Origin: an uncultured cyanobacterium
GTDB lineage: Bacteria; Cyanobacteriota; Cyanobacteriia; Thermostichales; Thermostichaceae
NCBI GenBank assembly: GCA_937944885.1
Contig: CALFBB010000011.1
Coordinates: 1-64,000, forward strand
Reading direction: 5' to 3'
DNA length: 64,000 nucleotides
Shown here: in pieces, positions 1 through 64,000 of the stretch
Numbering within the stretch: the stretch's first letter is position 1
Layout of the letters: each line of letters starts with the position of its first letter
The notes under the pieces: model-generated
Seen by the model: only the letters and a program-made list of their open reading frames with translations
Database searches by the model: none
What the model was told of the DNA's origin: nothing
Translations under genes and position numbers: made by a program

Positions 1-20
1 ACCCCTTGAAACGGCCAAGG

Positions 21-38
21 CTTATATTGCTTATATTG
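21..38. repeat. 9-bp tandem duplication
   Basis: The 9-mer CTTATATTG occurs twice in direct succession. It belongs to a class of two-copy perfect tandem repeats seen in many intergenic gaps of this window. No function is evident. Confidence 0.7.
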
Positions 39-114
39 CAAACCAAAGTAAGCCCAATGGCTAGTCGCCATCCATCCCCAATCTGCTGCGCTGTAGACCG
101 TAGGTCATTCCTGA

Positions 115-330
115 TTGGGGACTTCCGCTCGCATCGTTAACCCTCCCGATTCTTTGACAATGGCCATGGCTTTGCAGCTAGAACCAGTTCGGGAGAGTCG
201 TCGTCAGTATGTGGATGTGGAATGTCGAGGGAAGCTGACCCGCGGCTACAGTTTGCTGGATCGTTCGGGCATCCCGGGCCGGCCTGCCAATGCTGAGGTT
301 GGGCTCAGAGCGGACAAATGGTGGGGCTGA
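115..330 (+). pseudogene. C-terminal fragment of a nucleoside hydrolase-like gene
   Basis: The frame reads NPPDSLTMAMAL, then RRQYVDVE, GKLTRGYSLLD and NAEVGL. This order resembles the C-terminal end of inosine/uridine-preferring nucleoside hydrolases (a DPL-type motif, a YVDVE strand, an LTRG turn, a PNAxV strand). The N-terminal DxDxxxDD metal site is absent, and the same frame upstream has stops at 7-9, 49-51, 94-96 and 109-111. The fragment also ends before the usual terminal helix. I read it as the remains of a lost gene. The family call rests on recalled motif order only; a chance ORF is possible. Confidence 0.4.
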
Positions 331-341
331 CCCTAGGTTGG

Positions 342-752
342 CTAAGGAGAAACTAAGGTATCTTGGGCTACCAAATAGTCTACAACTGGGATCCCGCCCA
401 ACAGGTGCTCCTGCAAAATGCGCTCGATCACCGCCGGGGTAGCAGAATGGTACCAAAACCCGCCCGGATAAACCAGCAACACCGGCCCAGGGATACCATA
501 GTCACAGCCCCGCAGACAATTGGCTTTGGTACGGTATACCCGTGGCGATCCTGCGCCCCCAGACTCTAAGTTTAAAACCTTGATGCGCTGCTTAAGATAA
601 TCCCAGGCTTCTAGGCCGAGAGCTTTCTCGCAACATTTGGGTTTGCTTGGGTCGGCACAGAGAAACACATGCCATTGATAAGGAGGGATGGAAGCTCCTC
701 TTTTAGAAAGGGTTTCTTGACCGGGGAGAGCAGACGGGTTGACAAGTGTCAT
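342..752 (-). CDS. thioredoxin-like [2Fe-2S] ferredoxin domain protein
   Basis: The 136-residue product matches the small cyanobacterial (2Fe-2S) ferredoxin-like family with a thioredoxin fold, related to the NuoE/Hox-type [2Fe-2S] domain. The putative cluster ligands are C32 and C40 (with a further C41) in HVFLC...KPKCC, and C79 and C83 in NCLRGC; this C-x7-C / C-x3-C pattern is typical of the fold. The segment after C83 ([13 protein letters not shown]) is also characteristic. The ATG at 752 has GAGGGA close upstream on the minus strand. It is divergent from the 2'-5' RNA ligase gene. It probably acts in electron transfer in the cytoplasm; partners cannot be read from the context. Confidence 0.75.
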
Positions 753-805
753 AAGGGATCCCTCAAGCTACGGTTGCATTATCCTCTGCTTCTGAACAGG
801 TTCTC

Positions 806-1396
806 ATGTCTGCTTCCTCTCCCCAACTGCCTTCCCACCGGCGGCGCCTTCTCACCTTTCTGGCCTTGCTCCCGCCCCCGACCCTACAGGAGCAGGTGCG
901 AGCACTGCAACAGGAGTTTGTGGTTCGGTTTGCCAGTCGTGCTGCCCTTCGTTCTCCCCCTCACATCACTCTGGTACCGCCCTTTGAGTGGCCGGAATCG
1001 CAAGGCTCCGCTTGGCAGGGATCCCTACAGGAATTTGCCGCCAGCCAAGCCTCCGTTGCAGTAGAGCTGTCCGGCTTTGGTGCTTTTGCCCCCCGTGTCA
1101 TCTACATTCATGTTGAGCCTTCAGAACAACTGCAGCAGCTGCAATCAGCAGTTCAGACGCTCATGCAGCCCTTGTTGTCTCGGAAAAATCCCGCTACTTC
1201 CTCGCGTCCCTTTGTGCCCCACATCACCCTAGCCTTCCGAGATTTAACTCCAGGCAACTTTCGCGCCGCTTGGCCGGAGTTCCAACTGCGGCAGTTTCAG
1301 GCTGCTTTTGAGGCTACAGACCTGACACTCCTGCAACACGATGGTCAGCAATGGCAGGTTGTGGAACAGTTTTCCTTCAAAACCGGCCCCAGATAG
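806..1396 (+). CDS. 2'-5' RNA ligase / cyclic phosphodiesterase family protein
   Basis: The 196-residue protein carries the two HxT signatures of the 2H phosphoesterase superfamily: HIT at residues 53-55 in PPHITLVPPF and HIT at 139-141 in VPHITLAFRDL. These histidines form the catalytic pair in LigT/ThpR-like enzymes, which act on 2',3'-cyclic or 2'-5' RNA phosphodiester bonds. Length is normal for the family. It lies upstream of atpC with a gap of about 100 bases, so co-transcription is possible but not shown. The physiological substrate is unknown. Confidence 0.8.
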   Translation: MSASSPQLPSHRRRLLTFLALLPPPTLQEQVRALQQEFVVRFASRAALRSPPHITLVPPFEWPESQGSAWQGSLQEFAASQASVAVELSGFGAFAPRVIYIHVEPSEQLQQLQSAVQTLMQPLLSRKNPATSSRPFVPHITLAFRDLTPGNFRAAWPEFQLRQFQAAFEATDLTLLQHDGQQWQVVEQFSFKTGPR

Positions 1397-1426
1397 CAGC
1401 GGGAGAGAATACCAGTTTGGGAATCA

Positions 1427-1434
1427 GGGATCCC
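1427..1434. repeat. GGGATCCC iterated palindrome (example copy)
   Basis: One of several dozen copies of GGGATCCC scattered through coding and non-coding DNA of the window; another example is at 6695-6702. By chance about one copy would be expected in 64 kb. The core GGATCC is far more frequent still. Confidence 0.8.
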
Positions 1435-1502
1435 ATCTGCTGCACAACCCGTAATCCGGTAGGATCAAAGACGTCAAGCTCAAGCTTCCAGGAGAACCTG
1501 CC

Positions 1503-1913
1503 GTGACGCTGATGGTTCGCGTGATCACCCCTGACCGCATCGTTTGGGATGCCCCTAGCGAGGAAGTGATCCTCCCGGCCACCTCCGGTCAGTTGGGTAT
1601 CCTAACCGGACATGCCCCTCTTTTAACCGCCATCGGCAATGGCGTGATGCGGGTAAAGGCCGGTGGCAAGTGGTCTGCAATCGCCGTGATGGGGGGCTTT
1701 GCTGAGGTTGAGAACAACGAAGTGACCATCCTGGTCAATCGGGCTGAGCGGGGAGAGCAAGTGGATAAAGCAGCTGCCCAAACCCTTTTGGATGAAGCCG
1801 GCAAGGTGCTCAGCAGCAGCAGCGACAAGCAGGAACGCTTGCAAGCCAAGTTGGACCAGCAGCGGGCCACAGCCTTAATCCAAGCCGCCGAAATGGCCAG
1901 CAAAACGGCCTAA
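1503..1913 (+). CDS. atpC: F1Fo ATP synthase epsilon subunit
   Basis: The 136-residue product begins [15 protein letters not shown] and contains the beta-sandwich hallmark [20 protein letters not shown], followed by an Ala/Gln/Lys-rich helical hairpin. It belongs to the central rotor stalk of ATP synthase at the thylakoid and plasma membrane, where epsilon couples rotation and inhibits ATP hydrolysis. The start is GTG at 1503, with AGGAG at 1490-1494 at good spacing; an ATG at 1512 is the alternative. In many cyanobacteria atpC directly follows atpB, but no atpB is present here and the upstream neighbour is unrelated. Confidence 0.95.
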
Positions 1914-1961
1914 TCTACCCCGTTTCTCCCTGTCTGGGACACAAACCACCCAGAGCAACCC

Positions 1962-1990
1962 AAAAAAGAGGAGCTCATGAATGGCTCCTC
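1962..1990 (-). terminator. intrinsic terminator, minus strand
   Basis: The arms GAGGAGC (1968-1974) and GCTCCTC (1984-1990) form a perfect 7-bp stem with a 9-base loop. On the minus strand the stem is followed directly by six U residues (plus-strand A run 1962-1967). It lies about 100 bases beyond the small minus-strand gene ending at 2092. On the plus strand no T-run follows, so it would not be a classic terminator for atpC. Confidence 0.7.
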
Positions 1991-2091
1991 ACCCAAAAGG
2001 ATTTTATAGAAACTATTGATCAAAGCTTAAAAAGAAGTTTGACCGCAGATGTTGAGAAGCTCAATGCCAAGGCCAGATCCTCTAGCACATC

Positions 2092-2268
2092 TCATTCTGC
2101 ACTAAACCGCAGAGCCTCAGGATCCACATAGTAACAGCGGGCATTGTCGACACAAATCAATGCCCAGCCATTTTGGTCAGCATCGACTAAGGTGTACTCA
2201 GACTGTGGGACAAAATACCCCTGGTGGTTGCGAGTATCGCCCTTGATCCAAACGGTTTGACGGTTCAT
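2092..2268 (-). CDS. small conserved-looking protein of unknown function
   Basis: A 58-residue product beginning MNRQTVWIKGD and ending EALRFSAE. The start at 2268 is supported by GGAGGA a few bases upstream; a longer frame to 2370 adds a hydrophobic leader without its own ribosome site and is less likely. No transmembrane segment is present. The alternating strands, with ALICVDNARCYYVDPEAL, suggest a small beta-barrel-like fold. I do not recognise the family. An intrinsic terminator lies about 100 bases downstream, consistent with a monocistronic gene. Confidence 0.6.
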   Translation of the reverse strand: MNRQTVWIKGDTRNHQGYFVPQSEYTLVDADQNGWALICVDNARCYYVDPEALRFSAE

Positions 2269-2569
2269 CTTAAAGTTCCTCCAATCTGGGGTCAAAATTA
2301 GGTGAGATCCAAAAACAAAAGCAGCAATGCAATACCAATACAATACACAAGCTGCAAAACCATTCACCAAATCACATCAACTCAGAACCCAGCAGTTTGA
2401 GCAAGAGAAGCAATGAAACCTAACCCATTGACGATGGATTGATTCCATCCCGTGATTTGGTAAGTGAAGTCTAGCACTCACCTCATGAGGATCTTGTTAA
2501 GAGTTGTGGGCTGCTGTAACACCCTCTAGCTTTTCCTAAAAACTTGTTACAAGTAGTGGTCGGAGCTGC
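2269..2569. other. gene-free gap between small unknown and TPR gene
   Basis: About 300 bases upstream of the small minus-strand gene. It must hold that gene's promoter and the 3' region of the TPR gene. I see no RNA gene, strong hairpin or repeat in it. Confidence 0.4.
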
Positions 2570-2995
2570 TTAACCTTCTTCAAAAAGCCAGTGGTGAATT
2601 TTGCTCAACTGGGGCCAAGCGGGGCGGCGCTTCCCTCCCTCCGCCAAGTTGGATTTAATGCCATCAATCTGCTCGGGATCCCGTACCAGAATCTGCTGGA
2701 TCACCTCCACCTGCTGACGTACCCCTGTTTTTTTTAACTCCAGCATCGCCAAGGTCAGATTCACGCGCGGCTGCGCATCCACCGGATCCAGTTTCACCGC
2801 AGTTTGAGCAGCCTTCAGCGCTTTCGCTGCCTGCCCCTCTAGCAGGTACAACCACGACAAACAGGTCCAGGCGGCAGCAGCTTTCGGGGATCCCTTACAA
2901 ATCGACTCAAAGGCCGGGATCAAAGCCTGGGCAGGTTCCCCAGACTCGTAGCGTCGAATACACTGCTGAAATAATTCTTCAACTTTTTCACTCAT
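2570..2995 (-). CDS. tetratricopeptide repeat protein
   Basis: The protein (141 residues from the ATG at 2995; an upstream start at 3013 adds six) contains helical pairs with TPR signatures: AAAAWTCLSWLYLLEGQAA followed by KALKAAQTAVKLDPVDAQP. TPR proteins act as scaffolds for protein-protein contact. There is no signal peptide or membrane segment, so it is probably cytoplasmic. It is transcribed away from tlyA in the same direction with a gap of about 45 bases, so the two may share a transcript. The partner is unknown. Confidence 0.75.
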   Translation of the reverse strand: MSEKVEELFQQCIRRYESGEPAQALIPAFESICKGSPKAAAAWTCLSWLYLLEGQAAKALKAAQTAVKLDPVDAQPRVNLTLAMLELKKTGVRQQVEVIQQILVRDPEQIDGIKSNLAEGGKRRPAWPQLSKIHHWLFEEG

Positions 2996-3039
2996 ACTTT
3001 CTGAATCACGCACAATAACGTATTGACAAAATCAAGAAA

Positions 3040-3867
3040 CTATGCATTCAAGCTTATTCTTGCTTGCTCGCTCATTTGTTGTAGTGTATCGCGTTCAGGC
3101 AGAGGGATCCCCGGCCCCTCCGCCAGCCACAGCCAGTACTCAATATTGCCGGCAGGGCCAGTGATGGGAGACCAAGTGTACCCTTGCAGTTGCCAACCTT
3201 GGGCTAGCGCCGCCCGGATAACTGCCTCGATCACCTGGGCATGAATGGCGGGATCCCGAACCACCCCCTTTTTGCCCACCTGCTCCCGACCGGCTTCAAA
3301 CTGGGGCTTGACCAGCAGCAGCGCCTCGCGCGGGGAACGCAACAAGTTCCAGAGAGGAGCCAGCACCTTGACCAAGGAAATAAAGGACAAATCCACCACG
3401 GCCAAATCGGGCCAATCTTCCCTAGGTAACTCTGTTCCGTACAGCTGCAGCGGCTGCAGATGACGCAGATTGGTACGCTCCTTGAGGATCACCCGGGCAT
3501 CGGTGCGCAAAGACCAAGCCAGTTGCCCATAGCCGACATCTACTCCGTACACTTGCTTGGCTCCCCGTTGCAGCAGGCAATCGGTAAAGCCCCCGGTGGA
3601 AATGCCGGCATCCAGACAAACACGCCCTTGCACCCGCACCGGAAAAGTCTCCAGGGCACCTTGGAGTTTCTCCCCTCCCCGTGACACGAAAGTGGGCTTG
3701 GACTGGATCTGCACCCGTGGATCCCCCTGAACCCAGGTGCCGGTTTTCTCCGCCCGCACCCCGTTCAAAAACACTTCCCCCGCCAAAATAGAACGCTGCG
3801 CCTGCTGTCGCGACGCAAAGTAACCCCGCTGGACCAGCCAGCTATCTAAGCGCACCCGATCGGCCAT
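3040..3867 (-). CDS. tlyA: TlyA-family rRNA 2'-O-methyltransferase
   Basis: The protein has an N-terminal S4 RNA-binding domain (RLDSWLVQRGYF...AGEVFLNG) and an FtsJ-like Rossmann methyltransferase domain. The SAM-binding motif is CLDAGISTGGFTDCLL, followed by VYGVDVGYGQLAW, VVDLSF and the catalytic-lysine segment LVKPQFEAG. TlyA enzymes add 2'-O-methyl groups to cytidines in 16S and/or 23S rRNA; the older name hemolysin A is misleading. The start may be ATG 3867 (with AGGGA upstream) or ATG 3891. It lies about 45 bases after pstB on the same strand, so it may receive read-through from the pst operon. Confidence 0.9.
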   Translation of the reverse strand: MADRVRLDSWLVQRGYFASRQQAQRSILAGEVFLNGVRAEKTGTWVQGDPRVQIQSKPTFVSRGGEKLQGALETFPVRVQGRVCLDAGISTGGFTDCLLQRGAKQVYGVDVGYGQLAWSLRTDARVILKERTNLRHLQPLQLYGTELPREDWPDLAVVDLSFISLVKVLAPLWNLLRSPREALLLVKPQFEAGREQVGKKGVVRDPAIHAQVIEAVIRAALAQGWQLQGYTWSPITGPAGNIEYWLWLAEGPGIPLPERDTLQQMSEQARISLNA

Positions 3868-3936
3868 CTTGTCCCTGGCAGGTTCCTTCATCCACCCGCC
3901 CCTGCGGCCCTCATGGTAGCGAACCGGGCCAGCCGA

Positions 3937-4761
3937 TTAGCCAAATCTTCCACTCACATATTCTTCCGTTTCTCGATGGGCCGGGGAATTAAAAATCTTC
4001 TCTGTGCGATTAAACTCCACCAGCCGCCCGTAGCGAACGCCGGCGTCATCAATTTCAGTGTTAAAGAAGGCCGTAAAGTCAGATACCCGTGCTGCCTGCT
4101 GCATATTGTGGGTAACAATGACGATCGTGTAGCGACGGCCTAACTCTTTAAGCAGCTCCTCAATGCGCAGGGTAGAAATCGGATCCAACGAAGCACAAGG
4201 CTCGTCCATCAGAATCACCTCCGGTTGGATCGCCAGGGTGCGGGCAATACAAAGGCGCTGCTGTTGACCGCCAGAAAGAGAAAGCCCACTCAGTTTCAGC
4301 TTATCTTTGACTTCATCCCAAAGGGCAACCTGCCGCAGAGTCCGCTCCACCAGCTCATCCAAATCCCCTTGATAGCCATTGATGCGCGGCCCAAAAGCAA
4401 CATTGTCGTAAATGGATTTCGGAAAGGGATTGGGCTTTTGAAACACCAAGCCTACCCGCCGTCGCACCTCAGAAGGATCCACCTCAGGGTCATAAATGTT
4501 TTGCTTTTGGAAAATTACGGATCCCTCTACCCTAGCAGAAGGGATCAGATCATTCATGCGGTTAAAGCAGCGTAGCAGAGTACTCTTGCCACAACCAGAA
4601 GGGCCGATGAAAGCCGTAATTTGGTTTTTGGGGATTTTCAGGGAAACCTGCCGCACCGCCAAATGGGATCCGTAATAAACGCTGACCTCCTTCGTCTCCA
4701 TTTCAACCGCCAAGCGGGTCTGTTTTTTCTGAGAAGGGGTGTGCGAAGAAGCAGGACGCAT
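3937..4761 (-). CDS. pstB: phosphate ABC transporter ATP-binding protein PstB
   Basis: ATPase of the high-affinity phosphate importer. It shows Walker [10 protein letters not shown], the PstB-specific [20 protein letters not shown], the ABC signature [16 protein letters not shown], Walker B VILMDEP with CASLDPIST, and the H-loop VTHNMQQA. The family starts near [12 protein letters not shown] chose ATG 4761, and an ATG at 4701 gives a shorter form. The longest frame begins at TTG 4803 and is unlikely. It is the last gene of the minus-strand order pstS-pstC-pstA-pstB. The protein sits on the cytoplasmic face of the plasma membrane bound to PstA and PstC. Confidence 0.97.
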
Positions 4762-4821
4762 AGTGAAAACCAGAAAGAATAAGATAAAAATCGGGAACAA
4801 CAAAGCTGCGAGTAGGATCCC

Positions 4822-5712
4822 CTAGAGGATGATGTGTTCCTCCCGTCGACTCAGCAGCAAGCGGAAAGTAACCGTAGTGATCAAAACCAGGATCACCAAA
4901 GCCAAAGCCCCCGCCCAGGCAATCTTTTGCTGGTTCTCAAAAGGGACAATAGCAAAGTTATAGATCAGTACCGCCAAAGAGGCCACCGGCCTAAGCAAAC
5001 CATTTGGCCACAAAAAGCTGAATAGCGCTGTAAAAATCAACGGCGCCGTTTCTCCCGCCGCTCGGGAAATAGCCAGCGTCACCCCTGTCAAAATCACCGG
5101 TAGGGCTGCCGGCAGAACGACGCGAAACACCGTCTGCACCTTAGAAGCACCTAGGGCATAGGCAGCATCCCGCACCTCCCTCGGCACCAAACGCAGCGCT
5201 TCTTCGCAGGAGAGAATGATGATCGGCAGGGTTAACACCGACAGGGCTACTCCTCCCGAAAGAGCAGAGAAAGTTTTGGTGGTTAACACCAGCACCCCGT
5301 AGGCAAACACCCCGGCAATGATCGAGGGTACCCCCGTCAAGACCTTAATGATAAAGCGCAAAGCAAAAGCCGTAGGACTGTTTTGGCTAAACTCCGACAG
5401 GTAAATAGCCGCCAGCAAGCCAATGGGAAAGGTGATCAAAATAGCAATGGAAACCACAATAACCGTTCCCAGCACCGCATTGCCAAAACCCCCCACCTGA
5501 TCTCCAGGAGGGGGAGGCAACTGAGTCAAGCCCTGCCAGTTGAAGCGCTCAATACCGTTGATGAAGACGTAGTAGAGGATTAACGCCAAAACAAAAATGG
5601 CAAAAGTGCTGGAGATAGAGGTAAAAACACTCATGCCCCAGTCGAAAATCAGTCGCTGAGAACGCTGTTTGCGGGCGAGTGGATTTCCCTGTCTTGCCAC
5701 CTGAGTTACCAT
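4822..5712 (-). CDS. pstA: phosphate ABC transporter permease PstA
   Basis: Inner-membrane permease with about six hydrophobic segments and the EAA loop EALRLVPREVRDAAYALGASKVQ, which docks onto PstB. The glycine-rich segment LTGVPSIIAGVFAYG is typical of PstA. The start is ATG 5712, preceded by GGGAG; a TTG six bases upstream directly follows the pstC stop codon. The nearly gapless junction implies translational coupling with pstC. It forms the translocation pathway for phosphate together with PstC. Confidence 0.96.
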   Translation of the reverse strand: MVTQVARQGNPLARKQRSQRLIFDWGMSVFTSISSTFAIFVLALILYYVFINGIERFNWQGLTQLPPPPGDQVGGFGNAVLGTVIVVSIAILITFPIGLLAAIYLSEFSQNSPTAFALRFIIKVLTGVPSIIAGVFAYGVLVLTTKTFSALSGGVALSVLTLPIIILSCEEALRLVPREVRDAAYALGASKVQTVFRVVLPAALPVILTGVTLAISRAAGETAPLIFTALFSFLWPNGLLRPVASLAVLIYNFAIVPFENQQKIAWAGALALVILVLITTVTFRLLLSRREEHIIL

Positions 5713-5718
5713 AGTCAA

Positions 5719-6687
5719 CTACTCCCGCGAAGCCGTTAGAGCAAACTTAACGCTACGCACCAACCATTCAGCGATAACATTGACCAACAGCGTCACCAGC
5801 AACAAAATCAAAGCAGCATACATCAAAGCAGCAATCTGCTCACCACCCGCCTCCCCAAATTCATTGGCCAGCAAAGCCGGTATATTGCTAGCAGGGGCAA
5901 ATAGAGAAATGCTGATGCTGCGAGAGTTGCCAATCAGCATTGCCACCGCCATCGTCTCTCCCATAGCACGGCCCAGGCCTAGCACCACCGCCCCCAACAT
6001 GCCCCCAATCGCTGCTGGCAAAACCACCCCAAAGATAGCTTCCCAACGGGTAGCCCCCATAGCGTAAGCCGCTGCCCGCAACTCCGGTGGCACTGACACC
6101 AACACTTCCCGCGCAATCGCAGTGATAATGGGAATAATCATGATCCCCAACACCACTCCTGCTGTAAGCATGCCCGGCCCAATCGGTGGCGTGCTGAAAA
6201 GTGGGATCCAGTTGAGCCGCTCATAGATCGCCATTTGGATTGGACGAAAGAAGGGAATAAATACAAATAAACCCCAAATGCCGAAAACAACACTGGGAAT
6301 GGCAGCCAGGAGCTCCACCACAATGGTCAAGGCCAGACGTAAAGGCTTAGGCAGAAAATCCTCACTCAAAAAAATGGAAATGCCGAAACTAAACGGGATC
6401 CCAACAATCAAAGCAATCAAAGAGCTGACTAGAGTACCGTAGATCTGGGCCCAAGCCCCGTAGTTGTTCTCCACCGGATCCCAGGTGGCACTCCAAAAAA
6501 AGCGCAAGCCAAATTTCTGAATCGCCGGCAAAGCCTGGATACCAATCTCCAAAGATAGCCACAGCAGCAGAAAAGCTGAGAAAAAAACGGCAATTCGAGT
6601 AGCCCAAACAAACACCCAATCCCGGCGGCGCTGAAAAGCTGACTTCGGCAGAAAGACTGATTGAGACTCAGAAGCAGTAACCGTCAT
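5719..6687 (-). CDS. pstC: phosphate ABC transporter permease PstC
   Basis: Inner-membrane permease of the phosphate importer. Several strongly hydrophobic helices are visible, with the family segments VELLAAIPSVVFGIWGLFVF and REVLVSVPPELRAAAYAMGATRWE (the ATPase-contact loop). The ATG at 6687 (MTVTASESQ) is taken as the start; TTG 6717 gives ten more residues. The stop codon is immediately adjacent to the start region of pstA. A GGGATCCC palindrome lies in the leader at 6695-6702. Confidence 0.96.
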   Translation of the reverse strand: MTVTASESQSVFLPKSAFQRRRDWVFVWATRIAVFFSAFLLLWLSLEIGIQALPAIQKFGLRFFWSATWDPVENNYGAWAQIYGTLVSSLIALIVGIPFSFGISIFLSEDFLPKPLRLALTIVVELLAAIPSVVFGIWGLFVFIPFFRPIQMAIYERLNWIPLFSTPPIGPGMLTAGVVLGIMIIPIITAIAREVLVSVPPELRAAAYAMGATRWEAIFGVVLPAAIGGMLGAVVLGLGRAMGETMAVAMLIGNSRSISISLFAPASNIPALLANEFGEAGGEQIAALMYAALILLLVTLLVNVIAEWLVRSVKFALTASRE

Positions 6688-6744
6688 AACCCAAGGGATC
6701 CCTTGAACAGCACTCAATTATCAGAGAAACCTCTTCACTTCTCA

Positions 6745-7818
6745 TCAAGGTGTAATCGTTTCTACCGCAGCCAGCGATTTTTGTAGGGTCTCCGCCGGCA
6801 AAGGTACGTAGCCTAGCGGTTCGGCAAAAGCCTGACCTTCCGAAAGAGCGAAGCGCAAAAACTCCTTCATAGCCTGGGAAGTCTGGGCGTTTGGATAAAC
6901 CCGGTAAGCCAGAATCCAGGTGTAGCCCACAATTGGATAGGAGGCTTCTCCAGCCGGATCGGGATCAACCCCCAGCAGACGTTCATTCAATTGAATCTGG
7001 GAAAGCCCGGCCTGCTCCGACTCAACCGTCGGCGTAACAAACTTGCCAGACCGGTTTTCCAAGCGAGCTACATCCAATTTATTGAGCTTGGCAAAACCAA
7101 ACTCCACATAGCCAATGGAGCCAGGAATTTGCTTGATCTGCTCAGAAACCCCTTCATTGCCGCGGGCTCCTACCCCAACTGGCCAGTTCACAGAAGAGCC
7201 ACGCCCCACCCGTTCCTTCCACTCATTGCTGATAGCATTCAAGTGGTTGGTAAAAATCTCTGTGGTGCCGCTGCCATCAGAACGATACACCACCGTAATC
7301 GGCAGGTTGGGGAAATTGACACGGGGGTTGAGAGCCGTAATAGCAGGATCATTCCAGCGCTTTACTTTACCCAAAAAGATATCCGCCAATACCTTTCGGG
7401 AGAGGCGAATTTCTGAGCCGACACCAGGAATGTTGTAGGCTGCCACCAAAGCCCCCGCCACCATGGGAATAGCAACCATGCCCTTAGGGGGTTGCGCTTC
7501 ATTCTCAACTTGCTCAATCTCCTCAGGGCGAGGAACACTATCACTGGCCCCAAAATCCACAGTGCGAGCCACAAACTGCCGCCGACCGGCACCACTGCCC
7601 ACCGATTGATAGTTAACCTGGATGTTGGGGTTTCTCTTGCCGAACTCCTGTGCCCAAGTTTGATAAATCGGAGCAGGGAAAGTAGCACCGGCACCGTTTA
7701 AGTTGACCACCTGCTGTGCAAAAACTTGACGCCAGCTAGCCTGACTGGCCGCAAACCCAGCAGCAGTTGCAGACAAAGACTTTAGAAAAGAGCGGCGACC
7801 AAGGGATCGTTTCAGCAC
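6745..7818 (-). CDS. pstS: phosphate-binding protein PstS with Tat-type signal
   Basis: Periplasmic phosphate receptor that delivers phosphate to PstCA. The N-terminus reads RRSFLKSLSATAAGFAAS, a twin-arginine (Tat) signal, so export of a folded protein is predicted. The mature part starts near VNLNGAGATFPAPIYQTW and contains SVGSGAGRRQF, TVVYRSDGSGTTEIF and the PstS C-terminal pattern YPIVGYTWIL. The start is GTG 7818, with GGAGG eight bases upstream. It heads the operon and is preceded by a Pho-box-like array about 325 bases upstream, fitting induction by phosphate starvation. Confidence 0.96.
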   Translation of the reverse strand: MLKRSLGRRSFLKSLSATAAGFAASQASWRQVFAQQVVNLNGAGATFPAPIYQTWAQEFGKRNPNIQVNYQSVGSGAGRRQFVARTVDFGASDSVPRPEEIEQVENEAQPPKGMVAIPMVAGALVAAYNIPGVGSEIRLSRKVLADIFLGKVKRWNDPAITALNPRVNFPNLPITVVYRSDGSGTTEIFTNHLNAISNEWKERVGRGSSVNWPVGVGARGNEGVSEQIKQIPGSIGYVEFGFAKLNKLDVARLENRSGKFVTPTVESEQAGLSQIQLNERLLGVDPDPAGEASYPIVGYTWILAYRVYPNAQTSQAMKEFLRFALSEGQAFAEPLGYVPLPAETLQKSLAAVETITP

Positions 7819-7848
7819 CGTAGGAACCTCCGACGTGGTAGAGTCAAG

Positions 7849-7880
7849 TCTGAGCTTGAACTTGTCTGAGCTTGAACTTG
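7849..7880. repeat. 16-bp tandem duplication upstream of pstS
   Basis: The 16-mer TCTGAGCTTGAACTTG occurs twice without spacer, just upstream of the pstS ribosome site and so probably inside its 5' UTR. It does not match the Pho-box consensus. Confidence 0.8.
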
Positions 7881-8042
7881 AAAGTTAGAAGTTGGCAGCT
7901 CCAAAAACAGATTAGTTAGACAACATTTCTCAAAAACTCTAGTCACCTCAACTGGCTATCTAACTCAATTCCAGTCCGTCTACTCAACATCAGAGCCGCA
8001 GCATCTTCAAAGACAGTGCATTGAACCATGTACGTCTACTCA

Positions 8043-8062
8043 TAGTATCAAATAGTATCAAA
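8043..8062. repeat. 10-bp tandem duplication
   Basis: TAGTATCAAA is repeated twice with no spacer in the gap between pstS and rplI. Confidence 0.7.
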
Positions 8063-8142
8063 ACGCCTAGCCCCCAGCAGATGCCTGCTGAGCTGTATAC
8101 TTTTTGCCTCATCGCCAATTTAACGTAAAGCCAATTACCTAT

Positions 8143-8172
8143 GGTTAAGGTAAGATTAAAATCAGGTTATAA
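8143..8172 (-). promoter_or_regulatory. Pho-box-like triple repeat
   Basis: Three 8-bp units, GGTTAAGG, GATTAAAA and GGTTATAA (plus-strand spelling), begin at 8143, 8154 and 8165, exactly 11 bp apart. On the minus strand they read TTATAACC, TTTTAATC and CCTTAACC. This agrees with the cyanobacterial Pho box: repeats of PyTTAAPyPy(T/A) separated by 3 bp and bound by a PhoB/SphR response regulator. The position upstream of the pst operon supports the call. Confidence 0.7.
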
Positions 8173-8459
8173 GCTCAGAGTTTTTTCTGAAGCTCTTAGG
8201 GGTTTCCAGGGATCCCTTTCTGGGGGAAAGAGCCTGCCTATTCCTGTGTCTAGGAACACTCGACTTGCGTATTTTTATTGAGAAAGAGGAGTGGCCTCGG
8301 ACGGTCCTGGTAAAAGGATCAAGGAGCAGCAGGGAAAGGTATCCACCGTCACTGACCGATCAATAGGTCTTGAATATCCCTTGGGGAGAGGAGATCGGCT
8401 CTCCGGGAGGGTGTATTCTCGTGCTTGGGCTGACGAAGCAGCTGCCGGCCACTTACAAT

Positions 8460-8489
8460 GGAAGGCTGTCGAGAAAATTAGTGCCTTCC
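8460..8489 (+). promoter_or_regulatory. hairpin directly upstream of rplI start
   Basis: GGAAGGC (8460-8466) and GCCTTCC (8483-8489) can form a 7-bp stem with a 16-base loop ending two bases before the ATG at 8492. No clear Shine-Dalgarno sequence is seen in front of that ATG. The stem would occupy the ribosome-binding region and could control translation; this is inference. Confidence 0.4.
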
Positions 8490-8491
8490 CC

Positions 8492-8956
8492 ATGTCGAAA
8501 CGTGATATGCAGGTTGTCCTGCGCCAGCCCATCCCGGGACTAGGCAAACCTGGAGAAGTGGTCAGTGTTAAACCTGGCTATGCCCGCAATTATCTTTTCC
8601 CCCGGCAGATGGCGGTACGGGTTACGCCTGGCTTGCTCAAGGAGCAGCAGATGCGCCTAGAGCAGGAAGTAGCCCGCAAGGTGGCGGAAAAACAGCAGGC
8701 GGAAAGCTACAAAACGGCCCTAGAGACCATTGGTCGCTTTGTGGTTCGCAAAAAAGTGGGAGAAAACGATTTGCTCTTTGGGCAAGTGACCAGCGCCGAC
8801 ATTGCAGAAGTGGTGTTGGCCACCAGTGGTCTAGATATTGATCGCCGCAACATTTCTCTGCCAGAGGAGATCAAGAAAACCGGTGTTTACCCTGTGCAGG
8901 TGAAGCTACATCCCGAGGTAACTGCCACCCTACGCATTCAAGTTACCCCTGATTGA
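8492..8956 (+). CDS. rplI: 50S ribosomal protein L9
   Basis: The 154-residue protein starts MSKRDMQVVLRQPIPGLGKPGEVVSVKPGYARNYL (written here only to show order: GLGKPGEVV, VKPGYARNYL, FPRQMAV), the N-terminal domain signature of L9. A long central helix rich in Glu/Gln/Lys and a C-terminal domain ending LRIQVTPD follow. L9 binds 23S rRNA near the L1 stalk and spans the ribosome surface. The ATG at 8492 fits the family N-terminus; the open frame upstream does not. In many bacteria rplI precedes dnaB, as it does here. Confidence 0.95.
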   Translation: MSKRDMQVVLRQPIPGLGKPGEVVSVKPGYARNYLFPRQMAVRVTPGLLKEQQMRLEQEVARKVAEKQQAESYKTALETIGRFVVRKKVGENDLLFGQVTSADIAEVVLATSGLDIDRRNISLPEEIKKTGVYPVQVKLHPEVTATLRIQVTPD

Positions 8957-9153
8957 AGGGATCCAACCTCAGGGGAGCCCTGAACTGAAAACTGGACTGG
9001 AATAGACTGAAAGGGCCAGCTCAACAGGATCCCTGGGTTGCGGGTGGTAGGTATGGTTCCGTCTACGGAACGAGTGGGTATGCTCAACCTAGAACCCTGC
9101 ATCAACAAGCAACTTAAGAGGCTAAGCTGACGTGCTCATGTGCTGTAAGGCCA

Positions 9154-10968
9154 TTGAGCCAGAGCTGGGTTCTTCCTTTATCCTGGCTTGCGGTGATCAG
9201 CGATTACGACCTGACGGGCGGAGATCGGCTTCCTCCCCAAAATGTAGAAGCGGAAGAGGAGATCTTGGGTGGGATCCTCCTGGATCCGGATGCACTGGTA
9301 CGGGTGGCAGAACTGTTGCGCCCAGAGATGTTTTATGTTTCTGCCCATCAAGAGATTTATCGGGCCGCTCTTCAGCTGCACAATCAGGGGCAACCCACTG
9401 ATTTGATGACCGTTTCTGCCTGGTTAGCGGATCATCACCTGCTAGAGCGGGTAGGAGGAACAGGGGCCATCCGTCGTCTGCTGGAGCAAACGGTTAGCAG
9501 TGTCAACATCGACCAGTATGCTCGTCTGGTCCTGGACAAATACATGCGCCGGCGACTGATCCAAGTGAGCAACAACCTAGCTCGTTTGGCCTACGACACC
9601 AGTCAGCCACTGCCCCAGATCATGGATCAAGCGGAACAGCAGGTGTTTGGTCTGACCCAAGAGCGGGTGCAGCGCAGCCTCATTCCTGCTTCTGACATTT
9701 TGGTCAACATCTTCTCGGATCTAGAAGAGAAGTTTCAAAGTGGGGCTCAGATCCCAGGGATCCCTACCAAATTCATCGATCTGGACAACCTTACCCAAGG
9801 CTTGCAGCGTTCTGATTTGTTGATCTTGGCGGGGCGCCCTTCCATGGGGAAAACCAGCCTAGCCCTCAACATTGCTCAAAATGTGGCTGCTTATTCCAGA
9901 CAACCGGTGGCCATTTTTAGCTTAGAAATGTCCCGGGAGCAACTGGTGCAGCGTCTTTTGGCCAGTGAGGCCCGCATCGACAGCAGCCGTTTGCGTTCTG
10001 GGCGCATCAGTGAAAACGAGTGGCAACGCCTCGGGCAGGCGATCGGCTTTTTGTCGCAGCTGCCCCTTTTTATTGACGACACCCCCAACTGCACCGTCAC
10101 CGAAATTCGCTCCAAGGCGCGTCGTCTGCAGGCAGAACAGGGAGGAAGCTTGGGGATGGTGTTAATCGACTATCTCCAACTGATGCAGGGATCCACCGCC
10201 GACAACCGCGTGCAGGAGCTCTCCCGCATTACCCGTGGGCTGAAAGCCCTAGCCAAAGAGCTAATGGTGCCGGTGGTGGTGCTGTCTCAACTCAGTCGGG
10301 CAGTGGAGTCCCGCTCGGATAAACGCCCACAACTGGCAGATCTGCGGGAATCAGGCTGCCTGGCCGGAGATACCCAAGTGCTGGATGTGGATCGGGGCAA
10401 AGTGTGGCGATTAGAGGAACTGGCTGCCGGCCTAGCTGCAGAAGCACTACCCCGTCTCCTTAGCTTGAACGGGCGTGGCCGTTTGGTGCCTCAAAAGCCG
10501 GTGAAAGTGTTTTGCAGCGGCCACCAACCCACTTACACCCTGAAGACCCGTCTTAATTTTTCTGTTCAGGCTACCGGCAACCATCCTTTTTTTACCCCGC
10601 AAGGTTGGAAAGCCCTCGATGATCTGCAACTGGAGGAAGAAGTAGCAGTAGTGCTGCAGGAGGAGTTGGTTTGGGATCCAGTTATCTCGATTAGCGAGCC
10701 GGGAGAGCCACAGCCGGTCTACGACATCGAGATGCCCCGCCACCACAACTTTGTTGCCAATGGCCTGCTGGTTCACAACAGCATTGAACAGGATGCTGAT
10801 CTGGTAATGATGCTCTACCGCCCGGAGTACTACGATCCCAATACCAGCGATCGGGGCATTGCTGAGGTGATTGTAGCTAAGCATCGCAATGGCCCTACGG
10901 GTACAGTGCGGCTGCTGTTTGAAAACCAGTACACTCAATTTCGGAATTTGGCGGATCCCAACCGTTAG
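9154..10968 (+). CDS. dnaB: replicative DNA helicase DnaB interrupted by a mini-intein
   Basis: The ORF encodes the N-terminal DnaB domain (DRLPPQNVEAEEEILGG), the RecA-like domain with Walker A GRPSMGKTS, IFSLEMS, and the DYLQLMQG Walker B region. The segment ADLRESG is interrupted by an in-frame intein at 10357-10779; the sequence then continues SIEQDADLVMMLYRPEYY to the C-terminus. After removal of 141 residues the helicase would be about 463 residues, the normal size. The start is uncertain: TTG 9154 has a weak TAAGG upstream, while GTG 9193 fits the family length. DnaB unwinds DNA at the replication fork as a hexamer, so active splicing would be needed for viability if this is the only dnaB. 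Confidence 0.95.
   Translation: MSQSWVLPLSWLAVISDYDLTGGDRLPPQNVEAEEEILGGILLDPDALVRVAELLRPEMFYVSAHQEIYRAALQLHNQGQPTDLMTVSAWLADHHLLERVGGTGAIRRLLEQTVSSVNIDQYARLVLDKYMRRRLIQVSNNLARLAYDTSQPLPQIMDQAEQQVFGLTQERVQRSLIPASDILVNIFSDLEEKFQSGAQIPGIPTKFIDLDNLTQGLQRSDLLILAGRPSMGKTSLALNIAQNVAAYSRQPVAIFSLEMSREQLVQRLLASEARIDSSRLRSGRISENEWQRLGQAIGFLSQLPLFIDDTPNCTVTEIRSKARRLQAEQGGSLGMVLIDYLQLMQGSTADNRVQELSRITRGLKALAKELMVPVVVLSQLSRAVESRSDKRPQLADLRESGCLAGDTQVLDVDRGKVWRLEELAAGLAAEALPRLLSLNGRGRLVPQKPVKVFCSGHQPTYTLKTRLNFSVQATGNHPFFTPQGWKALDDLQLEEEVAVVLQEELVWDPVISISEPGEPQPVYDIEMPRHHNFVANGLLVHNSIEQDADLVMMLYRPEYYDPNTSDRGIAEVIVAKHRNGPTGTVRLLFENQYTQFRNLADPNR
10357..10779 (+). mobile_element. DnaB mini-intein (141 residues, no endonuclease)
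   Basis: The intein starts at Cys (CLAGDTQVLD, block A) directly after RESG and ends with VHN followed by Ser of SIEQD. Block B is ATGNHPFFTPQGW with the TxxH motif. Block F is VYDIEMPRHHNFVANG, and block G is GLLVHN. All residues needed for splicing (Cys1, block B Thr and His, penultimate His, terminal Asn, Ser+1) are present. There is no LAGLIDADG endonuclease between blocks B and F. The insertion point is the RESG/SIEQ site also occupied in Synechocystis DnaB. Splicing competence is inferred from the motifs. Confidence 0.93.
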
Positions 10969-11066
10969 GACAGAACCTCCCCTGTGCTGAGGGTAACCCC
11001 ACAAGTGTTAGCTTGGGGTAGCTCTACCCAAGCAGTGATTCATCGGGAACCCCCGCGGGATTAAAA

Positions 11067-11963
11067 ATGTTTAAGAATCTCTTGATTGCCACCGATCGCC
11101 AAGATGGCTTGCAACGGTTTGGTAAATGTTTAGAAGACCTACACAGCAGCGGCATTGAGCGCATCGCCTTTGTCCACAGCATCACTTGGCAGGAGGACAG
11201 CATTGGTATTCCCGAAGACATTACCCCGGAAATTCAGGCCCAGCAGGCGGAGTTGCAGGAGCTGTTGGGTACTATTCCAGCAGGTCTGGAGGTGAAAGCC
11301 TTGGTACAGGTGGGCAAGCCGGTGGATCTCATCTTGAAAGGGATCCAACAATACGGCTCGGATCTGTTGATCACCGGCATGGGTACCCACAATTTACTTA
11401 CGGAAAAACTCTTCGGCAGCACCACCATTGCCCTGTTACCGAAGCTGAAGATCCCGGTGATGGTGATGCGCCCGCAGCTGATTGCCACTTTCACCTTGGA
11501 AGAACTGCGGTTGCGTAGCCGCCATCTGTTCCGCTACATTTTGGTCCCCTTCGACTTTGAAGAACCGCGGCGAAAATTGCTCACCCATCTCAGTCAGCTG
11601 CTGCCGAATACTCCCCAGTGTCAAGCGGTTACCCTGCTCTATGTTATCGATCCCAGCGCTCGCCGCAACCAAGGCTCCGATTTGCAGGCGCTCAAGCGCA
11701 AGGCTGAAGCCGACCTGGCCCAGGCCATCCAACCGCTGCTGGAACAGGTTCAGCCGGTGCAGCTGCGCACCTCGGTGCGGGTCGGCTCTCCCCTGAAAGA
11801 GATCCTGACCACTGCTGCTGAGGAAGATATGACTGCGATTGCCACTGCTTCCCCCAATGTGGGCAGCTTCTGGGAATGGTCGGTGCGTAGTTTAACCGGA
11901 GAAATTCTGCGGCAGAGCTGGCATCCGGTGTTGTTTTTCCCGCGCGGAGCTCTGGCCAAATAA
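11067..11963 (+). CDS. tandem-domain universal stress protein
   Basis: The 298-residue protein contains two UspA-type alpha/beta domains. The first begins MFKNLLIATD, with the nucleotide-loop segment ITGMGTHNLL...GSTTIALLPKLKIPVMVMRPQ. The second begins near YILVPFDFEEPRR and has ATASPNVGSFWEW...GEILRQSWHPVLFFPRG. The domain-1 loop resembles the ATP-binding G-2x-G-9x-G(S/T) pattern. Such proteins act in the cytoplasm in stress response, sometimes with bound ATP. It lies 28 bases before larB on the same strand. Confidence 0.88.
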   Translation: MFKNLLIATDRQDGLQRFGKCLEDLHSSGIERIAFVHSITWQEDSIGIPEDITPEIQAQQAELQELLGTIPAGLEVKALVQVGKPVDLILKGIQQYGSDLLITGMGTHNLLTEKLFGSTTIALLPKLKIPVMVMRPQLIATFTLEELRLRSRHLFRYILVPFDFEEPRRKLLTHLSQLLPNTPQCQAVTLLYVIDPSARRNQGSDLQALKRKAEADLAQAIQPLLEQVQPVQLRTSVRVGSPLKEILTTAAEEDMTAIATASPNVGSFWEWSVRSLTGEILRQSWHPVLFFPRGALAK

Positions 11964-11991
11964 CCCAATAACAACCCAATAAGGTGTTGCT

Positions 11992-12807
11992 TTGAACGAA
12001 CCCGTTATGGCTTCTGAACAGACGCTGCGGCATCTGCTGCAAGCGGTAGCTCAGGGGAAACTCTCCCCAGAACAGGCCCTGCAAGCCTATCGGTTCTTAC
12101 CTTTTGAGGCAGTGGGAGACTTTGCCCATGTGGATCACCACCGCTCCCTGCGCACCGGTTTTCCGGAAGCTGTGTGGGGACCGGGCAAAACCCCAGCACA
12201 AATTGCCCAGATCCTGGAGCAGTTGTACCGTCAGGGAGCCTTTGCCTTGGCTACCCGGATTGAGGCCTCAGTCTATGAACAGATCCGGTGCCAGCTGCCC
12301 CAGGTGCAGTATTCTCCAGTGGCACGGCTGTGTTGGATCCCGCGCACCCAGAAGATCACTTATCCCGGCCAGCTGAGTGTGATCTCCGCCGGCACTGCCG
12401 ATCTGCCGGTGGCCGAGGAAGCAGCCCTGACTGCCGAGCTATCGGGGTTTCAAGTGAAACGCCTCTGGGATGTGGGGGTGGCCGGGATCCATCGCTTGCT
12501 GCAAAACCGACAAGCTTTGGAGGCGGATGTGCTGATTGTGGTGGCCGGCATGGAGGGGGCTCTAGCCAGTGTAGTAGCGGGTTTAGCCAACTGCCCGGTG
12601 ATCGCGGTACCCACCAGCATTGGCTACGGAGCCAGTTTTCAAGGCCTGGCCGCCCTGCTAACCATGCTTAACTCCTGTGCAGCCGGCGTAGGGGTAGTCA
12701 ACATTGACAACGGCTTTGGGGCGGCCATCCTAGCCGGCCAGATCCTGCGCTGTGGCCAGCAAATGGCTGCTCGCCTACACTCTGCCTCTGCAAATCCAGA
12801 AGCATGA
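11992..12807 (+). CDS. larB: LarB: pyridinium-3,5-biscarboxylate mononucleotide synthase family
   Basis: The protein belongs to the LarB family, related to PurE. LarB carboxylates and hydrolyses nicotinic acid adenine dinucleotide in the first step of nickel-pincer cofactor synthesis. Visible features are an N-terminal helical region (FAHVDHHRSLRTGFPE), then SAGTADLPVAEEA, GVAGIHRLL, VVAGMEGALASVVAGL and PTSIGYGASFQG, matching the PurE-like active-site core. The start is TTG 11992 or ATG 12007 (MASEQTL), the latter with AAGG upstream. LarC, LarE and LarA are not in this window. Confidence 0.9.
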   Translation: MNEPVMASEQTLRHLLQAVAQGKLSPEQALQAYRFLPFEAVGDFAHVDHHRSLRTGFPEAVWGPGKTPAQIAQILEQLYRQGAFALATRIEASVYEQIRCQLPQVQYSPVARLCWIPRTQKITYPGQLSVISAGTADLPVAEEAALTAELSGFQVKRLWDVGVAGIHRLLQNRQALEADVLIVVAGMEGALASVVAGLANCPVIAVPTSIGYGASFQGLAALLTMLNSCAAGVGVVNIDNGFGAAILAGQILRCGQQMAARLHSASANPEA

Positions 12808-13069
12808 CTCAGACCTAGGATCAGCTAGGCAGATCACCCAGATTGGGCAAAGATTAAGTAATGTAAATAAACCTTGGAAAATAAAAGCTATACTCAGGCC
12901 ATATCCGGCTCCCCCTGCCGGCGTTATCCTATCTCCACAGCAGGGCTGCAGTTGGGGGACACTCCACCCAGAGTTCTTCATCCTGCTGGGTCAGCTGCTA
13001 AAGTTCTGACGGAGAAGGATGGCAACTTTTTTCTGAACTGTTTTCCCTCGGTCAAGCCAATACGCCGAT
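12808..13069. other. gene-free gap before terC
   Basis: About 260 bases with no convincing ORF. It begins with AT-richer sequence and includes TATACT at 12889-12894, but no matching -35 element at normal spacing. It presumably holds the terC promoter. Confidence 0.3.
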
Positions 13070-13894
13070 ATGTCAATGGATGCAATCTTGGGTTTTCCAC
13101 AAAAGATCATTTCCTCTTTTAGCTGGACCGATCTCTTCTTGATAGGAGCTTTAGTTTTCTTAGAAGCGGCTCTCTCTGCCGACAATGCTGTTGCCTTGGC
13201 TGCTTTGGTGAAGCATTTGCCCACTCCCCAGCAGCAAAACCGCGCCTTACGCTGGGGCATTGTGGGTGCCTATGGCTTTCGGATTGCCATTGTCTTTGCG
13301 GCGGTTTGGCTGGTGGAGTATCCACCGGCCCAGTTTTTCGGGGCCTGTTATCTGCTTTGGCTGGCCTGGCAGCACTTTCGTGGAGAAGAAGCAGGGGAAG
13401 AACAAGACCTGACGCGCCATGCCAATTTTTGGCAGACCCTGATTATGGTGGAGCTGACGGATTTGGTGTTTTCCTTTGACAGCATCGCCGCTTCGGTGGC
13501 TGTCTCCCGCAAAGCTTGGGTGATCATTGTTGGGGGGATTCTGGGTATTACCTTGATGCGCTACATGGCCTCGCTCTTTTTGCGCTGGTTGGATGAGTTC
13601 TCCCGCTTGGAAGATGCTGCTTTTGCCATCATTGCCCTGGTGGGGGGCACCATGTTGTTTGAGGTGTTTTTCCCGCACATTGAAATCCCAGAGTGGGGAG
13701 TGATGGTTGCGGTCATTCCCCTATTTATCTGGGGCTTCTCGCGGCGGACGGGATCCGACCCTGAGGAGGAGGAAAACCTATCCATGCCCAACCTGAATGT
13801 GCTGTGCACTGCTGGCGGGAATGAACGACAAGAGCAGGAAGGGATCCCCTCTGGCCCTGACGGCGAGGCTACCCCAGAACTGCAACCGGATTAA
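13070..13894 (+). CDS. TerC-family integral membrane protein
   Basis: A 274-residue membrane protein with about seven hydrophobic helices. It carries the TerC signature ALSADNAVALAAL in the first membrane region and a second acidic intramembrane motif, ELTDLVFSFDSIAASVAV. These paired acidic segments characterise TerC/Alx proteins, implicated in metal ion (especially Mn2+) export and, in chloroplasts, thylakoid membrane biogenesis. A hydrophilic Glu/Pro-rich tail of about 45 residues follows the last helix. Substrate cannot be decided from sequence. Confidence 0.88.
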   Translation: MSMDAILGFPQKIISSFSWTDLFLIGALVFLEAALSADNAVALAALVKHLPTPQQQNRALRWGIVGAYGFRIAIVFAAVWLVEYPPAQFFGACYLLWLAWQHFRGEEAGEEQDLTRHANFWQTLIMVELTDLVFSFDSIAASVAVSRKAWVIIVGGILGITLMRYMASLFLRWLDEFSRLEDAAFAIIALVGGTMLFEVFFPHIEIPEWGVMVAVIPLFIWGFSRRTGSDPEEEENLSMPNLNVLCTAGGNERQEQEGIPSGPDGEATPELQPD

Positions 13895-13973
13895 CCGCCG
13901 GCTCTGCTTAACCCCACGTTGCGTTGTCGGGCAGGGATCCCTAGGCTGACAGGGGAAGGCATAGAAATAGTAA

Positions 13974-14867
13974 ATGAAGTATCTTAACCGGTGGGCGAAG
14001 CGCAACAGCATGAGCAGCGGCCAACAGACCCAATCTGCGAAGGTGAGTGAACCTCCGCTTGCAGCTTCTGCCGGGGAGCCTGTGCCCCTGGTGGAGCTGC
14101 GCCAAGTTAGCAAACGCTTTGGCTCGACGGTGGTCTTTGAAGATGTGGATCTGAAGGTGTATCGGGGTGAGGCCCTGGGCCTGGTGGGGCCATCCGGTAC
14201 GGGCAAATCCACCCTGCTGCGCATCATTGCCGGGCTGACAGAACCGGATGCCGGAGAAGTATTGTGGTGTGGGATCCCCTTGCCGGAGATTCAAGCCCAT
14301 CATCGGACTCCCCCTTTGCGGGTAGGGATGGTCTTTCAGCAGGCGGCCCTATTCGACTCTCTGACGGTGGAGGAGAATGTTGGCTTTTTGCTCTATCAAC
14401 ACTCCCGCTTGCCCCGCTCCCGCATTCGGGAATTGGTAGCCGCTAAGCTGGAGGCTGTGGGGCTAGCAGGCAAGGAGCACAACTTACCGGAGGAGCTCTC
14501 GGGCGGGATGCGCAAGCGGGCTAGCTTTGCCCGCGCCATTATGGAGGATCCCTCTTTACCTCAGGATGAGCCCCAGTTGCTGCTTTACGATGAGCCAACG
14601 GCAGGATTGGATCCGATTGCCTCCACCGTGATCGAGGATCTCATTCGGGATCTGCAACAGGTGAAAAAAGCTTGTGAGAGCTACATTGTCGTTACTCACC
14701 AACACAGCACTATCCGACGAGCCACCGACCGCATTGTGCTTCTTGCCCAGGGAAAGGTGCAGTGGGAGGGATCGGTGCAGCAGATTGAAACGTGTGACAA
14801 CCCCTTTGTGCGGCAATTTTTCAGCGGTAGCGTAGAAGGACCCATTCAAGTGGCGGGGCAGGTGTGA
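13974..14867 (+). CDS. MlaF/TGD3-like ABC transporter ATP-binding protein
   Basis: ABC ATPase with Walker A GPSGTGKST, the Q-loop MVFQQAALFDSLTVEENV, the signature LSGGMRKRASFARAI typical of MlaF-type proteins, Walker B LLLYDEPTAGLDPIAS and the H-loop VVTHQHST. The motif GMRKR and the adjacent MCE-domain gene point to the lipid-transport system known as Mla in proteobacteria and TGD in chloroplasts. ATG 13974 is the listed start; an internal ATG (MSSGQQ) 36 bases downstream is possible. The stop codon overlaps the start of the MCE gene (TGATG), showing coupling. The MlaE-like permease is not adjacent. Confidence 0.88.
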   Translation: MKYLNRWAKRNSMSSGQQTQSAKVSEPPLAASAGEPVPLVELRQVSKRFGSTVVFEDVDLKVYRGEALGLVGPSGTGKSTLLRIIAGLTEPDAGEVLWCGIPLPEIQAHHRTPPLRVGMVFQQAALFDSLTVEENVGFLLYQHSRLPRSRIRELVAAKLEAVGLAGKEHNLPEELSGGMRKRASFARAIMEDPSLPQDEPQLLLYDEPTAGLDPIASTVIEDLIRDLQQVKKACESYIVVTHQHSTIRRATDRIVLLAQGKVQWEGSVQQIETCDNPFVRQFFSGSVEGPIQVAGQV

Positions 14868-16081
14868 TGCGTTCACGGGCAGTACGAGAAGGAGCCGTAG
14901 GACTGTTAATCCTGGCGGGAGCCTTGGGATTTGCCGGTCTATTCCTCTGGATTTACAACCTGCGCTTTGGTGGCCAAGGCTTCCGCTTCACCGTTACCTA
15001 CACCAACGTGGCCGGCCTAACCGAGGGATCCAGTGTGCGGCTGCGGGGGGTGAATGTGGGTCGGGTGGAGCGCATTGTGCCCCAACCTGGGCAAGTAGAA
15101 GTACAGGTCGCGGTGGACCAGCCCTTGGCCATCCCGCGGGATGCCATCTTCTTCACCAGTCAGACCGGCTTGGTGGGAGAAACTGTGATGGATATTCTGC
15201 CCCGCAACAGCGGCGATATCCAGGCTCTGGCGGGATCCCCCTTGGCAGAAGATTGCAACCGCCGCCAAATCGTCTGTGATGGGGATGTGGTGGAGGGAAC
15301 CCCCGGCGTGGATTTTGGCCAGTTGCTAACGCAAATGGATCGGCTGATTACCCGGGTCAACGACGATGCCCTCTTCGAGAACCTTAACCTCACTTTGGCA
15401 GGGGTCACCCGTCTTGCCAATAGTGTTGCCGATTTATCTGAGACTTTAGAGGAGCGTGTCTCTGCTTTACGCACTGAGGATCTGGATCTTTCCCAGTTCA
15501 CAGTTGCTGCCACCGCCATCCAAGAGGCTGCTGCCTCCGTTAGCCGAACAGCCCGCAGCTTTCAATCGGCTTTCGATGAGCTCACCCGCCTCGTTGAACA
15601 AAACCGCACCTTTCTAAATGCTTCCTTACAGAATGTGCAACGGGTCAGCGAAGATCTACAAGCCATGTCCAGTGCAGTGCGCCCCCTGATCACGAATCCG
15701 CAGCTGCAAACGGATGTGGAGCAGATTGTAGCGAATGTGCGGGTGGCCTCCGCCAATGTAGCTGAGGCTACAGAGGATCTGCGACAGATTTCCGCCAACC
15801 TCAATGATCCGGGCACAATGGCCACCCTCAGGCAAACCCTCGACTCCGCTCGAGTGACCTTTCAGAATATCCAGAAAATCAGCGCCGATATTGACGAGCT
15901 GACGGGGGATCCTCAATTTCGCCGTAGCTTGCGAGATTTGGTGCTGGGTTTGAGTGGTCTGGTCTCCAGTGTTCCCGGGGATCCCGGTGACCCAGTTCAG
16001 CCTGCAGCAGCAGAGTACCATTTCCGGTTTGTACCTGTTTCTTTTGTGGATGCAAATGCAATCGCTAGCCCATCCCAGTAA
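14867..16081 (+). CDS. MCE-domain (MlaD/TGD2-like) lipid transport protein
   Basis: The product has one N-terminal membrane anchor (GAVGLLILAGALGFAGLFLWIY), then the MCE domain with FTVTYTNVAGLTEGSSVRLRGVNVGRV and FTSQTGLVGETVMDILP. A long helical C-terminal part is rich in Ala, Asn, Asp and Thr and probably forms coiled coil. MlaD/TGD2 proteins bind phospholipid in the periplasm and feed or drain a membrane permease. The gene overlaps the preceding ATPase gene by one base at ATG 14867; GTG 14864 is an alternative. Together they form a two-gene lipid-trafficking operon. Confidence 0.9.
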   Translation: MRSRAVREGAVGLLILAGALGFAGLFLWIYNLRFGGQGFRFTVTYTNVAGLTEGSSVRLRGVNVGRVERIVPQPGQVEVQVAVDQPLAIPRDAIFFTSQTGLVGETVMDILPRNSGDIQALAGSPLAEDCNRRQIVCDGDVVEGTPGVDFGQLLTQMDRLITRVNDDALFENLNLTLAGVTRLANSVADLSETLEERVSALRTEDLDLSQFTVAATAIQEAAASVSRTARSFQSAFDELTRLVEQNRTFLNASLQNVQRVSEDLQAMSSAVRPLITNPQLQTDVEQIVANVRVASANVAEATEDLRQISANLNDPGTMATLRQTLDSARVTFQNIQKISADIDELTGDPQFRRSLRDLVLGLSGLVSSVPGDPGDPVQPAAAEYHFRFVPVSFVDANAIASPSQ

Positions 16082-16366
16082 GTCTTGGCAGGTACCTGTA
16101 ATAATTGAAAGCAAACCGGGTTACGGGCAGCGCCGCTTGGACCTATCCCCCAGCTGAGAGGACCTTGACGGTTCCAGCAACTGGCTTCTGCAGAGGTCTG
16201 AGGGCAGCTCCCCCTTTCCCAATGCTTTGTAGGTGCTTTATAGGTGGTGGATCTGACCGCCGACAGGGCCTGTATCTCAATTTTGGGGTCAATTGAGTCC
16301 ATCTACGGGATCCCTTAGACTATCCCTTACTTGGATGGGTATTCCCATCCTTTCCCAACCCTTGCC
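16082..16366. other. gene-free gap between MCE gene and acs
   Basis: About 285 bases with no good ORF. The acs frame is open from 16331, but homology-like sequence begins at 16367. No clear terminator or promoter stands out. Confidence 0.3.
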
Positions 16367-18325
16367 ATGTCTCAACCTACACTCGAATCCATCCTGCAGG
16401 AGAACCGCCTTTTTCCGCCTCCTCCTGCTTTTGCCCAACAGGCCCGCATTACCCCGGAGCGCTACCAGCAGCTGTGCCGGGAGGCCGAAGAGGATCCCTT
16501 AGGGTTTTGGGAACGCTTGGCACATCAGGAATTGTACTGGTTTAAACCTTGGGCACAGGTGTTGCGGTGGGATCCGCCCCAGGCGCAGTGGTTTGTGGGG
16601 GGGCAACTCAACCTCAGTTACAACTGCCTGGATCGCCACCTGGAAAAGGGACGTCGCCACAAAACCGCACTCATTTGGGAAGGGGAACCGGGGGATATTC
16701 GTACTTTTACCTATGAGCAGCTACACCGGGAGGTTTGTCGTTTTGCCAATGGCTTGAAAGCCTTAGGGATCCAAACAGGGGATCGGGTAGGGATTTACAT
16801 GCCGATGATCCCGGAAGCCCTGATGGCGATGCTCGCCTGTGCCCGCATTGGGGCCACCCATACAGTGGTGTTTGGGGGCTTTAGTGCTGAGGCCCTCAAG
16901 GAGCGGCTGCGGGATGCGTCAGCCAAAGCTGTGATCACTGCTGATGGGGGCTGGCGCAAAGAGGCTATTGTTTCTCTCAAACCCCAAGTGGATGTGGCTC
17001 TCGCCGAAGGGGTGCCCAGTGTCGAGAGGGTCTTGGTGGTGCAGCGAACCGGGCAAGCGGTGCAGATGACCCCGGGCCGAGACGTGTGGTGGCATGAGTT
17101 GGCCACAACGGTGAGCGAGGACTGTCCGGCCCAGCCGATGGATTCAGAGGCAATGCTATTTATCCTCTACACCTCCGGTACCACTGGCAAACCCAAGGGG
17201 GTTGTCCACACCACTGGTGGCTATAACCTCTACACCCACATCACCTGCCAGTGGATCTTCGACTTACGGGAGGAAGACATTTACTGGTGTACTGCCGATA
17301 TTGGCTGGATTACAGGCCATAGCTACATCGTCTATGGCCCGCTTTCCAACGGGGCTACAGTGTTTATGTACGAGGGAGCCCCCCGTCCCAGCAAACCCGA
17401 TTGCTTTTGGGATCTGATCGCTCGCCACCGGATTTCCATTTTCTATACAGCCCCAACCGCCATTCGTGCCTTCATGAAAAGTGGGGAGACTCTACCTCGC
17501 CAGCATGATCTTTCTTCTCTGCGCCTGTTGGGTACCGTTGGAGAGCCGATCAACCCTGAAGCCTGGATGTGGTACCACCGCGTGGTCGGCGGTGAACAGT
17601 GTCCGATCGTGGATACCTGGTGGCAAACCGAAACCGGCGGCATTATGATTGCTCCTCTACCGGGGGTCACCGCCACCAAACCAGGCTCCGTTACCCGTCC
17701 TTTTCCCGGTATTCAAGCGGATGTGGTGGATCTGGAAGGGGATCCTGCTCCGGCAGGGGGATATTTGGTGATTCGCCAGCCTTGGCCAGGAATGATGCGT
17801 ACCGTGTACGGGGATCCACAGCGATTTCGAGCCAGCTACTGGGAGAAGATTCCCCCCAAAGAGGGCCAGTATCTGTACTTTGCCGGGGACGGCGCCCACC
17901 GAGATGAAGACGGTTACTTTTGGGTGATGGGCCGAGTGGATGATGTTATCAATGTTGCGGGGCACCGTCTGGGTACCATGGAGCTGGAGTCAGCCCTGGT
18001 TTCTCATCCTGCCGTAGCCGAGGCTGCTGTGGTGGGCCGACCAGATCCGATCAAAGGAGAAGCAATTGTGGCCTTTGTGATTTTGTCGGAGGGTTGGGAG
18101 GGCAGTGAATCCCTGCGCCAAGAGCTGATGCAACATGTTGTTACGGAAATTGGGGCCATTGCTCGACCGAGTGAAATCCACTTTAGCGAGGCTTTGCCCA
18201 AAACCCGTTCTGGCAAAATTATGCGTCGCCTCCTGCGGGATTTGGCCGCCGGGTCCGGCATCAGCGGTGATACTTCCACCCTCGAAGATCGCGGGGTGCT
18301 GGAACGGTTGCGGCAAGGTGTTTAG
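16367..18325 (+). CDS. acs: acetyl-coenzyme A synthetase
   Basis: AMP-forming acetate-CoA ligase of 652 residues, the usual length. It shows the adenylate motif [21 protein letters not shown], the region [16 protein letters not shown], the ATP/hinge segment [20 protein letters not shown] and the C-terminal catalytic lysine in [14 protein letters not shown]. The enzyme activates acetate to acetyl-CoA through acetyl-AMP in the cytoplasm; the PKTRSGK lysine is the site usually controlled by acetylation. The start at ATG 16367 ([10 protein letters not shown]) matches the family N-terminus. Confidence 0.97.
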
Positions 18326-18441
18326 GCTCGATTTGGATGGGTTCTGCAGGCAAGCTCCGGGGTGGAGAGCACATGGGTTAAGTTGGAGCTAGGCCCGGCC
18401 TGTTGCTAAGCTGGCCACTGGCCATACTTCTGCTCTCCTGC

Positions 18442-18699
18442 ATGAGTGAGCCTATGGGATCCCGCACCAAATTTTTCGGTACAGTTTTGGCAATGCTGGC
18501 GGTGAACAGCATTTATGTGCAGCTACAGCAGCTTTCTATGACCTTGCAGTTGGAGCCTGTCCCCTCGGAGCAGTCTTCTCCTGAGCCACAGCCCACCTCT
18601 GAACGGTTGGGCCTCTTACAGCCTATGGCACAAGTTTTGCAGGTGCTGGGGTTGAGTGGGGCTGACTTTGTCGGGCTCCTACCGCGTACATCCCCCTAG
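18442..18699 (+). CDS. possible small membrane protein, unknown
   Basis: An 85-residue frame with a hydrophobic stretch TVLAMLAVNSIYVQL near the N-terminus, a Pro/Ser/Glu-rich linker and a short hydrophobic tail. No ribosome-binding site is clear in front of the ATG at 18442; a TTG at 18403 would extend it. I recognise no family. It lies alone between acs and lepB on the same strand and could be spurious. Confidence 0.35.
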   Translation: MSEPMGSRTKFFGTVLAMLAVNSIYVQLQQLSMTLQLEPVPSEQSSPEPQPTSERLGLLQPMAQVLQVLGLSGADFVGLLPRTSP

Positions 18700-18839
18700 A
18701 GCCGTCAGCATCAGGTAAAGAAGAAAGGGGAGGGGTAAGCGTAAGCTGACCCCTTATCGAGCGGGAGAGGATCCCATCCCACTTCTCCAGGTTGGGTGCG
18801 ATAATTTTGAGGTTATGAAGTCTTGTGCGTTGAGTATCC

Positions 18840-19547
18840 ATGCCGCCAAAAGATCCTGCTTCTCTGCCCAAACCACCGGAATCCGAGTCGCCTAGCCCTT
18901 CCGGATCCCGCAGCTGGTGGCAGAGCCAGCGGGAAAACTTATTAACCCTTTTGTTGGCGCTATTGTTGGCTCTTGGCATCCGTACCTTTGTAGCAGAGGC
19001 ACGTTGGATCCCGTCGGATTCCATGTTGCCGACGCTGGTAGAAGGGGATCGCTTGGTGGTGGAGAAAATAAGTTACCGCTTTGGTTCCCCTCAACGGGGC
19101 GATATCATTGTTTTCAACCCGCCAGCCAAGCTCAATTTTGACGGTGCTTACATCAAGCGGGTGATCGGCTTACCAGGGGAGCGCATGCGCATTGCCAATG
19201 GCAAGGTTTTCATCAATAGCATTCCCCTGCAAGAGGACTACATCTATGAACCGCCTAACTATTCCTGCCCCGGTGAGCGCTGCCCGGGCGTGAGGGTGTG
19301 GGGATCTGAGTCCGATTTTGTGGTGCCGCCGGGTTCTTACTTCGTCATGGGAGACAACCGCAACGATAGCCAAGACTCCCACGTTTGGGGGTTTTTGCCG
19401 GAAGAAAACATTATCGGCAACACCATTTTCCGCTTTTGGCCCCCCAACCGCTTACACTTTTTCGTAACCCAAAAGTACCCAGAGTTATCTCCCGAAGCTC
19501 AGGTGATGCAGCCTTTCGTTGAGCAAAAAGCCCGCAGCAGCCACTAG
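18840..19547 (+). CDS. lepB: signal peptidase I
   Basis: Type I signal peptidase of 235 residues that cleaves signal peptides of exported proteins. After a Pro/Ser-rich N-terminus there is one membrane anchor (LLTLLLALLLALGIRTFV). The catalytic Ser61 lies in PSDSMLPTL and the general-base Lys106 in YIKRVIGLPGER. The downstream boxes GDIIVF and MGDNRNDSQDSHVWG are intact. The active site faces the periplasm or thylakoid lumen. The last bases overlap the solanesyl diphosphate synthase gene on the opposite strand: both stops use the same CTAG at 19544-19547. Confidence 0.96.
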   Translation: MPPKDPASLPKPPESESPSPSGSRSWWQSQRENLLTLLLALLLALGIRTFVAEARWIPSDSMLPTLVEGDRLVVEKISYRFGSPQRGDIIVFNPPAKLNFDGAYIKRVIGLPGERMRIANGKVFINSIPLQEDYIYEPPNYSCPGERCPGVRVWGSESDFVVPPGSYFVMGDNRNDSQDSHVWGFLPEENIIGNTIFRFWPPNRLHFFVTQKYPELSPEAQVMQPFVEQKARSSH

Positions 19548-20515
19548 CGCAGTCGCTCCAGCACGTAATCTACCATCTGAAACAGAGCACGCCGGGCCAT
19601 GGAATCAGGCAAGCTGTACAAAGCCTCAGCCGCCCGGTGAGCATAGTCACGAGCCAACTGACGAGAACGCGGGATCCCTTCACTTTGGTAAATCCATTCC
19701 AGGACTTGCTTTAAGTCCTGCGGATCCGTCAGCTCCGTCAGAATCAGCTCCCGCATCTGGGGAAATTCTTCGAGGGCAAACAGCACAGGTGCGGTTAAAT
19801 TACCCTGGATCAGGTCGGATCCCACCGGTTTACCCAGAGCCTCCGCCGAGGCAGTGAAATCCAGCAGATCATCAACAATTTGAAAGGCAATGCCCAGATC
19901 GCGACCAAAATTAAACAGGCACTCCGCTACCTCGGGTGTTACACCGCTCAACAGCCCAGAAGCCTTGGAACTGCCGGACATAAGGGAGGCGGTTTTGTAG
20001 AAGCTCTTGGCCAGGTAGTCTTCCAGGGACACATCCGGATCAAAGCGGGTCAAGCTCTGGCGCACCTCCCCCTCCGGCAGATCCATAATCACCTTAGAGA
20101 GCAGCTTCACCACCTCCAGATTATCCAAATTGGCCAAGTACCAAGCCGCCTGCCCAAACAGATAATCCCCCGCCAGCACCGCTATCCGATTGTCAAAGAG
20201 GGTGTTAACCGTATCAATGCCGCGCCGCACATCGGCTGTATCAATAACATCGTCATGCACTAGGCTGGCCGTGTGGATCATCTCGGTAATTTCCGCCAAA
20301 CGCCAGTGGCGGGGGGTGATTTCCCCATCCGGGGTGGTGGCACGGGCGATTAAGAGGACAATCGCGGGTCGGATGCCTTTCCCCCCCGCCGAAAAGAGGT
20401 GCTCGGCAGCTGTGGCTAGAATCGGGTGTTTGGCACTGACCAACCGGGTTAGGTTCTGGCGTAAACGCTCCAGATCCGCTTCTACAGGGCCGAAAGGGGA
20501 AAGCACAGAGGTCAT
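19544..20515 (-). CDS. sds: all-trans polyprenyl (solanesyl) diphosphate synthase
   Basis: Trans-prenyltransferase of 323 residues. The first Asp-rich motif is DDVID (88-92) within LVHDDVIDTADVRRG, and the second is VDDLLDF. GGKGIRP near residue 45 is the substrate-binding segment. Cyanobacterial members make the C45 side chain of plastoquinone by adding isopentenyl units. The call of solanesyl rather than another long chain length rests on the group, not on a decisive residue. It is convergent with lepB and divergent from the csoR-like gene. Confidence 0.92.
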   Translation of the reverse strand: MTSVLSPFGPVEADLERLRQNLTRLVSAKHPILATAAEHLFSAGGKGIRPAIVLLIARATTPDGEITPRHWRLAEITEMIHTASLVHDDVIDTADVRRGIDTVNTLFDNRIAVLAGDYLFGQAAWYLANLDNLEVVKLLSKVIMDLPEGEVRQSLTRFDPDVSLEDYLAKSFYKTASLMSGSSKASGLLSGVTPEVAECLFNFGRDLGIAFQIVDDLLDFTASAEALGKPVGSDLIQGNLTAPVLFALEEFPQMRELILTELTDPQDLKQVLEWIYQSEGIPRSRQLARDYAHRAAEALYSLPDSMARRALFQMVDYVLERLR

Positions 20516-20604
20516 GGAGCCGCAGTACGAGGGGTTTTACAAAATTTCATATCTCTTCTTATTGTAGAGCACCCCACCGTTCTCGGGGGAAACCCAACGG
20601 TATT

Positions 20605-21042
20605 ATGCAAGGAGCACTTAGCTTCTCTATGCCTGATCCTGTCCCTCCTGCTCACTCTCCCACTCCTTCCCATATTCCCACTTCCGGGATCCCGGAAACA
20701 GAATTGGATTGGCAAGAAGATTGGGAACTGGCTTTGCAGCAGCCTCCCCTATCCGGGCGAGCCCACCCTCATCACCATGATCCCGACTCACGCCGCAGGT
20801 TGGTCAATCGTCTGGCGCGAGTTGAGGGGCATGTCCGCGGGATCCGCTCCATGATCGAGCAGGGTCAACCCTGTCCGGATGTGCTGCTACAAATTGCGGC
20901 AGTCAAGGGGGCGCTGGATCGGGTGGCACGGCTGATTCTGGATGAGCACATCCGCCATTGCATCCGTCATGCCATGGAGACCGGCAATCTTGAAGTGGAG
21001 CTAGAGGAGCTCCAGCGAGCTTTGGATCGGTTTATCGGGTGA
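20605..21042 (+). CDS. CsoR/RcnR-family metal-sensing repressor
   Basis: A 145-residue protein whose C-terminal part is a DUF156 repressor: RLVNRLARVEGHVRGIRSMIEQG, then PCPDVLLQIAAVKGALDRVA and DEHIRHCI. The metal ligands are Cys90, His115 and Cys119, spaced +25 and +29 exactly as Cys36/His61/Cys65 of Cu(I)-sensing CsoR. The cyanobacterial nickel sensor InrS has His at the last position. The N-terminal 60 residues are low-complexity and end in a His cluster (HPHHH). The metal is probably copper, but nickel cannot be excluded. ATG 20629 is an alternative start. No metal exporter is adjacent. Confidence 0.85.
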   Translation: MQGALSFSMPDPVPPAHSPTPSHIPTSGIPETELDWQEDWELALQQPPLSGRAHPHHHDPDSRRRLVNRLARVEGHVRGIRSMIEQGQPCPDVLLQIAAVKGALDRVARLILDEHIRHCIRHAMETGNLEVELEELQRALDRFIG

Positions 21043-21469
21043 CTCCAGATTGAACGTAGCGCTCTAGCAAAGCCCTGCTTTTGAGCTGCCACTGCAACCC
21101 CATAAAGGCCCAATCCAGAAACTCGTTGATTTCTTCCTCGCTAAACTGCATCGCCTTGCCAATCTCCAAAATCAGCGCCTCCTCTTTTTCTGTAAACTCG
21201 TTATTCACCACGGCCATGGCTGCCAGATCCCGTAGAATCAAGGCTCCGGCCGAGTTATGCATGGGCGGGATGCTGCCGATATCTAGGCCCGCTGCTTCAT
21301 CCGTCAAATAGGTTTGAGTCAGTTGAGGATCTAGCCCCACTCCTTCCGCCACCTGGGTAAAAAAGTTGGTTTCTTCCTCATCCAATTGACCATCCACTCG
21401 GGCTACTGAGATCAAAGCTTTCAGGTAGAGCTGGCGCTGGGCATCGGTGAGATCAATGTAGTTGACCAT
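21032..21469 (-). CDS. TerB-like (tellurite resistance TerB family) domain protein
   Basis: The 145-residue, acidic, all-helical protein resembles the TerB/DjlA N-terminal domain family: LYLKALISVARVDGQLDEEE and EFTEKEEALILEIGKAM form the paired helix-acidic-loop repeats that may bind metal. It has no signal peptide or membrane segment. Its 3' end overlaps that of the csoR-like gene by 11 bases (convergent). A second TerB-like gene is at 60991. The function is unknown. Confidence 0.7.
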   Translation of the reverse strand: MVNYIDLTDAQRQLYLKALISVARVDGQLDEEETNFFTQVAEGVGLDPQLTQTYLTDEAAGLDIGSIPPMHNSAGALILRDLAAMAVVNNEFTEKEEALILEIGKAMQFSEEEINEFLDWAFMGLQWQLKSRALLERYVQSGVTR

Positions 21470-21543
21470 GGGGCTACCGGCTGAATGTGTGCTTCCCCTT
21501 TACTGTGCCACGAAGTTCGCCCACTCAGACAAGGGGAAACTTT

Positions 21544-21572
21544 TTTCAAACACTCAAAAAATCGCTTATAAT
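21544..21572 (+). promoter_or_regulatory. candidate sigma-70 promoter for the rpsP operon
   Basis: TTTCAA (21544-21549) and a perfect -10 TATAAT (21567-21572) are separated by 17 bases, upstream of rpsP at 21695. Transcription would start near 21579 and give a leader of about 115 bases. Confidence 0.55.
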
Positions 21573-21694
21573 AGAAAGCCTGTGTTTATTTGCCAGCAGT
21601 CAAAACCCTGGAGCTTTGGCAGGCTTGGCAAGACAAAACCGTTCCTCTCATTTTCTACAGCTTGTGAAGCACCCCCAAGGAGCAGATCACCACC

Positions 21695-22204
21695 ATGGTA
21701 AAATTGCGACTCAAGCGCTACGGAAAGAAGCGGCAACCGAGCTATCGCATCATCGCCATTGAAAGTAAAACTCGCCGTGAAGCCCGTCCGCTCGAGGAGT
21801 TGGGCTACTACAACCCCCGCACTAAGGAGACCGTTTTGGAAACGGCTAGCCTGCTGAAATGGTTGCGTTTTGGGGCTGAGCCTACCGAGACCGTGAAGGG
21901 GATCCTCACAAAGGCCGGCATTTACAATATGCTGGCAGCAGCAGAAGGTGGGGTTGTGGCTTCGATTCGCATCCCGGCTGTGGCCAAGCCCGCAGCTGGG
22001 ATCCCTGAGTCTGGTGAAGAGCCTGCCATTACTGTTGTCGAACCTGAGGCTGTGAATGTTGCTGCGGCCCCTGAAGCTACTGCTGAACCTGGGGCCGAGG
22101 TGGGTGGAGGTGAAAGGGAAACCCCCCAACCCTCAGAAGCAGCAGCTGGGACAGCAGTGGAAAATCCGGCGGAGCCTAAAGCTGAGGAAGCAGCTGAGGC
22201 CTAA
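21695..22204 (+). CDS. rpsP: 30S ribosomal protein S16 with long Ala/Glu/Pro-rich C-terminal tail
   Basis: The first ~85 residues are a standard S16: MVKLRLKRYGKKRQPSYRI, then SKTRREARPLEELGYYNP and ASLLKWLRFGAEPTETV. S16 binds 16S rRNA early in 30S assembly. The protein is 169 residues, roughly twice the usual length. The extra ~80 residues are low-complexity, rich in Ala, Glu, Pro and Gly, and predicted disordered. AGGAG lies 11 bases before the ATG. It heads a plus-strand cluster with khpA and get3d. Confidence 0.95.
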   Translation: MVKLRLKRYGKKRQPSYRIIAIESKTRREARPLEELGYYNPRTKETVLETASLLKWLRFGAEPTETVKGILTKAGIYNMLAAAEGGVVASIRIPAVAKPAAGIPESGEEPAITVVEPEAVNVAAAPEATAEPGAEVGGGERETPQPSEAAAGTAVENPAEPKAEEAAEA

Positions 22205-22256
22205 TGCCACATTCGGCTAAGCTTGCCATTAGACCTGGCCTTAATGGTTTTTCCCC

Positions 22257-22532
22257 ATGCCGGACTACAAAGCGCTTGCTCACCTTCTTATTGAACCTCT
22301 GATTAGCCCCGCTCCCTTACGGATGGACCTAGAGACCACCTGTGCCGGGAAAAAGGTGTGGCTACGGCTGGCTTTTGATCCCAAAGATCGGGGACGGGTA
22401 TTTGGGCGGGGTGGGCGAACCATGCAGGCCATTCGCCAGGTGATGATGGCAGCGGCTCAGTTGGCTGGGCAGTCTCTGCACATCGAAATCTATGGAGAGG
22501 CTGGAGAGCGAAGTCGGGAGGGGCGGGAATGA
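22257..22532 (+). CDS. khpA: KH-domain RNA-binding protein (KhpA/YlqC type)
   Basis: A 91-residue single KH domain protein. The GxxG nucleic-acid loop is GRGGR in DRGRVFGRGGRTMQAIR, preceded by LAFDPKD. KhpA proteins bind many RNAs and in several bacteria work with KhpB/Jag; the rpsP-khpA order is common in bacteria. The gene overlaps get3d by four bases (ATGA at 22529-22532), so translation is coupled. Confidence 0.88.
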   Translation: MPDYKALAHLLIEPLISPAPLRMDLETTCAGKKVWLRLAFDPKDRGRVFGRGGRTMQAIRQVMMAAAQLAGQSLHIEIYGEAGERSREGRE

Positions 22533-23650
22533 GCCAAATTCTCACGTTCTTGGGGAAAGGGGGGACAGGCCGCAGCACCTTGGCAGTAGCAGCAGCCCGC
22601 TTTGCTGCCCAACAAGGACGACGCGTACTGCTGGTGGGGCACCAGGCGGGGCCGGGGCTGGAAATGCTCTTGGGTGGGATCCCGCTGTCGGGGGAACCCT
22701 TGACGATTGCGGCCAATTTGAGTGTGGTGCAACTGCGGACAACCCAACTGCTGGAGCAAACCTGGACAGCAGCAAAAGAGTTGGAAGCCCAGTATGTGCG
22801 TACCCCTTTTTTCCGGGAGATCTACGGGCAGGAGTTGGGGGTGTTGCCGGGGATGGATCAAGCCCTTGCCCTGGAGGCTTTGCGTCGCTACGATGCCAGC
22901 GGCCAGTACGATTGCATTCTCTACGATGGGCCAGGGGATCTCACCACCCTACGAGCGTTTGGGATCCCGGAGGTGGCCAGTTGGTACTGGCGGCGAGCTT
23001 CCAAAGCCTTTTTCGGCTCGGATTTGGCCAAAACGCTGCGCCCTTTTGCGGAGCCCCTGCTGCGCTCTGTCAGCAATGTGGAGTTTTCCTCCCTGGAGGA
23101 TCTGCCGGATCGCATGGGAGGCATGACCAACATTCTGGAGCAGGGGCGACAGGCCATTGCCGATCCGCGACGGGTCTTGGCCCATCTGGTCACCACCCGC
23201 GATCCGATCGCCATTCAAACCGCCCGTTACCTGTGGGGCAGCGCCCAAATGGTGGGGGTGACGGTGGGGGGGGTGTGGGTAACCCCCATTGGCTCAGCAG
23301 AGGTAGCTGCTGCAGACTTCGCTCCTCTCCCTGTGCGGGTTTTGCCCAGCCATCAAGGTTTTGGGCGGGATAGCGGGATGGAGGGGTCTGATTTGGAGGC
23401 GGCGGTGGGTGGTGTGTTTACGGTGCCGGATGTGCCTCCCCCCTTGGCCATTGACGAGGGATCCCGTACGGTGAAGCTGTTTATTCCAGGCTTTAGTAAA
23501 ACCCAAATTGAGCTGAGCCAATCGGGGCCGGAGCTGACGATTACTGCTGGTGATCAACGGCGCAACTTATTTTTGCCGCCTAGCCTGGCCGGTCGGCAGG
23601 TGACTGGAGCCAAGTTTCAAGAACCCTTTCTGCTGATTAGCTTTGGTTAA
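22529..23650 (+). CDS. Get3d-like ArsA/Get3 ATPase with C-terminal alpha-crystallin domain
   Basis: A 373-residue deviant-Walker ATPase of the SIMIBI/ArsA class. The N-terminus is [18 protein letters not shown]; the signature lysine (GKGG) is present but the normal Walker A lysine is Arg. [10 protein letters not shown] matches the switch region. The last ~80 residues ([19 protein letters not shown]...[10 protein letters not shown]) look like an HSP20/alpha-crystallin fold. This layout matches Get3d, a Get3 homologue found in cyanobacteria and chloroplasts and thought to bind hydrophobic client segments. Its client is unknown. The start overlaps khpA. Confidence 0.85.
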
Positions 23651-23682
23651 GAGCCTCAATTAACCCACCGACGGAGAAGGCG

Positions 23683-24444
23683 ATGCTGGCCAAACGGATC
23701 ATTCCCTGTCTTGATGTGGCTGCTGGGCGGGTGGTGAAAGGGATCCAGTTTGTGCAGCTGCGGGATGCCGGGGATCCCGTGGAGCTGGCGCAAGCCTATG
23801 ACCGGGCTGGGGCCGATGAGCTGGTGTTTTTGGATATCACCGCCACCCATGAGGAGCGGGCCATTTTGCTGGAGGTGGTCCAACGGACGGCGGAGCAGGT
23901 GTTCATTCCCCTGACGGTAGGGGGTGGGATCCGCAATCTGGAGGGGGTACGAGCCCTGTTGCGGGCAGGGGCAGATAAAGTCAGCCTCAACTCTGCGGCG
24001 GTGAAGGATCCCGACTTGGTTACGCAGGCCAGCCGTTGGTTTGGATCCCAATGTATTGTGGTGGCTATTGACGCCCGTGCCAAAGCTGACGGGGAAGGGT
24101 GGGAAGTCTATGTGCGGGGCGGCAGAGAGCCCACAGGGTTGGATGCGATTAAATGGGCAAAACAGATGGCAGAGCGGGGGGCAGGGGAGATTTTACTCAC
24201 CAGTATGGATGCAGATGGCACCCAAGCCGGCTATGACCTGAACTTGACCCGTCAGGTGGTCGAGGCGGTGCCTGTGCCGGTTATTGCTTCCGGCGGAGCC
24301 GGTAATTGCACCCATATTCGCCAAGCCCTCCAAGAGGGAGGAGCAGAAGCGGCGCTTTTGGCCTCTTTATTGCACTATGGTCAATTGACGATCCCCCAAA
24401 TCAAGGCAGACTTGGCAGCCCATGGGCTGTTGGTGCGCACCTAA
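23683..24444 (+). CDS. hisF: imidazole glycerol phosphate synthase subunit HisF
   Basis: TIM-barrel cyclase of histidine biosynthesis, 253 residues. The N-terminus [12 protein letters not shown] carries the catalytic Asp, and [46 protein letters not shown] (second catalytic Asp) and [12 protein letters not shown] follow in family order. With HisH it converts PRFAR plus ammonia to imidazole glycerol phosphate and AICAR. It lies 32 bases after get3d; no other his genes are here, as is usual for dispersed cyanobacterial his genes. Confidence 0.97.
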
Positions 24445-24475
24445 CTCTGATTGCAGCAGCTAAGAGGCCTTACCC

Positions 24476-25312
24476 ATGTTCAACCCTCTGCAAAGCAGTG
24501 AGCTGGCTGAATGGTTACCTCAGGTGGCTCGTTTATCGGCAGCTGCGGGCGAAGCCGTCTTGGAGATCTACCGCAAGCCAGAGATTCAGGTTACTACCAA
24601 AGTTGATCCTGTTGGGCAGGATGGGGAGGAGCGTCTATCTCCTCTCACCGCTGCCGATCTGGCTGCTCACCACCTCATCTTGCAGGGCTTAAAAGATCTA
24701 ACCCCAGGGATCCCCGTGCTCTCAGAAGAAGCTGCCGACATCCCCTACGCTGAACGGCAACATTGGGGACAGTTTTGGCTGGTGGATCCCTTAGATGGCA
24801 CCCAAGAGTTCCTTCAGCGCAATGGTCAGTTCACGGTGAATATCGCCCTGGTGGAGGAAGGGATCCCGATTTTGGGCGTCGTTCATGCGCCGGTTTTGCA
24901 TCTCACCTACACGGCTGCCCGGGAGCTGGGGGCCTACCGAGGGGACACACGCATCCACACCTGCCCCTACACCGGTGGATCCTTGAAGGTGGTGGCCAGC
25001 CGCTCCCATGCCAACCCCAAAACCGAGCAATTCTTAAAGCAGTTGCAAAGCCGTTACGGCCCCCTTGAGGTGAGCTCCCTCGGTAGCTCCCTTAAGTTTT
25101 GCCGAGTTGCCGAGGGATCCGCCCATCTCTATCCCCGCTTTGGCCCCACCATGGAATGGGATACCGCTGCTGCCCAATGCGTTGTTGAGCAAGCCGGAGG
25201 AAGCGTGACCAACTTGCAAGGGGATCCCTTGCGCTACAACAAACCCGATCTGCACAACCCCCCCTTTATGGTGGCGGCTGCAGCTGGACTCTGGCAAGAG
25301 CTGCTGATCTAG
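24476..25312 (+). CDS. cysQ: 3'(2'),5'-bisphosphate nucleotidase CysQ family
   Basis: Inositol-monophosphatase-fold enzyme of 278 residues. Metal-binding motifs are VLSEEAAD, VDPLDGTQEFL (the DPLDGT signature) and the C-terminal MEWDTAAAQCVVEQAGG. The family hydrolyses 3'-phosphoadenosine 5'-phosphate (PAP) to AMP in sulfur assimilation; some members also act on inositol phosphates, so the substrate is inferred. The stop codon lies inside a 9-bp tandem duplication (GCTGATCTA, 25303-25320). Confidence 0.88.
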   Translation: MFNPLQSSELAEWLPQVARLSAAAGEAVLEIYRKPEIQVTTKVDPVGQDGEERLSPLTAADLAAHHLILQGLKDLTPGIPVLSEEAADIPYAERQHWGQFWLVDPLDGTQEFLQRNGQFTVNIALVEEGIPILGVVHAPVLHLTYTAARELGAYRGDTRIHTCPYTGGSLKVVASRSHANPKTEQFLKQLQSRYGPLEVSSLGSSLKFCRVAEGSAHLYPRFGPTMEWDTAAAQCVVEQAGGSVTNLQGDPLRYNKPDLHNPPFMVAAAAGLWQELLI

Positions 25313-25320
25313 CTGATCTA
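25303..25320. repeat. 9-bp tandem duplication across the cysQ stop
   Basis: GCTGATCTA occurs twice in succession. The stop codon TAG of cysQ is formed at the junction of the two copies, so the duplication may have created or moved the stop. Confidence 0.7.
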
Positions 25321-25341
25321 GGTGTCTAGGTGCTCCGCAAC

Positions 25342-25824
25342 CTACATGCCCATTTCGGCAGGGTTAAACCCATCTGGGAACTTGGTGTACTCATCATAGA
25401 GAGCACCACGAAAGTTGGCGTTGGTGATAATGGCTTCCCGTAGATCGGCCCCAATCCGCAGATCAGCCCGGCTGAGTTCGGCTTCAGTTAAGTCGGCTCG
25501 TAACAACCTAGCTCGGTAGAGGTTGGCTCCCCGCAGATCTGCCTTCACCAACTTGGCTCCGATCAGGTTCACCCGCCGCAACTTCGCCCCCCGCAGATCG
25601 GCAGCCGTTAGATCGGCCCCCGATAGATCCGACTCGCGCAAGTCTGCCCCGCTCAAGTTAGCCTCCCGGAGGATGATGCCCTTCAAATTAACCCCGCTCA
25701 GCTGCACTCCACTGAGATTGGATCCCGTGAAATCTCGCTGGCCAGAGGCATAAGCCTGCAACAGTTGTTTGGCATTCAAGAGAGGCTTAATACTCGCTGT
25801 TGTCATTGCTGTTTGTGGCCTCAC
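25342..25824 (-). CDS. pentapeptide repeat protein
   Basis: A 160-residue protein made mainly of A(D/N)LXX repeats, such as ANLSGADLRESDLSGADL and ADLRGANLYRARLLRADL. These fold as a right-handed quadrilateral beta-helix. About 20 tandem units lie between residues 30 and 145, with short caps. No signal peptide or membrane segment is seen. Cyanobacteria carry many such proteins, most without known function. It is convergent with cysQ. Confidence 0.9.
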   Translation of the reverse strand: MRPQTAMTTASIKPLLNAKQLLQAYASGQRDFTGSNLSGVQLSGVNLKGIILREANLSGADLRESDLSGADLTAADLRGAKLRRVNLIGAKLVKADLRGANLYRARLLRADLTEAELSRADLRIGADLREAIITNANFRGALYDEYTKFPDGFNPAEMGM

Positions 25825-26127
25825 ATAAGCGCAGGTAGACTATCGTGCGTGACGTCCCGGCAACTAACTGTAATCACCAGCAAAGGGCGGATTTCTCGGC
25901 TCTTTCCACCCAAAGTGAGGTGACGTCCAACCCCACTTCCCCCATTCTACCGATGTACTGAACCTGTACCAAACCTCTTCCCAACATTTTCCTGCAGGGG
26001 GGCAGAGGGAGCCTGGCGGGGAGGCTGACTCAGGACCCAACCTGGCTAAAGCTAGGCTGAAAGCCTCGGTAGCTGTCTAGCTGATTACCTTGTGCCCCCT
26101 CAAGCAGCTGCCGGAATTGCCCATGGC
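25825..26127. other. gene-free gap between pentapeptide gene and vipp1
   Basis: About 300 bases containing the pentapeptide gene's upstream region and the 3' flank of vipp1. No ORF, RNA gene or clear intrinsic terminator is recognised. Confidence 0.35.
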
Positions 26128-26892
26128 TCAGAGCTGGTCGAGCTCTTTGCGCAGATTTTCCAACTCCAGATCAACCTTATCGCCCTCAAACGATTGGGCC
26201 GCCGGCTGTTTCTTCTCCCCAGAGGGCAACTGGCCCTGTACGGCAGCTTTCAGCATCATGAGCTCGTGATCCACATCGGATCCACCTGCTTCTAGGGCAG
26301 CAAATTGGTTTTCGAGCCTGTCCACTGATAACTCTGCTACTGCTGCGGATTGGGCCTCGAGAGCGTTGACCTTTTCTTCCATGCGCTCAAAGGCAGCAAA
26401 GGCATTGGTGGTGTTCACCCGCCCGATCACCTCGTTGATTTGCTGGGAGGCTTTGGCCGAGCGAGCGCGGGCAATCAGCATATCCTTTTTGGTCTTGGCT
26501 TCGGAGATTTTGCTCTCCAGCTTGATCATGTTGGCTTTTAGCGTTTCCACCTGCTTAGTCTGCTCATCCAACTGCCGCTTCATGCTCTGGGCGGTTTCAC
26601 TGAAGGTTTTCTTCCGCACCAGGGCCTCACGAGCTAGGGCTTCATTGTTGTTGCGCAGGGCTAGCTCGGCGCGGCTTTGCCATTCGTTAACACTTTGTAG
26701 CGCCTGCTCATACTGCCGTTCCATCCGCTTTTGGCTGGCAATGGCCTGAGCTACCGCTTGCCGCATCTGGTAGTGATCCTCGGACATATCTTGGATGGTT
26801 TGGTTCAAGATTTTTTCCGGATCCTCAGCGCTACTAACCAGCGCGTTAATGTTGGATCTGATAATGCGGCTGACCCGATCGAACAATCCCAT
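26128..26892 (-). CDS. vipp1: Vipp1/IM30 membrane-remodelling protein
   Basis: A 254-residue PspA/IM30-family protein: MGLFDRVSRIIRSNINALVS is the amphipathic lipid-binding helix alpha-0, and the long coiled-coil hairpin (ILNQTIQDMSEDHYQMRQAV onward) follows. The C-terminal extension ending VDLELENLRKELDQL separates Vipp1 from PspA. Vipp1 forms ESCRT-III-like rings and rods that maintain and build thylakoid membranes. It stands alone on the minus strand with a ~300-base upstream gap. Confidence 0.95.
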   Translation of the reverse strand: MGLFDRVSRIIRSNINALVSSAEDPEKILNQTIQDMSEDHYQMRQAVAQAIASQKRMERQYEQALQSVNEWQSRAELALRNNNEALAREALVRKKTFSETAQSMKRQLDEQTKQVETLKANMIKLESKISEAKTKKDMLIARARSAKASQQINEVIGRVNTTNAFAAFERMEEKVNALEAQSAAVAELSVDRLENQFAALEAGGSDVDHELMMLKAAVQGQLPSGEKKQPAAQSFEGDKVDLELENLRKELDQL

Positions 26893-27193
26893 CTGATCTG
26901 TCTCCCTAGCAGTCTGACCTCATGCTACCCTTGCCACTCTGGTAACTTCCAGTCTTTTTTATTCCAGCTCAGGCCAATCCTAGCAAGTAAACCAATAGTT
27001 GGTGAGTGTGGGATGATTCCCCACACCTGTGGGCCCCAGATAGGGCCAGCTGCTGGGACGGGATTGTCAAGGGTTGTCGGTACTTGGGAAAACCTAGGTT
27101 CTGGGAAGGGTTGGTGGCTGCCTTTACTCGCCTTTACTCACATTGAGATGAACAAACCTAATGATGGACTCAGTCAGACAGATAAAAAAACTC
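26893..27193. other. gene-free gap upstream of vipp1
   Basis: About 300 bases that must contain the vipp1 promoter. A near-perfect duplication CCTTTACTC(G/A) is present at 27121-27140. No other structure is evident. Confidence 0.35.
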
Positions 27194-28474
27194 CTAAAAA
27201 AACTCCACAATATCGCTGTAGGAGCGAGGGAAAATCAACCACACTTGCAGTTGGGTTTCCACCAGAGCACGCACCAGTGGGGAAAGATGAGCAATTTCTT
27301 CGTAGCCCCGCTCGGTTTTGAGTTGGATCCCTTGCTCGTAAAGGCTGTAGCCTTGGGTATGTGCTGAGCGGATCCCTAGGTAACTTTCTGGATCCAGGCC
27401 ATCCTGCTGCATCTTTTCGCTCACAGCAGCGATCAGGGTTTGGCGGCCTTCTGCCGACAAATGGGTGATATTGCGGGCCTTAAATAGATCCCGATCCAGG
27501 TAGCGCCGCGACAGATCTGACAAGATGGGATCCTTGCCCATCATGGCCCAAAAGCGTAAAGGGTAACTAAAAACAATATCATCCGCTGCCAAGTAAACCG
27601 ATAAAGGCAACTCAAAGGGATCCCCTTTTTGCACAGCAATGGCAGCCCAGGACCAAGCTGTCAAGATGGGATCCAGTTCGATTTCTCCCCTTTGCAAGAG
27701 AACCTGAACCCGCTTAAACAGCCGATCCAAGATAAAGCGGGCGCACAAACTCTTCGGGTGCTGGTAGACCTGGGTATACATGAAGTAGCGCACCACCAGG
27801 TAATGCTCGATTGCTCCTAGTCCCTTGCGGGCTGGGATGCACAGGGATCCGGTTTCCGGGTCGTAATCGAGCACCGTAACAATCCGATCCAAATCCAAAT
27901 GGCCGTACTGGGCGCCTGTGAGCAAGCTATCCCGCATCAGGTAATCGAAGCGATCACAGTCGAGTTGGCTAGAGATCAGTTGCCCCACTAGGGGCAGGGG
28001 AAACTGCTTCTGCAACACCTGCTGCAGCTGCAGCGGTAGCTGCGCATCAAACTCCGCTAGCAGAGCAGAAACCTGTGGATCCTCTTGGAGGATGCGGGCG
28101 GTCCAGGTTTCGTGCTGACAGCCGAAGATCTCTTCTCCAGCATGGCTAAAGGGGCTATGGCCAATATCATGCAACAGGGCAGAGGTCAGGGTCACAGCGC
28201 GGTAGGGCCGCAACTCAGGGTAGCGGCGGGCCAGTTTGTCAAAGAGGCGGCGGGCAACGTGCAGCACCCCCAGGGAGTGGGTAAACCGGGATCCCTCTGC
28301 TCCGTGAAAGGTAAAAAAGGCCGTATCCAACTGACGAATTCGGCGCAAGCGCTGAAAAGCGGGGGTATCGATTAGGCGAATCAGCAGTGCTTCGATAGCA
28401 TCCCCTCCATCGAGGCTGATGGCGCCATGGAGAGGATCGTGATAGGTGCGGGATTTGCAAAAACGCAGCGCCAT
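27194..28474 (-). CDS. HD-domain phosphohydrolase (dGTPase/SAMHD1-like)
   Basis: A 426-residue HD-superfamily metal-dependent hydrolase. The motif order is H...FTHSLGVLHVARRL, then SALLHDIGHSPFSHAGE (the HD doublet), and DRFDYLMRD further on, which supplies another metal or substrate residue. The length and the pattern match the YdhJ/SAMHD1-like group, whose characterised members hydrolyse deoxynucleoside triphosphates. Substrate is inferred. The N-terminus (MALRFCKSRTYHDPLHGAI) matches the family start. Confidence 0.85.
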   Translation of the reverse strand: MALRFCKSRTYHDPLHGAISLDGGDAIEALLIRLIDTPAFQRLRRIRQLDTAFFTFHGAEGSRFTHSLGVLHVARRLFDKLARRYPELRPYRAVTLTSALLHDIGHSPFSHAGEEIFGCQHETWTARILQEDPQVSALLAEFDAQLPLQLQQVLQKQFPLPLVGQLISSQLDCDRFDYLMRDSLLTGAQYGHLDLDRIVTVLDYDPETGSLCIPARKGLGAIEHYLVVRYFMYTQVYQHPKSLCARFILDRLFKRVQVLLQRGEIELDPILTAWSWAAIAVQKGDPFELPLSVYLAADDIVFSYPLRFWAMMGKDPILSDLSRRYLDRDLFKARNITHLSAEGRQTLIAAVSEKMQQDGLDPESYLGIRSAHTQGYSLYEQGIQLKTERGYEEIAHLSPLVRALVETQLQVWLIFPRSYSDIVEFF

Positions 28475-28657
28475 ACCCCAGGATACTCCTTTTTTCCCAG
28501 ATTCCGGGTCTAGCTGCTCTCTATCGGGCTTTGGAAAAAAGCTGCAACTGAGTTTGATTCTTGTTTCAGCACTGGCGGAGAGAAACCGTTAGAGTGAACA
28601 GGCAAGGATTTCCTGTGTACAGGGATCCACCTAATCTTGAAGGGGAGGACAACCGTC

Positions 28658-28825
28658 ATGTCCACTGGTACTCTTGTCCGTTGTGCCTGTGACCATTGCA
28701 ATTGTAGTTTTGACAGCAGCCAAGGCTTTGTCTACGAAGGGAAATTCTATTGCAGTGAAGCCTGTGCCACCCACAACCATGAGCATCCCTCCGATTGCTG
28801 TGTTGCTGCCCATTGTTGTCAGTAA
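28658..28825 (+). CDS. smtA: SmtA/BmtA-type bacterial metallothionein
   Basis: A 55-residue cysteine-rich protein: LVRCACDHCNC, FYCSEACA, then DCC and HCC. Cys are at 9, 11, 14, 16, 32, 36, 47, 48, 53 and 54, with His at 13, 39, 41, 43 and 52. This is the SmtA layout, with a zinc-finger-like YCSEAC core, and it should bind a Zn4-type cluster for zinc and cadmium storage or detoxification. It has ten Cys where Synechococcus 7942 SmtA has nine. The start is ATG 28658 with GGGGAGG upstream. The repressor gene smtB is not adjacent. Confidence 0.93.
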   Translation: MSTGTLVRCACDHCNCSFDSSQGFVYEGKFYCSEACATHNHEHPSDCCVAAHCCQ

Positions 28826-28999
28826 GGCTCCCTTGCTTGGGTTTTTCTAGCGGGATCCCTTTAACCTGATCAACTTGGCCGACCCATTCCATCCATCCAA
28901 CTCTCAACTGAGCTACTGTCTGGTTTTGCTGCTGCCTGGCCCCGAGGCAGGGCAGTTTCTGATAGGCTCCTGAGGGTTACTTTTTTTCTGATTCAGTTC

Positions 29000-31264
29000 A
29001 TGCACTACCGCTGGGATTTACTTCCCACCCCCCCTCAGTTCAACCTGGAGCTGAGTCGCCAATACGGTAAATATGTAGCCAAGCTATTGGCGCTGCGCGG
29101 GTTGCATACCCCAGAGCAGGTACAGGCCTTTTTGCATCCGGAGTGCTATATCCCTACTCCCCCCGAATCCCTACCGGATTTGGAGAAAGCTGTGAAAAGG
29201 CTGTTGCGGGCGCGAGAGTCAGAGGAGAAAGTCTGGATTTGGGGGGATTTTGATTGTGACGGGGTAACTGGCACAACTTTGTTGCTGTCAGCGTTGCAAC
29301 CGCTGGGGTTCCAGGTGCAGTTTACCCTGCCCCTGCGCAGTGGAGAAGGTCACGGACTGAATCGACCGCGGCTGGAGCAGATCTTGGCCCAGGGCTGCCA
29401 GGTGCTGGTGACAGTGGATTGCGGGGTGAGCAACAGGGCTGAGATTGAACTGGCCCAATCTCAGGGGGTTGATGTGATCGTGACGGATCACCACACCCTA
29501 CCGGATCCCTTGCCGCCAGCCTACGCGGTTGTCAACCCGCTGCGCTTGCCACTTGAACATCCCTTGCGCTTCTTACCGGGGGTAGGGGTGGCCTACAAGC
29601 TGGTGGAAGCTCTCTACCAGGTGCTTGGGATCCCGGAGGTGGAGAAGTACCTGGACTTGGTGGCAGTGGGGATTGTGGCGGATGTCGCGGTGCTGCAGCG
29701 GGAGTGTCGCTATCTGGTGCAACGGGGGTTACTGGTTTTGGCCAATACCCAGCGTCTGGGGCTGCGGGCTTTACTAGAGCGGGAGATGGGTCAAGTACAG
29801 CGGCAGCTCTCTGCTCAGGATATCGGCTTTCGCATTGCCCCCAAGCTGAATGCCATTGGGCGTTTAGAGGATGCCAGCTTGGCAGTGGAGCTGTTGACCA
29901 CGACGGATCCGGTGCGGGCAGAGGAGCTAGTGCAGCAATTTGTAGCCACCAACGAGGAGCGCAAACAGCTTACCGAGCAGGTCATCCAGGAAGCCAGCCA
30001 ACAGGTGGAGAGCTTGGATCTGACCCAGGAACGGGCCATTGTTTTGGCAGCATCCGGCTGGAGTCAGGGGGTGGTGGGCATTGCCGCGGGGCGCTTGGCC
30101 GAGCAGTACGGCTGTCCGACGGTGTTGATTGCCAAGGATGAAGCTGTGGGGCGAGGCTATGGGTCGGGTCGTTCTATTCCGGGCGTGAATTTGCTAGAGG
30201 CCATTGAGGCAGTACGCCCCCTGCTGCTGGGGGGAGGAGGGCATCCTATGGCAGCAGGGATCCAAGTGGATCTCTCTTGCCTACCGGCCTTGCAACTGGC
30301 CTTGCGGCGGGAATTGGCCGCTCGCGTTAGCCCAGATCAACACACCCGTGCCCTGAACATCGAGATTGTCATCGATCTGGCCCTGCTGGAATTCCAAGGT
30401 CGGGATGCGGTGGCGGAGTTGGATGATCTCTACCAACAACTGCAGCTGCTACAACCCTTTGGGCACGGTAACCCCCTGCCTACAGTGGCACTGATGAATT
30501 TTCGTCCCAGCCGTTCCAATCCAAAAGCCTCGAGAAATGGCCAACACCTCAGTTTTCATCTGCAGGGGGCGCAGGGATCCCGTACCCTGTGGTTTTGGCG
30601 GGAAGGGGAACAACTGGCCAGTTTGGGACAACTGCCGGCTTTGGACATTGCCCTTTACCTGGAGGCCAGCCACCGGGATAACTCACCTTGGCAGGGGAGG
30701 GTCCTGGCGGTGCGGCCTGCCGGCGATTGGCAGGCTCCGGTCTCCACCTCTAGCAACCTACAAGTGGAGGACCGACGAGACAACCCTATGTTGGAGCCCA
30801 TAGGGTCTGCTAGCTGCTACGACGGACACCGGATCCCCCCTCCTGCCCCAGAACTGCTGCTGGCTCGCTGGCCTTGGTTACCGGCAGACTTGGCGGCGCT
30901 GTTGCAAGAGGTGCAACCCCAGAAGTTGATCTTGGCCGCTTCGGGTCATCGATGGGAGCAGATCCCCACCCAACTCACCCAGCTGATACAACTGTGGCAA
31001 TCCGGGCAACGGGATCCCCTCTATTTGTCTGAGGTGACGGGCTTTCCCGTCGAGTGGCTGGCAGAACTGTCTAGCTCCAAGCCAATCGCTCCCCTGCTGA
31101 TGAGCCGAGTTCAAGAATCCCAAGCCTTTCACCGCTGGTTAGATGAGGCCAGTCCCCAAGACATTCGCCAACTGTGCCAGCGGCTGTTGCGACCGGATCT
31201 GCTTTTGGTCGGTGCCGAGATAGAGCCGGGATCTGATTCCCATGGGTCAAGACAGAAGGCTTGA
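29000..31264 (+). CDS. recJ: single-stranded-DNA exonuclease RecJ
   Basis: A 754-residue DHH/DHHA1 phosphoesterase. Motif I is GDFDCDG (residues 82-88), motif III is VIVTDHH followed by LPPAYAVVNP, and the DHHA1 motif is GGGGHPMAAG. RecJ degrades single-stranded DNA 5' to 3' in mismatch repair and RecF recombination. The protein exceeds E. coli RecJ by roughly 175 residues; the extra C-terminal part (after about residue 590) is typical of cyanobacterial forms. It converges on the glycosyltransferase gene with a 12-base gap. Confidence 0.93.
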   Translation: MHYRWDLLPTPPQFNLELSRQYGKYVAKLLALRGLHTPEQVQAFLHPECYIPTPPESLPDLEKAVKRLLRARESEEKVWIWGDFDCDGVTGTTLLLSALQPLGFQVQFTLPLRSGEGHGLNRPRLEQILAQGCQVLVTVDCGVSNRAEIELAQSQGVDVIVTDHHTLPDPLPPAYAVVNPLRLPLEHPLRFLPGVGVAYKLVEALYQVLGIPEVEKYLDLVAVGIVADVAVLQRECRYLVQRGLLVLANTQRLGLRALLEREMGQVQRQLSAQDIGFRIAPKLNAIGRLEDASLAVELLTTTDPVRAEELVQQFVATNEERKQLTEQVIQEASQQVESLDLTQERAIVLAASGWSQGVVGIAAGRLAEQYGCPTVLIAKDEAVGRGYGSGRSIPGVNLLEAIEAVRPLLLGGGGHPMAAGIQVDLSCLPALQLALRRELAARVSPDQHTRALNIEIVIDLALLEFQGRDAVAELDDLYQQLQLLQPFGHGNPLPTVALMNFRPSRSNPKASRNGQHLSFHLQGAQGSRTLWFWREGEQLASLGQLPALDIALYLEASHRDNSPWQGRVLAVRPAGDWQAPVSTSSNLQVEDRRDNPMLEPIGSASCYDGHRIPPPAPELLLARWPWLPADLAALLQEVQPQKLILAASGHRWEQIPTQLTQLIQLWQSGQRDPLYLSEVTGFPVEWLAELSSSKPIAPLLMSRVQESQAFHRWLDEASPQDIRQLCQRLLRPDLLLVGAEIEPGSDSHGSRQKA

Positions 31265-31275
31265 AAAAGCGGGTG

Positions 31276-32268
31276 TTACGCCTTTCCGGCCGGAGGAGCA
31301 GGTTGCTGCAACCGCTGGAAGTCTTTGTAAGCTAAATAGACCGCCTGTACGTTGTACCAATTCAAGAAAAACAGCCGGCACAGCTCCAGGGCCAGTTGGG
31401 GGTGGCCCCGATCTATGAGCCAGCGCAGCAAAGGTTCCACTCGTTTTTCATTCAGCCACCCCCCCAAGGACAACACCCCCCAAAGGATTTGGTGTAGGGG
31501 CGTCAGTTGGATCATCAGGCGTACCTCCCAAGTAGGATGCTTTTGATAGAAGAGGATCGCCATACGAGCCCGCTGCTGCTCCCGCTCAATTAAAGCAGGG
31601 ATCTGTCTTAACTCAAAAGGAGGATGCCAGTGGTAACCGGTAGCCTGTGGACATTTCACCAAGCGCAGACCCAAGCGTTTGAGCCGTACCCCCAGTTCTA
31701 GATCTTCCCAGCCGTAGAGGTGAAACCGCTCATCAAAAGGGCCAGCTGAGGTCTCACAGGCCAGTTCTAACCAGCGGCGGGCAATAGCCACATTGCCGGT
31801 GGCAAAAAAAGCTGCCGAAAAGTCAGTCGGCTTAAAGGGCTCAGAACGAGGATCCTGAAAATTGCTGGTGTTAATCACCCGCCCGTAGGTGAACACTTTA
31901 CCCTCATCGGCCCGCTGCGGATCCCCGGTTACCCCTTGCTGCCGGAGCGTCTGGGCATGGCTGGCCAAGAAATGCTCCACCACCACCAAATCACTGTCGA
32001 TAAAAACAATCACCGATCCCCGCGCATGGCGGAAGCCAAGGTTACGAGCAGCAGCAGGGCCTCTATGCTCCTGACGCAGCAGCTGGAGATGGGGAAGCAG
32101 CACAGGGTTGGTTTGCAACCATTCCACCGTGCCATCTTCAGAACCGTCATCCACAACCACCACCTCATAGCCTTGGTAGAAGCCAGGCTGCTGCTGGGCC
32201 AAAGCCTGCAGACACTGGGCCAAAATGGGACGGCGGTTGTAGGTGGGGATAATAACGCTAAAGTACAC
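31276..32268 (-). CDS. family 2 glycosyltransferase
   Basis: A 330-residue GT-A enzyme. The N-terminus MYFSVIIPTYNRRPILAQCL, the sugar-nucleotide Asp in VVVVDDGSEDGT, and the DxD-like FIDSDLVVVEHF are clear, followed by the acceptor-side GWEDLELGVRLKRLG. It probably transfers a sugar from a nucleotide donor to a cell-surface glycan or lipid at the cytoplasmic face. There is no membrane segment of typical length. No other surface-polysaccharide genes are adjacent, so the acceptor is unknown. Confidence 0.88.
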   Translation of the reverse strand: MYFSVIIPTYNRRPILAQCLQALAQQQPGFYQGYEVVVVDDGSEDGTVEWLQTNPVLLPHLQLLRQEHRGPAAARNLGFRHARGSVIVFIDSDLVVVEHFLASHAQTLRQQGVTGDPQRADEGKVFTYGRVINTSNFQDPRSEPFKPTDFSAAFFATGNVAIARRWLELACETSAGPFDERFHLYGWEDLELGVRLKRLGLRLVKCPQATGYHWHPPFELRQIPALIEREQQRARMAILFYQKHPTWEVRLMIQLTPLHQILWGVLSLGGWLNEKRVEPLLRWLIDRGHPQLALELCRLFFLNWYNVQAVYLAYKDFQRLQQPAPPAGKA

Positions 32269-32682
32269 CGGGGATCCCTGCTGCTAAGTGAATCAAGTTG
32301 ATCACAAGCAGAAGTGTTGATAGAAAACTTAAGAGGGCAGAAGAGAAGCAAGAAACATCTCGTACCCTTTCCCTACAAAGATCCTTAAAAGAATTAAAAG
32401 ATAGCTAACATAGCTTGACATCTTTCGCAGCTATTGTCAAGTCCATCCCCAAGCACCTGATCCCTTGCCGCTACTCTGTCCTGAACGCCCAACTCCTCTT
32501 CAAAATTTGGCTAACCAGTATACTTGATCCAAGTTTGAGTTGCAGGAGAGCACCGTTCTATCGGCTAAAGCCCTCAGGAATTAGGGTATGTAGGTCCACT
32601 TGCTGCAAAGCCAATCAAACTGGAAAAAATTATTGCCTTTGCAAGACCTATAGCTATCTAATGTTGAAGGTCAAGCAAAACC

Positions 32683-32704
32683 ATAGTTACTCAATAGTTA
32701 CTCA
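32683..32704. repeat. 11-bp tandem duplication
   Basis: ATAGTTACTCA is repeated twice without spacer in the AT-rich gap. Confidence 0.7.
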
Positions 32705-32748
32705 TCAGAGGTGATGTTTCTTACTAAATGCGTCAGTCATCATACTTT

Positions 32749-32780
32749 ATTATACTAATAATGAATTATACTAATAATAA
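32749..32780. repeat. 16-bp tandem duplication, one mismatch
   Basis: ATTATACTAATAATGA is followed by ATTATACTAATAATAA. The copies differ at one base. Confidence 0.7.
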
Positions 32781-32913
32781 GCAAGATATTTTCTACTATG
32801 ATAGTTATCATTAAGTAAAGCTCTTGAATGAGTTTAGCATGAAAGAAAAAATACTGTGCCAATTGTCATGCCTAAATGGATAGAGGCCTAAACGCTGGAA
32901 TCAATCTGAAGAA

Positions 32914-33040
32914 CTGCCCAAGTGCCTCAAGCTCTGGGGGAATTGACGCCTGTGCAGAGGCAGACCCACTTGGGGGTGTAGCTCCCAAGGCTTCCTGGAA
33001 GGTAAGTATCAAGCGGGTTCCACTCAGTCCTTGGGAGCAG
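32914..33040 (+). ncRNA. candidate structured RNA
   Basis: Two long arms pair across ~127 bases. CTGCCCAAG (32914-32922) pairs with CTTGGGAGCAG (33030-33040) with a 2-base bulge. CTGGGGGAA (32934-32942) pairs with TTCCACTCAG (33018-33027) with one bulged A and one G-U. TTGA (32943-32946) pairs with TCAA (33009-33012). Inside are three hairpins: GCCT/AGGC (32948-32961), CTTGGG/CCCAAG (32969-32989) and CTTC/GAAG (32991-33001). It could be a free small RNA or a leader of the lipoprotein gene at 33136. It lacks the SRP and RNase P signature motifs. No family is recognised. Confidence 0.35.
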
Positions 33041-33135
33041 GTTGGATAGGTTGGGATAGGTCTTACAGAGCGGTATCCGTATTGTGTTCAGCAGGGGTAT
33101 CCGCTATAACCCAGTCAGGGACCCTAAAGGTCTGG

Positions 33136-33768
33136 ATGGATACGAGGGGTTGGACAACACAGAGGAAATGGGTGGCCGGGCTGGCGCTTCTAGGGGGAGT
33201 GGCGGTTGCCTGTCGCACCACCCCGGTTTTCTTCTCCAGGGAGGTCGTCCCGCTAACGCAAACGGAGGGGGTTCAACCTCAGAAGGCGATTCGCCAACAC
33301 ATCAGCAAAGACGGTACCCGTTTTCAAGCTTCTCTGGGGGATACTTTTGCTCTTCCGGCCCACTTTCCGGCTTACTTGCAACTGCCTGGGGCTATCGTGA
33401 TCTCTTCCGGTCAGATTTGGGATCGCGAGGGGGGCATTAGCTCCCTACTGTTGCAAACCTCTCTTTCTGGGCAAGAGATTGGCACTTACTATCGTCGCCA
33501 TCTTTGGGGTCGAGGCTGGGAGATCCTCTCGGATATTGAGCAGCCAGGCGGGATCCGCACCCTGGTGTTTGAGTCACCCCAGCGCCTGCCGCAAATGTCG
33601 CAACAGGTGGTGATCCAGGTGGGATCCCCCCGCCAAGGCACAGACCCAACCCAACAACGGGATATCCTGATTCTGCTCAGCACAGTCCCTACCGGCGACC
33701 CTGGGATCCGGAGTGAGGGATCTCCGGTGAAAGGCTGGAGCAAAAGCACACCTTTTCCTTCTCCCTAG
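33136..33768 (+). CDS. putative lipoprotein of unknown function
   Basis: From ATG 33136 the 210-residue product has a signal-like N-terminus: a basic TTQRK, the hydrophobic run WVAGLALLGGVAVAC, and Cys as a possible lipid attachment site. The lipobox is imperfect. The mature part has LPAHFPAYLQLPGAIVISSGQIW and GTYYRRHLWGRGWEIL, a layout seen in cyanobacterial secreted proteins of unknown role. AAAGG precedes the start. It lies four bases before the SRPBCC gene, so the two form an operon. Confidence 0.65.
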   Translation: MDTRGWTTQRKWVAGLALLGGVAVACRTTPVFFSREVVPLTQTEGVQPQKAIRQHISKDGTRFQASLGDTFALPAHFPAYLQLPGAIVISSGQIWDREGGISSLLLQTSLSGQEIGTYYRRHLWGRGWEILSDIEQPGGIRTLVFESPQRLPQMSQQVVIQVGSPRQGTDPTQQRDILILLSTVPTGDPGIRSEGSPVKGWSKSTPFPSP

Positions 33769-33771
33769 AAG

Positions 33772-34209
33772 ATGCCTCTGTACACCCAATCGATTCAAAT
33801 TGCTGCTTCCATCCCTCAGGTGGATCGCTGTATCACAGACCTAGAGCTGATGAAACGTTGGCTTAACCCCTTGTTGCAGTGTGAGGCAGTGGGATCCCCT
33901 ACAGCCAAGCTGGGCAGCCGCTACCGCTTCCGGTTGCGCATCCCCTGGCTTGCCCCGCAGCTAGAGTGCGTCATCACAGAGCGGGCCCTGGGGTTGGTGC
34001 AGTGGCAGTTTGAAGGATTTTTCCTAGGAACCGACCGCTGGGAATGTCAGGCAGAACCGGGAGGAACTCTGTTGCTGAATCGGTTTGAGTTTTGCATTCC
34101 CAATCCCTGGGTAGCAGCAGGATTTAACTTGGTAGCAGCAGGCCTAACCCAGCAGGATATGCGAGCTCAACTCCGCCGACTGAAGGCGGTAGCAGAGTCT
34201 TTGAGTTAG
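33772..34209 (+). CDS. SRPBCC-fold protein
   Basis: A 145-residue START/Bet v1-like (SRPBCC) protein: IQIAASIPQVDRCITDLELMKRWLNPLLQCE is the usual first strand and helix with the xxWxxP segment, followed by alternating beta strands and a long C-terminal helix (LTQQDMRAQLRRLKAVAESL). Such proteins hold hydrophobic ligands in a cavity. The ligand is unknown. It directly follows the lipoprotein gene with a 3-base gap. Confidence 0.75.
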   Translation: MPLYTQSIQIAASIPQVDRCITDLELMKRWLNPLLQCEAVGSPTAKLGSRYRFRLRIPWLAPQLECVITERALGLVQWQFEGFFLGTDRWECQAEPGGTLLLNRFEFCIPNPWVAAGFNLVAAGLTQQDMRAQLRRLKAVAESLS

Positions 34210-34246
34210 GCTGGAGCCAGGTAGTAAAGAAATGTGACAGGCTGCC

Positions 34247-34828
34247 ATGAGCCCCAACACCGGACTGTTTAACCGTCGTTTTGCTGAGAACTTTATCCCC
34301 CAACCGGCCAACACCAGCCTGGAAATTGGCCAGCTGGCCCCTGATTTTCAGCTGCCGCGCGTACAAGGGGATCCTGTCCGTCTGTCGGATTACCGGGGTC
34401 GGCAACCGGTGATCTTGGCCTTTACCCGCATCTTTACAGAAAAACTGTTTTGCCCCTTCTGCTACCCCCACATCCAGGATCTCAAAGCCCGCTACGCCGA
34501 GATTCAAGCCCTAGGAGCAGAACTACTCATGATCACCAGCACCGATCCGGTGCAGAGCGAACAGATTCAAAAGGATCTGCAACTGCCTTATCCACTGCTG
34601 GTGGATCCCGACTGCACCACCTTCCGCCTCTACGGTGTTGGTCAGGCGCTAGGAGCACCCCTACCGGGGCAATTTGTAGTGGACAAGATGGGTAAACTGC
34701 GCTACAAGCATCTCTTTTCTTTTGCGGAGCCCAATGCCGACACGGACGAGGTGCTGCGGGTGTTGCGGGAAGGTCTGGAAACGGGTTGGGATGGCACACG
34801 CAGAGCAACCCCGATTCCCTTCTTGTAA
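34247..34828 (+). CDS. peroxiredoxin-like (AhpC/TSA family) protein
   Basis: A 193-residue thioredoxin-fold protein. LEIGQLAPDFQLPRVQGDPVRLSDYRG is the AhpC/TSA opening, and VILAFTRIFTEKLFCPFCYPHI carries a CPFC motif at the peroxidatic position, as in PRX-like2/redoxin groups rather than classical 2-Cys peroxiredoxins. QFVVDKMGKLRYKHLF closes the fold. It probably reduces peroxides or disulfides in the cytoplasm. Confidence 0.82.
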   Translation: MSPNTGLFNRRFAENFIPQPANTSLEIGQLAPDFQLPRVQGDPVRLSDYRGRQPVILAFTRIFTEKLFCPFCYPHIQDLKARYAEIQALGAELLMITSTDPVQSEQIQKDLQLPYPLLVDPDCTTFRLYGVGQALGAPLPGQFVVDKMGKLRYKHLFSFAEPNADTDEVLRVLREGLETGWDGTRRATPIPFL

Positions 34829-34863
34829 AGTGGTGCGAGACCATCTGTAGGGGGAGAAAGGCT

Positions 34864-36489
34864 GTGGTGTTCGCTCGTCTGGTCCCGCGTCAGGCCGAGA
34901 TCCTAGAGGTGGTCTTGCGCCATGGTTGGGATTACATGCGGCGTCTGCTGTCTTTCGGCAAAGCGGGGGAACCGCAACTGCCTCCGCCCATGGTGCTACG
35001 CAATATCTTGGTGGACTTGGGGCCGGTCTATGTGAAGCTGGGCCAACTGTTGAGCACACGCCCGGATCTGTTGCCACGTGAGTACATTGAGGCTCTCAGT
35101 ACCCTGCAGGCCAATGTCCCCCCTGTGCCCTGGAACACTGTAGAAATCCTCCTGCGGCAACAGTTGCGCCAACCTCTGGAGCAGGTGTTCAGCAGCATTG
35201 AAACAGAATCGGTGGCTGCTGGATCGATTGCCCAGACCCATCGCGCCTGTCTGAGCAGTGGAGAATGGGTAGCCCTCAAGATCCAACGGCCTGGTTTGGA
35301 AGCCGTCGTGGAGCAGGATACCCGCTTGATTCGCAGTATTGCCGAGCTGGTGGCCCAAACGGAATTTGGCAAGCTGGCGGATGTGGTTTCCTTAGCCGAT
35401 GAGTTTTGTCGGGCCATTCAGGCGGAATTGGACTTTACCCAAGAAGCCCACCATACCGATCAGTTGCGGCAACATTTGCAAGGCAGCCGTTGGTTTGACT
35501 CTACTCAGTTGGTGATCCCCAAGATTCACTGGCCCCTCACCACCCCGAAAGTGTTGGCGATGGAGTGGATTGACGGTCAACCGCTGCTGGAGGCGGATCG
35601 CAGTGACGCCGATCCAAAAAAGATTGCCCGCATGTTAACCCGGGCTTTTTTTCAGCAGATCTGTATTGATGGCTATTTTCACGCCGATCCCCATCCCGGA
35701 AACCTGTTCTACCTGGGATCCGGTCGGGTAGCGCTGCTGGACTGTGGCATGATTGGGCGGCTGGATCCCCGTACCCAGCAAATTTTGTTGGAGATGATCC
35801 TGGCGATTGTCAGCTTGGATGCTCAGCGCTGTGCGGAATTGACCTTGGAATTAGCTCCCCCTGAGCAACCGGTCAGCTTAGCCCAGTTGCAAAACGACTA
35901 TGAGCGCCTGTTGCGGCAGTACTACACCTTGAGTGTATCGGAGTTGGATTTTAGTGAGCTCTTTTACGAGGTGCTGCAGGCGGCCCGGCGCAACCACATC
36001 CGCATCCCTGGCAATTTGGGGCTGTGTGCGAAAGCATTGGCCAACCTAGAAGGGATTGCCCGCCAGTTAACCCCGGACTACAACTTACCGGAGCAAATTC
36101 GCCCCCTGATGGCCGATGTCTTCCGTGCTCAGTTGGTGGGAGAAGCTCCCTTGCCCTCCCTGTTGCGCACGGCGCTAGACCTGAAGAATCTCTCTTTGCA
36201 GTCCCCCCGTCAGCTGGAGTTGCTCCTCAGCCGCATCACCTCCGAAACCCAGCGTTGGAACTTGAGCTTGAGAGAACTGGAAGGGATCCGCAGTAGCCTA
36301 GATAACTCTGCCAATCGCCTTTCCTACAGCATTGTGGTGGGCTCGTTGATCATTGGAGCAGCCATTATTTCCGCCCAAACGCAACGGTTTCAAGTGTTTT
36401 GGTTGAGTGAGTTGCTTTTTGCGGCAGCCAGTGTACTGGGTCTATGGCTGATTATTAGCATTTTGCGTTCCGAGCGTCTGCGAGGTTAA
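34864..36489 (+). CDS. ABC1/AarF/UbiB-family atypical kinase
   Basis: An ADCK-like atypical kinase. The KxGQ motif appears as YVKLGQLLSTRPDLLP, the Ala-rich nucleotide loop as VAAGSIAQ, the ATP lysine in VALKIQRPG, the catalytic segment as DGYFHADPHPGNLF and the metal Asp in ALLDCGMIG. Two C-terminal hydrophobic helices end the protein. Relatives support quinone biosynthesis or lipid and tocopherol metabolism at membranes. The start is uncertain: GTG 34864 has GGGGGAG upstream, while the frame extends to TTG 34786 inside the preceding gene. Confidence 0.9.
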   Translation: MVFARLVPRQAEILEVVLRHGWDYMRRLLSFGKAGEPQLPPPMVLRNILVDLGPVYVKLGQLLSTRPDLLPREYIEALSTLQANVPPVPWNTVEILLRQQLRQPLEQVFSSIETESVAAGSIAQTHRACLSSGEWVALKIQRPGLEAVVEQDTRLIRSIAELVAQTEFGKLADVVSLADEFCRAIQAELDFTQEAHHTDQLRQHLQGSRWFDSTQLVIPKIHWPLTTPKVLAMEWIDGQPLLEADRSDADPKKIARMLTRAFFQQICIDGYFHADPHPGNLFYLGSGRVALLDCGMIGRLDPRTQQILLEMILAIVSLDAQRCAELTLELAPPEQPVSLAQLQNDYERLLRQYYTLSVSELDFSELFYEVLQAARRNHIRIPGNLGLCAKALANLEGIARQLTPDYNLPEQIRPLMADVFRAQLVGEAPLPSLLRTALDLKNLSLQSPRQLELLLSRITSETQRWNLSLRELEGIRSSLDNSANRLSYSIVVGSLIIGAAIISAQTQRFQVFWLSELLFAAASVLGLWLIISILRSERLRG

Positions 36490-36691
36490 GAGAACCTCTG
36501 ATTGGTCGCAGATTCCTATTCCTTTGCTTGACCGGTTTGTGAATCTTTCTCCATCTAGGCTGAGGTATGGCCAGAGCATCTCCTACACTATCCCATACAC
36601 TTTTGGACTCCCTCTGTCCCTCAGCAGGAAGCAAGCAAGTAGGGCGGGGAAACAGCAAGCCTTGAGCAAGACTTGCCATGAGCCAGGGACC

Positions 36692-37189
36692 TCAAGAAGG
36701 TTGTAGCCGCAGGTGCTGTACTAGAGCCTGTAACCCCAACAGATAGCTTTGTGGCCCAAACCCGCTAATTTGCCCGATGGCCACCGGGGCGATGTAGGAG
36801 TGTTGGCGAAAAGGCTCACGGCGATGGATGTTACTCAGATGGACTTCTACGGTCGGTAGGCCCACCCCAGCAATAGCATCTCGCAGGGCAATGCTGGTAT
36901 GGGTATAGGCGCCTGGGTTAATTAAAATGCCCTGGTGCTGCTGGCGGGCCCGGTGAATGGCATCAATCAACACCCCTTCGTGGTTGGATTGCAGAATCTC
37001 CAACTTGGCCCTCAGGGAGTGGGCCTGCCGGTGTAGAGCTTGATCAATCTGTTCCAGAGATATCGTTCCATAAATGCCAGGCTCCCGAACCCCCAGCAAG
37101 CTTAGGTTCGGGCCGTGCAATACCAACAGACTAAGGATATCAAGGCTGGCAGCGACAGTGGTCAGGTCAGCGACGATGATGGGATCCAT
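36692..37189 (-). CDS. aroQ: type II 3-dehydroquinate dehydratase
   Basis: Shikimate-pathway enzyme of 165 residues. The family pattern is intact: [20 protein letters not shown] (with the catalytic Tyr), [45 protein letters not shown] (catalytic His) and [13 protein letters not shown]. The N-terminal ~18 residues before [10 protein letters not shown] are extra. The 5' end overlaps a small upstream ORF by 23 bases. Confidence 0.94.
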
Positions 37190-37304
37190 CTTCTACCGGA
37201 ACAGGAATTGGCTGTTGCTGTGGCTGCGGAGCCCCTAATAAGGTATCAATAACCCGTTCTACCCATTCCCGGATTTTTTCTAGAACTTTTTCTACCCAAT
37301 CCAT
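37167..37304 (-). CDS. small amphipathic protein overlapping aroQ
   Basis: A 45-residue frame starting at ATG 37304. Residues 1-22 ([18 protein letters not shown]...) form an amphipathic helix, followed by a Pro/Gln-rich tail ending HHRR. Its stop lies 23 bases inside aroQ, which fits translational coupling. The ribosome site is weak (AAGG). The heptad-like spacing of W, V, L and I is not what random DNA gives, but I know no family for it. Confidence 0.45.
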
Positions 37305-37583
37305 CCCAACCTGCCTTGTAGGGTTTACAGAGCCACTAAGGGGGACTACTCAATCCAGCTCTATGATAACGTTTCTTTGCGGCTGGTGTAAGTCAACCTG
37401 TGCTTGCCACCGCCGGGGATCCCCTATCTCTTCTGCGTTTGGCGGGAACCTGAAAACAATCCAAACTCTGCGATCAACAAGATCCGTGGCAGTGCTCCGC
37501 CTAGGGTTAGGGGATATGCAGAGCAAGCTCTATTCTGGTGCCGCGCTAACCCCGTTGCTGCCAGCCCACTGTAAGCATTGCAG

Positions 37584-39542
37584 TCAGAGGGTGGTGAGAG
37601 GATTGGTGCTAACCTTCTGGAGCAGTTGGCTGACTGCAGACCACAGGATCCCTTGTAAGAATTCTGTCTCGACTAAATCAAATCGTTCCACTTGGCCTGC
37701 CACTGTTAGGGTTACGCTGGATCCCTGCTGGAGGATCAGGGTACCACCAGGGTTGAGATCCCGCGTGAGCACCTGCTGCTCTTTTTCGGAGGGATCCCGC
37801 AGCAGTAGCAAATCACTGCCCTCATAAGCTAAGCCCTCACGCTCAAGGGTTTCCTCGTCAATTTCCACCAGCAGCAGATCCAGGTGGGGATGACGCAACA
37901 GGGTTTTCACCTGCCGGAAATGACTGCCCTGTTGTGGTCTTACCATCCGATTGAGCAAGACCCCTTCCCGACAAACGGATCCTACACACCCCTGCGGATG
38001 AGCCGCCAAAATCTGCTCCACCAAAATCTGTACCTCCCGCAGGGCCAAGCGATTGAAGGTGAAAATCGGGATACGAGCGCTTCCCTTAGCTGGGAAGAGA
38101 TGGTTGAGGATCAACCCCGGTACATCTACTCCATCCCCAATGGCAGGTTTCTGGTGCATCAGGATCCCAGGTGCTGCGTTGATCTCGATAATGCCTAGGG
38201 ATCCCTCCCTCCAGGAGCGTTCCAGGTCCGTGGCAATCACATCAATACCCAAACAGACCAGTGAAAACTGCTGGGCAATGGTTTGGGCCAAAACAATGTT
38301 GTCAGGATGAACGCTGGCAGTAACATCCCGACTTACCCCTCCCGCCGAAAGATTAGATACCTTGCGCAGGTAGACTGTTTGTCCTGCCTCAATCACACTG
38401 TCTACCGTCAGCCCTTGTTCTGCCAAAAAGTGCTCCATAGCCTCATCCCACTGGATCGGCCCTAAGGGGGAAGTCGGAGTATCCCAACGGGCGGGATCCT
38501 GATTGGCTTGGTGGATAAGCTGGCCAATAGTGCTCTGACCATCTCCTGTCACTGAGGCCGGACGTCGTTCTGTGGCGGCGACAAAGCGTCCGCCCACGCA
38601 CAACAGACGAAAATCACTGCCCTGCAGGTGTTTTTCTACAATCACCTGAATTGGCTGTTCGCAAGGAATGGCATCCACTGCTGTGTCGTAGGCAAACTGC
38701 AACTCCTGGGGGGTACGAATATGGGCGGTGACCCCGATTCCTTTATGACCGGCCACCGGCTTGAGGACAACTGGATAACCTATCGCTTCCGCCTGCTGGA
38801 GGGCCTCTGCCAAAGAGGTGACCACCTCCCCTGGCGGCACTGGGAACCCTTGAGCTACCAAAAAGGCTTTGCAATGGTCTTTACGAGTCGTGAAAGCGGA
38901 GTCGAGGTGGCTGTCGGTGTGAAAGGTGGTGGCGACCCCACGTACTTGCTGGCGTCCATAGCCATATTGCATCACCCCTTCATCCCACAGGTAATAGGTA
39001 GGGATACCCCGTTCGTGGGCAGCTCGCAACAGGGCGTACACTGTCGGCCCCCCATAGACCGATTCCCGAAACATCTGCTGTAATCGGCGCAGCTCACCTT
39101 CAAAATCAAACGCCTGCCCTTGTGTGATCGCCTCCAGCCAATCCCAGGCTAGATAGACAGCAGCACGGGTGGTGCGGCCATGCAAGGTTTGAACGGCAAT
39201 GCGCACATACTCTGGAAAAAGGCGGAAGCTCCAACGGTACAGGTGTAAGCCCATTTGCAACCGGTTCACCTCCGCCACCAGATGAGCAAACAGATGAGCA
39301 TAGGATAGATAGGTTTCTCCCCGCAGTTGGGGCAAGTGCTGACCTACCTCAGCCAGATAACTCTCAATAGGAAGCGGTTGCGGAGAATAGGTGAGAGTGA
39401 AGTCGAAGGTAAAAGCAGCGCTATTCAGGTAAGGATTGGGGCCAAGGTAGTGCTTAAAGTTGAAAATATCGAAAGCATCCAACTCACGCGCATTGATCCG
39501 GGGCGTGCCAGCTGCGGGGTGCAAAACCATAATCGACCTCAA
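37584..39542 (-). CDS. cphA2: cyanophycin synthetase, CphA2 type
   Basis: The 652-residue protein has the cyanophycin synthetase N-domain (residues 1-160), an ATP-grasp domain (TTRKDHCKAFLVAQGFPVP, VVLKPVAGHKGIGVTAHI, IIEINAAPG) and a short Mur-ligase-like remnant (MVRPQQGSHFRQVKTLLRHP, EREGLAYEGSDLLLL). CphA1 is about 870-900 residues with a full Mur-ligase domain and its P-loop; here that P-loop is missing. This is the architecture of CphA2, which repolymerises beta-aspartyl-arginine dipeptides with one active site. No cphA1 or cphB lies nearby. Confidence 0.88.
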   Translation of the reverse strand: MRSIMVLHPAAGTPRINARELDAFDIFNFKHYLGPNPYLNSAAFTFDFTLTYSPQPLPIESYLAEVGQHLPQLRGETYLSYAHLFAHLVAEVNRLQMGLHLYRWSFRLFPEYVRIAVQTLHGRTTRAAVYLAWDWLEAITQGQAFDFEGELRRLQQMFRESVYGGPTVYALLRAAHERGIPTYYLWDEGVMQYGYGRQQVRGVATTFHTDSHLDSAFTTRKDHCKAFLVAQGFPVPPGEVVTSLAEALQQAEAIGYPVVLKPVAGHKGIGVTAHIRTPQELQFAYDTAVDAIPCEQPIQVIVEKHLQGSDFRLLCVGGRFVAATERRPASVTGDGQSTIGQLIHQANQDPARWDTPTSPLGPIQWDEAMEHFLAEQGLTVDSVIEAGQTVYLRKVSNLSAGGVSRDVTASVHPDNIVLAQTIAQQFSLVCLGIDVIATDLERSWREGSLGIIEINAAPGILMHQKPAIGDGVDVPGLILNHLFPAKGSARIPIFTFNRLALREVQILVEQILAAHPQGCVGSVCREGVLLNRMVRPQQGSHFRQVKTLLRHPHLDLLLVEIDEETLEREGLAYEGSDLLLLRDPSEKEQQVLTRDLNPGGTLILQQGSSVTLTVAGQVERFDLVETEFLQGILWSAVSQLLQKVSTNPLTTL

Positions 39543-39706
39543 GCAACAGAATGAAGACAGCCCGCAGTCAGGATCCCTCCGGGCCGCTTTTATTATTCCT
39601 GATCTTTCCTTTGTTGCTGAAAGCGTGCACCTAAGGACAAGGGATCCCTCTCAGGCAACTTGATCGCGTTAGCGGAGCGTAGTTCTTTTGCAACCAAGCA
39701 AAGAGG

Positions 39707-39856
39707 TTAAAAGAGGGCACTCAAAAGCACAAGATCCACAATCAAAAGCGCCCCCGAAAAGGCCAGTAAGCCCCGCACAATCATGCGCTCCCGTTTGGAG
39801 CGATGGGAAGCTCCTAGACGCAACCAGCGGGGGAATTTGGGAAAGGAATAGGACAT
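39707..39856 (-). CDS. possible small single-pass membrane protein
   Basis: A 49-residue product from ATG 39856: a basic stretch (GASHRSKRERMIVR) followed by a hydrophobic helix (GLLAFSGALLIVDLVLLSALF). It resembles small photosynthetic-membrane subunits in shape only; I do not recognise it. A longer frame reaches ATG 39907. Neither start has a strong ribosome site. Confidence 0.45.
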   Translation of the reverse strand: MSYSFPKFPRWLRLGASHRSKRERMIVRGLLAFSGALLIVDLVLLSALF

Positions 39857-40098
39857 AGCAGCGATGTTGGGTAAGGGTAGTGTCGAGTTAAGGTAGCGCA
39901 GGGGCATTCTTTCGCGCTAGCCTTGCCGAGTGACAAGGTGATCATGCCCTATTCTCTTCCGGTTGCCTTTCCCCACCCTTGGGGGGTGCAAGCAATCCAC
40001 CCGGTCTTTTTCCCTCACACTGGGGAGTTTTCCGGAGAGACAGAAGGCCCTATGGGGGACAATTCCCACTACAGTGAGATGAGCTGTTGCGGGTGTTT

Positions 40099-41310
40099 AT
40101 GAGCCCTCCCTTAGTCGAAGCGGAAACTCTTTTGAATCGGTGCTGGGATCACTGGCAAGCGGTCACCGACCGGGCAGATTTGCAGCCGGAACAACGGGCC
40201 TTGGCTGGGTTGCGTCGGCGACTGGGCTCGCGGCTGTTTTCTATTGCAGCTTTTGGTTTGGTCAATCGAGGTAAATCGGCCCTCCTGAATGCCTTGACCG
40301 GAGCAACCCAGTTGCAAGTGGGGCCTTTGAATGGGGTGACGCGGCAACCGCAATCGATGCTGTGGTCTCCAGACTCAGGGATCCCCTGGCGGGTGAGGCT
40401 GATCGATACCCCTGGTTTGAACGAAGTAGAAGGGGAAGCGCGTGAGCAGCTGGCTTGGGATGTGGCCCGTTCGGCAGATTTGATTTTGTTTGTGGTTGCT
40501 GCTGATTTGACCCAATTGGAGTACCAAGCCCTGCTAGAGTTGCGTACCCTACACAAGCCGATCCTGCTGGTTTTTAACAAGAGCGATCTTTATTCTGAGG
40601 CAGATTTACAGGCCATTTATGCCCAGATCCGTCGGCTGGGTCTAGGGCTGGAGATTTTGACTGTAGCGGCTTGCCCCAAACCGGTGAAGGTGCGTACCCA
40701 CTGGCCAGATGGCCGCATCACCACGGAATGGGAACGTCCCGCACCCCAGCTGGAAGCGTTACGGGGACGAATTTTGCAGATTCTGCAAACCGAAGCGGGA
40801 TCCCTGCTGGCTTTGAATGTCCTGAAGCGGCTGGAGCGTATCCAGGCCCAGATCCTGCAAAAACAATGGCAACATCATGCTGATTTTCTAGAGTGGTGGA
40901 GTAAAGCCTGTAGCCTGGCCAAAGGACTGGGAATTGGGTTGGCCCCTCTAGGGTTGGATCTGCTCCTGTCGCCGCTGCTGGATGCTCTGTGGCTATGGGG
41001 CCTCTGTCTGCGGCTGCACCTGCCTTGGGGAGCCTTGAGTGAGGCCCTGGGATCCCGTCAGGAGGGCTTGTGGCGCCCTTTACTGCTAAACAGTGCCCTG
41101 CTGCTGCTGGCGGAAGGATTGGCATCCTGGCTGTGGAGAGACTGGGGCAGCGGTCTCTTTTCAGGACTGGTGGCAGGGGTCAGTTTGTATCGGCTTGGAT
41201 CCCTGGCCCCGCAGGCATTGATTCGGTTGGCAAGAGGAGGGTTTGGTTTGTCAACAAGCCTCAATGCCCTGACTGGGGGAGAAAACCCGAAAACTCAGCA
41301 GGTAGGTTGA
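40099..41310 (+). CDS. membrane-associated Era/dynamin-like GTPase
   Basis: A ~403-residue P-loop GTPase. G1 is GLVNRGKSALLNALTG, G3 is LIDTPGLNE, and G4 is LLVFNKSDLYSE. After a helical linker the C-terminal half has several hydrophobic segments, like cyanobacterial GTPases with a DUF697-type membrane part. It probably acts at a membrane surface. ATG 40099 (MSPPLVEAE) is taken as start; TTG 40087 is the longest option. No neighbour suggests a role. Confidence 0.82.
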   Translation: MSPPLVEAETLLNRCWDHWQAVTDRADLQPEQRALAGLRRRLGSRLFSIAAFGLVNRGKSALLNALTGATQLQVGPLNGVTRQPQSMLWSPDSGIPWRVRLIDTPGLNEVEGEAREQLAWDVARSADLILFVVAADLTQLEYQALLELRTLHKPILLVFNKSDLYSEADLQAIYAQIRRLGLGLEILTVAACPKPVKVRTHWPDGRITTEWERPAPQLEALRGRILQILQTEAGSLLALNVLKRLERIQAQILQKQWQHHADFLEWWSKACSLAKGLGIGLAPLGLDLLLSPLLDALWLWGLCLRLHLPWGALSEALGSRQEGLWRPLLLNSALLLLAEGLASWLWRDWGSGLFSGLVAGVSLYRLGSLAPQALIRLARGGFGLSTSLNALTGGENPKTQQVG

Positions 41311-41384
41311 TTTGCCCATGGGCCTAGGCTGAAAAGACCACACAAAGCCCCAAACCACCTGCAGGAGTAACCTTGCTTCGCCGA

Positions 41385-41457
<73 letters not shown>

Positions 41458-41595
41458 CTAGGACCTCCTATCTTACGATCTTGAAAAGACCTTTTGCAAC
41501 TGGTGGCTGCCTCGATTTTGTGGAGGCGACGAAAGCTGCGTACCGTAGCAGACAGGAACCCTCTACAGCAGGCTCACCAAGGGTGTTGGGGGTTG

Positions 41596-42282
41596 TTACC
41601 CAATGAGCTTCTCTAGCATGTCCATTTGGGGAATGCAGAGGATATCTCGATTGCGATCCCGCTGGATCAGAGCTTCCTGTTCTAGCTTGGAGAGCACACG
41701 GGTTACCGTTTCCCGCGCCAACCCACTCAAGCTGCTTAACTCGCGGTGGGGCAAGTTGGGGATCTCCACACCCGCCCGACTGACTCGACCCCGCGATTCA
41801 GCCAAAAACAACAATATATCCGCAACACGGGCAGTGCTGTTGGCCTCTCGCAGTTGCAGACGACGATTGATCTGGCGCAAACGCCGAGACAGCAACTGAG
41901 CCAAGCGAATCCCCACCTGGGGATCCGAACCCAAAAAACCCAAAAAATGCTGAGCTGACCAACAACTGACTTTGGTAGCCGTTAAGGCTATGACATCGGT
42001 AGAACGGGGCACCTCATCCAAGGCGGCCATCTCACCAAAGATTTCCCCCGGGCCGAGAATCGTCAGGGTAATCTCGCGCCCTTCCAAATCGTGGGTGCGT
42101 ATCTTCACCCAACCCTCCAGGATAAAGTAGACAGCATTACCCCAGTCGTTTTGCAGCAGGATAACTTGATTCACCGGATGAGAGCGCAATGACATCTGCT
42201 GGGCTATCGGCTCGAGCACCTCAGGAGGAAATCCCTCAAACAGGAGCATCAGCCGCAGATCGTCAGAGGTGACATCACTCAC
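41596..42282 (-). CDS. Crp/Fnr-family transcription regulator
   Basis: A 228-residue regulator with an N-terminal cyclic-nucleotide-binding-like beta-barrel (VILLQNDWGNAVYFILEGWVKI, LTILGPGEIFGEMAALDEVPRSTDVIAL), the long dimer helix and a C-terminal HTH (LPHRELSSLSGLARETVTRVLSKLEQEALI). The sensor pocket (GEIFGEMAALDEVPRSTDV) resembles cAMP-type pockets (GE-L...RSA), so effector binding is possible. NtcA has a different recognition helix. The target genes are unknown. Confidence 0.88.
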   Translation of the reverse strand: MSDVTSDDLRLMLLFEGFPPEVLEPIAQQMSLRSHPVNQVILLQNDWGNAVYFILEGWVKIRTHDLEGREITLTILGPGEIFGEMAALDEVPRSTDVIALTATKVSCWSAQHFLGFLGSDPQVGIRLAQLLSRRLRQINRRLQLREANSTARVADILLFLAESRGRVSRAGVEIPNLPHRELSSLSGLARETVTRVLSKLEQEALIQRDRNRDILCIPQMDMLEKLIG

Positions 42283-42458
42283 TTTTGGGTCTCCTGCCTT
42301 GAGTAGCTGCTCATCTCACCACAGGCCGCCTACTGACCGGAAAGCTCCCCCTCAAATCGGCTAGCAGGTAGGGTTAACACCGAAACATCCGGTTTGGCCT
42401 CAATTCCGCACGACCATTCCACATGACTATTTTGACCTTACACTGTTTGAGCGGTAAA

Positions 42459-44069
42459 TTAAAAGGCTGCCAATTGCGTTTGCCAATCTTGGCCAGTATC
42501 CACAGCCGTGACCAAAGACTGTTCCGATTCCGTAAAATCCTGCCATTCAACTTGCTGTTGGGAGAGCATCTCTGCGGTGGCATCGGCAATATCCACAGCG
42601 TAGAGCGGATCCCCAATTCCCTGAGTTGTTGGGTCCACGCCTCCCTCACGGCTTGGGCGGCCGGCCCGCCGTTGCAACCGTTCTTGTAGGGTGGCCATGG
42701 GAGCCTGACAGTGGAGGATGCGCAGCGGGATCCCCTGGGCTTGGGCCTGGGCTATTGCCATTCCCCGTAGATCTTGGCGGTCAAACTTAGCATCCAGAAT
42801 GACGGTATAACCTTCCAAGGCCAGCTCCGTTCCCAGTTGGACTAGGCGCTGATAAGTTTTGGCGGTCATCTCCGGGGTGTAAATCTCCTGTCCCCCTCGT
42901 TCCCGCAAGCGGATCCCGGCCAAGTGCTTACGCACGGCATCGGAGCGAATGTGGATGGCATTGAGTTGACGAGCCAGGTAACGGGCCACCGTACTTTTGC
43001 CCGCACCGGAAAGCCCTGACATGAGAATTATCTGTCCCTGTTTGGGACGGGTGTAGCGCCAGGCAAGGCGGTAGTACTGGGCTGCTGTTTGGCAGGCTTC
43101 CACCTTGACCTCTTCCGTGGCCGTCGGATCATCCAGCAAAAAGGAAGTGACCTTGGCGCGCACATAGGCCTGGCGGTTGAGGTAAATGGGCAACACCTTT
43201 AAGCCTTCCCAATCGCCCGTTTCTTCTAGGTAAGTGTTGAGGTAGGCATTCCCCAAATCAGGACGATGGCGAGCATCCAGATCCATGACGGTGTAGGAAA
43301 CATCGTACATGACATCGACAAAGCGGAAGGACTCGTTGAACTCAATGCAATCGAAAAGCAGGAGTTTCCCTTCCCAAAAACAAATGTTGCCTAGGTGCAG
43401 ATCGCCGTGGCACTCTCGAATCCGGTTTTGATCCAGCCGTTGTTGAAACAGATCCCGCCGCTGGGCAAAAAATCGATCCGTATAGGCTTGGGTTTCTTGA
43501 TATTGCTGGGCTGTTTGTGGTCCACCGATGTAGCGCCGGGTTTGTTGATAGTTTTCATCAAAGGCCTCCCGCACCCGTTCCGGCTGACCAAAACTGCGAA
43601 TGTAATCGTTGGTCTTGGTTTGGGCATGGAAAGCCGCCACCACTCGCCCCAGTTCTTCCATGAGGGCGGCTGTCAATTCTCCTCGGGCCAATAGATTGCT
43701 CAGCAGGTTTTCCTGAGGGAATTGCCGCATTTTTAGGGTATATTCCACACAGTCTCCGGATTCTGGTGAGCCATTGAGTTGAAACCGACCGTTGGATTGG
43801 GTAATGGGCAGAACCTCCAGATAAATGCCGGGGGCACCGCGTTGATTCATGCGCAGTTCCTCCTGACAAAAGTGGCGTCGCTGCTCTAGGCTGGTGAAAT
43901 CGAGAAACCCAAAGTTGAGGGGCTTCTTTACCTTGTAGGCGTAGTCCCCTGTGAGCAAAATGTAGGAAATGTGGGTTTGAATTAGCTGAATCGGAGCCTG
44001 CACCGCATGAGGGTAAAAGGCGGGATCCAACATGGCTTGGATCAACTGGGGCAAGCGGGTATCGGTCAT
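42459..44069 (-). CDS. fusion of aminoglycoside-phosphotransferase-like kinase and AAA/zeta-like ATPase
   Basis: A 536-residue two-domain protein. The N-terminal ~330 residues are an APH-like kinase: YAYKVKKPLNFGFLDF (ATP lysine), ECHGDLHLGNICFWEGK (catalytic Asp loop) and LLFDCIEFNESFRFVDV. The C-terminal ~190 residues are a P-loop kinase: LMSGLSGAGKSTVARYLA, SDAVRKHLAG and VILDAKFDRQDLRG. This fusion is known as a bifunctional aminoglycoside phosphotransferase/ATP-binding family, with substrates mostly unknown. The start ATG 44069 matches the family N-terminus. Drug resistance should not be inferred. Confidence 0.88.
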   Translation of the reverse strand: MTDTRLPQLIQAMLDPAFYPHAVQAPIQLIQTHISYILLTGDYAYKVKKPLNFGFLDFTSLEQRRHFCQEELRMNQRGAPGIYLEVLPITQSNGRFQLNGSPESGDCVEYTLKMRQFPQENLLSNLLARGELTAALMEELGRVVAAFHAQTKTNDYIRSFGQPERVREAFDENYQQTRRYIGGPQTAQQYQETQAYTDRFFAQRRDLFQQRLDQNRIRECHGDLHLGNICFWEGKLLLFDCIEFNESFRFVDVMYDVSYTVMDLDARHRPDLGNAYLNTYLEETGDWEGLKVLPIYLNRQAYVRAKVTSFLLDDPTATEEVKVEACQTAAQYYRLAWRYTRPKQGQIILMSGLSGAGKSTVARYLARQLNAIHIRSDAVRKHLAGIRLRERGGQEIYTPEMTAKTYQRLVQLGTELALEGYTVILDAKFDRQDLRGMAIAQAQAQGIPLRILHCQAPMATLQERLQRRAGRPSREGGVDPTTQGIGDPLYAVDIADATAEMLSQQQVEWQDFTESEQSLVTAVDTGQDWQTQLAAF

Positions 44070-44116
44070 GAAGATACACAGAAATAGAAGAACATCAACA
44101 ACAGGAGCAGCCGCCT

Positions 44117-44689
44117 TCAGTTGGCAAAGGGCAGCGCGGCCTCTTGAGGAGAAAGACGGATGATGCTGATCCCTTGCTTGATTAGGGTATCTTGAGCTGC
44201 ACCGGAGAGGGCGTAGGGCCAAACCAGATACTTGGTGTTGATGTAGTCACGCCCCCGCTTAGCGAGGCTAACCTGTTCGGAGAGCATCCGCACCTCTGGC
44301 CCGCGACCGATGATGGCTTCGGTCCGGCGAATGCGCTGCATCAGTTGGCTAAACAGCTCTTGGGGTTGCTGCACAAACACCACAATCGCCAGATCGCAGG
44401 GGTTGTAGTAGTTGCCGATGCCGCAAAGAAGCAGAGCCTCACTGGATAGAACGATGGTTTCCTCCTCCCCCATGGTTACCACTGGATAGAGGAAGGTACG
44501 TACATCCTCTGGCTGCCAGTGATTAAAGGAGTGGCTATCCACTTCCCCTCGCACCCAAGAGGACACGGCAGGGAAGACTGCTTCACTCAAGAGCCGGTAG
44601 GCTTCTTGTGGTCGCCCCAGCCAACAGAGAGCATTTTCGTAAAAGCTCTCATTCTCCAGAAGATGAGGGGTGAGGGGAGCAGCAACCAT
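44117..44689 (-). CDS. protein of unknown function
   Basis: A 190-residue, soluble protein starting MVAAPLTPHLL. It alternates helices and strands (ETIVLSSEALLLCGIGNYY, LAIVVFVQQPQELFSQLMQRI), giving a compact alpha/beta look. I recognise no family. The frame is open far upstream to 45025, but that part overlaps the next gene and looks like shadow sequence. It is followed on the same strand by the APH-AAA gene 47 bases downstream. Confidence 0.6.
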   Translation of the reverse strand: MVAAPLTPHLLENESFYENALCWLGRPQEAYRLLSEAVFPAVSSWVRGEVDSHSFNHWQPEDVRTFLYPVVTMGEEETIVLSSEALLLCGIGNYYNPCDLAIVVFVQQPQELFSQLMQRIRRTEAIIGRGPEVRMLSEQVSLAKRGRDYINTKYLVWPYALSGAAQDTLIKQGISIIRLSPQEAALPFAN

Positions 44690-44712
44690 GAAGCCAGAGG
44701 TTCTCAGGGTGG

Positions 44713-45204
44713 TTAGGGGGTGGTTCGGGTTGGTACACCAGAGTTTTTCAGATCGGGCAATCCCACATCCCCCTGATTCAAGGGTAAGTCCTGATCGGGG
44801 CAGTGGTAAGGAGCATAGGCTAGGATGGCAGCTCCTGTAAACCGGGCAATCCCTTGCATTTGCCCCAAGGAAAGGTTGGGGGTAGCAGCAAGAGTTTCTA
44901 GGGTTTGAGAGATCCAGTCTTGGTGGGATGTGCCTCGGCGACGGGCAGCACAGTAGCGTTCTCCAATCTGGGCTCCCTGAGTGTAGAGGGTTTCGTTGAG
45001 GGTCGCTCCCTGTTGACGACCCCAAAAGTGGAGGGCAAGGCGGTAGTGCTGGTGGGCTTGTTCTGCAGTCAGGGTTTGCTGAGGGGATCCCGTACTGGCC
45101 CAGCTTGGGAGAGGGGCACAGGTTAATAGACTCAAGGCCATCACCGCCGCACCGATGGAACTGATGCCCAAGCGTGGGAACAACTTGCCGACTTGCTTTG
45201 TCAT
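44713..45204 (-). CDS. exported protein of unknown function
   Basis: About 163 residues from ATG 45204 (ATG 45222 adds six). The N-terminus has Lys/Arg, a hydrophobic core (AAVMALSLLTCAPL) and the cleavage-like PSWASTG, a Sec signal peptide. The mature part contains Gln-rich helices (TAEQAHQHYRLALHFWGRQQG) and two Cys (YCAARRRG; YHCPDQD) that could form a disulfide. The function is unknown. Confidence 0.6.
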   Translation of the reverse strand: MTKQVGKLFPRLGISSIGAAVMALSLLTCAPLPSWASTGSPQQTLTAEQAHQHYRLALHFWGRQQGATLNETLYTQGAQIGERYCAARRRGTSHQDWISQTLETLAATPNLSLGQMQGIARFTGAAILAYAPYHCPDQDLPLNQGDVGLPDLKNSGVPTRTTP

Positions 45205-45306
45205 TGCTTTAATAAGCCTCACAACAGCCCCACCCTAAACACAGCCATTTGCTGCTGGGGGATTCGTTAAACTTAGGTTCAGAGTTGTGTGAAGAAGCTG
45301 TAACCC

Positions 45307-46215
45307 ATGCCCGAAAACAGTTCTGGCTCTGAAAATGCCAGCGATAGGGTTTTGAACGGGGGTTCGGAGCAAAAATCCTACCTGCGCTCCGCCCACCCCA
45401 TGCGTGCCCTTCTGGCAGGGGTTCGCAGCAGCAACAACTTGCCGCAACATGACCAGGCTTCGGTGAACCCAGTTTTATCGCGGCTCAGAAGGCTGGTGCT
45501 GTGGGGAAATACAGCCCATTGGGAGGCGGCGGGGCTGATCCTGCTGGGGAGCCTGTTGGTGGTTTACCGCTGGCGGGGCACTCTGCTGATGCTGATCAAC
45601 CCCAGTTATGTGAACGTGGCCCTGTTGGCGGGGCTATGCTTACTGGGCCTGGGGATTGCTCGTTGGCAGGGATCCCAAGCTGCTATGTCCGAAGCTCATA
45701 CCTCTTTGCTGGGGCCTAGGTTGGGGGCAGGGTTACTGGTTGTAACGGCTATTTTGGGATTTTGGGTGCAGCCGCGCCCTCTGTCTGGCCAGACGGCCCT
45801 CAATCGGGGGGTATCTCCCTATCTGGGGGTATCCCGCAGCCAACCCCAAGCCTTTCGTCCTCAGATTGATCCCCGTCAGCGGACCCTGTTGGATTGGGTG
45901 CGCACCCTGGATGTGTATCCGGATCCCTACAACTATGTGGATCAGCCGGTACGGGTGCAGGGGTTTGTCATACCTGAAGAGCGGCCTAACCATTTTGTGA
46001 TTGCTCGCTTTTTGGTCAGTTGTTGTGCGGCCGATGCCTACCCTGTGGGTCTGCCGGTGCAGTGGCCGGGGGCAGAAGATCTCGCCGCCGACAGCTGGTT
46101 GCGCCTAGAAGGAAGAATGGCGGTAGAGCAACGGAATGGCACCTCACAGCTGGTGATTGTGGCAGAGCAGATTGAGCCGCTGCCCATGCCGACGAATCCC
46201 TATGCAGACGAATGA
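45307..46215 (+). CDS. TIGR03943/DUF1980-family membrane protein
   Basis: A 302-residue protein with three or so hydrophobic segments in the N-terminal half (AAGLILLGSLLVVY, NVALLAGLCLLGLGI, GAGLLVVTAILGFW) and a soluble C-terminal domain with HFVIARFLVSCCAADAYPVGLPV, the conserved CC-A-D signature. Elsewhere the family pairs with a DUF318 permease; no such permease is adjacent. The gene overlaps the start region of the next ORF by four bases. The function is unknown but envelope-linked. Confidence 0.82.
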   Translation: MPENSSGSENASDRVLNGGSEQKSYLRSAHPMRALLAGVRSSNNLPQHDQASVNPVLSRLRRLVLWGNTAHWEAAGLILLGSLLVVYRWRGTLLMLINPSYVNVALLAGLCLLGLGIARWQGSQAAMSEAHTSLLGPRLGAGLLVVTAILGFWVQPRPLSGQTALNRGVSPYLGVSRSQPQAFRPQIDPRQRTLLDWVRTLDVYPDPYNYVDQPVRVQGFVIPEERPNHFVIARFLVSCCAADAYPVGLPVQWPGAEDLAADSWLRLEGRMAVEQRNGTSQLVIVAEQIEPLPMPTNPYADE

Positions 46216-46223
46216 GAAGCCCT

Positions 46224-47672
46224 ATGAACCGTATCCCTGCTTTAGGTCCCATTTGGCTGGCCCGCTGGTTTCCTCAACCGCTGGATCGCTGGGTCGCAGG
46301 GATCAGCCTTTGCAGCTTTGCAGTTGGGATCCTCTTGGTTTTGCTGGGTAATCATGCAGCCCCTTACGTGCAGGATTTTAATTGGCAACAGCAACGGGTG
46401 GGAGCCCAAGATTTGCAAATGGTGCTCACCTTTAACCGCCCGATGGATCCCGACAGTATTGAGGCCCATCTGGAGGTACAGCCACCCTTGCCGGGGCGGA
46501 TGCGTAAGTTAGGACGCCGCTTCTTTTGGACTTTGAGCTCACCCGCTCCTTATGGTCAAACCTATCGGGTACAGTTGCAAGGAGCTGTGGATGAGCGGGG
46601 CCAGGTGATGGTTCGCCCCTTTGAGGGAGAATTTCGTACCCCGGACCGGCAGCTGCTGGGGATTGCCACCGAGCCGGCACAGGCGGGGCGACTGTTTTTA
46701 TACAACCTAGAGACCCAATCCACCACGCTGCTCACTCCGGCAGGGATGAAGGTGACGCAGATGCAGCCTAGTGCCGATGGCCGCTATGTTTACTATTTTG
46801 CCACGGCAACTACCCTGCAACAGCAGGATCTCTATCGCCTTAACCTGGAGGAGCAGTCTATACAGTTGCTGCTGGATCATCAGGGCTACCAAAATTTGCG
46901 CTTTCAAGTTTCCCCTACGGGAGAACTGGTGGTTGTTGAACGGATGCCCCTGCAGCGGGATCCCTTGGGCTTAGTGGAACCGCAACTGTGGGTACAAAAA
47001 ACTCACCGGGATCCTTTTCAGCTCTTGCGACTGGATACAGCCGTGGGGGGAGATTTTTTTATCAGCCCAGATGAGAGAAGCCTGCTCATTTCTCAAGGGC
47101 AAGGGGTAGGGATTGTGCCTTTGCACCCGCGGGCGGCAGCAGAAAGTTTCCTGGCTCAGTTTGGTCAAACCTTAGCAATTCGACCGGATGGACGCTTTGG
47201 GGCCCTGCTGCGCTTTAACCCCGACTATACCTGCAGCCTCTGGATTGTCAGTAACACTGGCAATAGCCAAGAGATCTTGGTGGTGGAAGGCTCGATTGGG
47301 GTAGGTGCTTTTTCCCCCGCGGCGCCCGTGTTTTATAGCTTGGTGAATAAGATTGACCCGGAAACCTACACGGAGTTCCCCCAGCTTTTGGCCATGAACT
47401 GGGAGGAGGACCGTCAGATAGAAGTGGTTCGGGCAGAGTACCCGACGGGATTGGATTTCAGCCTAGCCCCGGATGGGCGTACCCTGGCCTATACCTTGCT
47501 GCAGCCGTTTCAGGAGGGAGTATCGGATCCCTCTGCTCCCCTCAGCCGGAGCGGTCAGGCCATTGCCAGCTCGGAAGTATGGCTGTTGGATGTTGAGGAG
47601 GATGGGCAACCGATTTTCAGCAGCCGTCGTCGCCTGCTGCTGGGGAGTAGCACCCTGGCTTGGATCCCGTAA
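46224..47672 (+). CDS. membrane-anchored beta-propeller protein with N-terminal Ig-like domain
   Basis: A ~482-residue protein. One membrane anchor (GISLCSFAVGILLVLLG) is followed by an SbsA/Big_5 Ig-like domain (DLQMVLTFNRPMDPDSIEAHLEVQP) and a TolB/WD40-like propeller (PSADGRYVYYFA, ISPDERSLLIS, IRPDGRFGALL, LAPDGRTLAYTLL). The propeller probably binds protein or glycan in the periplasm. ATG 46212 is an alternative start overlapping the previous gene. It is followed by DUF4330 and lpxD. Confidence 0.75.
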   Translation: MNRIPALGPIWLARWFPQPLDRWVAGISLCSFAVGILLVLLGNHAAPYVQDFNWQQQRVGAQDLQMVLTFNRPMDPDSIEAHLEVQPPLPGRMRKLGRRFFWTLSSPAPYGQTYRVQLQGAVDERGQVMVRPFEGEFRTPDRQLLGIATEPAQAGRLFLYNLETQSTTLLTPAGMKVTQMQPSADGRYVYYFATATTLQQQDLYRLNLEEQSIQLLLDHQGYQNLRFQVSPTGELVVVERMPLQRDPLGLVEPQLWVQKTHRDPFQLLRLDTAVGGDFFISPDERSLLISQGQGVGIVPLHPRAAAESFLAQFGQTLAIRPDGRFGALLRFNPDYTCSLWIVSNTGNSQEILVVEGSIGVGAFSPAAPVFYSLVNKIDPETYTEFPQLLAMNWEEDRQIEVVRAEYPTGLDFSLAPDGRTLAYTLLQPFQEGVSDPSAPLSRSGQAIASSEVWLLDVEEDGQPIFSSRRRLLLGSSTLAWIP

Positions 47673-47743
47673 AAGATGGATTTGCTTGGGGAGAGGAGCA
47701 AACCTGCCTAGAATCAAAACAGTGTGTTGAAGGGGAGGTCAAG

Positions 47744-48262
47744 ATGCGGGTGATCGACAGCCAAGGACGACTCTTGGGCAGGGTGAGCCTGTTGGATCTG
47801 GGGGCACTGGTAATTGTGGGAGTGGCGATTGTGGCGGTGCTGTTTTTTCCCGGTCGGCAGGCGGGCAGTGTGGTGCAGGTGGGGGGCGGATCCCCTGTGC
47901 CGGTGGAAGTGGATATGATCGTACGCGGCATCAGCAGCCGTTCTATGGAACCTTTCCAGGCCGGGCAGAAGGCTGATTTGATTATTCGCAACCAGCCCTA
48001 TGGTCAGGTGGAAGTGGTGCGGGTGGAGAATGTTACCCGTACTGTGCCAGTGGTCTTCCCAGATGGTCGGGTGCAAAATTTGCCGGATCCAGAAGCCTAC
48101 CGCCTTGATTTGGTGTTGACCTTGCGCGGGCGTGGGCAGCGCACCGAGAATGGCATTGTCTTGGGCAACAACCGTGTCAAAATCGGCGTCCCGCTGGAGC
48201 TAGAAACCTTTGACTACAACCTGCGGGGCACCGTGATGGATGTGCGGCTATTGCAATCTTAA
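47744..48262 (+). CDS. DUF4330-family membrane protein
   Basis: A 172-residue cyanobacterial family protein: MRVIDSQGRLLGRVSLLDLGALVIVGVAIVAVLFF is the typical N-terminus with one membrane helix, and a beta-rich domain follows (VEVDMIVRGISSRS, RLDLVLTLRGRG, VKIGVPLELETFDYN). The start at ATG 47744 has AGGGGAGG upstream. No enzymatic motif is seen. It sits between the propeller gene and lpxD on the same strand, suggesting an envelope role. Confidence 0.85.
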   Translation: MRVIDSQGRLLGRVSLLDLGALVIVGVAIVAVLFFPGRQAGSVVQVGGGSPVPVEVDMIVRGISSRSMEPFQAGQKADLIIRNQPYGQVEVVRVENVTRTVPVVFPDGRVQNLPDPEAYRLDLVLTLRGRGQRTENGIVLGNNRVKIGVPLELETFDYNLRGTVMDVRLLQS

Positions 48263-48285
48263 AAGCTCCCCTCGGTGTGAAGACA

Positions 48286-49329
48286 ATGCAACTCCAGGAG
48301 ATTGCCCAAAAGTTGGGATGCACCTATGAAGGGGATCCCCACCTAGAAATCCAGGGTGTAGCCAGCTTGGCGGATGCTCGAGCAGGGGAGCTGAGCTTTC
48401 TCAGCGAGGCCCGTTACCTGCCTCTCCTGGAGCAAACCCAAGCCAGTGCAGTGATTGTAGCAGAGTCTACCCCCCTACCGCGCTCAATCGCCTGTTTGCG
48501 AGGCCGGGATCCCCGGTTGCTGTTTGCTCAAGCGATTGAGTTGTTTTACCAACCCTATCAGGCTCCGGCTGGCATTCATTCCACGGCAGTCATTGATGAC
48601 AGTGCTCAGCTGGGCGAAGGGGTAGCCATTGGGCCAAATGTGGTAATCATGGCAGGCGTAAAGATTGGTGACCATACCCAGGTGCATGCCAATGTAACCA
48701 TTTATCCCCAGGTGCGCATTGGATGTCGCTGCCAGTTGTTTGCTAACTGTGTGATTCACGAGCGTACAGAAATTGGGGATGACTGCCTGATTCACAGTGG
48801 AGCCGTGATTGGTGACGACGGCTTTGGTCATGTTCCCCTTGCCGATGGCTCCTGGCGACGCATGTTGCAGGCGGGGCGGGTAGTGTTAGAAGACGGAGTG
48901 GATGTAGGCAGCAATACCACCATTGACCGGGCAGCGGTAGGAGAAACCCGTATTGGCCGCGGCAGCAAGATCGACAACCTGGTGCAAATCGGCCATGGGG
49001 TTAAGACCGGTCCCAACTGCCTGATCATCGCGCAAGTGGGTATTGCTGGGGGTACGCAGCTGGGTCAGCAGGTCATTTTGGCTGGGCAATCCGGCTTGGC
49101 AGGGCACCTGCAGATTGGGGATGGGGTGCGCGTTGCTGCTCAAACCGGTGTTACCGGTGATATTCCGGCAGGGCAAACGGTGGCCGGCTACCCCCATCAG
49201 CCGGTGTCGGAATGGCGAAAAAGTATGGTGGCCCTGCGACACTTGCCGGATTTACAACGCACCCTACGTCAGTTGCAAACCCGTGTGGCCAAGCTGGAGG
49301 AGCAGTTGGGCCTTGATCGGGATCCCTAA
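48286..49329 (+). CDS. lpxD: UDP-3-O-acylglucosamine N-acyltransferase
   Basis: Lipid A biosynthesis acyltransferase of 347 residues. The uridine-binding N-terminal domain (LASLADARAGELSFLSE) precedes a left-handed beta-helix of hexapeptide repeats (IGPNVVIMAGVKIGDHTQVHANV). The catalytic His lies in GDDGFGHV, and NTTIDRAAVGETRIG is the family signature. It transfers the acyl chain to UDP-3-O-acyl-glucosamine. GTG 48277 is an alternative start. Its presence shows that the envelope makes lipid A. Confidence 0.94.
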   Translation: MQLQEIAQKLGCTYEGDPHLEIQGVASLADARAGELSFLSEARYLPLLEQTQASAVIVAESTPLPRSIACLRGRDPRLLFAQAIELFYQPYQAPAGIHSTAVIDDSAQLGEGVAIGPNVVIMAGVKIGDHTQVHANVTIYPQVRIGCRCQLFANCVIHERTEIGDDCLIHSGAVIGDDGFGHVPLADGSWRRMLQAGRVVLEDGVDVGSNTTIDRAAVGETRIGRGSKIDNLVQIGHGVKTGPNCLIIAQVGIAGGTQLGQQVILAGQSGLAGHLQIGDGVRVAAQTGVTGDIPAGQTVAGYPHQPVSEWRKSMVALRHLPDLQRTLRQLQTRVAKLEEQLGLDRDP

Positions 49330-49442
49330 AACTCAAGGTAGTACCACTTGTGCTCAGGTTGTGTTTAGGACGTCCTGAGTGATGGAGGCTATGCTAGGGT
49401 TCTCCTACCCGTTTTACAACGGCTAAGCGCAAAAATAGTTCT

Positions 49443-49468
49443 CACCACTTAATAACACCACTTAATAA
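49443..49468. repeat. 13-bp tandem duplication
   Basis: CACCACTTAATAA is repeated twice with no spacer. Confidence 0.75.
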
Positions 49469-49473
49469 TAGAC

Positions 49474-49500
49474 AGGAATTGGAATGATAGGAATTGGAAT
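49474..49500. repeat. 12-bp direct repeat with 15-bp period
   Basis: AGGAATTGGAAT occurs at 49474-49485 and 49489-49500, separated by three bases. Confidence 0.7.
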
Positions 49501-49655
49501 TGCCATAGATTCAGCCTGTACCCTTAGCGGAAGTCCCTTTTCCCAAAACAGGAGAGGGACTTCCCAGTGTAGGTGTGTTGTGTAAACTTCCCTGATCTAT
49601 AAAGACAAGGCTTCCCGGAGGATTTGAGAGATAGCAAAGCTCTGCTCTGTCAAAG

Positions 49656-52600
49656 CTACTCAACCCCCTCAATTTTGTCTTCGATCTCCTGATACAGCTC
49701 CTGTAGCCGTTCGATATTGGCCTGCGAGGTCTGCCAATAACCACGACCATTCACCTCCAGCAGGGATCCGACAATGCGCCGGAAGGAGTGAGGGTTGAGG
49801 TTCATCAAGCGTTGGCGCATTGCCTCGTCCTTGATGAAGGTTTCGTTAGTCTCCTCGTAGATCCAGTTGTCCACTGCCCCTGCCGTGGCCGACCAGCCAG
49901 AGGTATTGACCAAGCGCTTGGCGATCTCTCGCACCCCTTCGTAGCCGTGCTTGAGCATGCCTTCGTACCACTTGGGGTTGAGCAACTTGGTGCGGGCATC
50001 GAGGCGGACGGTTTCGCTCAGGGTGCGGATCTGAGCATTGGGAGTGGTGGTATCGGCCATATATGCCGAGGGGACTTTGCCATCTTGGCGCAGACTCTGC
50101 ACCAGTTTGGTGGGATCCGAATCAAAGTAGTGGCTGACATCGGTCAGGCTGATCTCGGAGGAATCGAGATTTTGGAAGGTGACATCCACCGTTTTGAGGC
50201 TGGACTCAAACAATTGCCGCATCTGTTGATTGGGCAAGTTAGAGCCAAAGGCAAATGACTTGCGGCTGAGATACATCTCCCGCAACTCGCTTTCATTCTC
50301 CCAGGAACTATTTTCAACGGCCAAATTGATGTTGGCCGAATAGGAGCCGGAAGCATTGGAGAACACCCGAGTGGCCGCTTGGCTCAGGGTTAAACCCAGC
50401 TCCTCCGCCTGTTGCAAGGCGTGCTTACGGACAAAGTTTTGCTCCAGGGGTTCCACTGCTTCCGCAGCCAGTTTTACTGCTCGGTCGATCAAATCCATTT
50501 GGTTGACAAACAGATCCCGGAATACACCGGAGCAATTCACCACCACATCGATGCGCGGGCGACCCAATTCTTCCAGCGGGATTAGCTCCACCTTGTTCAC
50601 CCGACCTAGGGCATCGGGTTTGGGCCGTACCCCCAGCAAACACAACACCTGCGCCAGAGATTCCCCATAGGTTTTGATGTTGTCGGTACCCCATAGCACC
50701 ACGGCAATGGTCTCAGGGTATTTACCCCCGTTGACGCTCATCTCCCGCGCCAACAGCCGCTCTACCACGATTTCGGCAGATTGAATGGCCGCTGCCGTGG
50801 GAATAGACTGGGGATCCAAAGCGTGGATATTTTTCCCGGTAGGCAACACATTCGGGTTGCGAATCGGATCCCCGCCTGGCCCTGGCAAAATGTACTCCCC
50901 TTCTAACGCCCGCAAAAGGGATCCCAGCTCAAAATCTGCCGTCAGTTGTTTGAGACATTCTTCCAGAAACTCAAACAAGGGCTTAAGCAAATCCGCATCC
51001 ACATGGGGATATCCGGCTTCTTTGAGCGCCACCAGCCAAGGGGCCTGACGACCCATGTTCAAGAAATTCAGCCGTGCTACCTTGGAAACCCGCCCATCAG
51101 CATCGGTCTGTTCTTTGACCAGAGCAGTGACGGCTTTCTGGCAGGCCTTGTTGATCTGATCCAGCAATTCTGTATCTGCCAAATGCCCGCGATCCCGATT
51201 GCGATAGATCTCATCCAAATCCCGTCCCAAACTTTGGGCAAGGATGCGCGGTAGGCCAAGGATCCCTTCTTCGCTGCGGTCGATGCTGGCAATACTGACC
51301 AAGGTGGCAATGGCCTCTTCAGCCGTGGGGGGTGCCCCGATCACGTGCAGGCCACAGGGCAACAGGCGTGACTCAATTTCCATCAACTTGGCGTAGAGCT
51401 TGCCTACAACCGTATCCCGCTCCTGCAAGCTCAACTGGGCAGCATCCACCTGCGGTAGTTCCACATCTTTATCCAGGTTGACCAAGCGGGCCTTGTCGCA
51501 AATGCTGTTGACAATTTGGATGCCGCGCCCTCCTTCCCGCAGGCTTTGGTAAGAGCCGATCAACTCCCGCAATTCCTGTAAGCCTTTGTACAGGCCGGCA
51601 TTTTCCGCCGGTGGCGTCAGGTAGCTAATGGTACAGGCATAGCCCCGCCGTTTGGCAATGGTGGCTTCGCTAGGGTTATTGGCGGCGTAGTAGTAAAGGT
51701 TGGGCAGCGAGCCGATTAAATTGTCGGGATAGCACTCCCCAGACATGCCGATTTGTTTGCCGGGCATAAACTCCAGGGATCCATGGGTACCAAAGTGCAG
51801 CACCGCATCTGCCCCCCAGACTTTTTCTAGGTAGGTGTAGTAAGCAGCAAAGCCGTGGTGGGGGCTAGCAGACTTAGAAAAGAGCAGCCGCATCGGATCC
51901 CCTTCGTAACCAAAGGTGGGCTGTACTCCGATAAAGACATTGCCGAAGTGCTTGCCATAAATCAACAGGTTTTGCCCATCGGTATTCAGTTGTCCCGGTG
52001 CCGGACCCCAGTATTCTTCAATCGCCTTCACATTGGGGGTGAGAGCTTCGTACTCCCGCACCGACAACCTAGCGGCAACGTTGAGTTCTGGACTGGCGTA
52101 CTGGGCCTGAGCATCATGCAGGATCGCCTCCATCAGCTCCTGAGGGGTTTTGGGCAGATCGGATCCCAGGTCGTAGCCATTACTGGCCAAGGCCTGCATC
52201 ACCCGGTGAATGGAAGCAAACACATCCAAATAGGCTGCCGTACCCACATTGCCCTTGTCCGGCGGGAAGCTAAAAACGGTAATGGCAATTTTTTTCTCCA
52301 GCTTGGGTTTACGGCGCAAATTGGCCCACTTGAGGGCACGACTGGCAATCAGTTCAATCCGATCCTGCATGGCGTGGGCTTTGCCCGTTGCCGCATCCCG
52401 GCCGGAGAGAATGATCGGGTCAATGGCCCCATCCAGCTCCGGAATGGCAATCTGCAACGCCACCTGCACCGGATGCAAGCCCAAATCGCTACCTGCCCAT
52501 TCCTCAGTGGACTGAAACACCAAAGGCAATGCCACCATATAAGGGCGATTCAGCCGTTGCAAGGCCTCCACCGCTTTGGGATGATCTTGACGGGCAGGTC

Positions 52601-53624
52601 CCCCCACCAAAGCAAAGCCTGTTAAGGACACCACCACATCCACAATGGGCGCTGTTTTCTCGGCATTCCAAAAAAACTCGTTCACCGGCTTGGAAAAGTC
52701 CAGCCCACCCGCAAAAATAGGCAGCACCCGCGCCCCCCGTGACTCCAGCTCTTGCACCATGGCCACGTAGTGGGCGTCATCCCCGGTCACCAGGTGCGTC
52801 CGTTGCAGCACCAAACCCACGCAAGGAGCTAAGGGATCCTTAACCTCTGCCGGCAGATCCTCTCGCCCATTTAACCAGGCCAGATACTCCGACACCGTCT
52901 CAAACATCTTGGGGGCCAGCGGATGCCAGATACCCATGTCTGGGTAAGTCACCGGCTCAGCAAACTTGATCCGATCTTTCATTCCCGGCAGATAGCGATC
53001 CGCCAGCATCAGCAAAAAGTTCTCCAGGTTTTCGGCGGATCCCCCCAACCAGTACTGGAAGCTGAGCATGAAGTTACGGGCATCCTGCGCCTTGTCAAAG
53101 GGCAAATACTTCAGCACCTTAGGCAAGGTTTGCAACAGCTTCAGCATCCCCTCCTGAAAGCTGGAGCCCTGCTTTTCCTTGCGCTTGCGCATGAACTGAG
53201 CAATGGCACTCTTGGATTGCCCCAGCTGCTCCATGGAAAAGGATCCCAGCTTGTTCAGGCGCATCACCTCCGGCATGGAGGGGAACACCACCACCGCATC
53301 CAGTCGATCCCGTACCCCACTGACCGCCTGCACCACCTTCTGGGCAATATCTTCGATAAAAATTAGAGAGCCGATGAATACATCTGCCGTTTCCAGATCC
53401 CGCTGAAACGCTTCGTAGCCCGAGGGATCCCGCAGCTCTTCCACCAGGTAGCCGCTTATTTCAACAGCAAGACGCGTGTTCTCCCTGTTGATGCGCTGCA
53501 CCGCCGCTGTCAGGGCACTCTGATACTGTGGCTCCAACACCACGTACACCACCCTCATCAATGTGCGATCCCCTAGCTCAGCCGGGGCAATATGGCGGGT
53601 TGTGGGTTTGACCAAAGTAAACAT
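49656..53624 (-). CDS. chlH: magnesium chelatase subunit H
   Basis: A 1322-residue protein of the CobN/BchH family that carries protoporphyrin IX and Mg2+ insertion for chlorophyll synthesis, working with ChlI and ChlD. The N-terminus [17 protein letters not shown], the middle segments [23 protein letters not shown] and NILPGK-like loops, and [21 protein letters not shown] match cyanobacterial ChlH. The start at ATG 53624 is supported by GGAGAG upstream. The size is normal and no frameshift is seen. Confidence 0.97.
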
Positions 53625-53829
53625 GCGGTCACTCTCCGTAGTGCAATGCAAAGAAGCAGGTAGGGGGACAGGTACTTTCCCCCATCGCCTGTCTATCGTT
53701 CTACCAGAGAAAGGGATACCAAGGCGTCAAGAGTCGTTACATGCTTAATAATTCGCAATAATTTCTGGTATGTTGTAAATGCATGGTAAGGGATCCCTCA
53801 TCAGAAAGAAGACTCAGCAATCCGAAGGG

Positions 53830-54113
53830 TTTCTAAGTCCACGACCCCTTTTGTTGAGCACAGGGGTAGAAATCAGGGTTGTCTTCACATCCTTATGCCC
53901 CAATTTCTTGTACGGTTCTAATTAACCGTTTTGAAGCAGGTGGGTGGCAAGGCTGTGGCGAAAGGTGTGGCAACCGCTTGAATATTCAGCAGATTGGAGC
54001 ATCAACCTGTGGGCTAAGCGATGTAAGACCTGCTCATCAGGCGGCTGCTGTTTGTAGGGAAACCCTTCTCCATTCAGAATCTCATGCGCCACCACTTTAC
54101 AGAAGCAAGCCAA
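53830..54113 (-). pseudogene. relic of an integron-type tyrosine recombinase (C-terminal part)
   Basis: On the minus strand the frame reads EQVLHRLAHRLM, then SGCHTFRHSLATHLLQNG, the Arg-containing box of tyrosine recombinases. After an in-frame TAA it continues KLGHKDVKTTLISTPVLNKRGRG, which matches the integrase C-terminal box (LGHxDVKTTxIYTHVLNRGGRG). The catalytic Tyr in IYTH has become Ser, and the TAA interrupts the box. No N-terminal part remains. It is therefore an inactive fragment of an IntI/Xer-like gene. Confidence 0.75.
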
Positions 54114-54125
54114 TAGCTAAAAGAG

Positions 54126-54155
54126 TATGTCAAAATTTGGTATGTCAAAATTTGG
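54126..54155. repeat. 15-bp tandem duplication
   Basis: TATGTCAAAATTTGG occurs twice in succession between the integrase relic and potC. It adds an in-frame upstream ATG to potC. Confidence 0.7.
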
Positions 54156-54186
54156 GACAAATCATTTGCATGGCAGGAGAGTGTTG

Positions 54187-54990
54187 ATGTTGGGAAAGGT
54201 GCCACCCTGGTTGCGCGGAGTCAGTTATGCCATCTATGCCTTTTTGTATCTGCCGATCCTGTTGATTGTTATCTATTCCTTTAATCGGGCCCGCTTTGGC
54301 TTGGTGTGGACAGGGTTCACCTTCGACTGGTATGGATCCCTATTCCAAAACCGGATGGTCTGGCAGGCCACTCAAAATACTTTAATCCTAGCTCTGGTCA
54401 GTACTCTGATCAGCACGGTTCTGGGATCCCTGCTGGGCTATGGGCTGTATCGCTATCGATTCCCCGGAAAAAATACCTTTCAAGGGCTGATACTCCTGCC
54501 GGTAATTATTCCAGATATTGTGATGGCGATTACATTGCTGCTGTTTTATCGGTTCTTGCGCTACTATACCGGCTTATTTGAGCTGGGTTTATGGACGATG
54601 ATCTTGGCTCATATCACATTCCAGATCTCTTTTGTGGCCATTGTGGTGCGCAGCCGCTTGCAGCTTTTGGATCCCACCCTCGAAGAAGCAGCCCATGATC
54701 TCTATGCCAATACTTGGCAGAAACTGCGCTATGTGACGCTACCCTTGGCCATACCCGGTATCCTCGCCGCTACTTTGTTGGCCTTTACCCTTTCAATTGA
54801 TGATTTTGTTATCTCTTTTTTCACCAGTGGGCCAGAGAGCCTAACCTTACCCATTTTGATCTACAGCACAGCACGGCGGGGCGTTACCCCTGAGATTAAC
54901 GCCCTTTCGACCTTGATTCTGTTAATTACCTTTGTGGTTGTTATGGGAATCAATATGCTGGGTCATCCTCGGCAGACACCCAATTCATAG
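54187..54990 (+). CDS. potC: spermidine/putrescine ABC transporter permease PotC
   Basis: A 267-residue permease with about six membrane helices. The N-terminal LPILLIVIYSFNRARFG and the ATPase-contact loop EEAAHDLYANTWQKLRYVTLPLAIPGI are typical of PotC, as is LAFTLSIDDFVISFF. It should import polyamines together with PotA, PotB and PotD, none of which is nearby. AGGAG at 54174-54178 supports ATG 54187. It faces metH convergently. Confidence 0.9.
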   Translation: MLGKVPPWLRGVSYAIYAFLYLPILLIVIYSFNRARFGLVWTGFTFDWYGSLFQNRMVWQATQNTLILALVSTLISTVLGSLLGYGLYRYRFPGKNTFQGLILLPVIIPDIVMAITLLLFYRFLRYYTGLFELGLWTMILAHITFQISFVAIVVRSRLQLLDPTLEEAAHDLYANTWQKLRYVTLPLAIPGILAATLLAFTLSIDDFVISFFTSGPESLTLPILIYSTARRGVTPEINALSTLILLITFVVVMGINMLGHPRQTPNS

Positions 54991-55096
54991 TTCGTTATTC
55001 ATCAAATGCTTTAACAAGATACTTTACACAGAATTGACCAGTAGTGGGTTCACGTTCACTGGCTATAAGATACACTTTTGTTTCGGTGCTCTGAAA

Positions 55097-58000
55097 TTAG
55101 GTGCTGAAGTAACGAGCTACAGGATGGTAGGCAATAATTGCTGTAGTGGATTGTTCTGGATCTAGCTGATCACTTTCATCCATGGTCAGACCGATACGCT
55201 CGGCTTTGAGCAGATCCAACAAAACCCGTTGATCCGGAATATAAGGGCAAGCAGGATAACCAAAACTGTAGCGGGATCCACGATAGCCTTGGTGTAAAAT
55301 CTTGCGGATATCGGGGCTATCTTCCTGGCCAAATCCCAGCTCCCGCCGAATGCGTGCATGGCACCATTCCGCTAAGGCTTCCGCCAGAGTAACAGCCATA
55401 CCATGGAAGTAGAGATAGTCGGTGTACTGGTTGTTGGCAAATAGAGTTTGGGCGTAGGTGGTGGCTTCTGCGCCCACGGTTACTGCCTGCATCGGGAAAA
55501 CATCCACCAAACCTGTGGAGCGATCGGCAAAAAAGTCGGCAATACAGTAGCGATTACCGGTTTTTTGGCGAGGAAAGGTGAAGCGAGCTAATTCACGGGT
55601 TCGAGGCGTCAAGCAAGGACGCTCAACCGTAGGCAATTGAAAGTAGAGGGTTGAGCCGGGATCCAACTGGAATAACTCAGAAAAACTGTCCGGATCAAAC
55701 ACAATCAAAGTATTACCTTCCGCCTGAGCAGGAAAATAGCCATAGACAATTTGTGGGTGCAGAATATCTTCTGTAGCGATCCGCTCCTTCCAACGCTCGA
55801 TCACCGGATCCACCTGGGTAGCGATAAACTCAGCAAACTCCTCAGCAGATTGCTCACGGGGCTTACGAATTTGCCATTGCCCGGCTACTAGCGCCTGCTT
55901 ATCGATGTAGAAAAACACCTCCGGCCAAGGGATTTCAGCAGCAGTGAGGACTTTGGATCCCCAGAAGGGTGGGATGGGTCGCTCCGTATCCAGGGTTACC
56001 GCCTCAGACCGACGGGTATCTTGCTCTTGGGGCTCAAGGATTTCAGGAGGAGATCCGACGGTAACTTCCGGAGCAGGCATGGGGGTGTCTGTTGCTTCGG
56101 GATCCACCTCAACCTTACCGTTCCCATCTGATAAGCCTAGCGATGATCCGGTTGCGGATCCGTTCAAAAAGCCCAAGCGATCATCCCATTGCCCTGCCGC
56201 TTTGGCAGACATCAACTGATCCATAAAGTGGAGATCGGCAAAGGCATCTCGACCGTAAATAACCTGACCTTTGTAGGTTTTCCGGCAGTCTTCTTCCACA
56301 AAACGACGCGTTAAGGCTGCTCCTCCTAAAATTACGGGAACAGTGATACCCCGCTCGTTAAAAACCTCGAGGTTCTCCTTCATAAAAGCGGTGGATTTCA
56401 CCAGTAACCCACTCATAGCAATACAATCAGCCTTGTACTTCTCATAGGCCTCGATGATGTTTTCCACCGGTTGTTTAATACCTAAGTTGATCACTTTATA
56501 ACCGTTGTTAGTGAGAATAATATCTACCAGGTTTTTGCCAATATCGTGTACATCGCCCTTAACGGTGGCAATCAAAAAGGTGCCTTTGGATCCATCTCCT
56601 CCCTTCTTTTCCATAAAGGGTTCCAAGTATTTTACAGCTGCCTTCATGGTCTCTGCCGACTGTAATACAAAAGGCAGTTGCATTTTGCCAGAACCAAATA
56701 GTTCTCCTACCTCTTTCATGCCGTCCAGCAAAAAGGTATTGATAATTTCTAGGGGAGGATACTTTTGTAAAGCTTCGGCAAGAGTATCTTCAAGGCCAAT
56801 CCGTTCTCCATCGATAATGTGCTGCCTCAGGCGTTCTTCTAGAGGCAAATCGGCCAGGGATCCGGCAGAGCGAAGATCTTTTCCCGAGACACCCTCGAAC
56901 AGTTGGGTCAATTGAGCTAGGGGATCATAGATGCAAATGCCCTCAGCGTTGAACTGTCGCCGATCCCAGATTAAATCCCGACACACCTGCTGCTGATCGG
57001 CAGGGATTTTACTCAGGGGCAGAATCTTGGCGGCGCTGACAATGGCAGCATCCATGCCGGCTTCCCGACACTCGTGCAAAAACACTGAGTTCAACACCAT
57101 ACGGGCGGCAGGGGTTAACCCAAAAGAAACATTCGATATCCCCAAAACAATATGAACCTCCGGAAAAGCTTGACGAATGCGGCGGATCCCTTCGATGGTG
57201 GCCGCCCCATTGGCCCGATCCTCCTCAATCCCGGTGGAAATGGGCAGCGCCAAGGGATCAAAGAAAATCTCATAGGGTGGGATCCCAAAGGCTACCGCCT
57301 GCTGATAAGCTCGCTCGGCAATCTGAAACTTTTTCTCAGCAGTACGAGCCATGCCTTCCTCATCAATGGTGCCGATGACTATACCGGCCCCGTAGCGCTT
57401 GGCCAGCTCCAGCACCTTGAAGAAGCGCTCCTCCCCATCCTCGTAGTTGGTGGAGTTGAGCAAACATTTGCCCCCGGCCACCTTGAGGCCCGCCTCCATC
57501 TTTTGCCACTCAGTGGAGTCGAGCATCAGCGGGATCTGAATCTGGGTCACCAGCCGCGACACCAACTCCCGCATATCCCGCACACCATCGCGACCCACAT
57601 AGTCCACGTTGACATCCAAAACATGGGATCCCTCTCGCACCTGTTCACGAGCCAGAGCCACTAGGCCATCCCAGTCTTCGGCATTGAGCAGATCCCGCAT
57701 CTTCTTGGACCCACTGGCATTCACCCGTTCCCCAATAATCAAGAAGGAGTTGTCCTGCTGATAGGGCTGAACGCTGTAAATAGAGGCGGCAGCGTGAATT
57801 CGTTCAATAGGTCGGCGTTTGGGTCGCAACCCTTGCACCGCCTGCACCAGCGCAGCAATATGATCCGGTCGGGTGCCACAGCAACCCCCCACCACCGCTA
57901 CTCCCAAATCCTGGACAAAATGCTGCAGATGGAAGCGCAACTGCTCGGGGGTGAGTTTGTAATGGGCCTGGCCACCGATGTTTTCCGGCAAGCCGGCATT

Positions 58001-58768
58001 GGGAATGCAGGAAATCGGGAAAGGAGAGTGTTTGGACAGATAACGAATGTGTTCCGTCATGCGGTCAGGGCCGGTGGCACAGTTAAGCCCCAGCACATCA
58101 ATCGGGTAAGGCTCCAAGATCGTCAGGGCTGCCCCAATCTCGGTGCCCACCAGCATCGTCCCCTGCACCTCAAACGTAAGAGAGACCACCACCGGCAAGC
58201 GGATCCCGCCCTTTTCAGCAAAGACCTGTTGCACCGCTCCCAAGGCCGCTTTGGTCTGTAGCACATCCTGGCAGGTCTCGATGATCAGCAGGTCAGCCCC
58301 CCCGTCAATTAACCCGCGCACCTGTTCGACGTAGCTCGCCTGCATTTCATCAAAGCCAATGTGCCCCAACGTCGGTAGCTTGGTGGTAGGGCCGATAGAG
58401 CCGGCTACAAAGCGAGGCTTAGCCGGTGTAGAAAACTCGGTTGCCAGACGCTTGGCCAGGCGAGCAGCCACTACATTGAGCTCATAGGCCTTTTCCGGGA
58501 TCCCGTATTCTGCCAAGACAATCGAGGTGGCGCCAAAGGTATCCGTCTCGATCACATCGGCTCCCACCTCCAGGAAGCCCCGGTGTACCTTTTCCACTGC
58601 TTCCGGCTTGGTGAGCACCAACATCTCGTTACAACCTTCTAACTCTGGCCCGCCAAAATCCGCTGCCGTCAGGTTTTGGGCTTGTAGCGAGGATCCCATA
58701 GCTCCATCGAATACAATCACCTGTTCCTGGAGCCGTTGCAGGAAGGGATGCAGCTGCGTCATGGCCAT
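55097..58768 (-). CDS. metH: cobalamin-dependent methionine synthase
   Basis: A ~1223-residue modular enzyme. The homocysteine domain (1-300) has the zinc cysteines in LNCATG and GGCCGT. The methyltetrahydrofolate domain contains [20 protein letters not shown]. The B12 domain has DVHDIGKN near residue 740, with the His that ligates cobalt. The C-terminal AdoMet activation domain ends in an ordered region ([25 protein letters not shown]). A Pro/Glu-rich linker of about 70 residues precedes it. It methylates homocysteine to methionine. The start is ATG 58768 or 58762. Confidence 0.97.
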
Positions 58769-59418
58769 GGGATCCAAACGGGAAGGAGAAAAGCCTGATT
58801 TAAGTTAGCATTGGGCCCTTTGTGGGAGCTACGCAGTTTTCCGAATGGCTGCTTTAGGATTCCCATTCTTTTCTTAGCACTGGCTTAGTGAGGATACCAT
58901 TTTCTGGGTCTAACCCATTGCTGTTTGGCAAAGAGCGGGCTAATTTAGGTAAGACGTTTTGGTGTGAACGGTTACAGTTGCTTGCTAAGGCCCGATACCA
59001 AACCGGTTGTGGGTTGTTGGAGGAGAGCTTCTCCTTACACCCAGGGGTTGTTGAGGTGCTGATATCTTACCCTCTTGACTTAACGAGGTGCTCTGCACTG
59101 TATTGGAGGGTTAGGGAGAGGAAAGTTTCACAGTCTGGAGTCTCAAGAGGCCCTACTCATCAAGACGAGTTTTGCGCTAATTTCGTTGAGCCCTATGAGC
59201 GACATCTGCTTCGAGATTGACCCGAGTGGTTGGCTGTTAAGAGGGGAGCAGACTTGCCTAGAGCAGGCTAGGTTTTTGTCTGTGGTTTTTCACTCTTTGC
59301 AGTTTCTAGCTTCGTGTATATCGGCGAAGGCGGGGGTGGGGTCGCTCTTTGTTTTTTGGTGCCTAGGTTCTCTTAGTCGCCTTTAGTTGTCTGTGATCAG
59401 GATCATGAGGAACTCAGC
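58769..59418. other. gene-free region upstream of rpoD
   Basis: About 650 bases between divergent metH and rpoD. It should hold both promoters and a long rpoD leader. Several short ORFs are present but none has a ribosome site or family likeness. No RNA gene is recognised. Confidence 0.4.
59075..59104 (+). promoter_or_regulatory. candidate promoter of rpoD
   Basis: TTGACT (59075-59080) and TGTATT (59099-59104) are spaced 18 bases apart. A start near 59111 would give a leader of about 310 bases. This is a weak match found by eye. Confidence 0.3.
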
Positions 59419-60633
59419 ATGACTCAAACAAAGGAATTGGTGAAATCTGGTAAAGCGGCTCTTCTCGAACCGGATTTGGAAGATTTACCTTCCGTCCCTT
59501 CGGACTCTGATCAGGAGAACAGAGCGGACACAATCGAGATGGAACTGGATGCCGATGACACCGATGCTTTTGATGAGGAAGACGAAGAGGAGATCTTAGA
59601 AGAGGATAGTGAAGCAGTCGGTGCAGATCCTAAGGAACGCTCAAAACGTAAGGCTGCCAGCAAGAAAAAGCACTATACCGATGACTCGATCCGGGTCTAC
59701 CTGCAAGAAATCGGGCGTATTCGGCTGCTGCGGGCGGATGAAGAAATTGAGTTGGCCCGCAAAATTGCCGATCTACTGGAGCTAGAGCGAATTCGTGAGG
59801 GGATCTATAAACGTATGGGCCTCTGGGAAGACCCAGAGGAAGTGCCCGATACCCTCTGGGCCGAAGAAGTGAACATGACGTTACCGGATTTCCGGCGGCG
59901 CTTGCATCGGGGGCGACGGGCCAAAGAAAAGATGGTGCAGTCTAACCTGCGTTTGGTGGTTTCCATCGCCAAAAAGTACATGAACCGGGGTTTATCTTTT
60001 CAGGATTTGATTCAAGAGGGATCCCTGGGATTAATCCGAGCAGCAGAAAAGTTTGACCACGAAAAAGGCTACAAGTTCTCCACCTATGCCACCTGGTGGA
60101 TTCGGCAGGCTATCACTCGAGCTATTGCCGACCAATCCCGTACCATTCGTCTGCCGGTTCACCTCTACGAGACCATCTCCCGCATCAAAAAAGTAACCAA
60201 GCTGCTTTCTCAGGAGTTGGGTCGCAAACCTACTGAAGAAGAGATTGCCACCCGTATGGAGATTACCATTGAGAAGTTGCGGTTTATTGCCAAGTCAGCT
60301 CAGTTACCTATTTCTTTGGAAACTCCCATCGGCAAGGAAGAGGATTCTCGCTTAGGGGACTTCATTGAGTCGGATGGAGAAACGCCGGAAGATCGGGTGG
60401 CCAAGATCCTGCTGCGGGAGGATCTAGAAAGTGTTTTGGAAACCCTCACTCCCCGGGAACGAGATGTGTTGAAGTTGCGCTACGGATTAGATGATGGCCG
60501 CATGAAAACCCTGGAGGAAATCGGGCAGATCTTTAACGTCACCCGCGAACGGATCCGCCAGATCGAGGCCAAAGCCCTGCGAAAACTACGCCACCCCAAC
60601 CGCAACAGCGTTCTGAAGGAGTACATCCGCTAG
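59419..60633 (+). CDS. rpoD: primary (group 1) RNA polymerase sigma factor
   Basis: A 404-residue sigma-70. The N-terminal ~85 residues are acidic. Region 1.2 is [16 protein letters not shown]. Regions 2.1-2.4 read [38 protein letters not shown] and [26 protein letters not shown]. Region 4.2 ends [22 protein letters not shown]. The acidic N-terminus and complete regions identify the housekeeping SigA, not group 2. It directs most promoters during growth. Confidence 0.95.
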
Positions 60634-60990
60634 GTATCGGTCTTCTGAGTTCAGCCATAACAATCTTTTGGTAGGGAGAACTGTTTTCAACCAGGGTGCT
60701 TAGGATGGAGAAATGCTCCCAAGCGGTTAGGTCTGTCAAGGGGCTCTGAAGTTACTGAGGGTGGAATCAAAGTCATCTGAGCTGAGGGGAAAACTCCAGA
60801 GGTTGTGGTGTAACCCTAAATCAGGTGGCTCTACCTTTCTCTTGCTTAACCTTTTCTTGACTAGAACCTGCTCAATGGCCCTGCAAGCTTTGCTAGAGGG
60901 GTGGCGGATGCTTGCGCGAGTTTTTTTCTGCTTGAGGCGGCTCTGCTGAGGCATAGTTAAGGTGAACAAATCCAAATACTGTCACTCCCC
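60634..60990. other. gene-free gap between rpoD and TerB-like gene
   Basis: About 350 bases with no ORF of credible coding character. No terminator with a T-run was found directly after rpoD. It must include the promoter of the gene at 60991. Confidence 0.35.
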
Positions 60991-61407
60991 ATGAACCCCA
61001 CGACCCAACATCAATTGATGCTTAAAATTGTGGCCGGCTCTGCTTGGGCCGATGGACATCTTGAACCTCAGGAATTGGCCTATCTTGGATCCCTGTTGCG
61101 ACGATACGAACTGGAGCACGACCCGGAACTACAAGAGCTCCTCCGGCAGCCGGTTTCAATTCAACAAACGGAACTGTGGATGGCTGATTATCTAGCTCAG
61201 GCTACCGAAGCTGAACGGATGCAGTTGTTAGGGGCGATCGGTAACCTGCTGATCGCAGATGATAATGTCTCACCGGAAGAGCACAGCCTTTTGGACGACT
61301 ACCACAGCCTGATGGCCGGGATCCCAGCCCAGCCAGAATCAGCCCCTAACCTGGTGAAGCGTGTTGGCCAATTTTTTCGACGCGTGGCGAAAGCTGTAGC
61401 TGGCTGA
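60991..61407 (+). CDS. TerB-like domain protein
   Basis: A 138-residue, mostly helical acidic protein: LKIVAGSAWADGHLEPQELAYLGSLL and IGNLLIADDNVSPEEHSLL show the TerB-like helix and acidic-loop pairs. A basic C-terminal tail (LVKRVGQFFRRVAKAVAG) forms an amphipathic helix that could touch a membrane. No signal peptide is seen. The function is unknown. Confidence 0.7.
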   Translation: MNPTTQHQLMLKIVAGSAWADGHLEPQELAYLGSLLRRYELEHDPELQELLRQPVSIQQTELWMADYLAQATEAERMQLLGAIGNLLIADDNVSPEEHSLLDDYHSLMAGIPAQPESAPNLVKRVGQFFRRVAKAVAG

Positions 61408-61682
61408 TCCGTAAGGGGTTGCCCACAGAAATCCCATCTGTCCCCTAGGTGGCTCATCTTCGCCCTCTGATCGCACGGAGCCACCCCTTGCCGACAGCGC
61501 TTGGGATCCCTATAACTGCAAATATTAAATTGCTCTAAACCGCAGAAAGATCTAAAAAATCGAAATCGTAAGATAAGGAAGTAGGGGCTCCCGAAGGAAC
61601 AAGCCTTAATTGAATCGCGCCCTTTTCTTCTTGGGGCAGGTTTTTTCAGATTCAACTTTTTTTGGGTTGATGGAGGCGGCTT

Positions 61683-61856
61683 ATGAAACTTTTTTTCCGT
61701 GGCAATACCTTTGACTACGTTCCTGCCCCCCCTCAGCTTAGCGATGAAGGGTTGCATGCTTCTTATCGCGGCCAAGCTCTGTTGGTACACCACACCAGCA
61801 AGAGTGCAATGCCTCACCCCAACCAACCGTTAGTCTACCGGGGTGTGAGCTATTAA
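61683..61856 (+). CDS. DUF4278-family small protein
   Basis: A 57-residue protein: MKLFFRGNTFDYVP and the C-terminal VYRGVSY match the cyanobacterial DUF4278 family, in which a YRG motif is repeated. A second copy is seen in ASYRGQALLVHH. GGAGG lies ahead of the ATG. It is about 275 bases from the upstream TerB-like gene and probably has its own promoter. The function is unknown; family members often respond to stress or light. Confidence 0.8.
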   Translation: MKLFFRGNTFDYVPAPPQLSDEGLHASYRGQALLVHHTSKSAMPHPNQPLVYRGVSY

Positions 61857-61921
61857 TCAGCTTCTCACGGGTAGGCGATTCTTCAACTTCCAATTGGTTT
61901 TTAGTTGTTTCTGGGGACTCT

Positions 61922-61970
61922 AGAGATTCCTGGGAGAGTTCTCAAGCGGCCCTGCTGGGGTCTCTTTTTT
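61922..61970 (+). terminator. candidate intrinsic terminator after the DUF4278 gene
   Basis: AGAGATTCC (61922-61930) pairs with GGGGTCTCT (61957-61965) over nine bases with two G-U pairs, followed by TTTTT (61966-61970). The 26-base loop is long. It lies about 65 bases beyond the gene's stop codon. Confidence 0.45.
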
Positions 61971-61997
61971 CAGAGCTAAGTTCAGCAGGAAAGCACT

Positions 61998-62585
61998 TCA
62001 ATCTAGCCAGTTCAAGTCTTCCAGGTCGATATCTTCATCGACCGGCTCCTCTCTTTGGCTATGCACTGTGTTGGAGATGGACTTCAGAGTAGGCTAGGGG
62101 GTGCGCGGCTTGGTGATAAAGGGGGACTCTGTGATGCAATTGGGGGCTAGCCCTTGCAAAAAGAAATCAACTGTGGCTTTCTTGAGCCAGCCATTCAAAA
62201 CATCACCGCACCGATGTGCATCCCGTTGATGCGGTGTTCCCGAATCGCCCGTTCGAGTTGAAGGAAGAGGAGGGAGTAGTTCTGCTGTTTGCAAACATTC
62301 CCGAGGGGCATTTTGTCTTGTCGCTGCAATAGTTTGGGCTACTGCTCCACCCAAAAAATCTACGGTTTCCTGCTTGAGCCAACCGCAGGTCACCAAAATC
62401 TTGCCAAATTGCACCCTGCAGTAGGATTGATCCTGCAGGGTAACTTGAACTTGGCCTCCGTAAGCAACCCAGTTTGCATCAACACTTGACCCAGCGGCTG
62501 TGCAGAAGGTTTTGGGGTGATCATTAGAGGGCAAGAAAAAATCGGGTTGCAAGCTGGGTGAGCCTACATTGGCGACCCTGGCCAA
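61998..62585 (-). pseudogene. decayed repeat protein with frameshifts and an amber stop
   Basis: The minus-strand frame shows GKILVTCGWLKQETVDFL and later LNGWLKKATVDFF, two copies of a motif seen in a cyanobacterial family. Frame changes are visible. The frame giving LGQVLMQTGLLTEA switches to QVQVTLQDQS after one missing base near 62443. The frame giving LERAIREHRINGMHIGAVMF joins LNGWLKKAT in another frame. A TAG at 62094-62096 then interrupts before an intact acidic tail (PVDEDIDLEDLNWLD) and TGA at 61998-62000. I read it as a non-functional relic. Confidence 0.7.
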
Positions 62586-62734
62586 GGTGAGTCGGGATAG
62601 ATGTCCAGTTCTGGAAGCAGGTGGATTGAGCTATGCTTGCCCAGGGAGTGGGTTTGTCTTAGGGATAAGGTGCTGCTTGGCAGAGATTCGGGTGATAATG
62701 GCTTTAGCAACTTGCCCTACAGGAACCTTCTGTA

Positions 62735-62974
62735 ATGGAAGCCTTTTTCGAGTTTCTCTGGTCTGCTTCAGCCATCTTGTTAGTGGTATTGGTGTTGCTG
62801 CACAGCCCCAAAGGGGATGGACTGGCGGGCATTGGCGGACAGGCCCAGTTGTTCTCCAGTTCCAAAAGTGCTGAGCAAAATCTAAACCGCATGACCTGGA
62901 CGGTGGCTACTCTCTTTCTGTCGATCAGTGTGGTGTTGGGAGCAGGTTGGCTGTCGGCGGCTGGCGGTCAGTAG
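62735..62974 (+). CDS. secG: preprotein translocase subunit SecG
   Basis: A 79-residue protein with two hydrophobic segments (LWSASAILLVVLVLLHSPKG and ATLFLSISVVLGAGWL) around the conserved loop GIGGQAQLFSSSKSAEQNLNRMT. SecG helps the SecYE channel in protein export at plasma and thylakoid membranes. A short spacer separates it from the hydrolase gene, giving likely co-transcription. Confidence 0.93.
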   Translation: MEAFFEFLWSASAILLVVLVLLHSPKGDGLAGIGGQAQLFSSSKSAEQNLNRMTWTVATLFLSISVVLGAGWLSAAGGQ

Positions 62975-62987
62975 AGGCGTCGATAGT

Positions 62988-63638
62988 GTGTCCGTGATCT
63001 ATTTACATGGGTTTGGCTCTGGGCCGCAGTCAGCGAAGGCTACTTTTTTTCGCCAGCGCCTAGAGCAGATTGGCATACCTCTACAGGTGCCGGATCTCAA
63101 TCAGGATCAGTTTTCTCAGCTCACCCTAACCCGGCAAATCCAACAGGTATGCAAGCAGCTAGCAGAGTCTGCCTACCCTTCTGTAACCCTAATCGGCTCT
63201 AGTTTGGGAGGAGTGGTGGCTGCCTGGGTAGCAGAGCGGCAAGCTTGTGTGGAGCGGTTGATTCTTTTGGCTCCAGCTTTTGGCTTTCTGGGCCATTGGC
63301 TACCCCGACTGGGGGCTGAGGCGGTTGAAACGTGGCAACGAACCGGGTTGCTACCTGTTTTTCACTATGGGGAAGGTCGTCCGCTGCCTCTGGAGTACAA
63401 GTTTGTAACGGATGCTCAAAACTACCCGGATGGATTATTACGACGACCCGTGCCTACCTTGATACTGCATGGGATCCGAGATGAAACCATTCCCATTCAG
63501 GCTAGCCGAGACTACGTGGCCCACCGCCCTTGGGCACAGCTGATCCCCCTGGAGAGCGATCATGCTTTGACCGATGTGTTGGAGCCCATTTGGCAAGCCA
63601 CCTGTCACTTCTGTGGGTGGGCTGCTCCCTCTCTCTAA
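62988..63638 (+). CDS. YqiA/YcfP-type alpha/beta hydrolase
   Basis: A ~216-residue alpha/beta-fold esterase-like protein. IYLHGFGSGPQSAKATFF is the N-terminal oxyanion region, LIGSSLGGVVAAWVAE is the nucleophile elbow with Ser in GSSLG, and the acid/base partners are in ILHGIRDETIPIQ and SDHALTD (Asp, His). The start is GTG 62988 with GAGG upstream; the longest frame would overlap secG and is unlikely. The natural substrate is unknown. Confidence 0.8.
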   Translation: MSVIYLHGFGSGPQSAKATFFRQRLEQIGIPLQVPDLNQDQFSQLTLTRQIQQVCKQLAESAYPSVTLIGSSLGGVVAAWVAERQACVERLILLAPAFGFLGHWLPRLGAEAVETWQRTGLLPVFHYGEGRPLPLEYKFVTDAQNYPDGLLRRPVPTLILHGIRDETIPIQASRDYVAHRPWAQLIPLESDHALTDVLEPIWQATCHFCGWAAPSL

Positions 63639-63643
63639 GGGGG

Positions 63644-63661
63644 TACACAATTTACACAATT
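63644..63661. repeat. 9-bp tandem duplication
   Basis: TACACAATT occurs twice in succession, followed by an AT-rich run. Confidence 0.65.
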
Positions 63662-63714
63662 TAATTTTATTTTAATTTAGTTAGCTGGGATCCTCATCAT
63701 CGTGAGCTCCTCCT

Positions 63715-64000
63715 ATGCAATCTTTTGACGGCCTGATTTTCGATATGGACGGGGTGATTGTGGACTCCGAACCTATTCATGCTCAGGCAGGAGCAACTGC
63801 CCTGCAACGCTGCGGTTTATCGATAGAGTTAGCACCCATTTCTCTCCGGTTCAAGGGCTGCACCGACCGGGACATGTTTGCTTATCTTGTTGAGCACTGT
63901 ACAGATACCCCGGTGGAGGAGCAGCAGGCTGTGGTGCAGCGCTTAATTGCAGAAAAGGCCAGCGCTTTTGCCGACTTACTGGATCAGGTTTCTCTGGTGC
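63715..64000 (+). CDS. HAD-superfamily hydrolase, beta-phosphoglucomutase-like (partial at window end)
   Basis: The visible 95 residues begin MQSFDGLIFDMDGVIVDSE, the HAD motif I (DxDGxxVDSE) with the nucleophile Asp. The helical cap that follows (GCTDRDMFAYLVEHC) is that of subfamily IA phosphatases/phosphoglucomutases. Motifs II-IV lie beyond the window. The substrate cannot be told from this part. GGATCC and an AT-rich leader precede the start. Confidence 0.85.
   Translation, partial: MQSFDGLIFDMDGVIVDSEPIHAQAGATALQRCGLSIELAPISLRFKGCTDRDMFAYLVEHCTDTPVEEQQAVVQRLIAEKASAFADLLDQVSLV

Follow-up and report, generated by a model that had tools for sequence, protein, structure and literature searches.

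Why does a cyanobacterial gene for a Get3-fold protein, with an arginine in place of the catalytic lysine of its P-loop, directly follow the genes for ribosomal protein S16 and an RNA-binding protein, and what might such a protein do? The question is raised by a locus in a window of 64,000 nt (the whole stretch of DNA that was analysed) from an uncultured cyanobacterium. The features of this locus are as follows.

21695..22204, + strand: rpsP, ribosomal protein S16 with a long C-terminal extension (PF00886, 62.2 bits; TIGR00002, 95.3 bits)
22257..22532, + strand: khpA, KH-domain RNA-binding protein (PF13083, 45.5 bits, cut-off 32.1; NCBIfam below cut-off)
22529..23650, + strand: get3d, NosAFP family (NCBIfam NF050088 Get3_fold_NosAFP, 497.4 bits, cut-off 325, residues 1-372)
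22553..22579, + strand: P-loop GKGGTGRST, residues 9-17 (sequence; alignment of 129 orthologues)
22643..22645, + strand: Gln39, where switch I of Get3 has Asp (alignment)
23462..23644, + strand: alpha-crystallin (ArsA_HSP20) domain, residues 312-372 (PF17886, 59.8 bits, cut-off 22.5)
23683..24444, + strand: hisF (PF00977, 289 bits)

The get3d ORF (22529-23650, +) starts with ATG and encodes a NosAFP-type Get3/ArsA-fold protein of 373 aa. The NosAFP profile matches over the full length and above its curated cut-off, and Pfam places an ArsA_ATPase match at residues 3-247. The best PDB match is All4481 (NosGet3d, 3igf/8egk, E 5e-109), followed by AtGet3d (8elf, E 1e-40). An earlier note on this DNA had proposed a Get3d-like protein with an alpha-crystallin domain at its end, and both points are borne out by the NF050088 score, the PDB match and PF17886. 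Judged by its sequence, the window gene is an orthologue of NosGet3d. No CXXC (the Zn-binding motif) occurs in its translation, and its TIGR00345 score of 57.8 bits lies below the cut-off of 135. Relative to locus L007, the protein has a 6-aa insertion at about residues 278-283. A structure prediction made from three sequences only reached a pLDDT of 46 and a pTM of 0.27.

In the P-loop, the signature Lys10 is kept and the Walker A position is occupied by Arg15 (codon CGC, 22571-22573), at least two base changes away from any Lys codon. Because of this Arg15, the protein does not have the canonical Walker A GKGGhGK[ST] with both lysines, and with Gln39 it also lacks the switch I catalytic Asp of canonical Get3/TRC40. 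The loop can be read directly in the ORF as the earlier note had described it. A lone mutation or a sequencing error at R15, the latter being what the note had named as grounds for doubt, is excluded: Arg is present in every aligned orthologue of the window's genus and family, and the same GKGGTGRST occurs in L009, L010/L007 (90% identity) and L008 (70%). The Arg P-loop is real, conserved and already published (PMC10248533): according to the text of Barlow et al. (2023), Arg occurs at Walker A in NosGet3d and certain cyanobacterial Get3d proteins and is distinct from most cyanobacterial homologues.

An orthologue search over 386 genomes of the phylum gave matches in 138. Orthologues were found in 127 of these (128 loci, one genome with two); in G051 and G374 the match was weaker and resembled the paralogue, and the nine others are weak matches outside the class. 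Together with the named locus L008, the set comprised 129 loci, all of which were aligned. This P-loop alignment, which the earlier note had called for, returned Arg at position 15 in 100 of 129 orthologues, followed by Lys (10), Cys (9), Gln (7) and Pro, Ser and His (1 each). Only Arg is found in 51 of 71 genera. Among the NosGet3d-type orthologues sampled, most have Arg, which departs from the statement in the text of PMC10248533. Position 10 is Lys in 112 loci and another residue in 17. The loop is canonical with Lys in 10 loci, changed to Arg alone in 55 and changed to another residue at 15 alone in 9; Arg is combined with loss of the loop glycines in 32, all of family f7, the signature Lys is lost in 11, both basic residues are lost in 6 and another 6 deviate otherwise. 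Deviation beyond Arg is found in 64 of the 129 loops, and K10, R15 and Ser/Thr16 are still present together in 87. Within f7, Arg15 is kept in 41 of 42 loci, even where the glycines or K10 change, K10 being lost in nine. In two f18 rows the loop can no longer be recognised and has a gap of one residue, so the 'Arg' in column 15 of these rows reflects only how the alignment was placed.

The switch I position, counted in a shifted column for 41 rows with a gap there, is Asp in 68, Glu in 36 and another residue in 25. Glu is therefore not unique to NosGet3d as stated in the text of PMC10248533. All 21 paralogues sampled, the best listed in the genome search with the window's genome included (more exist), have GKGGVGKTS, an STDPAHS switch I and a canonical switch II. 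Across cyanobacteria, the ATP-binding site of Get3d is wearing away. For the ancestral state of position 15, the parsimony costs of Arg (13), Lys (14) and a lost residue (14) are practically tied; 25 losses are required by parsimony if Lys was never regained. The Get3d tree was built quickly and its branches are long, and long-branch attraction may explain why the P-loop-less rows L126-L128 and L132-L135 fall together. Its longest end branch (1.77) belongs to L129 (G036), from family f10, which is sister on the ChlG tree to the get3d-less family f20. Row L126 (G382:C1:7577726-7578826) is an extra NosAFP-type copy that has diverged and whose P-loop is eroded (GKADTRHTT); it lies away from petP and chlG, and its genome also holds a petP-linked copy.

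The P-loop-less lineages are under purifying selection. Pairwise NG86 dN/dS values, which are rough since several dS values exceed 1, are 0.06-0.27 in these groups overall (0.06-0.13 for the P-loop-less f19 rows, 0.13 for f18 and 0.11-0.27 for f6), about 0.05 in the window's genus (family f1), 0.06-0.07 in the Lys-bearing f26 and 0.016-0.038 among the paralogues. Mean identity in the P-loop is 0.46 in deviating rows versus 0.83 in Lys and Arg-only rows, whereas it is 0.68 versus 0.62 in segment 60-127 and 0.76 versus 0.69 in the alpha-crystallin domain, relatives being unequally sampled between the two sets. The alpha-crystallin domain has the highest conservation among the long Get3d segments compared. 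These values support a Get3d function that would be retained without need for a canonical nucleotide site. Arg15 persists in f7 despite the K10 losses, which speaks against simple decay, so this residue may itself matter, perhaps for an anion; a phosphate is described in the nucleotide site of AtGet3d (PMC10248533).

Alternatively, Get3d may be a working slow ATPase in which Arg15 substitutes for Lys and which drives TA (tail-anchored) protein targeting by nucleotide as in Get3, the P-loop-less lineages being exceptions with a changed role. The prevalence of Arg15 and of the signature Lys agrees with this, as does the ATPase activity reported in PMC10248533, with a kcat of 0.28 per min for NosGet3d and 1.10 for AtGet3d. 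Because the Arg-bearing NosGet3d hydrolyses ATP, Arg alone does not abolish activity. The joint retention of K10, R15 and Ser/Thr16 in most orthologues, and of Arg15 in f7, likewise argues that the site retains a role, perhaps anion binding. However, position 15 is neither Lys nor Arg in 19 of the 129 orthologues and K10 is gone in 17, yet purifying selection persists in such lineages; the switch I acid is missing in the window protein and likewise in 25 of 129, whereas the sampled paralogues keep every motif. A slow, nucleotide-driven ATPase is possible, but we would not expect it. Given Arg15, Gln39 and the P-loop-less sister lineages, fast ATP turnover does not appear to be what selection maintains.

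Partners of Get3d were looked for in the gene order. Across the phylum the common order is hisF (divergent) followed by petP-get3d-chlG. An upstream petP on the same strand is found at 114 of 129 loci (65 genera, 26 families), within 500 nt at 110 of them. A downstream chlG is found at 79 loci (50 genera, 19 families), within 500 nt at 75, which is a lower bound as about 30 loci hold only some 1500 bases per side. All three genes are together at 78 loci (49 genera, 18 families), and hisF is upstream and divergent at 11 (9 families). The identity of petP and chlG was tested on one locus, L012 (petP: PF11061, 103.7 bits, and NF050003 PetP, 112; chlG: TIGR02056, 580.9), and extended by profile search. 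When the flanking ORFs were clustered, the clusters present in at least 10 families were petP, chlG and hisF; the remaining ones look, by eye, like antisense or shifted frames of petP, chlG, hisF and get3d. In gene order, petP and chlG are conserved partners of get3d. Because get3d of most other cyanobacteria is flanked by petP, which encodes a cytochrome b6f subunit, and by chlG, which encodes chlorophyll synthase, it may have a role in building photosynthetic membranes.

No report of the petP-get3d-chlG locus, and no paper on NosAFP/slr1794 beyond PMC10248533, was found in the open-access library that was searched. In the main text of PMC10248533 the terms chlG, synteny, gene neighborhood and genomic context are absent, and 'operon' occurs once, in a reference title.

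Not all cyanobacteria of the sample have the gene, which departs from the text of PMC10248533. A get3d orthologue is absent in 59 of the 186 genomes of the class: G051, G374 and all 57 sampled genomes of f20, in which no get3d match was found at 1e-10. A petP match was obtained in 184 of 386 genomes; get3d accompanies it in 127 of these, and the other 57 all belong to f20 (counted by eye). Twenty of the 57 f20 loci, chosen over genera, were fetched (L202-L221), and in all 20 petP and chlG are adjacent, with gaps of 17-118 nt, hisF divergent upstream and no get3d. On a quick ChlG tree rooted on f1, f20 forms one clade (100), nested with f10 (99) and then with f9 and f28 (99), all three bearing get3d. 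As f20 is nested among get3d bearers, loss of the gene there is likelier than that it was never present. PetP is found in 57/57 f20 genomes and ChlG in 20/20 examined; since both are present without get3d, neither needs Get3d in f20. G051 and G374 are a separate case: they have no get3d orthologue and no petP or chlG match and keep full-length PsaA/PsaB; either photosystem I occurs there with no chlorophyll synthase that can be recognised, or part of the assembly is missing.

The petP-get3d-chlG order could also be the inertia of an ancestral locus, without functional meaning. Such inertia would fit with hisF, which encodes a histidine enzyme, being a neighbour as well (at the 11 loci above and at 20/20 in f20), with petP and chlG staying together where get3d is missing, and with the intergenic gaps, which are often 100-250 nt. 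Against it, petP and chlG share a strand and both serve photosynthesis, and among get3d bearers they recur in 26 and 19 families versus 9 for hisF. We regard inertia as a tentative explanation at most.

In the window's genome the three genes are apart, with petP on contig C16, chlG on C28 and get3d on C11. In the eight genomes of its family (f1), chlG lies elsewhere in 8/8 and petP elsewhere in 7/8; no petP match was found in G389. hisF is the sole get3d neighbour common to the window's locus and the phylum-wide one, where it is upstream and divergent. The four-base khpA/get3d overlap described in the earlier note is confirmed, as the TGA of khpA lies within the ATGA at the get3d start (22529), with rpsP upstream on the same strand. 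The rpsP-khpA-get3d order is found in 6/6 genomes of the window's genus, with an ATGA overlap or direct abutment in all six, and also, with a gap of about 175 nt by profile bounds, in G386 of another genus of the same family. It is absent in G387 of the same family. Conservation of this order, which the note had proposed to examine and whose absence it had named as refuting its view, holds within the family (7/8 genomes) but not beyond it: profile searches found khpA or rpsP beside get3d at 0/125 orthologue loci outside the family, and both genes next to get3d at 3/129 surveyed loci, all of the window's genus. The 129-locus census rules out rpsP-khpA as conserved partners of get3d outside the family, and the place of get3d beside them in the window is probably a relocation, a derived state. 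That the overlap marks a real functional link of Get3d to the ribosome or RNA-binding proteins, as the note had suggested, is very improbable: the tight spacing throughout the genus and the gapped order in G386 speak for it, but the order is missing at all 125 outside loci and in G387.

Two points are not in the earlier note, namely the loss of the switch I acid (Gln39) and the confinement of the rpsP-khpA order to the family. Within the genus, the order over 20605-26892 is kept in L198, L199 and L201: csoR-like, terB-like (-), rpsP, khpA, get3d, hisF, then inositol-monophosphatase-like, pentapeptide (-) and PspA/Vipp1-like (-), these last three being named by a look at the sequence only. The S16 protein of the window has 169 aa, of which the S16 model ends near residue 76, and its extension is Ala/Glu/Pro-rich. 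A scan of 21300-25400 gave four promoter-like sites versus 1.7 expected, two of them being one overlapping site upstream of rpsP, and five terminator-like sites versus 4.4 expected.

Taken together, these data suggest that the window protein is a NosGet3d-orthologous, homodimeric holdase that serves short thylakoid transmembrane proteins near ChlG/YidC and cytochrome b6f, with a relaxed ATP site, a reading to which we give about an even chance. In its hydrophobic chamber the Get3d homodimer would shield short thylakoid proteins with a single span (tail-anchored or of a similar kind), keep them soluble and pass them on to YidC, the insertase, in the vicinity of chlorophyll synthase and b6f, at sites of chlorophyll delivery; its ATPase would perhaps be dispensable. 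Published data are compatible with such a site: ChlG binds YidC in a complex (PMC6175206), chloroplast GET3B binds ALB3 and ALB4 (PMC12040988), and PetP lies on b6f at its cytoplasmic side, above small single-span subunits (PMC9342900). That Get3d acts with ChlG, PetP or YidC, and which clients it has, we infer; gene order gives no more than a hint of shared function, and dispensable ATP hydrolysis is suggested by P-loop erosion only. A point against this holdase is that family f1, without linkage to petP and chlG, keeps get3d at a dN/dS of about 0.05. A bolder version, which we consider rather doubtful, is that cyanobacterial Get3d in general is on its way from an ATPase to a pseudo-ATPase, a holdase that is constitutively closed and independent of ATP, encoded between the genes for the b6f regulator PetP and for ChlG and feeding the ChlG-YidC site, with f20 dispensing with it. 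Its clients would be small b6f subunits, high-light-inducible proteins and small photosystem subunits.

Get3d is kept from cyanobacteria to land-plant chloroplasts, and the discussion of PMC10248533 states that its function and partners are still to be found. A petP-get3d-chlG locus in 18 families, together with a lineage missing exactly get3d from it, offers concrete candidate partners. If Get3d were such a pseudo-ATPase, its missing partners would be named, and lineages that lost their nucleotide site while purifying selection continued would demonstrate that a chaperone of the Get3 fold can do without ATP. The Walker A Arg is already published (PMC10248533); what is new here is the petP-get3d-chlG locus, a family whose version of it is short of get3d alone, and how far the P-loop has eroded.

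Among known systems, the window protein is closest to NosGet3d (All4481 of Nostoc sp. PCC 7120; 3igf, 8egk; NF050088), with which it shares the full-length match, the alpha-crystallin domain, Arg at the Walker A Lys, the kept signature Lys, an altered switch I and the lack of CXXC. It differs in its P-loop, where GKGGTGRST keeps the glycines compared with GKSGVARTK, in having Gln rather than Glu at switch I, and in its rpsP-khpA-get3d-hisF locus. According to the text of PMC10248533, NosGet3d is a closed dimer with a slow ATPase that captures a yeast TA protein, and both NosGet3d and AtGet3d bind TA proteins as closed homodimers with a hydrophobic chamber. The chloroplast AtGet3d (8elf) has the architecture of the window protein, but its aligned P-loop, GKGGSGKTT, still has the Walker A Lys. 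The Sll0086-type Get3d paralogue of the window's own genome (C43:30488-31657, L156), its type being assigned by published description only, also combines ArsA_ATPase with ArsA_HSP20; in contrast to the window protein it has GKGGVGKTS and an STDPAHS switch I, and at 190 bits it remains under the NosAFP cut-off of 325. With eukaryotic Get3/TRC40 the window protein shares the fold and the idea of TA clients, but it is without CXXC and the canonical Lys and scores below the TIGR00345 cut-off.
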